Shown: positions 1 to 64,000 of the stretch, in pieces
Position numbering within the stretch: position 1 is the stretch's first letter
Layout: each line of letters opens with the position of its first letter
Assembly: GCA_039545315.1 (NCBI GenBank)
Contig: BCIM01000003.1
Location: 921,799-985,798 of the forward strand
From: Kondoa malvinella
Taxonomy: Eukaryota > Basidiomycota > Agaricostilbomycetes > Agaricostilbales > Kondoaceae
Length of the DNA: 64,000 bases
Reading direction: 5' to 3'
Notes under the pieces: generated by a model
Database searches by the model: none
What the model was told of the DNA's origin: nothing
Seen by the model: the letters and a program-made list of their open reading frames with translations, nothing else
Program-made: the position numbers and the translations under genes

Positions 1-356
1 CAATAGATCAGTATAATACCATGAAGACAAGGAATAGAAGGACGTACTCGACGGTTTGAAGGTTCCCTGCGTGGATTTGGCGGAGATGTATGATGTTGAT
101 GCAATGCATGAGCTGGCGTCTCATAATCTCTGCCCAGCGTATAATGGATCAGCTTGGGCAGTTCTACGTTGTCGCAGCTGTTGACTAACCCGTACCAGTC
201 CTTCAAGTTGCGCAAGCCAGGAGGGGCGCTGACCAAAGGCGAGTCATACAGCGACAAGAGAGAATTGCGTGAATAGATCATGACTGGATAACGCGAGCCT
301 GCAACATCGATGGAGCCGCTGCTCAAGTCCATGGATGAGCTTGAACGGGACGACAT
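1..356 (-). CDS. Possible eIF4E-binding protein, N-terminal part (runs off the window)
   Basis: An open minus-strand frame starts at the ATG at 356 and runs uninterrupted to base 1, so about 118 N-terminal residues are visible. A Ser-rich start is followed by a Tyr-x4-Leu-Leu motif (YSRNSLL, residues 28-34), then SLYDSPLVSAPPGLRNLKDW. YxxxxL-phi is the canonical eIF4E-docking motif of translation repressors such as 4E-T, Caf20 and Eap1, so a role in cap-dependent translation or mRNA decay is possible. The assignment rests on this motif and its surroundings only. The rest of the protein is outside the window, and an upstream coding exon cannot be excluded. It lies 279 bp downstream of, and in the same direction as, the complex I subunit gene. 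Confidence 0.45.
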   Translation of the reverse strand, partial: MSSRSSSSMDLSSGSIDVAGSRYPVMIYSRNSLLSLYDSPLVSAPPGLRNLKDWYGLVNSCDNVELPKLIHYTLGRDYETPAHALHQHHTSPPNPRREPSNRRVRPSIPCLHGIILIY

Positions 357-635
357 GGTCGAGTTGCGCTGAGGCAGGATATGCGATGACAGTGCCAGGC
401 GACTCAATTTCGGGCTGATCTATACCTGTTGTACTAGCAGAACTATCAGGCAAGAAGACAAGGCGAAATTGCCAAGTCCCGGTTGATGTTGGATTGACAG
501 CATATCAGACCCTTCATGCAATGCTCCCCTCGATGGTAACAATATACACTCGCTCGCTTCTCAGCTCTAGGCCTCCTTTGCACGCTTCATAGCTTCCGCC
601 CTAGCCCACGTTTGCATCCTGATACATTTCCCAGA

Positions 636-1041
636 TCAGCTAAAGTCGTAAAAGACAGGGTTTGACAGAGCGTACGAAGTATCAGGCTTGTAGAAGAGCA
701 ACACGGCTGCTAGACCCATTCCACCAAACATGCCAATGTAATAAGGCAGTTCCCAATCTTCCATCTTGCGCTTCTCGCCTGCCTTCAAGGGCTGTCGACA
801 CTCGTTACCCATTAGTTTCCCTTACCCAAAGTATAAATCGAATAGCTTCACCTTTTCGCTGAATAGGTTTCCTGTAGGCTAAAGAGACAAATGATACAAG
901 ATGAGCGCTGAGATTGAAGCGTCCCAAGACAGACGGGCGCACCTCGTTATATGCTGCACCATGGTTTGACGCGAATCGACTTTGTATAGAAATGGTCCGG
1001 CATATTGAGCCTTGCTGTATTGAGCGTCGTAATAATGACAT
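636..1041 (-). CDS. NADH dehydrogenase (complex I) subunit NDUFB11/ESSS
   Basis: Three exons (1041-943, 878-852, 791-636) splice to 93 residues. The start is Arg-rich (MSLLRRSIQQG..) and looks like a mitochondrial presequence. Across the joins the protein reads AYNE-PTGNLFSEK-PLKAGEKRKMEDWE. The last exon carries the ESSS-family core: GEKRK followed by EDWE, YYIGMFGGMGLAAVLLFYKPDTS, one membrane span and the conserved YKPDT after it. The family is a supernumerary subunit of the membrane arm of respiratory complex I in the inner mitochondrial membrane. Both introns have GT..AG ends and keep the frame. Presence of this gene implies the fungus kept complex I. It is divergent from the ABC transporter gene. 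Confidence 0.85.
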
Positions 1042-1409
1042 GGCTGCTTGAAGGCAATTTGGCGATATTTTGATGAATTGGGTCTTGGAGAGTGACTGCC
1101 ATGTTGAGCTCTGAATACGCTACGTGATTGTCTATATCTGATATACCGCTTGATCTGGCTTCTCATTCGCTTGCCTCGAGCGTATTCCGATGTTTCGCGG
1201 TGCATGCTATGCCCGAATTACATAGCTCGTAGCCATATGGGCTATGCTTTTCTCGTTTTACGCACGTTCAAATACGTACCTTATGTCCTGCTCTACCAGT
1301 GCCTACCTTCTCTTTCTTCTCGTTCTTCTAAAGCGCGAAGTCAAGCTCTAAAACTCTCTTCTGTTCTCACCTCTCGCTCGGTCTTATCTCTCGCACCCCG
1401 CGTTAGACA
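1042..1409. promoter_or_regulatory. Divergent intergenic region, NDUFB11 / ABC transporter
   Basis: This 368-bp stretch separates two start codons in opposite directions and should contain both promoters. The bases before the transporter start are rich in CT/TCT tracts, as is common in fungal promoters. I recognise no specific element. The open frames crossing it resemble no protein. Confidence 0.4.
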
Positions 1410-4400
1410 ATGTCGTGCGAAAGCGATTGGACATGGTCCGCACCTGCTTTCCCTGGTTCAGAATGCAGGCAACTCGATTTCTCCCTCATTTTCAGCTCGA
1501 TGGTTTTATCCATCATTCCTTCCGGCTGTTTCCTTCTGCTCGCTGGATTACAGCTATACGGACTAAGAGGTGCTCAACAAGTGGGTCGGAGAGAGAAAGG
1601 ATCGGTGGTGCTGTGCGGTGCTAAGGTTCTTTCCGCGGGATTGGGTGTAGTGGCTAGCATAGTGAGTTTGGCTGGATGGGTCTCGGCTGGTGAACGTGAG
1701 GCGGTTGGGACTGCTGCGGCTGCTTTGGTTATACCCGTCTCGGTGAGTATTCTTCGACGATTACTTAGAACACGCTGATTTATGTACTAGCTGCTCATCC
1801 TTGCGCTATCGACTCTCCAGCACTTCCGTCGCCTTCAATCCTCACAAGTACTATCAATCTACCTGGTCCTAGCAACAGCATTCGATATAGTCCGTCTACG
1901 CACGTTCTACCTCGTCTCGTATAATACCAGCAAGACCCTCTTCCTCAGCGCTTTCCTCCTGACTTTCTTCTCCCGTTTCCTTCTGTTCATCCTCGAAAAC
2001 ATCTCAAAAAGACCTTGGATCACTTCTGCCCATTTATCACCAGAATCGACCGCTTCACCACTATCGCGCTGGTTCCTTTTCTGGGTCGTGAAAATCATGT
2101 TGAAAGGTCATAAAAGTGCTAAACTCGGCTTGAACGACTTGGGGCAAGTGAACCATGATTCAGCGCACTACTATGCTCGGTTCGAGAAAGCTTGGGTCAA
2201 GCAGAAAGGGAAGAACAGGCCTGTTGCGAGGGCGGTCGCCAGGGCGTTTTGGAGAGAATTGTTGATGCCTATACCGCCTTTGGTGGCTTGGTGTTTATTG
2301 CTGATGGCTGTCCCGTTGGAACTTGGTGGTCTATTACGCTTCTTGAAGTAGGTTTCCACATGTCTATATCGAAAGGGCGTATCTGATGGATCTGTCAGCT
2401 CCTGGCAAACTGACGCAAGTCAGCCCGTGTCATCTGGCTGGGCTCTGGTAGCTGCATTTGGTCTTACCTACTTGCTTACTCCGATCACAGTCGCGGCGGC
2501 TTCTTTGGCGTGGTTCAAAGCTGCTGCAGTGTTGAAACAAGCACTGGCAGAAGCTGTCTTTCGGAAAGCTCTACGCATGCATCTCTCTGTTTCTCACGAT
2601 ACCAATATGGGATCAATGGTGTCGTACGTCTCGCTTGACGTTGAGCGGATAGTGTGAGTCTGTCAGCTTGAAACTGGCTAATGCTTGCTGATCTGCTGTG
2701 CAGCGGCTGCGCTGAAGTACCTTATAAGGCTCTTGGCGTAGTCATTCTGATGGCTCTTGGCCTGCCGTAAGCATCCTCTCCGCTGACATCCGCTCAGCCA
2801 GTATTCATATCGCTGCAGGATAATCGCAAACGAGTTCGGCATCTCTTGGCTGGCCTGTTTGATCTCTTGCATGATCACACTGTCGGTTCCCACTCAGCTC
2901 GACAGGCAATGTACTGACTTCGCTGATGCAGAATAATGATCCCGATCACCGCCAAAACTTTCGTGGTCAGCCAGACAAAATTTTCAGCCAAAACAGATCT
3001 ACGTATGACGAGTTATGTCGCAGGAACGATACTTCCTCATGCCATAGAACAGGTGTCGGCTATCTCTCGTCTATGCTAAAGTCGATTGTTACCGTCAAAT
3101 CATCAGCATACGAGTATGCAATCGGCACGCACTACGAAATGCTGCGAGAAGATGAGCTCAAAGAGATGGCTAGCTATCGAACGAAGTGGGCCATCACTGG
3201 TCTCTTCTACAATGGAGTTTTCGGTAAGCAAGACACTTTTCCAAGAGTGTCATCGACTAGAACGACAATCTCCAGCTACCATCCGTATCTTCACTCTGGG
3301 TGCTTTTGCGCTCGCTGCTATGGCTTCGGATACCGTCGTCTTTGCCAACGCTCCCGTCTTTGTCGCCTACGCTGTCCTCGAGACATTTTCTGTGCTCTTT
3401 TATGGAGTCATTTGGAACTTCGCTTCCATACTGAGTAAGGCATCTCCTAGAAGCCAAATGTGTTACTGAGCGCTGATAGGTGCATGGGCGAGTCTCTGCC
3501 GAATCGAAGGCTTTCTCCTAGCCGACGACCGCCAGCAAGCTATTGGGTACTTAGAAGGCACGGAGTCCGCTCTTACCAGCATGTCGGACATCAAGGCAGA
3601 GAAACAGCTTGAATCCGGTCCGCCCAAAGTGATCTTCAGCCAAGCTAGTATCGGCCTCAAGCAAACGGCTTTCCTTCGCAATCTCACATTTGAGTGCCCT
3701 GCGGGCCAACTCACTATGTTGACGGGCTCTGTGGCCTCAGTGAGCTTGTTTTTGAGTCATTCGAGCATAGCGATTGAACATCTCGATAGGGCAAGAGCAG
3801 CTGCTTGTTGGCGATACTCGGCGAGTACGACGTACTTTCAGGCTCGATAAGCTCTTTGAATGGCTGCAGCACCGCATATGCATCTCAGGATGCCTATCTT
3901 CAATCCGGTGCCACGATCAAGGAAAACATACTTTGGGGATCACCGTACTCCCTCGATAGATATGAAGAAACCATTCGGGCTTGCGCTCTTGATCACGACC
4001 TCAGGGATATGGCAGAAGGAGACGATCGTATCGCGTCGGTGCTTTCCGGTGGACAACGCGGTGTTAGCTTCTTTCTTGCTTTTACGCTCAGTAACTGATG
4101 CAGCCATTTAGCGTATAGCGCTCGCTCGCTGCGTGTATGCACGGGCGGACCTGATATTGCTAGCCGTAAGCAAAATCCCATCGAGTCTTTCACATATTGT
4201 CTGATGTTCGGCCGGCAGGACCCTCTCTGCGCTCTAGACAATAAGATCGAAGCCCGCGTATGGCAGGCCCTATTCGGCAACAATGGTCTCCTTCGCGGTC
4301 GAACTATAGTCATGGTCTCAAATTCTGTCAAGCGCTTCAAGCACGCCGACCACATTGTCTTCCTTGAGAACGGTACATGCGCGGATCAGGGCTCGTATGA

Positions 4401-6991
4401 CTACTTGAAGAACCGCAGCCAAACCTCGTTCCTTTCATTCCTTGCTTTACGCAAAGGCATCGAAGAATTAGAAGAGGCTGCACTTCTATTGCCAAAATAT
4501 GAGATCGCGGATCTCTCAAAGAATAAGGAAGCAGCTCTTGTTGGTACGGTGGACAAGGAAGCGCACGCTACTACACATGGCTTCCTAAAAGCTGCGCTGT
4601 TCTATTTCTCTCAAGCTGGATGGGCCAGAGTTGCAATCGACATGCTGCTCTGCGCGGCAGGTCAGCATCTTTTCTGACTTATTCTTGCGCCAGTCTCATT
4701 TACGTTCGCAGCTTGGCCAATGTTCTCGGTACAGTATACTCTATCCGCGTGGCGAATCTTCCTGATCAGCTGAGCAGATTGGCTTCTCACTCTACATCCG
4801 CTATTGGACCGACAATGCGTCCAACGAGAAGGATCAAGGTATGCTGATATCTATGCTTAGTTGACATCACTCATCCGACCTATTTACGCAGACGCATGGA
4901 AGTGGATTGGCGGCTTATGTGGTATCACCGTCTTCTACCTACTCTGCGCTGGATGGTGGTGGCAATTTCAATATCGCATCCTCCCCGTTCGCAGCGGACG
5001 CAAGACTCAGCGTATGTGCTTCATGAGGCTACTCAATGCGCCTTTCGACTACTTCCGCGTCAATTCTATGGGCTATATTCTCAATCGATTCAGTCTAGAC
5101 CTTTACGACTACGAGACAATCTTTGCGAACACCTTATTGATCACGATTCAAGGAGTTTTCGTGACCTGCGCCCAAGTAGCCCTAGTGTCAGTTTCTACCC
5201 CATACGCCTTGATATTGGCAGGCGCCCTTGTCGTTGGCTACGAATGTCTGCGGCGTTTCTACATCAAGACCTCTAGTCAGCTTCGCAAGGTGCTTTCAGC
5301 TGCACAGACCCCACTTCTCGCCGCCTGTGAAGAACTTGTCGAAGGTCTGCCGCTGATTCGTGCTTTCAAACAACAAGGCTGCATGATACTCGAAGCAACA
5401 AAGCGGATTACTCAATCGACTACGCCGTACCTGACGCTTCAAAGCACAAAAGTGTGGTACACGTTGTGTCTATCTTTCACCAGCCTCCTGTTCTCTATGG
5501 TCTTGCTGCCAATCGCGGTTGCAAATCGAAGGGGAACAAGTCAAGGGAATATCGCGTTGGGTATGCATCCTCAAATTGACTGCCTACGTAGCTGATAACC
5601 TTTATATAGCTATTATCCAGTTGATCAAGATTCCAGGTTGGATGACTTGTGCTTGACTTGGCTTGTAACTTGATCGCAAATTCGCATGACAGGCTCATTA
5701 CAGTCTCTGATGGAGAAGTATACTGGTAGGCCGCTATTACCTAGCACTTATAGTGCCTACTCACACCTTGCTGATAGAGGCTGAAATACATTCTGTTGGT
5801 GAGCATCGACCCAAACATAGGCACAAGCATCTGACTGACTCGATTCTCGCGACAAGCCATCCATCGCCTCCAGCACATGCTGAAACTACAATCGGAAGAA
5901 GCTCAAACTGATATGACCAAACAAAGCGATAACAGAACACTCAATTGGCTCATCGAACCTAGCATATCTCTGGAAAACGTCACATTGAAGTACAACGTCG
6001 ATGATCCGGCAGCGCTGAAGAACATCAACCTGCACATTCAAGCAGGAGAGCGCATTGGGATCTGCGGGCGCTCAGGTTCGCTCTTTTGAGCAAGAGACAG
6101 ATGTGCGTACTAATACCCTGAGACAGGCTCAGGGAAGAGTAGCTTTCTGTCAGCACTCTTTCGCCTGTACGAGATCGAAGAAAACGGCAACATATCCATC
6201 AGCGGTGTTGACACAAGGACGATACCAAGACAGGCTCTGAGAAGCAATCTGACGCTCATCAGTCAAGAGCCGATGCTTTTATACTGCTCGCTGCGCCTTG
6301 TAGGTGTTTATCAACGGGTCTGGCAACAGCTGATTAGACCATGATCAGAATCTGGACCCAGAAGACGAGCATGACGATGCGGAAATCTGGAATGCTCTGG
6401 AAAAAGCTCGCTGCAAGACCTTGGTAGAAGCTCTGGATGGCAAGCTCGATTATGAGGTCAGCAAAACTGGACAAGCAATCTCGCGCGGTACTCGTCAACT
6501 CCTAGCGCTGGCTCGAGCTATATGTAAGTCTTATGCAAAGAGAGAAACAAAGCCTCATCTCATCTCATCTCCGTAGTGCGCGATCGACCAATACTTTGTC
6601 TTGATGAAGCAAGTGCTGCTTTAGACAAAGCGACAGATCAGAGTGCGCTTGCCCTCAATGATGTCCTGGTCATGTCTAATAGTCTCTCTAGCTATACAAG
6701 AAGTTCTGCGAACTGCATTCCCGAAGGTCACTATGCTTGTGGTGTAAGTTTGCACTCGCCTTGGTGCTCTGTTCATGTTTTGATGTCAATGTTTCTCCTA
6801 GGGCTCACCGAATCAGGTAGGAACAGCTTCACTCGGCTTAAATGAGGCTAAGTTGTCTGTCCAGCACTATCGCGGACATGGACAGAATCGTCTGCATGGA
6901 ACGCGGCGAGATCGTCGAAGTCGGCATTCCAGATGTACTGCTTGCTGATTCAAAGGGCGTATTCGCCGAGCTATCGAAGCTAGACGAGTAA
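1410..6991 (+). CDS. ABCC-type (multidrug resistance-associated) ABC transporter
   Basis: A full-length ABCC transporter in many exons. The start opens the typical N-terminal TMD0 (five hydrophobic spans to about 2100), followed by TMD1 (about 2230-3560), NBD1 (about 3580-4460), TMD2 (4560-5850) and NBD2 (about 5950-6960). NBD1 shows a Walker A spliced as GSVASGKSS (intron 3741-3789), then SQDAYLQSGATIKENILWG and signature LSGGQR. Its Walker B reads LILLADPLCALD, with Ala where the family has the Mg-binding Asp. NBD2 has GRSGSGKSS, LCLDEASAALD and the H-loop AHRIST rebuilt across two introns. Its signature is ISRGTRQ instead of LSxGQRQ. Such proteins export conjugates or drugs, or load the vacuole; the substrate is not readable. 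The stop is TAA at 6989. Some exon edges are approximate. Confidence 0.88.
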
Positions 6992-7474
6992 TGTTTAGAG
7001 CAACACAGAGCAGATAGAGGCGGCTCTCATTAGACACATAGAAATGCATTATTTGACTCTGTCGACTCTCTTCTCCAACTCGCACGGCCATATGAAGGTC
7101 AACCAATATCAACTGACAATGTGTCCATCTCTACACTATGTCTTCATCCATGTGTGCAATCGTATCGCATCTCGCTTTGCGCAATCTCAATCAACCCAAA
7201 TCCGGCGGACGCGCATGCCAGACCGCGCGATACCTGGCTTTAGCAGATGAAGCTAGCAGGTGACAATCAGAGTCTACATCGAGCCCTATGCGGCCATGCC
7301 TATGCTGCAATGCTGCTCGGATCTTCCTTTCACCTTGACAACGGATTTCTGGCGAAACTCGTTGCGCCGAGTCTGAGAACCTTCTTTCTATTTCGCGCTA
7401 TTAGAGACGATCACGGCTTGCGTACGCTTGCTTCTTGCTCTCGTCCCATCAAATCACCTTTCCGCTCGTTCGCT
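6992..7474. other. Intergenic region between ABC transporter and GH128 gene
   Basis: About 480 bp lie between the transporter stop and the signal-peptide ATG of the next gene, both on the plus strand. An ATG at 7247 is in frame with the glucanase, but starting there would bury the signal peptide under 76 residues, so I treat this as leader or promoter. No other element was recognised. Confidence 0.4.
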
Positions 7475-9127
7475 ATGTACTCTGTCTCCTTTCTCTTGAT
7501 CGCTCTGGCAGCAGTCGCACATGCCAAAGACCTCTCGCACAGCCGAAGAGCTTTATCTACTTCGTATTTGGCTGTCGGATGCTACACAGATAATGTACAA
7601 GGTCGAGCGCTGTCGAATGTAAATTATGAGAACGCCTCAAGCAGTAGGTGTCCATGTCGATCATATCTTCCATGCTGATCATGATCGCAGTGACTAACGA
7701 ACGCTGCCAGGCTATCTGTGCCTCCAAAAAGGCTACCTTTTGCGGCATCGAATACGGTCAAGAGTGCTGGTACGGTTCTACTCTCGGTGGTCAATCTACA
7801 AAGACGGACGACAGCTCGTGCAACATGAAGTGTCGAGGCAACTCCAGCCAAACTTGTAAGGTGCTGTCTACGTAAAGTAGATCTTTCGCTAACATTAACG
7901 TAACTTGTGGCTCAGGTGGTGGCCCAAACAGGTTGACTTTGTTCAAGCTTGGCTCTTCTTCGGTTCCTGCGTCTACAGTACGTCGTCTCGCTAATGTCTG
8001 AGCGGCACGCTGAAGGTAAAGTAGACCACGAGAATGACAACCTCTTCACGTCCTGCGTCGACTAGCACTGCAAAAGTTTCTAGCACCACTAAAGCTTCTT
8101 CCTCTATGACCACATCAACCAGCACTTCGACCAGTACACTACTTCCTCCTGCAACCAAGAAAGCGAAGCGCGGCATTGGCTATGAGAACGCGTCGTTGCT
8201 CAAGCCATTCGGCAATGGCATTTCTTGGGTAAGAAGCTTTCTTTTGTCGAGGTGCTCTAGTCTTAGCTCCAATTACAGGCGTACAATTGGGCTTCATCCA
8301 ATTTCGGCGTTGTTACTGGTCTTGAGATTTTGCCGATGTTATGGAGCGCAAGGGACGATGATGCGGTCGGCCTGGCAAATTGGAAGAAGAAGTAAGCTTC
8401 TATTATGTCAACACGAGCCCTGCTGAGTCAATATGTAGTGCTCAAGCTGCTATTAGTCAGTACAGTAAACTGCCTGTCGTACAGTGCTTATGGCATTCGC
8501 AGACAACGGCGCTACTTCCCTTCTTGGCTACAACGAACCAGATCTACCAGGTCAAGCCGATATGGATCCGGTACTGGCTGCCAATCTATGGAAGATCTAC
8601 ATGCAGCCATTTGCAGGTAAAGCAAAACTCATCAGCCCGGCTGTGACAAATGGAAACTCCTGCAACAACGGACGCTGTTATGGGATCGATTGTGAGCAGC
8701 CTTTCGTGTTCCTTCCGTCGATAACGGCTGACCCAAGCACAGGGCTATTGGCGTTCAAAGCAGCTTGTACCGGCTGCACCATCGACGCCTACGCATTGCA
8801 TTGGTACGAATCAGCTACCAACATCGGCTACTTCAAAAGTCACATCACTAACGCAACCTCGCTGCTGAAGGGCAATCTCTATGTGACTGAATTCGCGCCA
8901 ACGACGGGATCAGATGCAGACAAGGGCAAATTCTTCAGCTCCGTTGTACCCTGGCTGGAAAGTCAGGGCTTCATTGAGCGCTATGCTGCTTTCGGTAAGC
9001 AAACAGACGAGCACTTGCGGCTCTCTGATACTTACACCTTTGTACAGGCGCCTTTGACAAGGACTTTGGCCAGCTCATCTCAGGCGGCACGTTGAACGCA
9101 GCAGGATCTGCGTATGTGAGCGCCTAG
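7475..9127 (+). CDS. Secreted WSC-domain glycoside hydrolase family 128 (beta-1,3-glucanase-like)
   Basis: The ATG at 7475 gives a clear signal peptide (MYSVSFLLIALAAVAHA). A WSC carbohydrate-binding domain follows (GCYTDNVQGRAL.., ERCQAICASKK, GIEYGQECWYG, NSSQTCGGPNRLTLF, joined over introns at about 7645 and 7858), then a Ser/Thr-rich, probably O-glycosylated linker (about 7970-8150), then a GH128 catalytic domain from KKAKRGIGYEN. Family residues are visible: the YNEPDLPGQADM strand with the acid/base Glu, ALHWYE, and the YVTEFAPT strand with the probable nucleophile Glu. GH128 includes beta-1,3-glucanases and the yeast Asl1-type wall proteins. A role in wall glucan binding and remodelling is likely. 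The stop is TAG at 9125. It is convergent with the GH76 gene. Confidence 0.85.
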
Positions 9128-9276
9128 GTGAACTTGGGATGTAGACAAGCTGGTCTTGTATGAAATCTGTGTAAGGACTTCAATGCAGAGTCTCGTTTGT
9201 TGCTAGAGATGCTTCAACCTTGCTGAAGCTCGATTAGAGGTTGTCTGAACATCAAATCACACGAAAATGAAGGCTG

Positions 9277-11116
9277 CTAAGTATACAATGAAAGTCCGAT
9301 CAATGCCAATGCTAAAAGAACGCCTGCGTCCCAAATGCCCAACCGTGTAGCAGCTCCATCCAAAGGACAACTAGTGACGCTTCCGGTTGTAGTACATTTT
9401 GATGTCAATGCACCGGTAGTGACGTTGAACTTGTTGCTGCCTGAGATTTGAGGTGCATTCAGATTGGCTGGTAAGAGGCCTGACCCAGTCGCATCTTGGA
9501 AAATCCCAGCCGAGGCAACGAGCAAAGCAGCTGAGACGTGCTGTGAGCGTACATACATGACGGGTCGATTGGGTTGATCCATTGTCCAATTCCCCCCACA
9601 ATTCCACTGCTCGTCACAGCTATGCTGAATCATGGACTTGACGCTCGTCTCGATCGCATTCTTGATCGAGTCGATATCATTCTGGTTGGTCGTCTCCCTC
9701 ACGATGTAAGCGAGGTTGCGAACGTAAATGGCTTTGAAACCTTGTTGATCTCGATTGCAAGTTCCAGCTGGTTCGCAGAGTTCTTCAATAACGCCATTGG
9801 GAGCGAAAATGCTGAGCGAGTGAGAGACAAAGGGACTGGCCATGTCGAGGTACGTTGCGTTGCCCGTTGCTTTGTGCATCCAAGCCAGGGCACCAATGAG
9901 TTGCCTTGAACGCCATCAGCTTTATCCAATTTGAGCTGCGAGCGCATACCCATAGTTGTAGGACCACTGTGATCCAGTGATAGAGTAGCAATTCGACGCG
10001 CTGACACCATCATAGATCAACCCTTGTTCCAGATCGCCTAAACCATTGTTGAACAACCAAGCCAAGAGCGTCTGCGAGTTCTGGATGAGGGTTTCGTTTT
10101 GCGTCTGGATGTATACTCTAGCGGCTGTCTGAATGTATTCTAGGTGTGTCTGTGAGATGCAGGAGTGCTATTAGCGACAGGCCAAAATCATCTCTTGCCC
10201 CCTCACGATGACAGACTTGTAATCATTGTCTGCTGCTTGACGATTGCGCGACCAGTAGATGCCTCCTCCGCAGGTATCGTCTCTTTGACCATCAGAGTAA
10301 ACTTGGTCTAAAGTCCTGTCGGTTCCGATTACTTGTTTAGCTACGGATAGCACAGAGAAGACTGGACCGACTTTTGCGGAGCGACGATCCAGTCACCACC
10401 AGCTCCCGGCATCTGATTTTCAGCTCCTTGTATTTCAGCTCCCGATATAATAGCTTGAGCCGGCCCTATAGGAGACATGAGCTTCAAGTCTGGCTGAAAG
10501 AGAGTTACGCACACAAAATATCGTCTGTTATACATAGCCCGTAAGTTCTAGCCGCGGCCAAGATGGATAGAGAAGCTAACCATTCCATTTTCCCAACAAG
10601 CCCTGAGATTCCGCCTGAGCGCCATTCAAGAAATCTTGTTGGGTACCATAGGACAGATTGACCAAAGCAGAAGTGACGAGATCCTGATAGCGGAAATCGC
10701 CCGTGTACTAAAATTCTCGCTTGTTTAATTATTGTTCCGAACGGTTGAAGAGAGCAAGTCTTACCTTTGCCCAATCGTAAAAGGTATTCCATATCATGCC
10801 AGATTCATGCCAGGGCGTTTGAACTACATCAAAGGTCCCATCCTATCAATTTTAAATGCTTAAAAGATGTCGCTCGGTGCATGCCAAGAATAGGGCAATC
10901 TACCTTGTTTGGCGAATAATATTTGAGTAGGTTGCTCAGTCTGTTGCCGGCTTTAGCTTGTCTGCGTTGTAATTAGAGGATGACTACGTACGCTTGACCA
11001 GAGGCTTGAATGAGATCTGCCCCGTTGGTTAAATCTAGCGTCGGCGGAGCTGCATGACTGCTTGCGAATAGGGAGAAGAGAGCGAGACCAGCCCGTATGT
11101 TTGATGTAGGTCTCAT
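9277..11116 (-). CDS. GH76 alpha-1,6-mannanase, Dfg5/Dcw1-like wall enzyme
   Basis: The ATG at 11116 starts an N-terminal signal peptide (ALFSLFASSHA). The mid region rebuilds the hallmark Asp-Asp of GH76: splicing 10600-10450 gives WNDDILWPAQAIISGAE, matching the family NDDxxxW..A..AAE. The C-terminal exon holds LAWMHKATGN, a CNRDQQGFKAIYVRNLAYIVRE stretch and QWNCGGNW. The protein ends in a hydrophobic tail (LGIWDAGVLLALALIGLSLY) typical of GPI-anchor signals. GH76 Dfg5/Dcw1 proteins are thought to transfer GPI-anchored glycoproteins to the cell wall by acting on the anchor mannose. At least six short introns are present. Together with the neighbouring GH128 gene it forms a small cell-wall pair, convergent with a 150-bp gap. 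Confidence 0.85.
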
Positions 11117-11386
11117 CCTGCTATAGAGACAGCGAGGAGGGTAGAGAGAGGCAAAGCGAGGAGAGGTCAGAGGGGCAGGGGCGCAGGGCAGTACTTGTTT
11201 ACTTGTGTGGATTGTGGTGTATGGTTGAAATGAATGAAAGAGTGGGTCCTCGAAGGCAAGCTTGTGACCTGCACGGAGCTTTGTGAACTTTAGAACGGCC
11301 AAGGAGGACGATTTGAGATGGTAGATGATGAACAAAGAGTGGAAGCGCACTTCTTTGACGCTGAACCGTTCAAACGAGCTTGGCGA

Positions 11387-12417
11387 ATGTCATTAGCGAG
11401 CGAAGGCAGTCATCCAGATACAGAGACACAGTAAGCATTCACAGCTTGGGTAAACGCGTTGGCTGACAGGAGACCTGGTTTAGACGCGCTCGAGCCAAAG
11501 TACTTCACGAATTTCTCGATTTCATAGAGGTAGAGCTGCCTTATAGGTCAGTCTGGCTTCCCTTGAGCTGTATCACTTGCTGATGAGCCCTATGTCGCAG
11601 CCATCAAGTGCTTCACTGGATGTACGTCTATCCCCTGACAGGCTCTGACAGTTCAAGCGGCTGACAGTAAAGGCAGCTTCGATCAATACCTCAACGGCAC
11701 AGAACCCTACTCTTTCGACAACCTCCTAGTCTACAGCGCTTTCCCGCTCGTCGCTAGGGCAGATCTCTATCAGAAACTCTGTCACGCCTTGGGCGAACAA
11801 GCGCGCGAACAACCCACTCGATCAGATTGGCTTTATTACCTATGCGACTGTGAGTTACTCTTTCACATCTTCATCAAGCTTGACCAAAAAGAAGGAAGAG
11901 CAGATGCCAAAGACAATTATGGAGAAAAGCTCAAATACCTCGTTCGAGGCATGTGCATCGTTTCGTACGAATTCAATCTCCTACCTTCACATCGAGTATT
12001 CCTCCCTTTCCTCTTGATCTGCTAGCTAAGCTGATCGAGATGTAGAAGAAGCACTACCCATATCTTCTGACCTTGACAAAAGAAGACCCGCGTATACTGG
12101 AAGAAGTAGAAGCTGCTCTAAACTACTACCAATCAGCTCAACCTTTTAAATGGACACCAGCTCCAACAGGCTACGACAGGAGCAACAACCGAATCCGTTC
12201 TTCACCTTGCGTTCGAACGGCTTCTTTGCTTCCTTCTCGTTCTTCACCTTGTTTCATACCTCTCGAGCGGAAAAAGACTAGGAGAGTCATTCATGATGAT
12301 TCGGATCCTTATGCGCGGATATACGATTTGACGGGAATAAGGAAATACAGTAATTTATTTGGGTTGTTTGGGACGTCATTGGCGAGGGAGGGCAAACCAG
12401 TCTGGAGGCGAAGGTGA
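11387..12417 (+). CDS. Unrecognised protein, multi-exon
   Basis: Not recognised. Splicing by frame gives an acidic, helix-rich N-terminal part: RARAKVLHEFLDFIE.., HQVLHWIFDQYLNGTEPYSFDNL, LVYSAFPLVARADLYQKLCH, SDWLYYLCDYAKDNYGEKLKYL. A further exon from about 12055 reads KKHYPYLLTLTKEDPRILEEVEAALNYYQSAQPFKW. The last exon is basic and Ser-rich (RSSPCVRTASLLPSRSS) and ends KPVWRRR. Consistent aromatic/hydrophobic spacing over four joins supports a real gene. It is divergent from GH76 and convergent with CHD1. The first exon (11387-11430) and the long intron starting GTTCGA near 11944 are the least certain parts. No signal peptide, membrane span or catalytic motif is visible. Confidence 0.55.
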
Positions 12418-12595
12418 CGATGCACAACGAGATACCCTTCATCTTGATATTGTGGGTTATGCTGGAGAACCGATCTATATGTCTACGATCCGTGTTCAAG
12501 CTGTAATGCCAAATTTTCATGCAATGCTCTTTCACAAACTATGCCTTATAATACAATGCGACGAATGACTACATAAGACAAAGAACCCATTTCCT

Positions 12596-15500
12596 TCAAG
12601 ACAACTTTGGTCTTTTCGCAGGTGGTTGGGAAGCGGGCGGAAGAGCGGGAGAAGGTGCTGCAGAGGAAGGTTTAGCAAGCATCTTGGCAGCTGTAAAGAG
12701 GCGTGAATAAAAGCTTCGCAAGGTAAGACGGAAGACTGACCCATAGCGGAAAGCTGTTTGTGCGAAACACCAGTCTTTGGCCAAAAGTAGCTCGCAAAAG
12801 TCCAAAGATGCTTCTTCTGTCGATCCTTGTCACCCTGGTTCCCCTTCGTGTCGTTCAGGATACCGTTGATCTGCGTTCCGACGGCAGACAAGCAATCTTT
12901 CAGCACCGTCACTTTCTGCTCTCGACTCAAATGATCTGTGCCCTTCTTGAGCTCTTTCAATTCTTTTCGCACGGGTCGAAGAAGCGATTTGCATTCTTCT
13001 TCGTCCATACTAGAATACGAACTTTGCTCTGATTCGCTCGAAGAGGGTTCGGCTTTCGGTCGGTCTTGCTTGGTGCTGGACTTGGATTTTGATTTGGATG
13101 ACTTGGACTTCTTGCTAGTGCTGGCATTCTCATCTGGCGATTCAGCTTTCGCTTTGCCTTTGCTGTTGGACGCTTTTGCTTTTGGTTTGCTAGCGGTAGG
13201 TACTTTGGCGCGAGCAGTGGAAGGACCAGCTGCGGGCGAGTCGTGACGAGAAGAAGAGCCTTTCATGTTGTTCGAAGCAATCTCTAGGTCTTGCAAGGTG
13301 CGAAGGAGAAATTCGCCTCGCCGGACAAGATGGACGGCACCAGGCGATCGAGGCCCTTTCTTGTCATCTTTGCTGTCCTTCTTTGGTTTGGCCTCTTTCT
13401 CTTTAGCCTTCTTCTTGCCATCATCCAGGAAGAACTTCTTGGCAAAGGGCAATTCCTCATCCGCTTGAATCGCCTCCCAATTGCCGAAGCCATGCCGCCA
13501 GATGCCGACCAGGAGCAATGCATCATCCTTGACATCCCAATCACAATCCCAGCGAGAGTTGGCTTTGACGTTAGGAGATGGGAAAGACCACTCTGTAGGA
13601 TCTTCGAGCTCGTTCACATCTAGAATCAGGATCAGCTCGGTTTGCAGGCGCACGATATGTACATACGGTCATGCAAGATTTTCAATTCGTCCATTCTCGA
13701 CACCGTAGTCTCAGCATTGATGTTCGATACCTTCTCGTAGGTCACAAGGACAGCTTTAGGTTTGGAGACATCGTCGCCAGCTGCCTGCTTTGCCTTCAGG
13801 TCGTTCTTGTTCTGAGCAACAGCCTTGCGGCACAGCGAAATGATTTCATCGGCTGTCTTCTGAACAATCGTTCGGTTCTTACTCTCGAGCTTGGCTTCTT
13901 TAGCAATGAGGTCGTAACGATGTCTGATGTCGCCGAACTTCTGGATACCTCTGACCAAAGCGCGGACGTCCTTCTCTTTCAGGTCCATCGAACGCTGGGC
14001 GGCATTCTTGCGAGGAGCGCCAGACTTGCCGTCCTTGGGTGACTTGTCTGGGTCTTCGCGCTCGCCGTCGGCACCGGAATACGATACAGCAGCGCGTTTT
14101 CGCTGAGCAGCCAATTCTTCAGTGTCTCGCTTGTTCTTCTCGCTCTGCATCTTCTCTCGGTCGGCAAGAGGAATGATGTCGTCCCAGCTCGTCATGTCGG
14201 CTTTGACGTCTTGAACTGCTGCGAATTGGTTCAAAAAGTCTTCACCGCCCAAGGACGTGCCAGTAGGGGCAGTAGCTGTCTCATAAGCTTCTGCCTTGTT
14301 GATGATGTCGTCAAGATCCATCTCTTCAAGCTTGGCAAGGTCGGCTTCGGACTTGTTGAAGATGGTAGAAGCACCAAACTTGAGGATAGCACCGAGTTCG
14401 TCTTTGCTGTATTCCATCTTTGGCTGATTTGACTTGCCGAGATTGGTACCAGAGGTGTCCATTTGGTTGATGATTGCATACTCCAGAACCATCTTGCGTT
14501 TTGCACGCTCCAAGACATCCTCTTCGACCGTGTCCTTGGTCACCAGACGGTAGACCGACACATGGGACTTTTGACCGATACGATGAGCTCTGGCCATAGC
14601 CTGAAGATCATTCTGAGGGTTCCAGTCGCTGTCGAAGATAATTACAGTGTCGGCAGTTTCCAGATTGATACCAAGACCTCCAGCTCGTGTGGACAGTAGA
14701 AAGACGAAATCGGGCGAATCAGGTGCATTGTAATGTTCGATGGATTTGCGTCGAGTTTCGGATGGAACGGTACCGTCAAGCCGCTGGTAGATGTAGCCGC
14801 GAAGAGCACAATAGTCTGAGAGGATGTCGAGCATGCGGACCATTTGACTGAAAATGAGCACGCGGTGACCATCTTGCTTCAGCCGGGAGAGCAATTTGTC
14901 GAGCAAGTACATCTTGCCGCTGTTCTGAACGAGACCTTTGAACTGATCTTCTCGAGATCCGCCCGGCGTTTCGGCGCCATCAAAAAGGTATGGATGACTA
15001 CTGGCTTTGCGGAGCTCCATCGCAACGTTGAGTAGTGACACTTGAGAATCTTCCGTTGTCAGTGCCGCATAGTTGCGCGCCAGAATATTCTTGTACCAGA
15101 AAGCCTGCGGGAAATGTAAGTATTTCACTCGGCTATGAAAAGTCTGAACGCACCTGCATTGCGGACATCTCGACTCGCAAGATGCGCTCGCTCTTGGTCG
15201 GTAGCTCTTTGATGACATCCTTCTTTAGCCGACGCAGCATGATCTCTTGCAACTGTTCATGTAAAGCGCGAATCTTGGCTTCATTGTCCTCGTCTGCAAG
15301 CAGGTTGGCATTGCGAGCGCAAGACAGAAAGATGCCACTCACCCGTCAGCTCGAATTCTTCCAATAGCGAAAAACGTTCCGGATGTAAGAAATGCATGAG
15401 GGCAAGAAGCTCTGCAGGAATTGGTAAGTATTCGGATTATCTTGCTAGAAGATGCTGCACCTTTGACATTGTTTTGCAGAGGAGTGCCGGTAATCAGAAG

Positions 15501-17832
15501 CTTGTTTGCGCAGTGAAAGTTGAAAAGAGCTTCGTAAAGCTGCGACTCGCTGTTCTTTAATCGATGCGCCTCATCAACAGCTAGGTATTGCCATTTGATA
15601 GCGCCTAGGTCAGCCTTGTCTTTGAGGACTAGCTCGTAGGTGGTCAGAAGAACGTTGAATTTCAGCTTCTTCGTTGAGCCGAACTCGTAATCGCGGATCA
15701 TTCTTCGACTTTTGCCATCGCCAATGTAAGGAATGACGTTGAGGTCTGGTGCCCACAACGCGAGCTGGGTCTGCCACGCGGGAAGGGTAGAGAGCGGCAC
15801 GACGATCAAGAAGGGACCGAATTGATGCATCTGATGGTAGAGGTAGGAGAGGATGGCGCAAGATTGCACCGTCTTGCCGAGGCCCATCTACAGGTCTGTC
15901 AGTCCGCACCACTTCCCAAAAACTGTCACCCACCTCATCAGCAAGAATGCCGTTGACATTCCTCGACCAGAGGTAGGCCAGCCAATTGAGACCGGTGACT
16001 TGAAACTCTTTCAATTCGCCGCCAACAGCAATGTAGTCGGGTTGTTCCTCTAGCTTCTTGAACCGCGGTCGATTCTTGCCATAGTTGTGACTCTTGTGAG
16101 GAAGACAGTCGGTAGCTGTTCGAGCGAGATAGGCATCTATCTGCTCTTGTGCCTTCTCCGCAATGACATCGTGATCTTCCCACGTAGACTCGGCGTAGAT
16201 CAGCCCTTTCCACTTGCAAAGGTATTCGACTATTCAAGCCGAATGAGCTATGTCAAAAGCAGAACATATTACCACGTACTATGCTCGTGATTGACATCAA
16301 TGGTAGCAGGTGCGATGCGTTGGTCCACGATCCGATCGACAGTCTTGTAATTCTCTAGAATCTCTCGCTGGCGTTCCCGCTCAATCTCCAAAGCTTCGAT
16401 GTCTTCAACGCTGGTGCTCTTGTCTGCCATGATGCGTTTTTGCACCGCCCAGACTGTACCACATCAATCGCGTCCTCGTATGAGAGCACAAGAGTAGTCA
16501 CCTTGCTTGATGTAATTGTCTAATCGCTTGAGACCTTTGAATCCTTTCAAGAAGCTGTAGGTTTCCCAAGTGTCGTGCAGATGACTGTATTGCTGCCATT
16601 TGATGAGGAACTATGCAAGGAAGTCAGCGCTGACTGAACAATCTCGGCCTATCAACGTACTTTGAGATTAGTAAAAGGGTCATCAGGTTTGGCAGCATCC
16701 TCTTCGTCATCTGTGGCAGATAGATGAGTAGCATTCGAGCAGTAGACATGATGGCACAGACCTGCATTGTCTACCCTGCGATGATCAAAGACTCCATCTA
16801 TAGCATCACCACCAGCCTCGGTAGCTATTACTAGATGTCAGACAGGCCGACAGACTCCAGAAAAGGCGCAACTTACGATGCTGCGAATCATTGACGTATT
16901 CCCATTCCGCGACATCGCTGTCGCTAAATTGCATCGTCATGTCTTCTTCGTTGTAATTCGGACCTTCCCTGCCATTGCGAGAGATGCGAGGAATACCATG
17001 ATCGGAAAAGTTATCGGAGTCAGAGTTAGATTTGCGCATCCGCTTCTTGGTCATCTTCCGTCTGCTCGGACCGGCAGTACGCTTGCGAGTAGGTTTGCCA
17101 AACTCAGCATCGTCGGAATTGTCTTCAGTATCAAAGTCTTGTTCATAGCTAGTGAATTGCTGCTGAGCTGCTCATACCAAGGACAGTCAGACCTGATGTA
17201 AGGGGAGTCTTGAAGACTACCTTTTGCTTTCCCTTTGGCTTTCGATGATTTCTTGCGCGATTTCGGCTCGTCACTATCGTCCTGTTCGTCAAAGCTTTCT
17301 TCGTAGCCCTGTATGAAATCCGTCAGCTGTATTCCAATGTTAGAGCACGGTACCGTACCTTGGATACAGCAGCTCGGCCCTTTCCACGAATGTCAGTGAT
17401 CGCCGTTTAAAGCTGAAAATGACTTACAGATCGCCTCAACCCGTACAAGTCAGCATCAATGTCAGACCCGAGATCAAGCTTGCTGTTGCGTTTCTTCTTT
17501 TTATGCGCACCAGGTCGTTGAACAGGCTCAGACTCGTCGTCGTCCGTGTCTGGCCGAGCAGCTTCATCAGGAGACATCTGAAAGTCGTCGTCGATCCCTG
17601 CGACATCTGGTGAGCCAGCAGCTGATTCGTCTGTCTGCACAGATATGTTGGCATGATGACCGTTCTGCGAGCCTTGAGGATAGGCTGGAGATGGAGGTGA
17701 AGCTGAACGCGAAGACATGTTCTCATCGTGACTTGTCAGACCGTGGTTGTACTGCGGAATGGGGATGTGGGTAGGCAGAATGAAGGACTGAGGCTGTTGC
17801 GTGACGCTGTGAGCAGGTCCATCTAATGGCAT
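12596..17832 (-). CDS. CHD1: Chromodomain helicase CHD1, chromatin remodeller
   Basis: A large multi-exon gene. The N-terminus (from ATG 17832) is low-complexity and acidic/basic. Two chromodomains follow at about 16700-16100 ([19 protein letters not shown] visible). The SNF2 ATPase spans about 16010-14400, with [24 protein letters not shown] (Walker A), VDEAHRLKN (DEAH box), [11 protein letters not shown], the helicase-C block [16 protein letters not shown] and the arginine finger region [11 protein letters not shown]. The C-terminal region has SANT-SLIDE-type sequence and a CHD1 helical C-terminal domain ([14 protein letters not shown].., [21 protein letters not shown]). A final exon ends AKRPKLS. 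CHD1 spaces nucleosomes on transcribed genes and binds H3K4me3 through its chromodomains in animals. It is tandem with, and downstream of, CPA1. The window also holds H3, H4, RSC7 and ARP4, but they are dispersed. Confidence 0.95.
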
Positions 17833-18602
17833 AGCATCAATGGCTTGGTGACCACCAGTAAGGTTATCTGCCAGGACAGAAACACGCAGCAGATCAGTAC
17901 AGGCTCGACACGCTACCGTCTGCGACGAGACGCGAGAGAAATGACTTTCAAGCGACGAAGCCCGCTCGGACGGACATTGGCAAGCAGAATCGAAGGGAAT
18001 GTATCGCGAGCGTTGCTAGAGAGTGTATATAGGCATCTGGCTTACCTAGATCCATCATGCTGGGCCAAACAGTTGCCGAAATCGTTTGACCTTCTGGAGC
18101 AATTTCCCGCCAGAGACCTCGCTTTGAAAAGCTGCAAAGGTCTCGAGAGGCTTCTAGGGTTACCAGCAGACTATATGCGAGTGTCTAGAGCTAGAAAAAT
18201 AGTGATGTGAAGCCTGTGTAGGTCCAGTCAAGTTTGCTGTTTGAAACAGCAGGGCGAGCGAAAAGCGAATGAGAAGAGCCGGGCAACGGGAACAAGTAAG
18301 TCAGGTCTACGCTTCCAAACGATGTATCTAGTATTACAAGTGCTCCAATACTGCCAGAGCGACGCATCCGCGAAAGTCCCATCACCCGTAGCCGAATCTG
18401 AAGCTTCGACAGACCTTTGGCGGTGTCGAAGGGAACAGTTCATCTTGTAAGCAACAGAGGCCGAAAAGGAGAAGCAACAGAAGGTAGCAAAGAGCCAGAA
18501 AGCGTGTCAGATGACCGATCTGAGTAGTTTGAACCGTCGCCTTCTTACAAAAAGTCGAGCAAATTGGCAGGGGTGTCAGATCGGGTAAGCAGATGAGCAT
18601 TC
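17833..18602. other. CPA1 3' flank and CHD1 promoter region
   Basis: This 770-bp gap lies between two minus-strand genes. It must contain the CPA1 terminator and CHD1 promoter. Several open frames cross it on both strands, including a Leu-rich minus-strand one near 18380-18600, but none resembles a protein or has supporting splice structure. Confidence 0.35.
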
Positions 18603-20168
18603 TTAAGCCTCGACGGCTACAGTCTTGCCGCGGACGATCTTGTGTACTGGCGAATGAAAGATAGCCGATGGCTGGCTCATGTTGCTGTTTGCCATGGCAC
18701 GACATACACCGACGAAGTCGTCGAAGAGAGTCCTGTGAGGAAGGAAACCAATCAGCTTTATCGGACAGCTGTGACACCCAGAGACGAACATTGTGTCAAG
18801 AGGTCCACCGGCAGATCTGCGAGGACTGGTCAGCGAAAGATCCAAACACACCAGGCTATCGGGCACTCACTCTGGATGGAATTGCGCAGCCCATACGAAC
18901 TTTCCACTCTCCTTTGTGCTTTTGATGCCTTCAATACTCGAGTCCTGAAACAAATTGGCAATCAGTTCAGGTCGGCACACCGGCAGCAATGACATACATT
19001 GGCATTGATGAACCATGGCTCCCAGCCTTGCGGGAAGGGGTCGACCAGCTTGAGCGCATATTGATCTGCACAAGATCAGCAACGCAGATGTGTTGAGCAC
19101 AAACAACTCACGGTTCTGGCTGGTAATGTAGACGCGACCAGCAACAATGGAGCCAGACGATGCCAAAGCAAGCACAGGCTGGTTGTGACCACGGTTGCCA
19201 AACGCCATTCTGTACGCCTCCAATCCAGCTGCCAATCCCAAGACCTGATTGCCCATGCAGATACCAAAGATTGGTTTCCGCCATTCATCCAAAGTCTTTC
19301 TCAACTTCAACGCAGCTGGCATAGCATGCATCGGGTCACCAGGACCATTGGTGAGGAAAAGCCCGTCGAATTTGTCGCGAACCGAGTTGAAATCATAGTC
19401 CCAAGGGAAAACAGTGACGGCGGCATTGCGCTTGACTAAAGAGCGAAGGATATTGGCTTTCGATCCAAAGTCGAGAACGGCAATCTTGACATCGCCATCA
19501 GGGTTCAAAGTGTACGGTTCGGGCGTAGAGACTTGGGCGATGAGATTCTCGACGCTTGGATCATAGTAGCCATCTTGAGCGACTGGTACATCGGCCTCTT
19601 CTGCGCCGATAGCGAGCTTGCCAAGTGTTGTACCTTGTTGTCGAAGCAAAGTAGTAATGGCTCGAGTGTCGACGCCGGTGATGCCGGGGATGCCATGTCG
19701 CTTGCACCATTGGGAAATGCTCTCAACAGCCTGGTAATGCGAAAACTTGTCGGCCACATCGCCAACAATCACACCCGCACATTTGATGCCATCGCTTTCG
19801 AGAAAGACGGGTGGACCGTTTGCTGCAGCTGACGCGGACAGGTTGTTTGTTGGCACTCCGTAATTACCGATCATTGGTGTCGTGAAGACGAGCAGTTGCT
19901 TCAAGTAGGACGGATCGGTCATTGATTCCGTGTACGAAGTGATGGAGGTGGAAAATACGGTTTCGCCAAAAGCTGATTGAGGTGCACCAAAGCTTCGACC
20001 TTTGAAGACTTGACCTGATCGAAGGTGAAGAGCAGCAGGCTGACCATCGCTTTCGACAAGCTTTGACCCGCTCGCTTTAGGCGTCCCGTTTTGTACAGTC
20101 GCAAAGCAACGGCAGGCAGGCATCGCTCGGACGAACCGAGGGGCTGAGAGAGGTAGACGTGCAATCAT
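18603..20168 (-). CDS. CPA1: Carbamoyl-phosphate synthase, arginine-specific, small (glutaminase) subunit
   Basis: The ATG at 20168 starts a mitochondrial-type leader (MIARLPLSAPRFVRAMPACRC). The CPSase small-subunit domain follows (LHLRSGQVFKGRSFGAP, FSTSITSYTESMTDPSY), then the class I glutamine amidotransferase domain. Its nucleophile Cys is in FGICMGNQVLGLAAG, and HPE ends AAQFHPE. Splicing the intron at 19110-19061 gives TSQNHQYALKLVDPFPQGW, as in the family. The last exon ends GGPLDTMF..LFDDFVGVCRA. The enzyme releases ammonia from glutamine for carbamoyl phosphate, the first step of arginine synthesis, and works with the large subunit (CPA2, not in this window). A spliced uORF lies 56 nt upstream of the start and probably controls translation by arginine (separate entry). 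Confidence 0.93.
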
Positions 20169-20224
20169 GATATGTCACGAAAGCAGGCAAGAGAGTTGAA
20201 AAAGGGAAGGGCAAGCGAAGCTTT

Positions 20225-20336
20225 TTAAGGCGAGATACACCACACTTGAATCGAAATATAGTCTAAAGATGTGGTGCCGGCTGTGTTCTAAGTCAGGCAG
20301 GTCCTCGTTGTGCGACAAGGGCTACTCACTGAACAT
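20225..20336 (-). promoter_or_regulatory. Spliced uORF resembling the arginine attenuator peptide of CPA1/arg-2
   Basis: In the CPA1 leader an ATG at 20336 starts a 7-nt exon (20336-20330). An intron follows (20329-20281, 49 nt, GTGAGT..CCTGACTT..ACACAG), then exon 20280-20225. The spliced product is 20 residues, MFTGTTSLDYISIQVWCISP, ending 56 nt before the CPA1 ATG. It matches the attenuator-peptide pattern of yeast CPA1 and Neurospora arg-2 uORFs: Asp-Tyr-(Ile/Leu)-Ser-x-x-(Val/Ile/Leu)-Trp, with Asp and Trp seven residues apart and four to five residues after Trp. The start context (TTTGTATGT) is weak, which fits leaky scanning. Unspliced RNA would encode only Met-Phe-Ser-Glu-stop. The splice is inferred from sequence alone. 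Confidence 0.75.
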
Positions 20337-21158
20337 ACAAAGCGGTGTCGTTGATGCGGGAGAAAGGACTTTGGGCTCGTCGAGTCAAAATTCTCGGTGA
20401 ACCTCGGAATCTCTTTAACGCCTTGTGCAGACCACAGACTATGCTAATGTATATTGGAAATGCTCTACGAGTGATTTGCAGTGTTCCGAAAGTCTATTCC
20501 GACGATAACGCTTCACCCAATGTTCACTTGCTCGGAGTCACTGAGGCGGGTCACTCTTTATAGGCATTGAAGGCTGGGGATTGAGATAGCTGCGTGAGGA
20601 CCATGTTGTATCAAGTGACCGCAGAAGTACGTGGGCGTACATGAACGGACGCAAAAGGCAGTCGCGTCTCTCAAAGTGACAGCATGAAAGACACGAGAGA
20701 CAGAGGAAGAGCCTCTGAGTAGGAGCAGTACGGTAGAGCAACAACTTTCCACACTGACCAGGACATTCGAACGCAGTGCAAGTACTGAGGTCGAATAGCA
20801 AGATGACCACACTGGCTTGTGTGACAATGATCTCGAAAAAAAGAGAAAGGAGATCGAGGAGATGGATTGTACAGACTGTGGGAGCAAATTATAGCGCAGA
20901 AGAGTGCATCAATTCATCGGCAAGATTTGACTGCTTGAACTCCAGCTCGCTAAGAGCCGTCTCCGAGCAGCTCTCGCTGGAAAGACGGTGAAAGTATAGC
21001 ATTCGCTATACCTGGGAGGCTCTGGATCAGAACCACTCACCTGTGAGGCGCAACGTCTGAGAAATGACGACAGCCGTCGCTTGTCGAGCAGCGGATCACG
21101 TCGAGCTGAACTATATAATACCGCCTGGCTGTGTGTAGATACCTAAAGCTTTCGCTGG
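20337..21158. other. Divergent intergenic region, CPA1 / F-box gene
   Basis: About 820 bp lie between the CPA1 uORF and the plus-strand F-box gene, with both promoters expected here. Some Ser/Cys-rich frames cross it (20538-20887, minus strand) without family resemblance. I saw no tRNA B-box or repeat. Confidence 0.35.
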
Positions 21159-22283
21159 ATGACACCTGCACTACCCTTTGAGCTACTTCAAGATATATTC
21201 CAATACCCCTTCTCGCAAGCAGACCATGCAAACTTCTCACTTGTATCAAGCGACTGGCGCTTAGCCAGTCAGATAGAGCTCTTCCGCCATGTTTCCTTCA
21301 GACAACATTGTACGCTCTCGTCAACAGGATTGAAAGCCAGATCTCATGCTCGATGAATAGGGACTCGTAAACGGATCGATGTCTTCGCATCAGCCCTGCT
21401 GAACAGCTCTGTCGGATGTCTCGTCTCACATCTCGAGATTGGAGTCGATGCTCCGATCAGCGACAGCGAAATTCAAGACAGAGAAACACTCATGACGCTA
21501 TTCAAGCTTATGCCGAACGTCCGTACCCTGCGAGTGACCAACTCTTCTTTGCGCTTGGCTCCGAGGATTAGGTCTAGCAAAGCATTCTTGCGAGTGGAGA
21601 AGCTGTACGCGGATTACAGCGTCGATTCCAAAATCTCTCGCCTCAGAAATTTCGTTCATGCATTACCGTCTTGTACCGATGTCACCATTACACAAACCTC
21701 ATCTGGCCGTACATCTGAAGCAACTGCTCTGCCTGGAAACTTCATTGCTCTCGATCGCAAGCTCAACAGGCTACAATTGGTTCAATCGCAATCACTCTGG
21801 AAGCCATCATTCGTTGACTTGCTGGCGCTGTTTCCAAAATACGATCATCTAGAAATCAACGCCGTCTTAGGAGGACACGATATTTTCGACTCTTCTCGTT
21901 TCCCACCTTACGAAATGATTACTTCTGCAACTCTGCTAGTATTTGCCGACTACAGACGACATCTCTCCCGCCTAGCTCGCCTCACCTCTCTGACAAGCTT
22001 CAAAGTCGCTCAAACCAAATCGGCCGAATTCGCTTTCGATACCCTTGTGCAACAAAACAAGATTCCAAACGCAAAACACCTCACTTCATTAGCATTGACG
22101 AAAAGGCAAACAGTCAAACGTGAACCTATACCGAATTCCTTCTTCTCTATCAAGCATCATCTCCCTGTTTTGCGCTTGGTGGAAATGTCAGATTCTTTTG
22201 GCGAACAAGTGTCGCAAGAGGAATTGAGGGCTGTCTTGCATCACCAGAACGTCAGATTGGAGTTGCTCGAGACGTACTATTGA
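21159..22283 (+). CDS. F-box protein
   Basis: Two exons. The start reads TPALPFELLQDIFQYPF followed by ANFSLVSSDWRLASQIELFRHVSF, a typical fungal F-box (L-P-x-E-L-L-x-x-I-F then SLVSxxW). The intron at 21312-21360 (GTACGC..AATAG) joins HW to TRKRIDVFASALLNSSVGCLVSHLEIG. The remainder contains regularly spaced leucine-rich stretches (LFKLMPNVRTLRVTNSSL, HLTSLALTKR, LRLVEMSDSFG), suggesting degenerate leucine-rich repeats. F-box proteins recruit substrates to SCF ubiquitin ligases; the target is unknown. Such genes are often lineage-specific in fungi. Confidence 0.65.
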
Positions 22284-22328
22284 TTTGGGCGGGGAATACA
22301 TACACGAGAAGGCGTATTGAAGTCAGAG

Positions 22329-24417
22329 ATGCGGTGCAAGCGGTGCGGTAGTCAATTCAATTTGATGGCATTTCATTCCGATACGACCGTCATTGGGATG
22401 GGTCAAAGCTGTGGTTGTGCTGCCCCATATTCATCGGTAAGTGCTTGTAATATCGAACTTCACTGCACCTCATGCTGAGCAGCCGCAGATGGACCCACGA
22501 CAGCTAGAAGAATCGAGATCGCCGCAGCTGATCACAGGCAATCGGACGATGCCTTTCCCACTACATCAAGTGAGCAGGCCTGCAGAAGAGCAGAAGAAAG
22601 AGGAAGCGCCAAAGACAGGAGATGAAGCGCCCAAGCCAGCACAGCCTTCTGCTCCTGCTACTTTACCTCCCGCTCCTGTTCCACCAATACCTCATGGTCC
22701 ACCTCCACTTCCTTTGCCCTTGCATCATCCTGTGGCACCTTTCATCCCGAACCCTCCGCTTCTTGAACCGGTTTACCCGATTGTACAAGCAGCACCTCGA
22801 TCGTACAGTCAGCCTGTTCCCACTCCCATTCATACTATCCAGCCTATCTTGTTCCCCTTCCCTTCCAATGGTCTTCAGAAAGACGAGCAGGTTCAACCTC
22901 GATTACGCAAGGGGCGTGATCAGGCAGTGAAGAGCGACGAGGAGCTAGACAATGGACCTTGGAACAGAGAAAGAGCGAGAAGGGATCATATGCCTGCGCC
23001 AGCCCCTTATCACGAATATCTACCGGTATGTCAGGCCTCTTATGTTGTGTTTGACGCTAACGTGAAGATTCAGGCTCGCCAGCTAAAGTCCGCTCTAAAG
23101 AGTAGCTCGTCCACACCTCTTTCTTCTCCACACCTATCGTCTAGGCAGTTCTCCGATTCCGACCTGTCGGCTGACGTGGCAGCGAAGCGCGGGCCAGCAG
23201 ATATCTACGAACGAGAAAGACTGTTTGGTCCTCCGGAACCTGATGCCACATCGGACGGAATCTACTCAGCAGATCCGGTAGCTCGTCTCGATACAACTTT
23301 GCCTGATCCTTTGGACGAGTCCGCTTGGACGTTATGGCAAGAACCGCAAAAGGATTACAAGGCGCACTACAACCAGTCTTGTTCTCCGCTTATACCTTCA
23401 GTCGCGCCAGTCTATACACGTGTCACACCGAGTCGACTGGTGCTGCGAGATGGAGGCGCAGTTTCCGACTATCCCGAGTTAGATAATGATCTGCAAGCAT
23501 TCGTCGAACAATTTTACACTGAAAAATCACCTACGACATCATCTCGGCGCGACAGGCCAAAGTCTTCTGCTCGATCGCCATCTGTCAAGCTAGAATCACC
23601 ACAGGTCCCGAGAGTGCCAATAGCACACCTAGGCGAGGAGAATGCTCCCGAGCCAGAGGCCCTACCTGTAGAAGTGCACGAGGATCTGCCCATACAGCAG
23701 CAGCACTCTGAAGGCAATCAAGACCTACCATATCTCGAACCTGTCCCCACCGAGAATGAAGAATCACTTTCTGCACATCAACTGCCGCCACAATTGCCGG
23801 TCAGCGTTCCTTCGCATGAACTGACCGACATGCCCTGGAGGTACAGAGCGCCAGCACCTTCACCGTGTCGACCACAGTCACAAGCACGCGATCAAGCATT
23901 CACTTCTGACTACTCTGGCTTCCACATCCCTGATGACTGGGAGACTTCGGTGTAAGCTGTCGTTCCGACCCCCTTGTACAATATCTGACAGGTCTGTAGG
24001 TCTTTCCAATACCAACCGAAGCTCGATAGGCCTCATCAATCTCAACCACCGACAGCTTATCACGAATTTCGGCCAGACGAGCCTTTCTTGATACCTATCG
24101 ACTACCCGACAAGACCTCAGGCTTTCTCGTACAGCGGAGATCTTACTAGATCACCCACAGAGGGGCTCTCGCCGTTCTACTCACAGCCCACTCGATTAGA
24201 GGTGTCAGAAGAAGAACTTCATACCGGATACTTTGGCTCGCTCGGACGCGGCGAAGAGAACAATTTGACCACGCAGAACGTGCATTGTCGAGAAGCAAGC
24301 GACGGGCGTCTAGCTACGGATTTGGTGCGCGATGAAGCGAAGGAACCGAGGGGCGCAGATGCCGCAGATCCCAGGTCGGAAGGCAATACTGTACAATTGA
24401 GAGGGCAACGTATGTAG
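22329..24417 (+). CDS. Proline-rich protein with an N-terminal CxxC motif, unknown function
   Basis: The first exon (22329-22437) starts MRCKRCGSQFNLMAFHSD and has GQSCGCAAP, so four or more cysteines could form a small zinc site. After an intron (22438-22489) the protein is very Pro-rich (PSAPATLPPAPVPPIPHG) and later Ser/Glu-rich, probably disordered. An intron at 23026-23073 (48 nt, GTATGT..GCTAAC..CAG) leaves the frame open if retained. Another at about 23953-23999 joins the last exon (SFQYQPKLDRPHQSQPP..), ending VQLRGQRM. I recognise no domain. Polyproline stretches may bind SH3, WW or EVH1 domains, but that is inference. Confidence 0.6.
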
Positions 24418-24660
24418 ATTAGGACCTGCTACTTAGCTTCTGCTGTGCTATAGATTTGCCTTGGTCTCTTCATCTCTTGTTTCGAACCTTTGCCTCGAAG
24501 CTACACCCATAGTCTTGACAGATGTCAACAATCATTAAAAGCTTGCTCAGAAGGGTGATGAGAGGACCCAGGTATAAGGAAGAGCGAGCTGCGGCATTTG
24601 GAAGGTTCAAACAATGGGGGATTGCATGACAGCAAAGCTAGATACATGCATGCTTCAAGC

Positions 24661-26513
24661 CTATGAATAGTCCAACCAGCGTGTGTAATAGCTGAAGAGA
24701 CCACATCAATATCGACTAAGTCATGAAGAGCCATAGCACTCACTCGCAATCTCTTGGATTCACCGCGCCAACTCTTTGCTTTCCTCGAGTTCCACCACCC
24801 ATCCACTGTTTCGGTGGTTCAAACATGCCATTGGGTGGTTTGAGCCTAATCAACGCCTCATCGTCTTCATCATTTCTGGTTCGCTTCCTTTGCACCGTCA
24901 CGCCTGTTCCCACGAGTGAATCCACATCCGCTAAACTTCTTTCAGGCATGGAAGGTTTCTCTTTGTTATCGCATTCGTGTCGGACTGGACAAACACCACA
25001 AGGCGTATCTGTGATTCCGATTTTCATAGGGTGTTCCCAAATAGGTCGAGCCAAAGCGCGGTAGACGTAATAATGTTTGCCTCTGCCAGGAGGTCCAGGT
25101 CGCTTCTTGAAGTTCTTCAACGCTTCGCCATTCTCATCGAGCGGTGGTGGGAGTTCATCCTCGTCTTCTTCTTCAATCTCGCCTGCTGATTCTTCTTCGG
25201 AAGCATTATCAATCGCATCAGAATCGTCTCCTTCGATCTTTGCTTTCTTTCCCTTCCGCCCTCCGCCAGAAGACCGTTTGCGTTTCTTGTTATCTTCAGG
25301 CTCGGAATCATAATCCCCTTCTTGCCTGGTGATTCTGATTTCTTGTAATTCACCATCAAAGACGAGCAAGCGAAGGACAGTCTCGATATGAGCAGGTGAG
25401 AGGTCAATGGCGACGGCTTTAGTTTCTTTGATTCGTTTGGCGACTTCATGCGCGGTAGGCAAATAAGGTGTATGTCCGACGGGAAAGAATTTGTCAATGT
25501 TATTCTCGTCGCCTGCTGACTGTACGTCGAAGCGCAAAGGCATCAGTACTAGCCTGAAAGTCGCAGCGTCAAACGCACAAGCTGAACCACGAAACGGTGA
25601 CATAGCTTGGAGACCATTTCGATCAGTTCCGTGTCGAGATCATTGTCCGTATACCAGGGACCACCAGTGAGTTCAATAGAAGGAGTCAATCCTTCGAGCA
25701 TGTACATTTTTCTGGTCGGATTCTGTGCGAGCAGGTCACCCTCAGTTCAGACTGAACAAAGGTGTAATTCGGCGCACCTTGACCGACTTGACACTCTTGA
25801 TCTTTTTCAATCCTTCTAGTTGAGAGATGCATTTGGTCAAGACGGATTGATGTAGACCAGACTTTGCTTTGAGCGTCTTTGACCAAACACCTCTATCGCC
25901 TGATTCCTTGATGAATCCTAATACCATAGCAGTCTCATCTGATACGGTCCCAGTTCTGTACGACCACAATCTCTCTATCAGGAAAGCCTGATGTAGAATG
26001 GCCGGACGTACGATTTGGCTTCGACGGGAGTTTGGACCCTCCATACCAAAGACCCGTCTTTCGCTTGCGCACCTACGAAGAGTCGCTGGACGAACACGGA
26101 AGCGGATTTAGGCTGGGAATAGCCATAGTAGCACAGAGCAGCGTACCTTCTTTGTGAGAGATGCAATAGCATTCATGATTTCAGTGTCCATAGCATCAAC
26201 ATGCAAAGCATCTTGCAGGAACTCCTGCGTGACGAGCTGACCATCAAACAGCAGATGAGCCATGTCCCAAGACATGCAGAGTATTTCGACCGACAGCATC
26301 TTTCTGGCTTTTACCAAGTTCATAAATTTCTTTCTCCTTTGGTGTGAGCTTCTTTGCACTGGTAGCTGCCCTGCATTGTGAGTGGTAGTCAGCCTAAAGG
26401 GTCGTTAGACACTTTGAACAGAATATCTCGTACGGAGGTTTATCAGCCGCAGCGGGCTTCTTTGGCGCTGCTTTGCTTGTAGAAGCCTTGGGCGCTGTGG
26501 GCTTAGGCGGCAT
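24661..26513 (-). CDS. RNA polymerase III subunit RPC34 (RPC6/POLR3F)
   Basis: The ATG at 26513 opens a Lys/Ala/Pro-rich leader. The tandem winged-helix region follows (ELVTQEFLQDAL.., RGVWSKTLKAKSGLHQSVLTK, CISQLEGLKKIKSVKSVK, MYMLEGLTPSIELTGGPWYTD). The C-terminal exon has FFPVGHTPYLPTAHEVAKRI and an acidic/basic insertion, then the Fe-S cysteine motif CGVCPVRHEC. The fourth Cys (VNPRDC) comes only after about 60 extra residues. The last exon (ends 24661) supplies YYTRWLDYS, as at the family C-terminus. RPC34 is part of the Pol III heterotrimer that contacts TFIIIB in initiation. It is divergent from RSC7, with 69 bp between start codons. Confidence 0.88.
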
Positions 26514-26582
26514 AGTCCTTTTGCTATCTGCTATGTTTGAGAATTTGACTCGCTCGTCTTGGAACAACCGTGTCTCACGGCA
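26514..26582. promoter_or_regulatory. Short bidirectional promoter RPC34 / RSC7
   Basis: Only 69 bp separate the two start codons, so both 5' leaders and the shared promoter sit here or within the first exons. I see no TATA box. Confidence 0.5.
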
Positions 26583-28264
26583 ATGGTGACCATCAAATTC
26601 AATCTCGCTGGAGCAGCAGAGAACAGGAAGCGTAGTCGTTCAGTAGACACGTATCAAGGAAATGAAGAAGACCAAGATTCAATCATTAGCGATGGGAGCG
26701 AGGCTGGCGACACATCTCAAGTTCTGCCTGCACACGCTTTGCCTCCCTCTGTAGCTGCTGGTCGTATGTCTCCCCTCGTATGTTCAGTGATATTAGCTGA
26801 TCAACGAACGCAGCGGCACCGAAACGAGGCAGAGGTAGACCACGCAAGAAACCTCGAACTGAAGATCTAGCTGCTCAAGGAGGATACAGCGGAGCAAGCA
26901 CGCCAATCTCAGTAGGTACACCTGGCTCTGTGGACTCGCCTCTTCCTGGCACACCTTCGTACTCGCTGGCACCGCAAACGGATCGTTTCGACCGGAGGAA
27001 ATCTGTGCCTATGCGTGTTGTTGAAGGTCGCACTTATCCTCTTGTGGGCGATGAGCTTGAACTGGATGAGAATGATGCTGGCGAGGAAAAGATTGACAGA
27101 GATGGGAATTTGCTAGGCGGTATGTTCAACTGTTCTCGAGGCGTCTTGCACAAGCTCAATGTTATTCGCTCAGGCCGAGAGTTCAAATTCGCTACCTTCA
27201 ACTCTTCCTCTCGACCAAACAAAGATAGACAATACTGTTTATCGATAGATGCAGCTCGATGCGTAGGCTACCGAGATTCGCTCTACTTCTTTCGCAAACA
27301 TCCTCTAGTCTATAAAGTCAATTGCGTCCAAGGCGAAAAAGAGCTCCTCATCCAACAAGGCAAACTACATCCTAACCTCCGTTCACGCGCTGTTACAATG
27401 GTTACTGCTCATAACCTTTTCAAACTGTTTGGTGCGAAAATCATTCGAAACGGAAAGAATGTGACAGACGATTATGATGAAGTTGCTGCTTTAGCCCAAG
27501 GCTTGATTCGAGGTACACCAGCATTACATGAAAGTTATTCAAAAGCGGAATCGACTTCAGTAGGTAAAGGTATTCAAGACGTTTACCAAACCGAATCGAA
27601 AAGCGGTAGACCAGCTGGTAGTACTATGCCTAGGGATTTAGGAGGCGAGATTATCAAGATTCAATTTGGGGGTAGTGGGATTGCACCGTGGGCGAAATGG
27701 GATCCTTCGGGCAAGCAGAGGAAACCTCCGAAAGATTTGGGCGAGCAAGATTGGATGGTGAAATATGCTCAAGGGGTTGAAGTGAGTAACAAGGCAATCA
27801 GGAAATGGAGGACAGGACATTGGAGTGAATTGGAAGGTTGGCAGGTTGAAGAAGGTCAGAAGAAGCCCAAAGGTGTTGTGTGAGTTCAAAAAAAATCTAT
27901 CACTCCTACTTTCGTGCTCATTGCTTACAGAAATATGCATACGGCAATACCACACGTCATAGCAGCTTCCCAACCAACATCAGCATCGGTCGAAAGAGTT
28001 CACCCTCATCCTGTGATCGACTCGGCAGACACCCGCAATGCTTCTACACTTGGATTTTCGTCTGTAGAAGTGGTCACGCAAACAATCGAAGCTCAAGATG
28101 AAGAGTCAGAGTTTGAAGCTGCAAAGAGGCTGAGATGGCAGTGTCCTGGTGGATGGGATTTTCCGACTGACTTTGGACTGGATGTGTGAGCTCTATCTTG
28201 CCATACGTGATTGATAGCTGAATTTGTCCGTTGCAGAGGTATGGCTAGTGCTGAGCAGGCTTGA
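26583..28264 (+). CDS. Chromatin remodelling subunit, RSC7/SWP82 family
   Basis: The ATG at 26583 is used because the frame upstream has no earlier ATG. The N-terminal part is acidic and Ser-rich and contains an AT-hook-like KRGRGRPRKK after the first intron. The conserved RSC7/Swp82 domain follows: YPLVGDELELDENDAGEEKIDRDGNLLGG, FNSSSRPNKDRQYCLSIDAAR, GYRDSLYFFRKHPLVYKVNC, HPNLRSRAVTMVTAHNLFKLFGAKII. Two C-terminal exons add VNMHTAIPHVIAASQPTSA.. and QCPGGWDFPTDFGLDV-GMASAEQA. The family is a subunit of SWI/SNF and RSC ATP-dependent remodellers in the nucleus. ARP4, CHD1 and histones are in the same 64 kb, but linkage may be chance. Confidence 0.88.
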
Positions 28265-28452
28265 TAGACGGGGGATTCTAAGGCTGTTTTTGGGTCGAAG
28301 GTGTAACGATGCAAGCGACGAGTGTCAGCGAGTAGATCTAGAAGCTGCCATTCTTCTGCTCTGTCTGTAGGCCGACTGTGACCATTGCCACTATTTCGGC
28401 CTGCTTTGTGATTTTGGCCAAGTTCTGTTTTCAGACAGACACCGAGCTCAAC

Positions 28453-30603
28453 ATGCCTTTGATAGACTATGAATCAGATGAAGGGCAACCTTCCAACACT
28501 ACAGCTGCCCCTGAGCTAGAGCAAGAGGACAATGAACAGCCAGATGCTTCAAATCCCTTCAATATTCTGCAGTCGACCTCAAGCGCTGCCTCGAGAGCTC
28601 AAGATGCAAAGCCAGCTGCTGCAAATGCGGCCCCTTTCATTCTCGAGAAGGTCAGTGCCTGTTTGATGCCATTCGAGACGACTTTGACTGATATTCTGTC
28701 GTTTCTAGGATTTGATGAATAGCAGCGCCAACAGCATGATACTCCGTCCTACCGACACTCAAATGAACGTCAATGTCACCTATGAAGCTATGATGCAGCC
28801 TACGCAAGGTCCTGTGAATCCATACGACACTCGAGTGCTAGAGAAGCAAAACACCCTCACGGGCCATGTAGAAGACCATGCCATGTCTGCAAGCGATTTC
28901 AAGATGCAACAGCGCTCTTTCAACGTCAATGGCTATGCACGGAATCCTTCTTTGCTACAACAAGGCGAGTTCACGGGCGATATGAAAGCGCTGGCTGCGA
29001 ATGGCGGATTGAGTTTGGAAGATATGCGACCCACTGCTGCACTTACTAGAGCTACAAAGCGAAAGAGACACAACAAGGGTCAGCTAGGCGTGTTTGATGA
29101 GCCTCCGCCGGAGGGAGAAGAAGATCTGAGGGATCCCAACGCACCGAAAGAGTACAAGGGACCTTGGGCTGCGTGGGAAGAAGAGAAAGTTGAGGATGGG
29201 CCTGAATATGAGGAAGTGGAAGAGGAGCATGTCAAGAGAGCCAAAGTCGCACCTATCAAAGAGCGCTCGAAACGAGATGTTGGGTTCGGCGAGGAGAAGA
29301 GTGTGTTCCACGGATCAGAAATGCGCGATTATCAAGGCAGAACATACATGTCAATACCGACCGATGCTGGCGTCGATTTACAACCAGAAGATCCAGGGCA
29401 GCAGCAGTGCTATATTCCGAAAAAGTGCATCCATACCTGGTCAGGCCACACCAAAGCCGTCTCTGCTATCCAGCTCTTTCCCAAATCAGGTCATCTTATT
29501 CTGTCCGCCTCTATGGACACTCGAGTCAAGCTATGGGATATCTATCACGAAGGCAAATGCTTGCGAACTTTCATGGGTCATTCAGCGGCTGTTCGCGATG
29601 TCGACTTTTCGCCTGATGGAACAGAGTTCTTGTCTGCTGGTTTTGATAGGCAGATGAAGCTATGGGATACAGAAACAGGTTCGTCAGAATACCAATGAAC
29701 CGGTTTATTTGGCTAAGTCACATCTTCGTAATGTACAGGACAATGCAAACAAGCCTTCACCAATGGCAAGATCCCATACTGTATTCGATTCCAGCCTGAT
29801 CCTCAAAAGCCCAACGTCTTCCTTGCGGGCATGTCTGACAAGAAGATCATCCAGTACGATACTCGGTCGGGCGAAATCACACAAGAATACGATCAGCATT
29901 TGGGTCCTGTCAATACTATCACATTCACCGATGAGGGTCGCAGGTCCGTCGTGTGTCAGATTAGTCAGATGATTGACTTACCTCTCCGCGTATTCGGACA
30001 GATTCGTTACTACTTCAGATGACAAGAGCATGCGGGCTTGGGACTTTGACATTCCAGTCGTCATCAAATACATTGCCGAACCAACCATGCACAGTATGCC
30101 AGCATGTGCGACATCGCCAAATCGTGCGTCCATGTCCTTGAATGCGAAACAGAGCTGACGTCTTTTGCAGAAAAATGGCTAGCAATGCAATCTCTCGACA
30201 ACCAAATCCTCATCTACTCCTCCGATACCTTCAAGCAGAACAGAAAGAAGCGTTTCGCTGGTCATACAGTAGCAGGATACGCCTGTGTTCCAGCTTTCTC
30301 GCCAGATGGTCGATTCATCTCTTCAGGCGATGGCAGCGGCAACGTTCACTTTTGGGATTTCAAGAGCGGTAAGAAATACCCCAACAGGCTGCAGGCGCAC
30401 AGGCAGGTCGTCATTGCGCAGAAATGGTTGCCTCATGAGACGGTAAGTTCAGTACTCGCTTTGGCAAAGTCTGGTATTGATGCCTAGGTTCTCTAGTCGA
30501 AGCTGGTGACTGCGAGCTGGGATTCGACGATTAAGCTGTCCGCTCTAAGCTGCTTTCTTTCTGTTCTAGTGCTGATTGCTTCTTTCGATACAGATGGGAT
30601 TGA
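28453..30603 (+). CDS. PRP17: Pre-mRNA splicing factor PRP17/CDC40, WD40 protein
   Basis: The start ([11 protein letters not shown]) and the region [21 protein letters not shown] match PRP17 N-termini. Seven WD40 repeats follow from about 29425: [114 protein letters not shown]. The end is completed by an intron at about 30539-30593 whose donor is GTCCGC. The terminal 10-nt exon gives IKLWD-stop, exactly the family C-terminus. PRP17 acts in the second catalytic step of splicing in the spliceosome. It lies 188 bp downstream of RSC7 on the same strand. Confidence 0.92.
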
Positions 30604-30938
30604 TTTTGTGCCAAACTTTTGCCAAAGCAATTGCGCCTGTCAAGTGGAGACAGCGTCTGGGCACGGCTATTCTATCAGTGATCAAGTGGGAGCAACGGTC
30701 CGATTGTACGTTGAATGTAAAGACGCGACGGTGCATGTTTGTTTTCAACTTGAACTCGCCGATTACTACCTCTCTTCTCAACCCATCAACAATTTTGACA
30801 AGCTTTCAGATACCTACACTGGCTCTACAGCCGCTCACTGCTCTCCAGCACCCCACACTCGTTTAATAGGCATAACTTTACCTAAGTCCGTTCCTGAAGA
30901 TCTCGCGCTCGCGAAGCAAAATAAACAAGAAGACTGGC
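30604..30938. other. Intergenic region PRP17 / subtilase
   Basis: A 335-bp gap between two plus-strand genes. It carries open frame continuing past the PRP17 stop only if the last intron is not spliced. No element recognised. Confidence 0.35.
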
Positions 30939-33900
30939 ATGCGCATAACCACCTTAATAGCTCTAGCGAGCTTCGGCCTAGCTCGAGCTGCACCTGGCGC
31001 AGACACGGACGATTCTGGCAAGCTTGATCAAACTTTAGTTGGGCAAGATACTTCCATCGTTCCAAATGCTTGGATCGTTCAATTGGATGCCACTGAAGAT
31101 CTAGCTCGTCTAGGCAGGCGAGCGCTGTGGTCCAGACGTAAAGGCGATGGCCTTGATGTGTGTCTGCCTGTTCGATTCGTCGGACATGCCCTGAAACCCT
31201 CGAACACAGGGATGCAAGAAGCTCTTCTCAAGTTTGGATCAGAAGAAGGTCAAATACGACCTGAGGCATCAATTCGATGAGAAGCCTGATATCTTCTATG
31301 GCGCTTCCATCGATGTGTCCGATAGCGCCGAAGTCGAGGCGATCCGAAAGATGCCTAACGTCATGGTCGGCCTTTCTGCGTTCGCGTGTTGCGCCAAAGA
31401 CTCATTGCATACGCAGAATGTCTGGCCTGTTCACAAATTCATACATCCTAATTACAAGCCAGAAGCGCAACACCCGAAGCGAGACTTTGTTGAAAAGCGT
31501 GCTGTTGCATCCGACATCTATCGTATGTACGAATGATAGTCTCTTACAGCTTGCCTGACGCAAATTTCCAATAGCTCCTCACGAACAGCTAGGTATCAAC
31601 AGATTGCAGTCCCAAGGCTTGACAGGCAAGGGCGTCAAGGTCGGTATCCTGGACTATGGCGTAGACTACCTTCATCCAGCTCTTGGTGGCTGTTTCGGCC
31701 CAGGCTGCAAGATTGCTTTCGGTATGCACCAGTGCTTCACTATAGAATCTGCTGATCAATGATTCAGGCTATGACGTTCTCAGAAACTGTGGGTGCTATA
31801 GAAGACGAAGACCGCGTGAAGCTGACGAATGCAAATCTATAGCTGCTGATCCCTACGACGATTGCGCTGCTGCCGCGCATGGAACCTCTGTGACCGGCCT
31901 CATCGGTGCCAATCGCAATGAGACAGGATTCCTGGGCGTTGCTCCGGATGTAAGTGTCTCGTCAGTCTGTAGTCGCCAAAGCTAACAAGATATTAGTCCA
32001 CTCTCGGTGGTAAACACATCCTTGCGTGCTCAGAGACGGCAGCTCACTTTGATATAGTTTACAGAGTCTTTGGCTGCCAGGGCGAATCGACAACAGATGC
32101 TCTCATACAAGGCTTACTCCGAGCAGCTCAAGACGGTGTAGATGTTATCAACCTCTCTGGTGGATCTGCCGGAACCTGGACTTCAGATGCAGTTGCCGTG
32201 GTTGCGGACAATGTAGTAAAGCAAGGAATTACTGTAGTCGTGAGTCAATGTCTTTGTCGTCCTGGCTCTCTTACTCAAGATTTCTAAAGGTAGCTGCAGG
32301 AAACTTTGGCAACCAAGGTTAGAACGGCAAGTCAGACAGCCTGCTCTTTACTGATCTGTCATTCATAGGCCAATTCTACACGGATCAGCCAGCGAGTGGA
32401 AAGAACGTTCTGTCCGTCGGTAGCTCTGCGCCTCGGTAAGCTCTCTTCTCGCTGTAGAACACATTGACTGACGGGCGCCTAGAAAATTCACCCAATTCAC
32501 TGCTACCATCACCAACAACGGAAGGGAGCTCGTAAGCGCCCATCTAGTCTGTCCGAGTTTTCGAGGCTGACTTCGCCCAGCGATACTATGGCTCCCATGC
32601 TTTTGTCCCACGCCAACTTAGCCTCTACGTCTTGACAAAAGATACGACACAAGTAGCAGATGGTTGCGCTGCTCTTCCGGCATCGACTCCAGATCTTAGC
32701 GGCAACGTTGTTCTCATTCGCAGAGTGCGTTCATTGGTAAGTACTTCGACAAGATACTTATTCCTATTTCAGGGTGGATGTGCTGTCATCGACAAGATCC
32801 TGAATGCGGCTGCCAAAGGAGTCAGTTGTCCGCTCTTGCATTGTACTAGGCTGATGCATCTTCATCATCAGGCAGCTGGCGTTCTCAGTGAGTCTGGATG
32901 ATAGTAAGCGAAGGAGTGACTGAACCTTGTCTAGTCTACAACCAGCCAGGCGATCCCGTCTTGTATGAAGACGGAGCTCTTTCTGGTTACCCCAGCGGCG
33001 ATGCAGGTCTGCTGTCTGCTGACGATGGTGAATATGTACGCATTTCTTGTCAAAATGTTTGGACAGGGCTGAAAATGTGACAGCTGGTCTACCGCGCTAA
33101 ACAGAATTGGGGAACAACAATCCAGTTCAACAATCCTTTAGTTGGCATTGCTAACCAGGAGAATCCTGGTCAAATCACGTATGTAGATCTTACCTCTGTT
33201 AAAATACCGCTCACGACTGGACAGCGAACTTCTCGGGGCGGCTTCGCCATATGGACCGACTTACGATATGTATCCAGTCCCCAAAGTTCTGGCTCCAGGT
33301 GGTGAGTAGATTCATAGCACGTCAGCCCGAGCTGACAGAACGTCCAGAAAATATCCTCTCCACATTCCCGCGAGTGTTTGGCTATTACTCCTACTTCTCG
33401 GGAAGCTCCTTTGCAACACCATTCGTCTCGGTTCGTCTGCAAGCAATTTGCTGGCTGTCCAGACTTTGACGATGCATGATAGGGAGCTGCCGCGCTTTAC
33501 ATTCAACAAGCAAGGATGATGGGCAAAGATGCCTCGCCGAAAGCTGTAATGCAAGCATTCACTACGACAGCAAGACCTGTCTCAGCAGGCAGAGGTCCCG
33601 TCACGGTATCTCGTCAAGGCGCTGGTATTTTGGACGCATTCACTGCGGTCACTGCTACAACTTCAGTGGACAACTCTTTCCTGCTGCTCAACGACACAAA
33701 CTACTTCCAGGGGAACCAGCAGATCACTCGTCAGTGTCGTCACTTGATCTCGTCTAGCTTCTGCTGAACCAAAGACTATAGTCCGCAATGACGGGAAAGA
33801 TGCTCGCACTTACAGCGTGCTGCACGTTCCAGCGATTACCAGCCTACCTTTCCAAGCTGTATGTTGAGCTCAGGGATTCAAACAATGGTCTAAACTTCTG

Positions 33901-34768
33901 TCTTCAGGGTATCTTCTACCCTTTGCTCAACCCAGACATGTCCGGTGCCGCTGCTCAAGTAGACATCTCCAACACCAATCTCAGCTTACAACCGGGCGCT
34001 TCAACCACTGTGTCAGTCCGCTTCACACCTCCCACTGGGCTCAACAAGACGACCTTCCCGATCTACTCAGGCTTCATCTACTTACTGTCGAACGATGCCA
34101 TTTTACTTAAAGTCCCTTATCTTGGCATGGCTGCTGCGATGCGCGACATGCAAGTCATCGATACCGGAGCTGTCATCGCTGGTGCGAAACTGCCTCTCAT
34201 TGCCGATGGCAACTTCAACATCCAGTCTGGCGAGAAGACGTATACATTCATGGGTGCAAGTGTACCGAACATCTTTCTGCGGCTTGTCGGTAGGTCTGAG
34301 AACACTGTGTGATGTCTCCCGCTGAAGAACGTTTCTAGCGGGCACACCTAGTCTGATACTGGATGTTCAAGCCGTGCCCGCAGCAGCACCAGGCAGCCGC
34401 AACGCTCCACCGCCATACACTGTTGGCACATTCGCGACTGCCAACTATGTCGCGAGAAATCCCTCTACGCAGCCAGCATCACCTTTCCAAGTCATAACAC
34501 AACAGATACCTTGGGACGGCACTGCCAACACAGCTACGGGAAGAGTGGTCCTGCCAAACGGCTCGTATCGATTGCGATTATTGTTAGTCTCGGCCATCTC
34601 ACACAACGCTCAGTCACTCATCTTGCCCATCTAGTGCTCTCAAGATTACAGGAAACCCAGACGTTCAGGCAGACTATGAGTGAGTTTCTCCCACGGAGGT
34701 GATTGGCCGACGATTGAGGAACATATCACAGATCATGGAGTTCGCCTTTAATCACCATCGCACGCTGA
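30939..34768 (+). CDS. Secreted subtilisin-like serine protease (peptidase S8, minor extracellular Vpr-type)
   Basis: A signal peptide (MRITTLIALASFGLARA) and an inhibitor-like propeptide are followed by the S8 domain. It starts LGINRLQSQGLTGKGVKVGILDYGVDYLHPAL, with Asp in DYG where DTG is usual. The other catalytic residues are His in AAAHGTSVTGLIG, oxyanion Asn in AAGNFGNQG, and Ser in SGSSFATPFVS. A PA-type insertion and a C-terminal Fn3-like region follow (SLQPGASTTVSVRFTPP). Two last introns restore ALKITGNPDVQADYE-SWSSPLITIAR, as in the family. More than ten introns. It is a probable extracellular or wall-associated endoprotease. It lies immediately upstream (767 bp) of the repeat-peptide precursor; any processing link is speculative. 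Confidence 0.88.
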
Positions 34769-35535
34769 CCTACTCCTTCGCTAATTCTACGTGGTGCTAC
34801 TCTTCGTTTTTACTGTACATGTTTGGTCTCTGATGATGCCTGGCGGGAGTTGGGGTAATAATAAGGTGCCTGAAGATCCGGGGGAGACGCGTTCTCTGAC
34901 GAGATGCAATCTCATGGCGATGGCTTGCGCATGCAAGAACTGCGCTCAACAGATGTGAATCAAATGGTTTGTACGAGATGATTGGATTGAAACAAAGTCC
35001 GAGATATTGTCATGCATGATTTCGATCTGTTCCTTCCCCTGCGCTGTAGTTCTCTTGTTGCGATCAGCCTTCACGAGCGACGATCAAAGACCACCGAGGC
35101 GCTCTTCAGCCTTGTGTGACGCCCCTTGGCGCTGAGACACATCTTTCAAGCGTCATACTTCGACGCGGCAGCAATCCTTGCCGCGTGTCTCTCGTCGACG
35201 CTCTTAGCGTTGTCTCCGATCTGCGCCTGTATACGTCTTTCTGCTTGCTTGCTGCTTCCTCTGCAGTGCTCACACACGTTCCAAAAAGGCCATCTTGACA
35301 CGAAAACGAAAAAAACCGTTCAGAACGTCAACTTTCGCGAACATCTTGTTTCTACCTTAGCGTGAACGCCTCATTGCACACGCCGAAAGACTATTTGAGT
35401 TCACCCGCTGTCTGCCGGACGCCCATTGAGCCTCGAGTACCCTTCGCTCGACGACGAATACTGCTTGTTCACCAATTGTCAACTTGCACACGACCTAACG
35501 AGCCACTCTTTTAACGACTTCGTATACGAATCATA
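34769..35535. promoter_or_regulatory. Upstream region of the repeat-peptide gene
   Basis: 767 bp between the subtilase stop and the precursor ATG. The last 150 bp are CT/CA-rich, as in strong fungal leaders. I found no exact copy of the Ustilago-type pheromone response element ACAAAGGGA. Small open frames here look random. Confidence 0.35.
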
Positions 35536-36545
35536 ATGAAGTTCTTCGCCATCTTCGCTGCTTTGGCCGTGGCCTCGGTCTCCGCCATGCCTGCTCCTAC
35601 CCAAGCACCAGCCGTATGTTTCTTACAGCATTGTCATCTAGCATCGATCTGATGTAAGCTGCAGGTTGAAGCTCGTCAATTCGGTGCTGAGACCACTGGC
35701 GCTGGACCCAATGGAGCTCGCCCATGGAGAGCATGGAAGAAGGATGTAAGTCTCGCCTCAGCCTGATCGAGCGCAAGCTCATTTTGAGCCAGGAGATTGA
35801 GGAGCGTCAATTTGGTGCTGAAACCACTGGTGCTGGACCAAACGGAGCTCGCCCATGGAGAGCCTGGAAGAAGGACGTGAGTCTCTATATAGCCGTNNTG
35901 CAAANNNNAGCTCNCTNTTGAGCCAGGAGATTGAGGAGCGTCAATTTGGTGCTGAAACTACTGGTGCTGGACCCAACGGAGCTCGCCCATGGAGAGCATG
36001 GAAGAAGGATGTAAGTTTGCACGGCCATCACCCGTAACCAAACTTACGATCAAACCAGGAGATCGAAGAGCGTCAATTCGGTGCTGAGACCACAGGCGCC
36101 GGACCCAACGGAGCTCGCCCATGGAGAGCCTGGAAGAAGGACGTAAGCGTCTCATTGGTCGTGATCCCAGACATAGACTTATTTTATCAACGAAACAGGA
36201 GATTGAGGGGCGTCAATTCGGTGCCGAAACCACTGGCGCTGGACCAAATGGGGCCCGTCCATGGAGAGCATGGAAGAAGGATGTAGGTCTTCACATAGTC
36301 GTGCTCCGAAACAAAATCTGACTGTTAATTCAGGAGATCGAAGAGCGCCAATTCGGTGCTGAAACCACTGGAGCTGGACCCAACGGAGCTCGCCCATGGA
36401 GAGCCTGGAAGAAGGATGTATGCCTCTCCTTAGCCATTATCGGGACACAGTCTCATTGACGAAACAGGAAATTGAAGAGCGTCAATTCGGTGCTGAAACC
36501 ACTGGAGCTGGGCCCAACGGAGCTCGCCCATGGAGAGCCTGGTGA
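35536..36545 (+). CDS. Secreted precursor with seven identical 20-residue peptides (Kex2-type repeat precursor)
   Basis: Eight exons encode 218 residues. Exon 1 (35536-35613) is a signal peptide (MKFFAIFAALAVASVSA) plus MPAPTQAPA. Exons 2-8 (35665-35745, 35793-35876, 35927-36010, 36059-36142, 36199-36282, 36334-36417, 36468-36545) each hold one copy of QFGAETTGAGPNGARPWRAW. Each copy is preceded by EAR, EER or EGR, and all but the last are followed by KKD. The stop codon follows directly after the last Trp, marking the probable mature C-terminus. All introns are phase 0, 47-56 nt. This layout (signal, spacer, basic sites, identical peptides) resembles alpha-factor and other Kex2-processed repeat precursors. 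The N-terminal Gln could cyclise to pyroglutamate. I do not recognise the peptide. Hormone, pheromone, antimicrobial or effector roles are all open. Confidence 0.85.
35665..36542 (+). repeat. Seven-unit exon-intron tandem repeat (period about 125-140 bp)
   Basis: Each unit is one 75-84-nt exon plus one 47-56-nt intron. Exons are near-identical in DNA, while introns are much more diverged. Introns 2 and 3 still share their 3' half (AGCTC..TTGAGCCAG), so these units duplicated most recently. Ambiguous bases (N) occur only in intron 3, at 35897-35917. Confidence 0.9.
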
Positions 36546-36803
36546 TTCAATCCGCCCTCGCAACGTGAGTAATGCATCACAAAGCTTCAAAATGGCGCGC
36601 TGAAACAACTTTAGGTCCGATCATCTGTTCCCTCGTTATTACATCGGTCCAAAGTTATGTGTAAGGCTGTATCACGGTGCAGGGATGTACATATGATACC
36701 GCTTGGCCAATACAGTCTTTCATTCGTATACGGACACATTATCCCTCTACTTCGTGACTCATGCGTTCACTTTTACCAAATCCCTAAATCGCCTTGTTGG
36801 CTA

Positions 36804-37697
36804 CTAGTTGTCACACCTAGAAGGCCTCCTACGATTGCAGAACCACGTGCGTACTTGCTTCTCGGTCTAGCGGAGACACATCAGCTACGAATCCCAGTGA
36901 TTTAGGAATTTCCAGCGACTTACCAAACCAGTAGCAGACGCGACTTCCGACACCTCGTCATACACAGGGTACTGCACTCTAGCCCACAGTTGCTCCAACC
37001 GCATGATCTGGAACGTCGAAAAGTTACTCCTTGATCTTCCTTGCCAAGGAGATCCCGAAACCCTTCGAGGTGATTGCTCGAATTGCTGCTCTGGTATTTC
37101 TGGTTCTTGATATATTCGAGGGATTGGGCTTTGAGCTGGAGAGCCATTCGAATTGAGCGAAGGTGGGTAAGAAGAATATGGTGAGGAAGGGTCATAGCTT
37201 GATCCTTGGTCGATACTGCCGCGGCTGCTAAAGTAGGAGCGACTTGTTGAAGCCGAGTACGCGGAAGGAGAAGGTGCAGGGTAGTTGTAGCTGAAGGAAG
37301 ATGAGCTGGAATATGAAGGCTTGCGAAGCATAGCGTTTTCTGGGTCTGTGATGGAAGTCGATCTGGGGAACAAGTTGTCTTGCATGCTGGATCTGGTCAC
37401 TGATTGACGCGGAGCTCTGTAGGATGTAGGAGACGCGTTTGAGGTGTCCAATTGAGTATCTGCTGTGCTCCATCTACGAGCTCGTGAAGGCGGTAGAAAT
37501 GCAGAGTCGCCAGTTGGGTAAGGCGAGAGTAAATGTGGAGAGGTCTCGCCTGGAAAGCTTTGGATAGGAGGTAGTAGCTGCTCTTGAACTTCACTTGGGT
37601 CGTAGTCGAGCAATGATAAGGAGCGAAGTGGAGGCAGTTGAGTGCGAGATCTTGTTCGATCTGAACCTTGAGGGCGAGCGGGAAATGTGTAATCCAT
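36804..37697 (-). CDS. Homeodomain transcription factor with C-terminal homeodomain
   Basis: Two exons (37697-36924 and 36866-36804) give 278 residues. The first ATG in frame is at 37697. The N-terminal 215 residues are Ser/Pro/Tyr-rich (SYSSSSSFSYNYPAPSPSAYSA) and likely disordered. The last 60 residues are a standard-length homeodomain. It has Arg5, Phe8, Leu16, Trp20, Leu40, and helix III WFCNRRR with Trp48, Phe49, Asn51 and Arg53 all present. Position 50, which sets base preference, is Cys. The intron falls between helices II and III (GL|TEKQVRTWF). The protein ends seven residues after helix III. It has no TALE three-residue insertion, so it is unlike HD1 mating-type proteins. It is convergent with the repeat-peptide gene, 258 bp away. 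Confidence 0.85.
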
Positions 37698-38242
37698 TTC
37701 AGGCAATGGAGGCAGGAGCAAAACGCCAAAAGGATATTGCAAAGCAACTTTGGAATCTGAATTAAGACAAAGTGAACAGTCACAGGACTTCGGTAGTCAT
37801 CGAATCTATGACAAGAGTCAGAGCGCTGCCGGAAGTAATCCTTCGGGAGTCCGCCAATCTGCGCTATGGCGGCTGTTTCCTATTTCTTCGCAAGAGGTGT
37901 GCATGGCTGAGGAATCAACTTGCGATGAATGTAGAACTCTAATGGCATAGCAACAGAACAGATAAGACAGGCAAGTGACCAGTAAAGCTCAACACGCGAG
38001 ACAGTAGTGGACCAGCGCACGGACAAGGCACGACAGGCGCCCGCATGACCTGCGAAGGGAAAGGTAGGAGCGCCGTTTAGACAATTTCGACGTTGACGGA
38101 TCCACGGCGATAGAGAGATCTGTCATACGGGCCGCTCTAGCGAGAGCAGCCTGAACAGTTCTTGTAAAGCATATTAGACATGTTGAAGATATTCGACGAG
38201 GCCCTCTGATCGATAAGTCACCAGAGAAGGCCGCAAAGAGAG
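37698..38242. promoter_or_regulatory. Divergent region homeobox gene / Mpv17-family gene
   Basis: 545 bp between opposite start codons. Short open frames on both strands here (for example 37989-38255 minus) show no family resemblance and no consistent splicing. Promoters for both genes are expected. Confidence 0.35.
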
Positions 38243-39582
38243 ATGGCACGAGCATTCTCTCGAGTCTATACGCGCAACTTTGAGCAGTCAGTCTCAGATC
38301 TTTGGCTGTAGCGTTATGACGCTGTTCTAATGAAAAACGCGAAATTTCCCAGGCGTCCAGTAGTCACTCTGACGTGCGTCATAAGCCTTCTGTACTGCAT
38401 ACGATGTGCTTATCTATCTGTTACGATGAAGAATAACCAACTCGCTTCTTAACGGAATCGGTGATGCAACGGCGCAACTCATACCGATATTAGTGAGTGC
38501 ATTACAAAGCAGTCTCGTTAGCCCGCTGATCGTGTGCAACGACTGCTGCGGATCCTGTTGCAAGCGTTGGCTGGGACTTTGCTCGATCCCTGCGTTTCGT
38601 AGCTTTCGGTGCTGCAATGGGACCAGTGAGATCTGATTCCCTTCTATAGACAAGAGGTACTGACTAGATCTGTAGGTAGCTGCGAGATGGAACTACTTCA
38701 TCGAACACGCTTTCCCTCTTCGACCTGGGCAACCGGTAGCAGTGCCGCAACAGCTTAACAAGATCAAGATTGACGAAAAGGACGCTACCTTGTCGCCTAA
38801 GACTGCACATCACGCTACAGCAAGTGCTTCTTTCTTAGGCAGCGAAGATCTGAAAGCGCGATCTCGCTCGCCGAATCTCAGCGAAATTCCTTTGAATGCG
38901 AATTCGTTTGGTCCGCCGGTGCTATCGCTGGATCATAAAGCAGAAGTGTATGCACCGAAAGAGAAAGGAAACGCTTCAGCAAGCGCAGTACCAGGCGCAG
39001 CACCGGCTCAAGCTGGTGTCAGTGTACTTCAGCTGTTGAAGCGATTAGCAGCGGATCAGCTTTTCATGTCAGCTCGCTCGAAAAAGACTGTCCAATCCCT
39101 CTGACGAGCTGATATACAGGGCCCCACTTGGTCTGATAGTCTTTATCGGAGCAATGTGCTGGATGGAAGGTTTCGATTGGCAGCAGACAAAGGCTAAATT
39201 CATGAACATGTACTGGCCTGTTCTCAAAGCGAATTGGCAAGTTTGGCCTTTCCGTGCGTGTTTTATTCTCTTTCGTACCACCTATCCGCTGACAACACAT
39301 GCAGTCCAACTCTTCAATTTCCGCTTTGTGAGTTGCGCGCAGACTGATTCTCGCACATTCGCTGATTACTGTCGCTAGTTGCCCTTGAAATAGTAAGTCT
39401 GCAGCCTCTTTGATAGCAGTTGCGGATCGCTCATGCTTGTGCGACAGCCGTGTACCGTTCTCCGCCAGCTGCGGTATAATGTGAGTTGCATTTGCCCAAT
39501 AGACATCGCTTGCTCATAATGCCCTAGATGGACTGTCTTCATATCAACCAAGTCCGCAAAGAGTTCAGCGACTGTTGCATAG
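38243..39582 (+). CDS. Mpv17/PMP22-family membrane protein
   Basis: The start MARAFSRVYTRNFEQ is joined by an intron to RPVVTLT, then through a second intron with an AAG acceptor to ITNSLLNGIGDATAQLIP, the family N-terminus. Later parts are clear: WDFARSLRFVAFGAAMGPVAARWNYFIEHAFPLR, a long polar insertion (about 38760-39030), DQLFM, APLGLIVFIGAMCWMEGFD, YWPVLKANWQVWPF, NFRFLPLKYRVPF and WTVFISTKSAKSS. Mpv17 proteins are four-span proteins of the inner mitochondrial or peroxisomal membrane, possibly channels. The loop insertion between the second and third spans is unusually long. The join between about 38490 and 38580 does not resolve in frame with ordinary splice sites, so an exon edge or a base may be wrong there. 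Confidence 0.8.
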
Positions 39583-39716
39583 TACTACACCACATATTGT
39601 ACAGCTGAGGATAATGTCAGACGTTAGACCTGTAACTCCAGTCACATCATCAAATTGGCGAAGGTTGTTCCGCAGCGTCGATATACCTTGTTAAGGAGGA
39701 ATACCAATTGCCTGAG

Positions 39717-42681
39717 ATGTATACCGAGAAGCTAAACTATACCATTCACTCGTGCTCGTCTTATTCTGCTGCATTCAAGCCAGAAAACATTCTCGTAGAT
39801 CAGCCTTCAGATTGTCCGTCTTGCCTCTTCAGCTCTCTTTGGGTCTACAGCAACTGATAGAGGCACAGCTGGAAGCAGATGGAGCTCTGAAGATACACCT
39901 GCAGCCCTTGCATCTGGCAGCTCTCGAGGAAGTCAATGGATCTTGCTCAAGCTGGACAAAATGTCTATCGTACGCACTATTACGTTCGGCAAGACGACAA
40001 AGCAACATCCATGCAATACCAAGCACTTTCGTGTTTATGGAGGTCTGAATCCAGACGACATGGTTCTGTTGCAGCAAGGCGTTTTGAAGAATGATGCGCA
40101 GCCAGAGACTCTTCAGCTCAATATCGACGTCTTTGATCATCTTGTTCGTATACAACATTCAGCGACCGCGCACAGGCTGATTCGTATACCAGCTTTTGCC
40201 TTGTCGTTACATCAAAGTCGAGCCTTTGACCGCTCATGGGTCCTTCTTCAATCTCAGCATCTGGTACTTGCGCTTCTAGCTGAACGAGATTGATCTCATC
40301 TCTTAAAATCAGGCACATTGCACTGCATGGACAGACTGATCCCGAAATCGTAGAGCGAGAATTCAGTGACTATGCCTCGGTAAGGCCTGTATCGCGTCAT
40401 GCCATGGTGCTCTATCTAAGCAAGTTTGCTCTCACACAGCATCGCGGTAATGAAGCGTTCCGACTGGTACTGAAGCATCTCCGACAACGAGCTCTTCTAG
40501 ACTCCTTTGACACCTTGCTGGCTACTGTCTCGCAGCCGCCTCATTCTGTACGACTAGAGCACCCGTTTCTCACGCAACTTCACAAGACTCTAGTCATCGA
40601 TGGCGCATTCGATCTAGCGGAAGCTCTGTTATCGAAAGCTGCCTTTCGATCAGTAGCAAACCTTATGGATGAAGATAGCGAACCAAGCCTTCAAAGCAAC
40701 GAGCCTTCCCTTTTCGAAATGCACGCGCAGAAGACAACACCACAAGCCATCTGGACTCGTTTAGATAGCGATCCTATGACTCTTTCTGTCGATGGCGAGA
40801 AACCGGAAAGCAGAGGTGGTCACAGACTCGTATTCGTCCCATCTGATCTAGAGCAAGAGAATAGCTGTGCTAGTCTGTATTTATTCGGAGGCTTCAACGG
40901 TCAAGAAGAGCTAGCAGATTTCTGGCGTTACGATCTCCCATCGGAATCTCGGCATGATTCTGACCTTCAAGCAAGATGGAATCTCATCAGCCGAGATACG
41001 AGAGATCATGGAGGACCGAGTCCAAGAAGCTGTCATGGAACCTGTGTCGACACTAATACGGGAGACATCTACATTTTGGGTAGATTTGTCAAATTTATGG
41101 ATGAGGATACGGATGCGGGTGATACTGAGCTGTGGAGATATCACACGAGAGGGACTTTACGAGGAGCTTGGGATCGCATCAACCGCGACAAATCAGTGAG
41201 TGGAAGTCTCGCTGAGAGAAGGAGGTTGGACACTGATGATATACATCAGCCTGGTACGATTTGGGACCATCAGATGGTAAGTCATCTTGCAAGATGTCGA
41301 CTTCATCCTTAATGTCGATGCAGGTCATCGACCAAACGTCAAAGCAGCTCTATGTCTTTGGCGGGAAGAAGGCTAAAAAGCTAGAAGAGCCTCAAGAATA
41401 CTCTGGCCTGTTTCGATTTGACTTCACGAGTGAGACATGGACTGAACTCTGGTACGCTGGGTCGTCCATATACGAGCCGTCCTGATCTGTCTGTAGTTCG
41501 GATCCAGGCCCGAGCGATCCTTATGAAGCCAACCGCCTTCTTTCTCGTGCTAGCCACGCTTTGTCTCTGAATTCCGCGCAGCGTCGTCTTCATGTGCTCG
41601 GTGGCTCCAGGAACGACTCGTATTTGTCCGACAGCTGGTCTATCGCTTTGGATACTACCGAGACCGTATGCATCAAAGCTCTCTGGTCTACATGCGCTGA
41701 TCTAATACAGGCGCCCTTATCGCTCGATTGGGCTCACCAAGGTGGCCCAAATGGCAACTTCACTTTAAGAGCCGAGATCTGTGGTCAAAATGAGCTGATT
41801 GTTCTCTTGGGCTGTATGACTGCAAGTAAGGGAAGAGAAGTGGTCAGCTCGGTAAGTAGTGCGCTAAAGAGCCTTTGCGTGCTCTCATGGACCACAGCTG
41901 GAGGTTTGGACCCATAACCTTCCGGATGGCAGGTGGACGAAGATTCAGGACTTGGACGGCAACGGTGCTGAAGAGCCCGTACCGCGCTTTGGAGCACAGG
42001 TGAGTAGTAACTTGGCGGAAGTAATGGGCTGATTAAACCTGTGAGGCAGATGGCTCTCGATCCAGCAACGCAAACGCTGTATCTCTTTGGCGGTAATCCG
42101 TCTGCCGAATCAAATCCAGCAGACCGTCTAGACGACTTTTGGTCCCTTCGGCTCGAGCGGTATGTCTGCGCTTAGCTTCGCTAATCTAGCTCACTAAGCT
42201 TGTAGCAGCTTCACCCCAGAAATCGTGCTCAATAAAGCCAAATTTGCTGTGCGCAAGCAAAAGTGAGCTTCTTGCAACGCCCTGATTCGTTCACTCACAA
42301 GTTCCTGACAGATTCATCGAGCTCTGCGCAACTCAACCACCTCTGGTCGCATTACAATACTTGCAAACATCTCTCGCGAAAGTCGTGGGAAAGGAAGCAG
42401 AGCAGATCGAAGCCTTCCAGCAGTGCATGCAGCATCTTCTGTCAGCTCCTTGGGCAGATGCTGATGAAGTCGACATGAACGGGCAGCCGCCTTCACTCGC
42501 CTCATCGAAAGACGACATCATGGCATCGTCGCAAGGCCTGCCTCTCCCGCTGAATCCAGCGCAGGCTTCCGAGCGATTTTGGGAACAACGAACACGGTTG
42601 TTCGAGGACCTATTACAATTCTTCCCGCGCGATGCAATTTCCCAGCAGCCCGTACAAGAGCTTGTTTCGCTAATACATTAA
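39717..42681 (+). CDS. Muskelin-like protein (discoidin, LisH/CTLH, kelch repeats)
   Basis: The ATG at 39717 begins MYTEKLNYTIHSCSSYSAAFKPENILVDQPSD, the muskelin N-terminal discoidin domain. This continues LILKLDKMSIVRTITFGKTTK.., HFRVYGGLNPDDMVLLQQGVLKND. A LisH/CTLH-like helical part follows (AFRLVLKHLRQRALLDSFDTLL). Kelch repeats start at about 40800 (SRGGHRLVFVPSD, LYLFGGFNGQEELADFWRYDL, PSPRSCHGTCVDT, IWDHQMVIDQTSKQLYVFGGKK, FGGNPSAES). The end FFPRDAISQQPVQELVSLI matches the family C-terminus. In animals muskelin is the substrate-receptor part of the CTLH (GID-type) E3 ubiquitin ligase, so a role in that complex is likely. Many introns; some exon edges approximate. Confidence 0.88.
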
Positions 42682-42720
42682 AGTCCATGGTCTTTATTGA
42701 ACACCTTGTAAAATAGCTAC

Positions 42721-45050
42721 TCATAGGGATATCACTCTATTCTGCGTAAGTAGCGTGTGAAACCTTTCGAGCAAGCTCTTCACGCCATTGACTGGCGGTC
42801 TTCCGTCGGGCGTGGCCAACACATCGACCTTTTGTTTGTGCCCGCCATTTGCACCTTGAGCGAGCTCTTCTGATTGCTGGCTTGCGTCTTGCACTGATGC
42901 ATCTCCTCCAAAGCGGCATCTTCCGTCCAAACTAGAAGGTCGAACTGCCGATTTATCCACCACATCATGCCATATCATAATTGCTGTGCCAGGTCCCATA
43001 TCTGTTGGCTTACCCTGCAGCATAGCCTGAAACCGTTCTCGCGACAGAGCATCCGACGAAGCGGAGAAAGCAGCATAATCATCCGCTTCTTTTAACACTG
43101 TCTGCCGATCATCTTCATTAAGGGAAGAGAGCAGATCATCGACTACTTCGGTGAAGGATCCGAGTGGCGCATCGTCTTTTCGCCGGTAGAGCGCTAGACT
43201 ATCGGCATACCATTGCGCGTAGGCATCGACCAACTTGGGCGAATTGGCGCAGATGTCATGCAAGAAGACGTGTAAATCTGCTTGGTGCTTCTGGCAAAGA
43301 TCAAAGAAGCCTTGAGGAGTCTGATTCTGCTTGGCGGTGAGGAGTAGAGCTCCGATAAATGACTGTAGCGCAGAGACGGCTTCTGGGAGATCTGAAGCCT
43401 TGTGTGTCGAGCGGATAATGTCTTTGAAGCTGTCCAAGAGGGTTGACAGAGCCGAGGTGAGCGAATCGCTGGGATCTGAGCAAACGGATTGTTCCATCAG
43501 TTCTCGGCTGTGCATCGTATCAGCTCGACTTTCGCGTGACGAAGAGAACAGGACCGACTCTCGACTACCAAGAAGCAGAGTCAATAGCTGCAGTAGCTCT
43601 TGATGTACTTTCTCGTCGGTTGGTGCAGAGGCGTTGGCTTGTTCGCAAATGATGAGCACGATCGAGCGATTCTCAGCCACTGATCCTATGCATCAGCGTG
43701 AAGCACTTTGGGAAGAGCAAGGGGCTGACAGCTCTTCTCCCGTACGGCTACATGCTGTTCTCGGTTGAATTGGTACACATATCGCCTGATAGCTTCCAAT
43801 TGATCCGCGGGTGCGATCGCCTTTTTCTGCAAGTCTGCGATTTTGGCATCGAGCACTTCTTTGTCCTTTAGTAGCACACCAGAGATGACCCTGTACGGAA
43901 CAATGTTCCCAGCTATACTTCGAAAAGTAAGAGAAATTCGGCGCACCTGAGCATTAAATTGCGCTTTGAGCTACCAAGAAAGGCGCTGTTGGAGAAGAGG
44001 ACTTTGCTAACTATTCTTCCGAGTTCACATCAATCCGCTGATGCTCAATAGTACTGCGCCTAACAAACCTGCTGATGCACCAGTGCTGGCATTGACGTAT
44101 TTCAAGGCTGATCGAAGACTACCATATGGTAATTGCGCATGAACTCGATCCACTAGATGGCTATCAGTCAAGCGATGCAAAGTCATCGAGGAGAAAGTAC
44201 TCACATAGCGTGACGATTGTCGGTCCAGCTGCTGATACGCAAAGGACGTAGTGAAGCAAGGAAGCGGTTCTTCAGCCTTTGGATTCAGCGATGTTTGTAC
44301 TTCTAGAGGAAGTATACTGACATGGTAGAAGCATAAACATGAGCTGCTTGGAGATACGGCGGGATAGATTTGAGGTCGCTCGTCTGCGAAACAAGCTTGA
44401 CCATTTTGTCCGATCCACCTTCATAGACTAGCTCTTGTATAAAAGCGTTCCAACCGGCAATCACATCATCCGCATTCTTTAGATCGTATTGATCCTTCTT
44501 TACGACTTTTGTTCGAGGTACACCAGAAGTAATGCCTCGGAATGCTTTTTCTGCAATCACGCATACGCCAACGCCAAGAATCTTTCGACGCGATAGTGAT
44601 CCTGTACAACCTTAGTATGTTTCAATGCGAGAGAAGAAGCACATACCTTTGTCGTAGCTATCGGACAGATCGTTCATGGCGAGGGATTCAAGCAACCTCG
44701 AGCCATCAAGACACATTTGGTCAATCGGTCCATCCGAAAAACCAGGACACTTGAGTAGAATAGTAAAGAGCTGGTTGAGGATCGGTGATGGAGTTTGTCG
44801 AGGGACGTCTGGCACTGCTCAATGGTCAGATAGTTCGACTTCTTTGGCGTGAGAAGACCTGCATGGCTGAAAGGGAGGACCGCTTGATGAGACACGTCCT
44901 GGGATCCTATTTATCGTATTTCGTCAGCTTGCCAAAGAGGTCATGCAATTGCCAGGGAACGGACTTGAGGTTTTGGAACTCTTGCAGTGTCTCAGTGGAA
45001 GTGAGGATCTCGTACAGCGCCTTGTATTGCGCATCAGTGATTGCTGTCAT
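42721..45050 (-). CDS. Possible PX-associated (DUF3818/PXB-like) protein
   Basis: The ATG at 45050 starts MTAITDAQYKALYEILTSTE. Later exons read FTILLKCPGFSDGPIDQMCLDGSRLLES, AFIQELVYEGGSDKMVKLVSQT, IPPYLQAAHVYAST, DRVHAQLPYGSLRSALKYVN, VLLKDKEVLDAKIADLQKKA and a long C-terminal exon (43680-42721) with helical, acidic sequence. The order and short motifs recall the DUF3818/PXB regions of YPR097W-like lipid-binding proteins, but no PX domain is seen. The first exon meets a stop (after KLTKYDK) and the next open frame starts two bases out of register near 44895. Either an exon edge is missed or there is a frame break. The last block is convergent with muskelin, with 39 bp between stops. Confidence 0.55.
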
Positions 45051-45321
45051 GTTGCTGTTACGCCAAGATATGTCCGGCTATCGCTGTCTTGTATTGAGCG
45101 AGGTATTCACATCACGCGCGTGCACGTCATTACAAAAATGTTCCAGTCGAAGGCAGGTATCCAAGCATCAGCAGCAGAGAATGCTGACAAAGGGTCAACA
45201 AAGACAGGTAGCATAGTCGAATGGCAAGTTAGAGATAATAGCGCGCGAACAAGCCAAATTATACAAACAGAAAACGATATATACAAGAAGGCTAACCAAC
45301 ACCCGACCCATCATCAGAATT

Positions 45322-46688
<1,367 letters not shown>

Positions 46689-46990
46689 TGAGGGTCTTGG
46701 TGTGGTGTCATTTCGTTTCATTGTAAATGCTTGTCTCATTGTATTATGTTTTGACCTTGACTGCTTTGACTGCTTTCATCCTTCTCTCTCTTTTTGAGCT
46801 CCCTTCTCTACCACATTGCCTGCTCCAATAACATCTTCTCGCAGAGCTCTCCAAATTTCATTCATGAGCAAAGTAATCGTTGCAGCGACACATCTGACCG
46901 TTCTTCCACCACTCGACACTGGACCCCCTTGGAAGTCGATGAAGGCTTGGTCCAAGCCTATTCAAGTCTTGAAGATGAAGGTTATGTGAT
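46689..46990. other. Convergent intergenic region H4 / F-box-like gene
   Basis: 302 bp between two converging stops. It holds the 3' ends of both transcripts and T-rich stretches. No gene recognised. Confidence 0.35.
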
Positions 46991-48189
46991 TCAGACCAGC
47001 TTTAGAAGACTGCGATGTTGAGTCAGCGATATGACACTCGTGGTAGAAAACCTGGTTACAGTAAGGAAAGCTCGTTGTCTCCCGGTGTACCGGCAATTCG
47101 ACAGGGTTACCGTCATCTCCTGGCCTGCTCCTTCATCATCGACTAGCTGACCCAGATTGGCCGCCAGTTCCAATGCCGATAGCGGGCACCTGTCCAGCTT
47201 CAAAGATGTCACCTTCGGCCCCAGAAACATTAAAGAATCCCATGCTATCACGTCGCCGGAGAACCATGCTTCCTCGAGTTTCGAGAAGGACTTTAAGTAA
47301 TCATGCTGAGTGGGTGGTTCTGAGCCGATGAAGGAGTCCTCGATCTCAAGCCTACGCAAACTTTTCGTAATGGAGTGATGTCGTAGCAACATGTTGACGA
47401 AAGCCTTGGCGGTCAGACCTTTGACGCTTTCCATCTCTAGCCAGGACAATTTGCGACATGCTTGCAACAGCTGGCCAAATTCCGCTTCGCTGATTGAGCA
47501 GTGCCATAGACCCAAATGGTCGACATTGACCAAGGATTGAGGAGTACTAGCAGAGTTCAGCACATCGAGTTTTTTTGACTCCACACTGCTCACTACTCCG
47601 GCGACAAGACAATCTGATATCCATCGAAGAAAAGCTGGCGCACGTTGCCGTTGCTTTGACATATTGTGTGTACCTCTTGCAAGCTGAAATGGATCAAAGT
47701 CGGCGGGCCAGAATGAGCAGACGTATAGATTTTTGAGCTGAAATCAGTGAGACATTTCAGTTTGTGGATAGCGGATATCGTAGTTGATTTGTCCGGCAGG
47801 TATACAGGTGGATCATACAGCAGACGAACGCCTGTTGTCAACTGCAGGAGTCGTCCGACTTGCGACAGCGCATAGCAATTAGCGTCTACTTCTTCCGGGG
47901 GCAACGGCTTCAACTCGAATCGCAAACATCTTATGTAGGCTGAATGTGTTGGATTGCGGCCAAGGTACGACACAAGCTGCGGTATTTGAGAGACGGATTG
48001 TACGATGACCTCCGCGAGCAGAGCTTGTCCAGACATGCCCGCAAAGAATGCCTTGTTGACTGTCAGACAGTCAAACATGACTTTGCTGTCGGCAAAATCG
48101 AAGTGATAGAAGACATTTTGCAGCACTTCAGTTGGCAGCTTTGAAATAGGAGAGGATGAGTTGATTTGCTGTTCCTGTGATGCGGCCAT
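46991..48189 (-). CDS. F-box-like protein with leucine-rich region
   Basis: The first exon (ATG 48189) has SPISKLPTEVLQNVFYHFDF followed by CLTVNKAFFAGMSGQALLAE, an F-box with the L-P-x-E-L core. Then IRCLRFELKPLPPEEVD and further Leu-rich segments. An intron near 47615-47661 shifts to a second frame that runs to 46991 with HLGLWHCSISEAEFGQLLQAC, LSWLEMESVKGLTAKAF, LRRLEIEDSFIG and KLEEAWFSGDVIAW. These look like divergent leucine-rich repeats. Substrate unknown. It is unrelated in sequence to the F-box gene at 21159 apart from the domain type. The exact intron edges (donor GTCAAA proposed) are uncertain. Confidence 0.6.
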
Positions 48190-48627
48190 GCTGTAGGCGG
48201 GTATTGCTGAGTCGGAAGCTGTTAGACACTCAGCTCAGCGACTGCCTCCTCAACAGTGGAGACCGCACAACGCAGCAGTCAAGCGGTTCAGCAACCTCTT
48301 GCAACTTTTCGAGTCTTTATTCAATGAGCGCGTCTGCAAAGCACAGATGGATCCAGAGATGCGGTTATAGGGTCGTTCAGGTATAGCAGAACCGCGAATG
48401 TGAGCACGTTGTTAGCGAAAGAGCTAGAGAACGCTCGGATCACGCGAAGGTCATATAGGTAGAATGTTTGGCAAGTCCAGAAGGACTACAGACTACCTTT
48501 ACCACTGTGTAATGCTTTGCGATTCTGTGCGTTCCTTGTGCATTTTGATACATTTACATCATTTTAGTCCATATGCTTTCCCATCACAATTGTGTTGAAA
48601 CAGCCATCAGAGCACTACAGCACATAA
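48190..48627. other. Intergenic region F-box-like gene / fimbrin
   Basis: 438 bp between two minus-strand genes. AT-richer around 48510-48600. Only short, unsupported open frames. Confidence 0.35.
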
Positions 48628-51049
48628 TCAGCTGGGTGTTGCAGGCACAAAGAATGCTGCATACCCAGCAAAGGTCATGATGAGCTTCGTGCGGAGCTCA
48701 ATGAGATCCTCGGGCACGACAAAGATGGTAGTGCCAATTTTACGAGCGATAGAGATGGCCAAGCGAGCTAGACATCAGTCAGCCAGATCACACAATATCA
48801 GACAGAGCACATACCATTGTTTTTGCACCCTTCGTCAGTGTTGCCTGGCTGAACAAGCGAATAGTCGACATAACCAGGTTTCATCGCGTCGAGAAGATCC
48901 AGCCAGAAAACCGCATCTTTGATAGCAGGGTCCCTGAAGTTGCGCATGCTTGATTTTTTGCCTGCGCTCTTGACCTTCTCGTTTGCCCATCTCACGATAT
49001 CCATATCCGACACTTCTTTGCCGCCTTTGGACAAACTCGCCAAAGTCGCAACTACGTTCTTCCGCATCATTTGCCAAACAAGACCGAGTGTGAGCGTCCT
49101 GCTTCCATCGACGATATCAGCACCTTGAATACCGACCATTTGCATGCGGTTCGCTGAAGCCAGATCAACAGCGTAATTTGTATTTTCGACCGCCTTGAAG
49201 CGAGACAGTTCTGGTGCGGGCTCATCTGGGTCGGTCTGTGGCTTGCGCTTGGTCACTCTTCGCCATGCTACAGTGCCAGGGATGACTTTGTCGAAAGCTT
49301 GCAGCAGAATTGTTCCATCCTGCCAAACAGAGTGCTGCCTAAGACATACACATGTCGCAAGAAGACTTGTCTGACCTTTAGATTCTCGAACAAATCATAT
49401 ACAGCCGGGTCAACGTCCAGACTGTTCAGCCAAAGCGTAAAGACTCTGGCTTCACGTTCTCCTTCCGCATCAAATTCTTCAATCACTGGTTTCTCGCTTT
49501 CTTCTAGCGCCTGTTTTGTGGATGCGGAGACTTAGCTGTGAAAACGACAGGATGTCTATGCAACGCACCTCTAGACCAGGCCAAGTATTGAAGAGATGCG
49601 CGACATAAGCCAAGTTCAGCTTTGGGTTACCAGCGACCATAGCAGTCGGGGTGAGGTATTTGCGACAGCCTATCCGGTCGGCGTTCGAGAGAATCTGTAT
49701 ATGACAAAATACATGAGGAAATTGACTTTCCGCATGGACTTGATCGCATACCTGCTCGGCCCTTTTGAGGAGGTCGCTCTGCTGCAGAGGCGCTTTTGAG
49801 CATTCATTCGGCTTGAGCTGATTCATGAGAATCGTATAGTTTTCTCCGTCTGCTACATCTTTGCTGAAGTTCGCTACTCTGTCCACGAAGACAAACGACT
49901 ATCAGCTCAAGCTGAATGCGGACATCCTCGACCGACCGTTTTTGCCATCCCGCTGCCTTCAAGTGGTAGTTGAACCATCTCAACAAAATCTGGTCAGGCG
50001 GCAGACGCAAGAATTGCTCGAGCGTCTCATCGTCTTCCAACAAGCGGTACAGTTCCGGGTGAACCTTGATATCAATCTTGCTCATCAACCCTCTTCGGAT
50101 GATTTGCCAGATGAGACCAAGAATCAAATGTTCTGTTCCTTCTGAAATATCGCTCGAACCAATGTTGACGACTGAGCAGCCGATACCTTTTGCTGATGCG
50201 ATAACAATATTGTTGTTTTCGGTCATTTGGAAGTTGTTTAATCCTGCTCGACCACCGAGCGAAGGTCCTCGCCGATGACCTGGTGCCGCAGCTTTTGAGG
50301 AAGCGCCGGCTGGCTTGTTCAGAACACGCTCGTCGATAGTGTCGGGTACAGAGTCGTTGATGAGCTTGGAAAGAACCAGACCGTCTGTGCGAGAATCAGG
50401 ATAGTCACTGAGACCGTGTCAGGGAAATTCACCTTTGCACTCGTCAAAGATCTGCATGGTGTCTGTTGGAATTGGTATGCGGCCTCCGATGTCCTTGTCG
50501 CCTTCAAGCACCTGTTCGCGCGGGAAAGTCAAGGCATGTTATATACCTTGACGCAGCGATGACGAACCATATTGATATGCCTAGTGAACTCAGTCCGCTC
50601 GTCCTCATTAACCGTATGCGCCGAGCTAGCAGTCGAACCGCCCAGCTTAACTTTACCCGCTTTCGACTGCGTTGTGCTGGCTCCTCCGCCTTTGAGAATC
50701 GAATACAGCTCTGCGAATTCTTCTACATCTACTCGACCTGAGGCATCACCAACGTTCTTCATAGCTTCTCGCACTTCATCGTAGGTAAAGTTATGCGCAG
50801 TGAAGGCTTTCGAGACTTCCGGTTTCGAGAGCGATGTTGCATTCTCTGTCGTTAGCGAGCTGTACACGATGAGAGCTCAGCTGTTGAGCTTCTGATGCAA
50901 AGGCCGTGGCTCACTTGAACTGATTGACCAAGTCCATCTGCGCCCAGAACATGTGTCAGATAACACGCATGCAGCACTCAAAGCAACCTGCGTACCACTT
51001 CAGACTCCTCCAATGTCGGGTTCTTCTTCTTTATACGTAGCGCTTGCAT
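48628..51049 (-). CDS. Fimbrin/plastin, actin-bundling protein
   Basis: The ATG at 51049 gives MQALRIKKKNPTLEESEV. An EF-hand-like region follows (FTAHNFTYDEVREAMKNVGD, VDVEEFAELYSIL). Four calponin-homology domains follow, with the plastin landmarks LVLSKLINDSVPDT, NNNIVIASAKGIGCSVVNIG, LILGLIWQIIRRGL, LLRWFNYHLKAAGW, NPKLNLAYVAHLFNTWPGL, REARVFTLWLNSLDVDP, LASANRMQMVGIQGADIVDG and TLTLGLVWQMMRKNVV. The end reads ARLAISIARKIG, FVVPEDLIELRTKLIM, TFAGYAAFFVPATPS. It crosslinks F-actin in patches and rings (yeast SAC6). It is 167 bp downstream of the Pmp3-type gene on the same strand. Confidence 0.93.
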
Positions 51050-51216
51050 GTTTGCTTGTGAAGTAAGCGGTTGTTGAGAGCAAGATACAAACAAGCACGA
51101 GCGAGGCGAGGTGGTAGTGCCAAATGACGTTTCGGTCAAATAGCCTGCATTACTACTGTCCATGTGCACTACAATAGATACTATTTAACGTCCATGATCG
51201 TTCCTTCTCTTTCAAC

Positions 51217-51876
51217 CTAGTACTTTGATCCGGCGGGAGGCGCATAACGTGCTTGAGGTTGGTGCATAGTCCCATAATGAGCTCCAGTAGCGTGCTGCTG
51301 CTGAGGTGCTACATAGGCTGGCTGGGAATAGTTTGGTGCGGCGTGCGTAGGGTGGTGCGTCGAGTGCGCTACATGCGGTGTGTTTTTCGAGACTATTGCG
51401 CAAGTCAGGGCGTATTGCAAGGTATCCCAACGTATACGTACTGATCCACCAGGCATGGATGACGCCTGGTATCCACTAGAAGGAGTCATCAGCTTGTTCA
51501 ATGGTCTTGATAACGGTTCAATGCTCACACCCAGAATGAATAGCGCAATGTTGATACTGCAAACGATCTCGAGTCAGAGAAGCTGGTTTCAATAGAGCAC
51601 ATGGCTTACAGGAAGTCAACGCCGCAACCGCGCTTCATCTGCAGACCACAATGAACATCTGCTTGGCAAAAGTCATGTCGACGACTCACGAGAACTGGGA
51701 TGGGTGATATGAACAGAGCAAGAAAGTAAAGACATAATTCGCTCTATTGCATAAGAAAAGCAGCAAAGACAGAGCGGAAAGGAGAGAATGAAGGAAAATG
51801 AGACCAAATGACATCAGTCTCTATTGCTCGGAAAGGCTCTGTCAGGACTCACGCCGCTACTGGTTGTCTGTGCCAT
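51217..51876 (-). CDS. Pmp3-family plasma-membrane proteolipid with extended C-terminal tail
   Basis: Exons are 51876-51853 (MAQTTSSG), 51743-51690 (SELCLYFLALFISPIPVL), then MKRGCGVDF, LINIALFILG, WIPGVIHAWWI and a tail exon. The two hydrophobic segments and the sequence GCGVDFLINIALFILGWIPGVIHA are diagnostic of the Pmp3/SNA/RCI2 family (UPF0057), tiny membrane proteins that affect membrane potential and cation tolerance. Instead of ending after the second span it continues with about 55 residues rich in His, Pro, Gln and Tyr (THHPTHAAPNYSQP.., AYVAPQQQHATG), ending APPAGSKY. Longer-tailed SNA proteins exist in yeast. Five introns in so short a protein is notable; every join keeps frame. 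Confidence 0.88.
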
Positions 51877-52096
51877 GCTGTAAAGTATCGATTGTCTGCT
51901 GGTTCTTGCTTTCGAGTGAGGGATAGGCTTGTTCGTTACCAAACAGCTTGGCTGCAGAGAACGTCTAAGTACATCGCCTCACCGCATAGCGAACGGCCGA
52001 GAGCCGAGGCGATGAATATGATCAGATGAAGTGCATTCCAATGTACATGATAGAACATCAGCCCTTTTCAGTCCTTCAATCAACCCAAAAATGAAA

Positions 52097-53837
52097 TCAT
52101 GGCCAAGCAGCAGGGTTCAGACGGTATACGTCGTACAGGGCTCGCTACAAGACAGTCAGACTTGCTCAAAGAGGGGAAGGAGTAAACGTACAATGGAGTG
52201 CAAGCTCTGTAATTGAGATCTGACGCCCTCATCCACTGGCTCGACGGTGTTGGTGAAGGATTGCATGTCTTGTTCCTATGCAAAAGACATCAGATTATCT
52301 CCTTACAGACAGAAGTAGACTGACTCTGATGATTCTTGTTTTTTGTCTACCTCGACTAGCGATCGCTTGTAATTTAGAAGCCAACTTCCAAGCGACATGA
52401 GGGAAGTTTTGGCAGATGTAGTCTCGGACATAGACAAAGTTCGTTCGTCCATGCACGTCGGTCAGAAGATCAAGATCAGGTTGATCCGCTTCCGGCTGTA
52501 CCAATATCAGCTTAGTCCCAACTGCTGCGAAAGAACACGAACAAATTCAGCCCAGGGAGACCCTCCATCCGCCGTATAACGTTCCAAAAGGCTCTTCATG
52601 TGTCCCATAACCTTCTTAATGACCAGCATATCGAGGTTCCGGCTTGCAAGTGATCTTTCGATCGAACTCATGTCTGCTGCTTCGAGTGATGCGCCTCGAG
52701 GTCGTTGGCAGATTTTGTCGAATTTAGCAGCGAGGTAGCGTAGAACTATCTGGCAACGTTAGACAGTCCTATAGTAGAGAAGATGAGCTCACAACCGGTA
52801 TTCTCCTCATCATCGAATTTGGTCAAGAATGCCAATACACCTTTTTCAGTTGATAGTGAATCTGAGTCTGCCGGAGACATGCGAGAGACATTTCGCGCAG
52901 GTAGTGGTTCAGAACCAATTCGAGGCGCTGCTGGACGAGAGTAGTATTCTGATCGTTGGGCAGGGCGAGAAGAGCGGATTGGACCAGTGTAGGTCGGCGC
53001 TGGTTTTAGTTGTTGAATGTGCTACGTCCGGGCATTAGTTCAAGATAGAGGTGACAAAAGGAAGGCATACAGCAATAGGCCACGTAGCAGAGTGGCGAGG
53101 CGCTGAAAGAGTCGGTTGACGTTCGTCTAATGCAACCTGTGCAAGCAGTGCCATGCCATGCTAACAACGAGGTCATTGGTTCAGCACATGGGATGTATCA
53201 AGGGACCTACACCGCTCGCATCCATCTTGGGCTGTGTCGATACCTGATAGCGGGGTGCAGGTGAGTATCGATAGTCACTGACAGAGCGGAAATGAGGAGG
53301 TCGAGAGGGTTGGATAGCCTAGAAGAATGCATCTGAGCCGTTGCGCCGATGTCCGAGAAGAAACCTCCTACGGGCTTATGTTCTGAAGAAGTCGAACGCA
53401 TACTAGAGGAGGAAAGCTCGGAGCTGAACCAGCCAGTCTTGTTTCGCTACGACTTGCTGTTAGTACGTGGAACATCTGAAAGAAAAGAAACCTACCAGTA
53501 ATTCTGCTACGGATGGCTTCAGAAGAAAAAACCTTAATTACTAGAAGACAGTCACTTTGTATTTGGGCTTACTAGAGGTCCTGAGGGATGAGATGCATTG
53601 AGCACATTCAAGCTGTTGGTAATGTCGCTAGAGAGAAAGGGTCGAGTGGAAACGTCCCTGTCGAATATGCTGGGCTGCTGAGTTCGTATATCAGCACAAA
53701 GTCAAACAGGTAAACTGAAGCAAACTTACATCGCGCATTGAAGGGAGAGACTGAGTGGAGCAAACAGCTGGCATGTTGAAATGGTGGTAGGTGACAGAAG
53801 AGGACCCATCACCAAGAAGCTTTGCGAGAGAGGCCAT
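52097..53837 (-). CDS. Unrecognised multi-exon protein
   Basis: Not recognised. The ATG at 53837 gives MASLAKLLGDGSSSVTYHHF. Later exons read PSIFDRDVSTRPFLSSDITN, SLNVLNASHPSGPL, VFSSEAIRSRIT and NPLDLLISALSVTIDTHLHP. Towards the end: LAAKFDKICQRPRGASLEAA, SIERSLASRNLDMLVIKKVM, GHMKSLLERYTADGGSPWAE, VHGRTNFVYVRDYICQNFPH, VAWKLASKLQAIASR, and a C-terminal block DMQSFTNTVEPVDEGVRSQL..ALYDVYRLNPAAWP. The second half is helical and could be an ARM/HEAT-like scaffold, but I cannot name a family. About nine introns, including one apparent AAG acceptor at about 52265. Confidence 0.6.
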
Positions 53838-54536
53838 GACAAAGAGTCGAAGGTCACCCGAAGCGGACGTTTTAAGGATCGTCTGGATGCGATAAAGTTG
53901 CTGAGCCTTGTAGGCCCCTTGTCAGGATCTTGCTAGTGCTCGGTAAGCTTTTTTGTTTGAGAGGCTTTAGGTAAAGGGACGATTCAAAGTACAGTACTCG
54001 TGAGCTTGAATCCGAGAAGGTGACTTCTTTACGCGATAACGAACGACGTCGGACGAAAGAGAAAGAGGAAAGCAAGGTCGTGGTCAAGAAGCGAGGCTGC
54101 AGTACACGAATGAATTCGTGCATACATAACAGCACCGCACGCCCGCTGCGACAGGTATCGCCCGATCAATCACGAGATAGATTTGGAAGTAGCTAGACCT
54201 GCAGCCATCCGAAAGTGCTAGGTGCATGTAGAGCAGAGGAATAATCTAGATGCATGATTTGGAAGCGGAAGGCGTGGAAATTATGGTCAGAAGATGAGCG
54301 AAAGGTCGATCGAAAAAGGGTTAGGTGCGCCGTGTCACCGCGATGGATACGTGTTGATCTAGGAGAGTCTTGCGCTAGAAACGTCTAGGTCTTATACAGG
54401 TCATCGTGTGAGATCAAGAATTTGAGCTTGTCGACAAGCGAGCAACTGGCCAAAAGGTCCAAGCTGATAGACAGACTTTTGACAAGTCCTAGAGATACCA
54501 GAGAAGCGTACGGAATACCCTGTCAAAGCTACAAGC
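53838..54536. other. Divergent intergenic region
   Basis: 699 bp between the unknown minus-strand gene and the dehydrogenase. It should hold both promoters. No open frame with family resemblance, no repeat seen. Confidence 0.35.
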
Positions 54537-55680
54537 ATGGCCTCGCAGCAATATCAAGGATATTTCACCAAAGTCCCCTTCATCGGGCCAGGAAGCCATT
54601 TGGGCAGCTGCTCTACTCTGAAATGGCCTAAAGAACCACAAGACCTCTCTGGGCAGACTGCAATCATTACAGGCAGCAACACGGGCATCGGTGAACAGAC
54701 AGCGCTATATTTCGCAAATCACGGAGCGCGTGTCATCTTAGCCTGTCGGACTGCTTCAAAAGCCAAAGCTGCTGCAGAAAGAATACAACAAGCTTGCTCT
54801 CGTGAAGCTCAAGTCGAATGCATGTCGCTAGATCTTCTATCATTCGACTCGGTGCGCAAGTTTGGGGAAGCCTGGGCAGCAGAAGCCAGATCTAGAGAAG
54901 ACGGAGGGAGGATCGACTATTTCATTGCAAACGGAGGAGCGCTCTTCCTAAACAAGCAAACGACTTTAGATGGCCTGGAATCAAACTATCAATGCAACGT
55001 CCTATCGCATTTCCTCCTCTCTATTCTTCTTTTACCTTACCTCGTCCTCTCGCCCAACCCAAAAATCTGCTACGTCTCCTCTTATGCAGCCTTGACCGGA
55101 AAACTCGACTTCAACAACCTCAACCTCGAATCCTTACCGAACGAATGGTCCTTCTTCACTCGCTTTTATCGATCCTTCATGGCGTATGGTCAATCGAAAT
55201 ACGCACAATTGATACTGGCGCTGGCATTACAGGAGAGGTGCTTACAATCCGACGATGAGAGGTATAGGAAGATATGCATCACCGCTGTCCATCCTGGTTT
55301 GTCTCATCTCTTCTTCTTTGATTTGGCTAACATTGGTACAGGTATGGTAGATTCGGATATAGGGACGAAAGAGCACTATGGCGTACCACAATGGTTCAAC
55401 AAGATTATTCGGTTCTGCATGGGTTACATTGCGCGCAGTCAGTATCCGCGATCAATGTGCTTTCGGACATTAGTGAGAGTGAGTTTTCTGACAGCTACGG
55501 AACAAGGAGCGATGCCTACGCTTTGGGCTTGCTTATCTGAAGAAGCAGTAGACAAGTGCGTTTACATCCTGATCTACAGATCGATGTGCTGATCTGGCTT
55601 TTAGGAGAGGATCTTTCTGGGCGGATTGTATACAAGTGCCGTTGCCTGCTGATGGAGGGGACAAAACATTACAAGAGTAG
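54537..55680 (+). CDS. Short-chain dehydrogenase/reductase
   Basis: The Rossmann motif TGSNTGIG is at residues 45-52, followed by ARVILACRTASKAKAAAERI. The region CYVSSYAAL has the catalytic Ser and YGQSKYAQ the Tyr-x3-Lys pair. The usual NNAG is replaced by IANGG. An intron of 45 nt at 55297-55341 (GTTTGT..GCTAAC..CAG) splits HPG|MVDSDIG and is a multiple of three with no stop. A second near 55555-55606 leads to RGSFWADCIQVPLPADGG and the stop at 55678. The layout resembles retinol dehydrogenase/WW-oxidoreductase-like fungal SDRs. The substrate is unknown; NADP(H) use is suggested by Arg after the glycine motif (ACRT). Confidence 0.85.
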
Positions 55681-55897
55681 GCTACTGTTCATTTTGCATC
55701 GAATATCAGCTAAAGGGGTTTGTCCAGCCGCATGTGGATACGAGCATGTCAAGATGTTGGTCTTCCTGAGAAGACATTGGCGTAGATAGACGGCCAGGGT
55801 AGAGACAGAATAGACAAGAAGAGGGTAGTACAGCAGCATCGCATCACACGAAAAGTAGACGAGTAATATACACGAATAGCATTTACACACACAGACC

Positions 55898-57143
55898 TCA
55901 CCCAGCCAAGCGCATCAACAAGGCAATGGCCAGCACAGCACCAACGACATACATCCATTTCCCACTACCCGCTCGCCCTTTATCTACTTTATGCTCAACC
56001 CTAGTCTCCAATCGATGTAAAGGGACTGACTTCTCGTTCGTTGGTGCTGGTGTAGAAGAAGAGGAAGCGGGTAGGTTGCGTTCTTTTTTGCCCATGTTTG
56101 GCAGATCAATCATTTGAGGTAGAGCGTACTCGGGAAAGATGGTCTTGAACTTTGCTTGTTTACTATACCAGGCAGTCGTCAATCGATAATAAAGCAGAGT
56201 GGAAGCAAGAGAGGGCGTACATGTTCCAAGCATGGCTCTCTTTCGCACAACGCTTCTTTTCCGCTTCCGAAGTTCTAATGGCACCAGTCGTTACTTCCTC
56301 TTCGAGCATAAAGGAGAGTAGACCGCAGAGAATGGTTTCGATGGACCAGGCGGGATTCCAGGAACCAGGGTGAAAGTCACTGTCCGCGTGATTGGGTCAG
56401 CGATTCGCCCTTCGAGTTGCAGAAGTAATGAAAGTAGGACACAGCTCGACAAGCGGATCGAGACAGTGGCATTAGTAATATCAGGCGAGAAACAAGAGCG
56501 AAGGAGAAGAGAACGGAGCAGGGCTGAGGAATTACCTCATTGAAGTACAAATCTTTCGATCCGGTTGAAATCGACCAGAAGGAGTAAGCATCTTGATTCC
56601 AGGTCTGTACAACCTTCAGCCTTTCGAAGCAGCAGCACAGTGCTACGAAGAGAAGAGCGTACGGTGCGAAAGGATACTGAGCAGTAAAAAGCAGAACACC
56701 ATAATACCTGTACATCATACAATCTCTTCAGCTAGGTAAAGCAGAAGAAACCGACTACGCACTCTCCACCTGCATAAGGCGAGTCTTCTGGACCTCGCAG
56801 GATGAAGTAGGTCTCAAGTACTATGACACGTTTATCAGCTGCAGGCTGGAATAGGGACCAAAAGCTTACAATTCGTCTCATTTGGTCTTGCGAGGATGTA
56901 TGCTGTGTAGAATCTTGTTTATACTAATGCTAGACGAGCAAATAGCGCCAGGACCTACGAGGTGGTGCCTTGGCCAGGTTCGCGTACTCTGTCAGACAGT
57001 GGAGGCTGTAAGCTTGCGAACAAGCTACGGCACGCCTTGCTGACCTTTCTGTAGCCGCCTGTTCGCCTCTAACAGCAGATAGAGCATATCAGCGTCAGGA
57101 TACCGCACTCCCTGGAATGTCAACACTTGCGAGTCGGTGCCAT
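55898..57143 (-). CDS. UBC6: UBC6-type ER ubiquitin-conjugating enzyme (E2 J group)
   Basis: Splicing yields MAPTRKANRRLQKEYANLAK (first join not fully canonical), then APPPYILARPNETNLLETYF, ILRGPEDSPYAGGE, YYGVLLFTAQYPFAP, PGIKMLTPSGRFQPDRKICT, SMSDFHPGSWNPAWSIETIL, CGLLSFMLEEEVTTGAIRTS. The catalytic Cys lies in RKICTSMSDFHP, the Ubc6 signature. The C-terminus has a single hydrophobic tail (MYVVGAVLAIALLMRL) for tail anchoring in the ER membrane. It acts in ER-associated degradation with Doa10-type ligases. Six or more introns. The start-codon exon (57143-57127) needs a non-standard donor to join in frame, so the N-terminal five residues are tentative. It is divergent from tRNase Z. Confidence 0.88.
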
Positions 57144-57357
57144 GATATCCTCTCTCTTTCGCTCTATTGCCCTCTTGTCTATTCGTCTATACGGCCTCAG
57201 GCGGCAGGTATCTAAGTGTCAAAAGCAACTTGATCGTGGTGTGAGCGCAACGACGAGTCACCAACAAAGCAAGGCTCAGCAATAAGCGCTGGCCACTTCC
57301 TACTGGCAGATCGCAAAGACCTGGCTGCTTCCCTACAAGCGTGTGCCTCTGTCGCTC

Positions 57358-60333
57358 ATGTCCAAAGTCGCTCAAGACGCCTGGAAAATAACTTCGCTAT
57401 CGGGTTATACTTCTGACACTGCACCTGCCTTGTCTCTCAATTTCAGCAACAAGACTTATTTGTTTGGTGCTGGCGAGAATTTATTGCGAAGTCTGTTGGT
57501 GCAGAAACAGACCTTTACGAAATTTGGTCCACTCTTCTTGAGTCAGCTGGATCAGCAGAATGCAGGTGGTCTGTACGGCAGGTCTCCCTCTAGCCTTGGC
57601 AATTTAAATGCTTAGGACGGTGTGTGGATGCTGCAGGCTATGTACATGGCATGACGGACGCCAAAGTCAAGACAATCGATCTATACGGTCCACAGAATTT
57701 GGAATACTATCTAGCTTGCGGTCGTTATGCCCTTAGAAGGTATATTTGAGCGATTCTATTCCCTTCTTCTCTCATAGGCCGATAGACCAGGGACAACAGT
57801 CAATTGTCATCCTGTACCTGCGTTGTCGGCTGATGAACCATTACCTCTTGCATTGTCCGATACGAACCTCTCCGTCTACGCTATTCCTGCACAATCATCA
57901 ACTACAACACTAAAACGAAAGCGCTCTCGCTCTTCATCACCTGCACAAGCAAACAAACGGACCCGTTACGACGACCTGACCACTTCATCATACATCTCGT
58001 CCGATCTCCGACAAGCATCTTCTTTCCGCACAGATCAGTTCGACGCCTCTGAAAGCGAGAATTGGATCAAAATGATCCTAAGCGACATGTTTCGACCCCT
58101 AGGCCAGAACTTGGAAGGGAAACGGACACCCGCATGGGATCCACGAAGACTTTCACCACCTCCAAGTCAAACAAGGGATGTGGTTTCGTATTTGTGCATA
58201 GGACCAAAGATGAGGGGGAAGTTCAAAGTGGAGAAAGCGAAAAGTTTGGGTGTGAAACCTGGACCTGATTTTGGGAAATTGGTGCAGGGTGAGAGTGTGT
58301 TTGTGGATGGACGTGAGGTCAAGCATGATGATGTGGTGGATGTGGGTGAACCTGCTTCTGTGCGTTTCTTATCTCACAAGGCAGAGGGAAGCTGACATAG
58401 ATGGAAAGGCGGTCTTGGTGTTGTGTTGTCCGGATGAAAGCTATATCGAATCTGTATTGGACAACACAGAGAAGATAGAAGATATTTTGGCTCAACAGGA
58501 AGCGAAATTGATCTGCGTGGTACATCAGACGTCTTCAAATGTACTGGAGAACGAGAAATATCAAGAATGGATGCTTTCTTTACCTCAGGGTGTACAGGTC
58601 AGTTGCAGGTTTCTCCTTCAGTCTTTGTACTGATGTGGAAGCCTGAAATGTGACAGCACTCAATAGCAGCACCAGGGTACAGCTCAGATAGCGTTACATT
58701 TGTCAGTACAACTTTACAGCAAATGCGCCGCAGTCGGCTGGATCCTTCCATGTTCCCTATACCAAAGTACAACCTCGCGCCTCAGAAGAAGCTTGCCGAT
58801 TGTACGTCTTGCATTCATCCGATCGAAAAAAGCTGACGTTGGTCTAGTAACTGCTCTTTCATCACTCTCCTTACAACCTCTATCCTCACTCCGCATCTCA
58901 TCAACCGGTTCATCTCTCCCACCATCGACTCTCCGCTCAATCGATTTCTCACCAGATGATGCAGAAGCAGAAGCTCATCTCGCCCTATTGAAGCTACCAA
59001 GCGAATCTCCGCTTTGGCCGCAGATCAAAGAACGAACAGAGAAAGCTTGGTCTGACTATATCGACCTAGTGCCGAAAGTCAAAGCTAGTATAGCAGATGC
59101 GCCTGCTAGAGAAGCTGTACCCGGCGGCGATATCGTCATCACGACGCTAGGGACAGGCAGTGCTGTTCCTTCGCAATACCGGAATGGTTCGTCATAAGCA
59201 AGCGATTCGGTCTGTTGACTGATTGTGTTTGTCCTGGTGAACAGTCAGTTCTACCCTCATCCGCGATCCTCAAAAAGGGACAAGCTTCATGCTGGATTGT
59301 GGAGAAGCTACTTGGGGTCAGATGTGTCGCCAATTCGGTGTTCACGAAGCTCGGGATATGCTCTGCGCGCTGGATTTCTTCTTTGTTTCTCATATGCATG
59401 GGGATCATCATGGTGGTTTGCCATCCCTCCTAGCTGAACGAGCAAAGGTGCGCATGCGCTTGAGACTTTGAAAGAAAAGTAGCTGAAAGAGAACAGGCAG
59501 CAACTCGTTCACCGCTTTACATCGTCGCGCCACCCTATATCAAGACATATCTATTCGACGTTAACGCACTAGAAGATCTAGGTTTAGACGATATCACGTT
59601 CTTTGACGCGAATCGTCTGTTGGCTTCAGAGATAGACTTTGCGGATGTCCGGTTTCAGCAAATGCTCGATAATTCTGGTCTGACCAGCATGCGGACTGTA
59701 CTGGTCGAGCATCGAGCCAGATGCTTTGGCCTGGTACTGGAAGGTCGTGAGGGCTGGAAAATCGTGTAAGTCTCCGAACGAGATCGAAAGTATGGATCTG
59801 ATGGCAGAAGCAGCTTCTCTGGCGATACTGGACCTTGTTCTGCGCTCGTTGAGGCTGGCAAGGACGCTACATTGCTCATACACGAAGCCACTATGGAAGA
59901 TGATCTGGTCCATCTGGCTAAATCAAAAGGGCATAGCACGATTGGACAAGCATTGTCTGCCGCAAAAGAGTACGCTTTATCTCAACGTTGCGGTCACTCG
60001 CAATGATTAATCATCTTGTATAGCATGAATGTTCAGCATGTCCTGCTCAACCATTTCTCTCAGCGCTATCCCAAAATGGCCAGCTTCGAAGGTCAAGGAA
60101 CAGACAGCAAGCCCATTATCGCTGTAGCTTTCGACGGCTTCAATATTGCAATCAAGGACATGTGGAAGATGCATCATCTTTACCCTGCCATATCGGCCAT
60201 TTCGCAAGAATACGAAGCGGGGCTGAAAGCTGAACCGAATCCACCGAAAGCAGTCAGAGGCAAAACTAGTACGAAACCGGCTAAGAAACAGAAGAATAAA
60301 GCAAAAGAAATTGCAGCACCTGTAATTGTGTAA
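57358..60333 (+). CDS. TRZ1: Long-form tRNase Z (ELAC2/TRZ1)
   Basis: The N-terminal half begins with a degenerate beta-lactamase fold ([50 protein letters not shown]). A charged insert follows ([18 protein letters not shown]). The C-terminal half has [41 protein letters not shown] and the metal-binding motif [23 protein letters not shown]. Later [20 protein letters not shown] carries another His motif. The Lys-rich end finishes [13 protein letters not shown]. The enzyme trims 3' trailers from tRNA precursors in nucleus and mitochondria. Length and order agree with long tRNase Z. The ATG at 57358 is the first in the open frame; an upstream mitochondrial leader exon is possible. Confidence 0.9.
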
Positions 60334-60486
60334 ACTACGCATTTGTATCACTTTGCATCGTCGTCACTCATCATGCATTCCTTTCGTTTTGCATTGTCAC
60401 TCGGATCAATGCGAGCACTTTGCATGCTTCAACAATAGATCTATCAATCTTAGATCTATCAATCTTTGTGAAGATCATTTCCGCTT

Positions 60487-61874
60487 TTATACCCGATCTT
60501 CCCACCACCCAGGCCTGAAACCCTTCACGCTCCATCCCTCGCCCACACTGAAGCTGTTCTCCATCCCTTCCAATCGCAACAACGCTAACCCGATGCTAAC
60601 CTTTTCACCCGTTTCTCCACTTGTCACACTTAGACTGGACAAGAGTTTGCCTGCCGGTCTTGGTTTGCTAATTGTTGACGTTAAAGGCCGGACATCTGTA
60701 TGCAAGCTTGGGAAATTTTCTGGATGTGACGATGGCGAAGGTGAGAGGAAAGTCGTGGGCAAGAGGGAGGGCGGTTCACTGCACCATGATGAGCTGAAAT
60801 AAGTGGAAGAGATGAAGGGGACATACGGTTCATCAGAAGGGTAGATTCGCACAGGCACGATACGCTTTCGAGTCACTCCCGTGTGATGCGTTCTCGACGT
60901 CAATTCTTGTCCGACATAGCAACCTTTCTTAAAATCGACTGCAACCGGATCAGCTATATCCAGCGCTGAGAAGATAGACATACTGCCTCCCATGTAGTCC
61001 AGATTACTTTCCAGCGGTATACTTGTCCCAGGGATCAGATCATCCGGTCCTTCAGGTATTCCCAATCTAATCCTATGCATATGATAATAGTTCTCATCCA
61101 CAATCTCCGGTCTAGGTTGTTGTTGCCTCCATTCATTCTCGCTTCTAGATTGCTCAGGCCACCAACGTTGAAACACATCTTCAGGTTTTCTCGCTTCATT
61201 GGAATACCTCAGAAACCTTTTGCCTAATGTTGCATTTGCGGCGCGAGAATCATGTCGAAGACCAGTAGAGTCTTTGAGTTGTTGGTAATCGAGTGTAGAA
61301 CCTATTTGTCCAGGGAAAGCAACGTCCACACGCCAATCTTGAGAAACGTCGGTCATTTTCACTTTAGAGCGCAAGATGAATCGTTTGAGAAAGGTCAGCA
61401 ATGGTGTAGAGATGGCTTCGTGGTGCTCTATGAGAAACTCTTCTTCTGGTTGAGCGGGAGTGGATAGTTCTGGTGCTGTGCCTTCTCGTGGCGGTATGCC
61501 TAGTGTAGGGATGTGATGGATGAAGACATCGTATAGCACACGACCCTGCATTCACCTATGAACAGAGATCACACGAAAATCAAGAAGAAGAAGCGAACAG
61601 CAGCGTTGAAGATTCCCCCATAGATCGTTCCAGCGTATCGACCCTTGAAAGCATCCATGTCATTCGATATCATGCCTTGTAAGAATTTGGAGCTGTCCCT
61701 TCCAGACACACGTAGGAAGCGACGAGAGCTCAGAGGAGCGATTTTGATGTTGCGTGCATGACGAGAGGCAGAAAATGCTCGAACAGAGATGCGAATGGAA
61801 GGCACGCAAGTACACAGGGGTATCACTGTTCTAGACTTGCTGCTGCTGCTGCTGCTACCTAATCTGGGTATCAT
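60487..61874 (-). CDS. IBA57: IBA57/CAF17-family mitochondrial iron-sulfur protein
   Basis: The ATG at 61874 gives a Ser/Arg-rich leader with [16 protein letters not shown], a typical mitochondrial presequence. The GcvT-like fold follows: [20 protein letters not shown], then after an intron (about 61616-61551) [13 protein letters not shown]. Further on are [35 protein letters not shown] and the family motif [20 protein letters not shown] with the conserved Cys (KGCYxGQE). The protein helps ISA1/ISA2 make 4Fe-4S clusters for aconitase and lipoate synthase. It is convergent with tRNase Z (153 bp between stops) and divergent from ARP4 with only 54 bp between start codons. Confidence 0.92.
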
Positions 61875-61928
61875 CGTCTTTGGGATATTTGGCTGTTGCT
61901 CGCGAACGACCGACAAAAGCAGCAAACG
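61875..61928. promoter_or_regulatory. Very short bidirectional promoter IBA57 / ARP4
   Basis: Only 54 bp lie between the two ATGs. Both leaders must be short or start inside the opposite gene's first exon. No TATA box is visible. Confidence 0.55.
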
Positions 61929-63454
61929 ATGCCTATCTATGGTTCTGATGAAGTGTCGGCCGTCGTGCTGGACATGGGCACAAATACAACACGAGCAGGG
62001 TCAGTTTTTGAGCGCTGAGCTGGCTGCAAGAGGTGACACTTTCGCGCAACAGCTATGCAGGTGAAGACACGCCGAAATCAATCATCCCTTCAAGCTATGG
62101 CTACATTCCAGGTCAAAGCGACGATCAGCAAGCGAAATACTTCTTTGGTCACGCCGGTCCTAACATTTGGCGACCACAGCAACAAATCTTGAACCCGCTT
62201 AAAGACTCTATAGTAGAGGATTGGGCCGCTGCAGAGAAGCTCATTGAGAACGTGTTGCAAGATGGGATGCGCATAGAATCATTGGAAGAGAACCCGTTGT
62301 TGGTCAGCGAGCCAGCTTGGAATACGTCTGCAAACAAGGAGAAGATGTGTGAACTTGCTTTCGAGCAGTGGAAGACTCCTGCGTACTATTCTGTTGACAA
62401 GGCTGTGCTGGCGAGTTTTGCTTCTGGGAGAGGAACTGCACTGGTAGTAGATGTCGGGCAGGATTCGTCCAGCGTGATACCGATCTATGATGGTTTCGTA
62501 CTCAAGAAAGGTCAGCTTGTCATCACCCCTGATCCTTCTATACTGATGTCTTCAACAGGCATACAAAGATCACCAATAGGCGGAGATCTCATGTCTCAAC
62601 TCTTGCAGACCCATCTACGCACCTCACCAGTTCAAATCAATCCACATTACCTAGTCAAGCAGAAATTCCCTATCGAACCCCGTCTCGCTTCACGCGCAAT
62701 ACTACACACGAACCGCATACCAAACAGCGGCGATCCTAATTGTCTCACTACACCTTCGTTCGCGAACTATGCCGAAATGCAAGTCATGCATGATGTTAAA
62801 GAATCCATCTGTGGCATGTTTGAACAAGCGTGGAACGATGCGGGTGCACAAGCGAAGGGTGCAAAGCTATACGAGTTTCCGGATGGATATAATGATTATT
62901 ATGGCGCCAACCCAAGATATGTCGTTCCGGAAATTTTCCATCAACCTCAGCAATTACTACCTAAAGAGGTGCGCTTTCTCCCTTTCCAAAGTATGCCATT
63001 CTAACTGGTCCGATAGTACCTACAAAACCCTCGACCTTCGACAAGCTCAACTATCCCATTACCGCAACTCTCAGAAGCCGTTCCCTTATCACACATGATC
63101 ATCAACGCTGTAAACGCCTGCGATGCTGATGTCTTACCTCAACTCCTTTCCAACATTGTCCTTGTGGGCGGATCGACGCTCTTACCTGGATTCGCGGAAC
63201 GGTTACAATTCGAAATCAACACTGTCGCCGCTGGAGTAAGCTTCCTATACTTGTACTTTATTTTGTCACATGCTGATACACAATGATAGTTCAAGACGAA
63301 ACTTCACGCTGCAGGACCGTCAAGCGAGAGGAAATACGCTTCTTGGTTGGGTGGCAGTATCTTAGCTTCTTTGGGCACGTTTCATCAGCTTTGGATTTCG
63401 AAAGCAGAGTATGAGGAGCATGGGAAGAATATCGTTTTGAAGAGGGCAAAGTGA
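61929..63454 (+). CDS. ARP4: Actin-related protein ARP4 (BAF53-like)
   Basis: Exon 1 reads [20 protein letters not shown]. The intron at 61999-62051 joins TRAG to [16 protein letters not shown]. Actin-fold signatures follow: [74 protein letters not shown] and, near the end, [20 protein letters not shown]. The C-terminus has [33 protein letters not shown] and [12 protein letters not shown]4 is a nuclear subunit of NuA4, SWR1 and INO80 that binds histones and nuclear actin. Introns near 62970 and 63237 interrupt the second half. Confidence 0.95.
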
Positions 63455-64000
63455 TGTGGAAGCAAGTAGGGTTTGTTGGTTGAGGTGACGAAATGTACAA
63501 GTGGTTTTTCTGCTGTGACCAGCTGTGATGACAAGCTTCACAACCGATCTCGTTATCTAGCATGCTGCTCTTCTCAACTCGTTCAGACTCGGGCACGCTA
63601 GAGTGAAAATTGTGGATGCCTGAATCAGTTTCCACACGACGGGCAAGGGAGGTGTCCCGGTCAACCACTTGTTTGTAACTTGACCGGCTGTCAAGTTTGC
63701 TGTCAATTGGGCCCACATCGGAGATAAGCTGGAGCGCTTAGATGGGATTTTCCAGCGTGAGCCTCTCGAAAAGAACGCTGCATTGAAGCGATAGGTGCTC
63801 GCCGGCACACGCGTAAAGCAGTCTGTACACTCGAGCTCGCCTCGTGGTGTGAGATTAAGCTGAGCATTTTTGTAAATTTCAATTTCAAGACAAGGGAATT
63901 TGATACGACTGTATACATTGACAAAGAGTATCCCGCATTGATGTGTGTGGCAGAGTTTGCGTTTCAGGCTTCGGTCTAGCCATGAAAGCAAATGTCGAGC
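63455..64000. other. Right-end region without recognised gene
   Basis: 546 bp to the window end. A 144-codon minus-strand open frame (63557-63991) starts at an ATG but has no domain, no signal and odd composition. I do not call it a gene. The ARP4 3' end lies here. Confidence 0.3.

What the first reader, a model, noticed from the sequence alone, without database searches (positions are those of the whole stretch)
35536..36545. Secreted precursor with seven identical copies of a 20-residue peptide
Seen: a signal peptide, then seven copies of QFGAETTGAGPNGARPWRAW. Copies are preceded by EAR, EER or EGR and, except the last, followed by KKD. The final copy stops right after Trp, as the terminal copy of alpha-factor-type precursors does, which fixes the likely mature C-terminus. 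Known: fungal Kex2-processed repeat precursors yield pheromones, cyclic peptides or wall peptides. Inference: cleavage after Arg and trimming of KKD would free a 20-mer, possibly with pyroglutamate at its N-terminus. I recognise no known peptide. Basidiomycete pheromones are normally short farnesylated CaaX peptides, so this would be a different secreted signal or effector.
Basis: partly seen in the sequence, partly recalled or inferred. Interest (0 to 1): 0.92.

Follow-up and report, generated by a model that had tools for sequence, protein, structure and literature searches.

The report
Seven-copy Qsp1-like secreted peptide precursor
A fungal gene built from repeated one-peptide exons encodes seven identical copies of a 20-residue secreted peptide that resembles the Cryptococcus quorum-sensing peptide Qsp1, and it lies beside a secreted protease gene that could process it.

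Summary
Eight phase-0 exons (35536-36545, +) join into 218 residues: a signal peptide by eye, then seven identical copies of QFGAETTGAGPNGARPWRAW. Among the copies all 15 minimal substitutions are synonymous, dS about 0.59, so selection keeps the 20-mer. The single-copy C. deuterogattii precursor aligns through leader, FGA and P-GA-PW; 1-3 of 20,000 shuffles do as well. The upstream neighbour (30939-34683, +) encodes a secreted S8/PA/fn3_5 subtilase, the only fn3_5 match found in this genome; Qsp1 is matured by Pqp1, classed as the same broad type. Best reading: a multi-copy Qsp1-like autoregulatory peptide, cut at KK by kexin and after E-x-R by the neighbour. Orthology is not shown: the peptide is short, the genome is not close to Cryptococcus (IMPDH 72%), the subtilase is unplaced in a tree, no OPT gene is adjacent. 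It also meets the definition of a KK-type Kex2-processed repeat protein.

The parts
35536..35613 (+). exon 1: signal peptide and start of the leader (MKFFAIFAALAVASVSAMPAPTQAPA)
   Evidence: signal peptide judged by eye, no predictor run
35665..35745 (+). exon 2: VEAR + 20-mer copy 1 + KKD
35793..35876 (+). exon 3: EIEER + copy 2 + KKD
35927..36010 (+). exon 4: EIEER + copy 3 + KKD
36059..36142 (+). exon 5: EIEER + copy 4 + KKD
36199..36282 (+). exon 6: EIEGR + copy 5 + KKD
36334..36417 (+). exon 7: EIEER + copy 6 + KKD
36468..36545 (+). exon 8: EIEER + copy 7, ends at Trp, TGA
   Evidence: the acceptor is chosen by homology to the other copies (alternative)
30939..34683 (+). neighbouring gene: secreted subtilase with S8, PA and fn3_5 domains (pyrolisin/Vpr type); about 20 exons, 909 aa in my last model; Asp, His and Ser motifs present; candidate maturation protease
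   Evidence: domains and relatives from an earlier 910-aa model that ended at 34634; homology pieces; last exon and tree; the only fn3_5 match found in the genome. Exon model approximate
34684..35535 (+). 852 bp between the protease stop and the precursor start, presumed promoter
   Evidence: coordinates; promoter role not tested

Best explanation
The gene encodes a secreted polyprotein of seven identical Qsp1-like signalling peptides. Shown: eight phase-0 exons, the inner 84-nt exons each one module (EIEER, 20-mer, KKD); a conserved 20-mer; resemblance to the Cryptococcus Qsp1 precursor; an adjacent gene for a secreted pyrolisin-type subtilase. Inferred: signal peptidase removes the first 17 or so residues. 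Kexin cuts after KK and a carboxypeptidase trims the lysines, releasing seven proforms (acidic leader DEIEER plus a 20-mer ending in Trp), each equivalent to one proQsp1. The neighbouring subtilase, like Pqp1, then cuts between E-x-R and Q outside the cell, freeing QFGAETTGAGPNGARPWRAW, perhaps with pyroglutamate; cutting also at PWR/AW with trimming of Arg would leave a 17-mer ending in PW, as Qsp1 does. The peptide accumulates with cell density and is read by the same species, possibly after import by an OPT transporter. Seven copies raise the dose per transcript; skipping an 84-nt exon would change the copy number without loss of frame.
For: Anatomy. Selection: 15 of 15 minimal substitutions in the cores are synonymous, crude P about 1e-9, dS about 0.59; in the linkers one of six variable positions changes the protein, E to G. 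Qsp1 likeness: C. deuterogattii precursor P0121 (BLASTP 12 of 29 residues, pairwise E 0.001). With signal peptides left out, 3, 1 and 2 of 20,000 shuffles reach the score at three gap costs; 0 of 14,890 33-residue windows of 120 (mutually related) subtilases and 0 of 8,004 six-frame windows of this window reach it (one gap cost). Eight of 11 Qsp1 residues match with one 6-residue gap (at the strictest gap cost only PGGAYPW/PNGARPW aligns, 5 of 7), among them the Gly that is Ala in the inactive control peptide. In both precursors the peptide ends the protein at Trp. Protease: S8 + PA + fn3_5, the single fn3_5 match found in the genome, in the gene just upstream; Pqp1 is a cell-associated serine protease of the S8 type and CNAG_00150 was classed as a pyrolisin. 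Other machinery is present: a kexin (C2), OPT matches at two loci, WOPR matches at two loci.
Against: The peptide alone is short: 57-152 of 20,000 shuffles match as well, and I chose Qsp1 from recall, so a look-elsewhere penalty applies. P0121 finds nothing in this genome at E up to 10, not even this gene, so the likeness is below the sensitivity of that search. The genome is not close to Cryptococcus: over 252 residues IMPDH is 72% identical to 4AF0 (organism recalled) and 69% to 6RPU. The subtilase is a long unplaced branch in a tree of 42 rows, outside the Tremellomycete clade. CNAG_00150 was put in a clade apart from other basidiomycete pyrolisins, and the same paper also states that no human or animal pathogen has pyrolisins, which does not fit that placement. 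In C. neoformans QSP1 lies next to OPT1; here no OPT match lies on this contig. A KEP survey reports a repeat-precursor type in Cryptococcus and Talaromyces whose sequence I could not see. There is no expression, peptide or receptor evidence.
Confidence: 0.55

Rival explanations
1. A Kex2-processed repeat protein (KEP) whose peptide is unrelated to Qsp1: a hormone or mating-like peptide of unknown role. The Qsp1 likeness is convergence of a Gly/Ala/Pro-rich peptide ending in Trp.
For: It meets the survey definition: signal peptide, at least 3 repeats of at least 8 residues between KR, KK, RK or RR. KEPs were found in 1,345 of 1,461 strains, and 2,560 of 7,878 had no homologs. A basidiomycete KEP peptide that starts with Gln and ends in Trp is reported from Trichosporon oleaginosus.
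Against: Leader and peptide together resemble the Qsp1 precursor beyond shuffles and natural windows. The neighbouring protease is of the broad type that matures Qsp1. There is no Ste13 XA/XP spacer.
Confidence: 0.3
2. A cyclic ribosomal peptide (dikaritin type) made from the repeats, with the neighbouring protease as a cluster enzyme.
For: Proteases were reported near such precursor genes (passage).
Against: No UstYa (DUF3328) match in the genome (nothing rang in the control genomes either, so weak). The core has no Tyr, which is called mandatory for cyclization in ustiloxins, phomopsin and asperipin.
Confidence: 0.05
3. A structural surface peptide (like repellent Rep1 of Ustilago) or a host-directed effector rather than a signal.
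For: Several secreted copies, as in Rep1, which lacks a Ste13 signature.
Against: The unit is Gly-rich and identical in all copies under selection; I would expect a surface coat to tolerate variation (inference). The likeness to Qsp1 favours signalling.
Confidence: 0.08
4. Not a protein-coding gene: a tandem DNA repeat that happens to be open.
For: No transcript data.
Against: Only synonymous changes in the cores; seven GT..AG introns that keep the frame, 6 of 7 with an in-frame stop.
Confidence: 0.02

Closest known systems
Qsp1 (CQS1, CNAG_03012) of Cryptococcus neoformans / gattii
   Same: Signal peptide, short Pro/Ala leader, [N/Q]FGA...P-GA-PW peptide, protein ending at Trp; a pyrolisin-type subtilase is in the picture; OPT and WOPR genes are present in the genome.
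   Different: Seven copies, not one (P0121 is 45 aa); a 20-mer, not an 11-mer; E-x-R before the peptide instead of KPQ; KK between copies; protease gene adjacent instead of OPT1.
Kex2-processed repeat proteins (KEPs)
   Same: Signal peptide and identical repeats between dibasic sites.
   Different: Only KK, used to a lesser extent than KR or RR; a monobasic cut needed at the N-side; one repeat per exon; no Ste13 signature.
Ascomycete alpha-pheromone precursors
   Same: Multi-copy; the last copy ends without a trailer.
   Different: No KR, no XA/XP spacer, no Cys.
Vpr/pyrolisin-type subtilases of fungi
   Same: S8 + PA + fn3_5 with catalytic motifs.
   Different: At most 39% identity among the 120 of 499 hits listed; long unplaced branch.

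Membership tests
Qsp1 peptide family | secreted precursor with signal peptide | tested here: met
   MKFFAIFAALAVASVSA by eye; no predictor run
Qsp1 peptide family | peptide NFGAPGGAYPW or a clear homolog | tested here: inconclusive
   8 of 11 residues with one gap; precursor tails 1-3 of 20,000 shuffles, peptide alone 57-152; P0121 does not find this gene in the genome search
Qsp1 peptide family | peptide ends the protein at Trp | tested here: met
   last copy ends RAW-stop; P0121 ends PW
Qsp1 peptide family | single copy per precursor (in the one homolog seen) | tested here: not met
   seven copies
Qsp1 peptide family | maturation by the Pqp1 protease | not testable with these tools
   a subtilase of the same broad type is adjacent; orthology to CNAG_00150 not shown
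Qsp1 peptide family | gene next to OPT1, as in C. neoformans | tested here: not met
   OPT matches lie on contigs C5 and C8, not C3
Qsp1 peptide family | import by Opt1 and action inside the cell | not testable with these tools
   two OPT loci exist; function unknown
KEP | signal peptide and at least 3 repeats of at least 8 aa between KR/KK/RK/RR | tested here: met
   six KK sites, seven repeats; definition
KEP | cleavage by Kex2 | not testable with these tools
   a kexin gene exists (C2:630546); no cleavage data
Ascomycete alpha-pheromone | KR followed by XA/XP repeats | tested here: not met
   spacer is KK-DEIEER
Dikaritin RiPP | Tyr in the core peptide | tested here: not met
   no Tyr in the 20-mer
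Dikaritin RiPP | UstYa/DUF3328 gene | tested here: inconclusive
   no match in the genome, but nothing rang in the control genomes either

The most novel reading that the evidence does not exclude
Import-based quorum signalling by Qsp1-type peptides is not private to Cryptococcus. A distant basidiomycete uses a seven-copy, one-peptide-per-exon precursor with its maturation protease encoded next door, so that the peptide and its processing enzyme form a two-gene signalling cassette.
Probability: 0.35. Interest if true: 0.85.

Novelty: new variant of a known kind. Interest (0 to 1): 0.66.

Why it matters
In the passages I read, Qsp1 is described only in Cryptococcus. A multi-copy relative beside a candidate processing enzyme in another lineage would give a natural variant for asking which residues matter, where the cuts fall and how old the system is. 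The selection result alone makes the 20-mer a strong target for peptidomics in a yeast-sized basidiomycete genome, where few secreted peptide signals are characterised.

Tried and rejected
Protein database search with the 218-aa precursor: none at E <= 1 among the 7,997 candidates that were scored. Pfam: a DUF7406 match below its cut-off (E 0.0011) and a weak one in the signal peptide (E 0.047); DUF7406 gives nothing in this genome, rejected as composition. Viral contigs: 23 pattern matches, none a relative. Rfam on the window: none at the gathering score. Placing the organism: the subtilase tree (41 of the 120 listed hits, of 499 found, plus the window) left it unplaced; IMPDH shows only that it is not close to Cryptococcus; the 5.8S-ITS2 looks basidiomycete to me (recalled). 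A GH32 search meant to test for Phaffia gave nothing useful. Introns 2-7: in 15 pairs identity 0.55-0.71 against shuffled means of 0.62-0.71, so no signal under a permissive alignment, although TRF aligns the units with introns included. An actin-like ORF against the PDB was uninformative for taxonomy.

Full report
What is there. At 35536-36545 on the + strand eight exons, all multiples of three and all in phase 0, are separated by seven GT..AG introns of 47-56 nt. Joined, they give 218 residues: MKFFAIFAALAVASVSA (signal peptide by eye), MPAPTQAPAVEAR, then seven identical 20-mers QFGAETTGAGPNGARPWRAW. The five inner exons of 84 nt each encode EIEER (once EIEGR), one 20-mer and KKD; exon 2 has VEAR instead; the last exon stops after Trp. 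Two cautions: there is no transcript evidence, and a crude gene finder of mine slightly preferred another acceptor for the last exon (39.7 against 38.6), which homology to the other six copies overrules.

It is under selection. The seven 60-nt cores differ at 14 columns, all third codon positions; the minimum of 15 substitutions are all synonymous, where a quarter of random changes would be (crude P about 9e-10, assuming independent changes), and the mean synonymous distance is about 0.59. The copies are therefore old, not a fresh amplification, and all 20 residues have been kept. In the linkers one of six variable positions changes the protein (E to G). The introns cannot be told from shuffles under a permissive alignment (15 pairs), although Tandem Repeats Finder aligns whole units of about 134 nt.

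What it resembles. The unit recalls the Cryptococcus quorum-sensing peptide Qsp1, NFGAPGGAYPW (sequence seen in passages of PMC9426920 and PMC5959073). A probe carrying that peptide brought up P0121 of Cryptococcus deuterogattii, 45 residues, MSFTTLFTAALVLVAPALVAAAPAAAPEPSVKPQNFGAPGGAYPW. Finding it was by construction; the test is how our precursor compares with it. BLASTP aligns 12 of 29 residues, pairwise E 0.001. With both signal peptides removed the local score is reached by 3, 1 and 2 of 20,000 shuffles at three gap costs; the 11-mer against the 20-mer alone is reached by 57 to 152 of 20,000. Among real sequences, 0 of 14,890 windows of 33 residues from 120 mutually related subtilases and 0 of 8,004 six-frame windows of this window reach it (one gap cost). 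Eight of 11 Qsp1 residues match with one gap of six; at the strictest gap cost only PGGAYPW/PNGARPW aligns. The Gly that is changed to Ala in the inactive control peptide NFGAPGAAYPW is kept. Against this, P0121 finds nothing in this genome at E up to 10, not even this gene, and I picked Qsp1 from memory, so the likeness is suggestive and not proof of common descent.

The neighbour. Just upstream, 30939-34683 on the same strand, lies a gene for a secreted subtilase: S8 (E 2.5e-29), fn3_5 (1.3e-15) and PA (1.8e-12) domains (earlier 910-residue model), with Asp, His and Ser motifs. My last model has 20 exons and 909 residues and is approximate; its last exon was placed by homology. The genome shows at least five S8 loci: by eye a kexin on C2 (VDDGLD, HGTRCAGE, HGGTSAAA), two proteinase-K-like genes, one that looks like tripeptidyl peptidase II, and this one. 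fn3_5 was matched only here (only one candidate was scored). Five loci in 19.09 Mb put one within 5 kb of a given point about 0.3% of the time, the single fn3_5 one about 0.05% (my arithmetic, after the fact). [quoted passage not shown] Pqp1 is CNAG_00150, an S8 subtilisin-like peptidase (passage of PMC10040410), and CNAG_00150 was classed as a pyrolisin (passages of PMC5371821), a class that usually has an Fn3-like domain.

Limits on orthology. CNAG_00150 fell in clade sf3, apart from the basidiomycete clade sf2; the same paper also says that no human or animal pathogen has pyrolisins, which does not fit. The window's subtilase finds relatives at 29-39% identity in Tulasnella, Kwoniella, Naematelia and many other fungi (120 of 499 hits listed), but in a tree of 42 rows it is a long unplaced branch outside the well-supported Tremellomycete clade. 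In C. [quoted passage not shown] that CNAG_03012 is QSP1 is recalled. Here the OPT matches are on C5 and C8. IMPDH, over 252 residues, is 72% identical to PDB 4AF0, which I recall to be C. neoformans, and 69% to 6RPU; those two are 70% identical to each other. So the fungus is not close to Cryptococcus. Its class is unsettled; the ribosomal DNA looks basidiomycete to me, from memory.

How it most likely works. Shown: the modular gene, the selection, the resemblance and the neighbour. Inferred: signal peptidase cleavage; kexin at KK and trimming of the lysines, giving seven proforms with an acidic DEIEER leader (the first with its own leader), each equivalent to one proQsp1; a second cut after E-x-R by the adjacent subtilase outside the cell; perhaps cyclization of the N-terminal Gln; then sensing by the same species, possibly after OPT-mediated import. 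An alternative second cut at PWR/AW would leave a 17-mer ending in PW. Seven copies per transcript raise the dose, and skipping an 84-nt exon would change the number of copies without loss of frame.

Compared with what is known. By the published criteria (at least three repeats of at least eight residues between KR, KK, RK or RR; PMC7329392) this is also a Kex2-processed repeat protein, with KK, the site used to a lesser extent (PMC6339444). That survey found a mean of 1.00 such proteins per Tremellomycete strain and none in 46 strains of that class; it also lists a type shared by Cryptococcus and Talaromyces whose sequence I could not see. Our gene lacks the Ste13 spacer of alpha-pheromones and the Tyr of dikaritins; no UstYa gene was found, though the control was silent too. 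I hold it to work like Qsp1 (0.55) without claiming membership: single copy and linkage to OPT1 are not met, and homology is inconclusive. Nothing like this gene turned up in my ten paper searches of an open-licence library, of which I saw listings and, for 15 papers, passages found by search terms; the key Qsp1 papers (Homer 2016, Tian 2018, Lee 2007) are not held, so what they say about homologs is unknown to me.

Noticed in passing
window 36739-37697 (-): Converging gene downstream of the precursor: Ser/Pro-rich protein with a partial homeodomain (E 0.0007, 19.8 bits, below the Pfam cut-off of 22.9). Whether it belongs to a mating locus was not tested.
   Followed up: partly
P0053 and P0066, residues about 490-537: The Cryptococcus Qsp1 precursor tail VKPQNFGAPGGAYPW resembles a stretch of two pyrolisin-type subtilases (VKPQFGAPGGSILSTYP), the best-scoring natural windows. 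Chance, or a hint that the peptide mimics part of such a protease.
   Followed up: no
window 35897-35917: All 8 N of the window lie in intron 3 of the precursor gene, perhaps ambiguous bases or an assembly trouble in the repeat.
   Followed up: no
L054 (G000:C4:513-667): 5.8S rDNA at a contig end, with 18S sequence that by eye seems to break off about 430 bases from its 3' end into unrelated sequence.
   Followed up: no
window 30939-34683: The subtilase gene has about 20 exons in 3.7 kb in my model, a very high intron density.
   Followed up: partly
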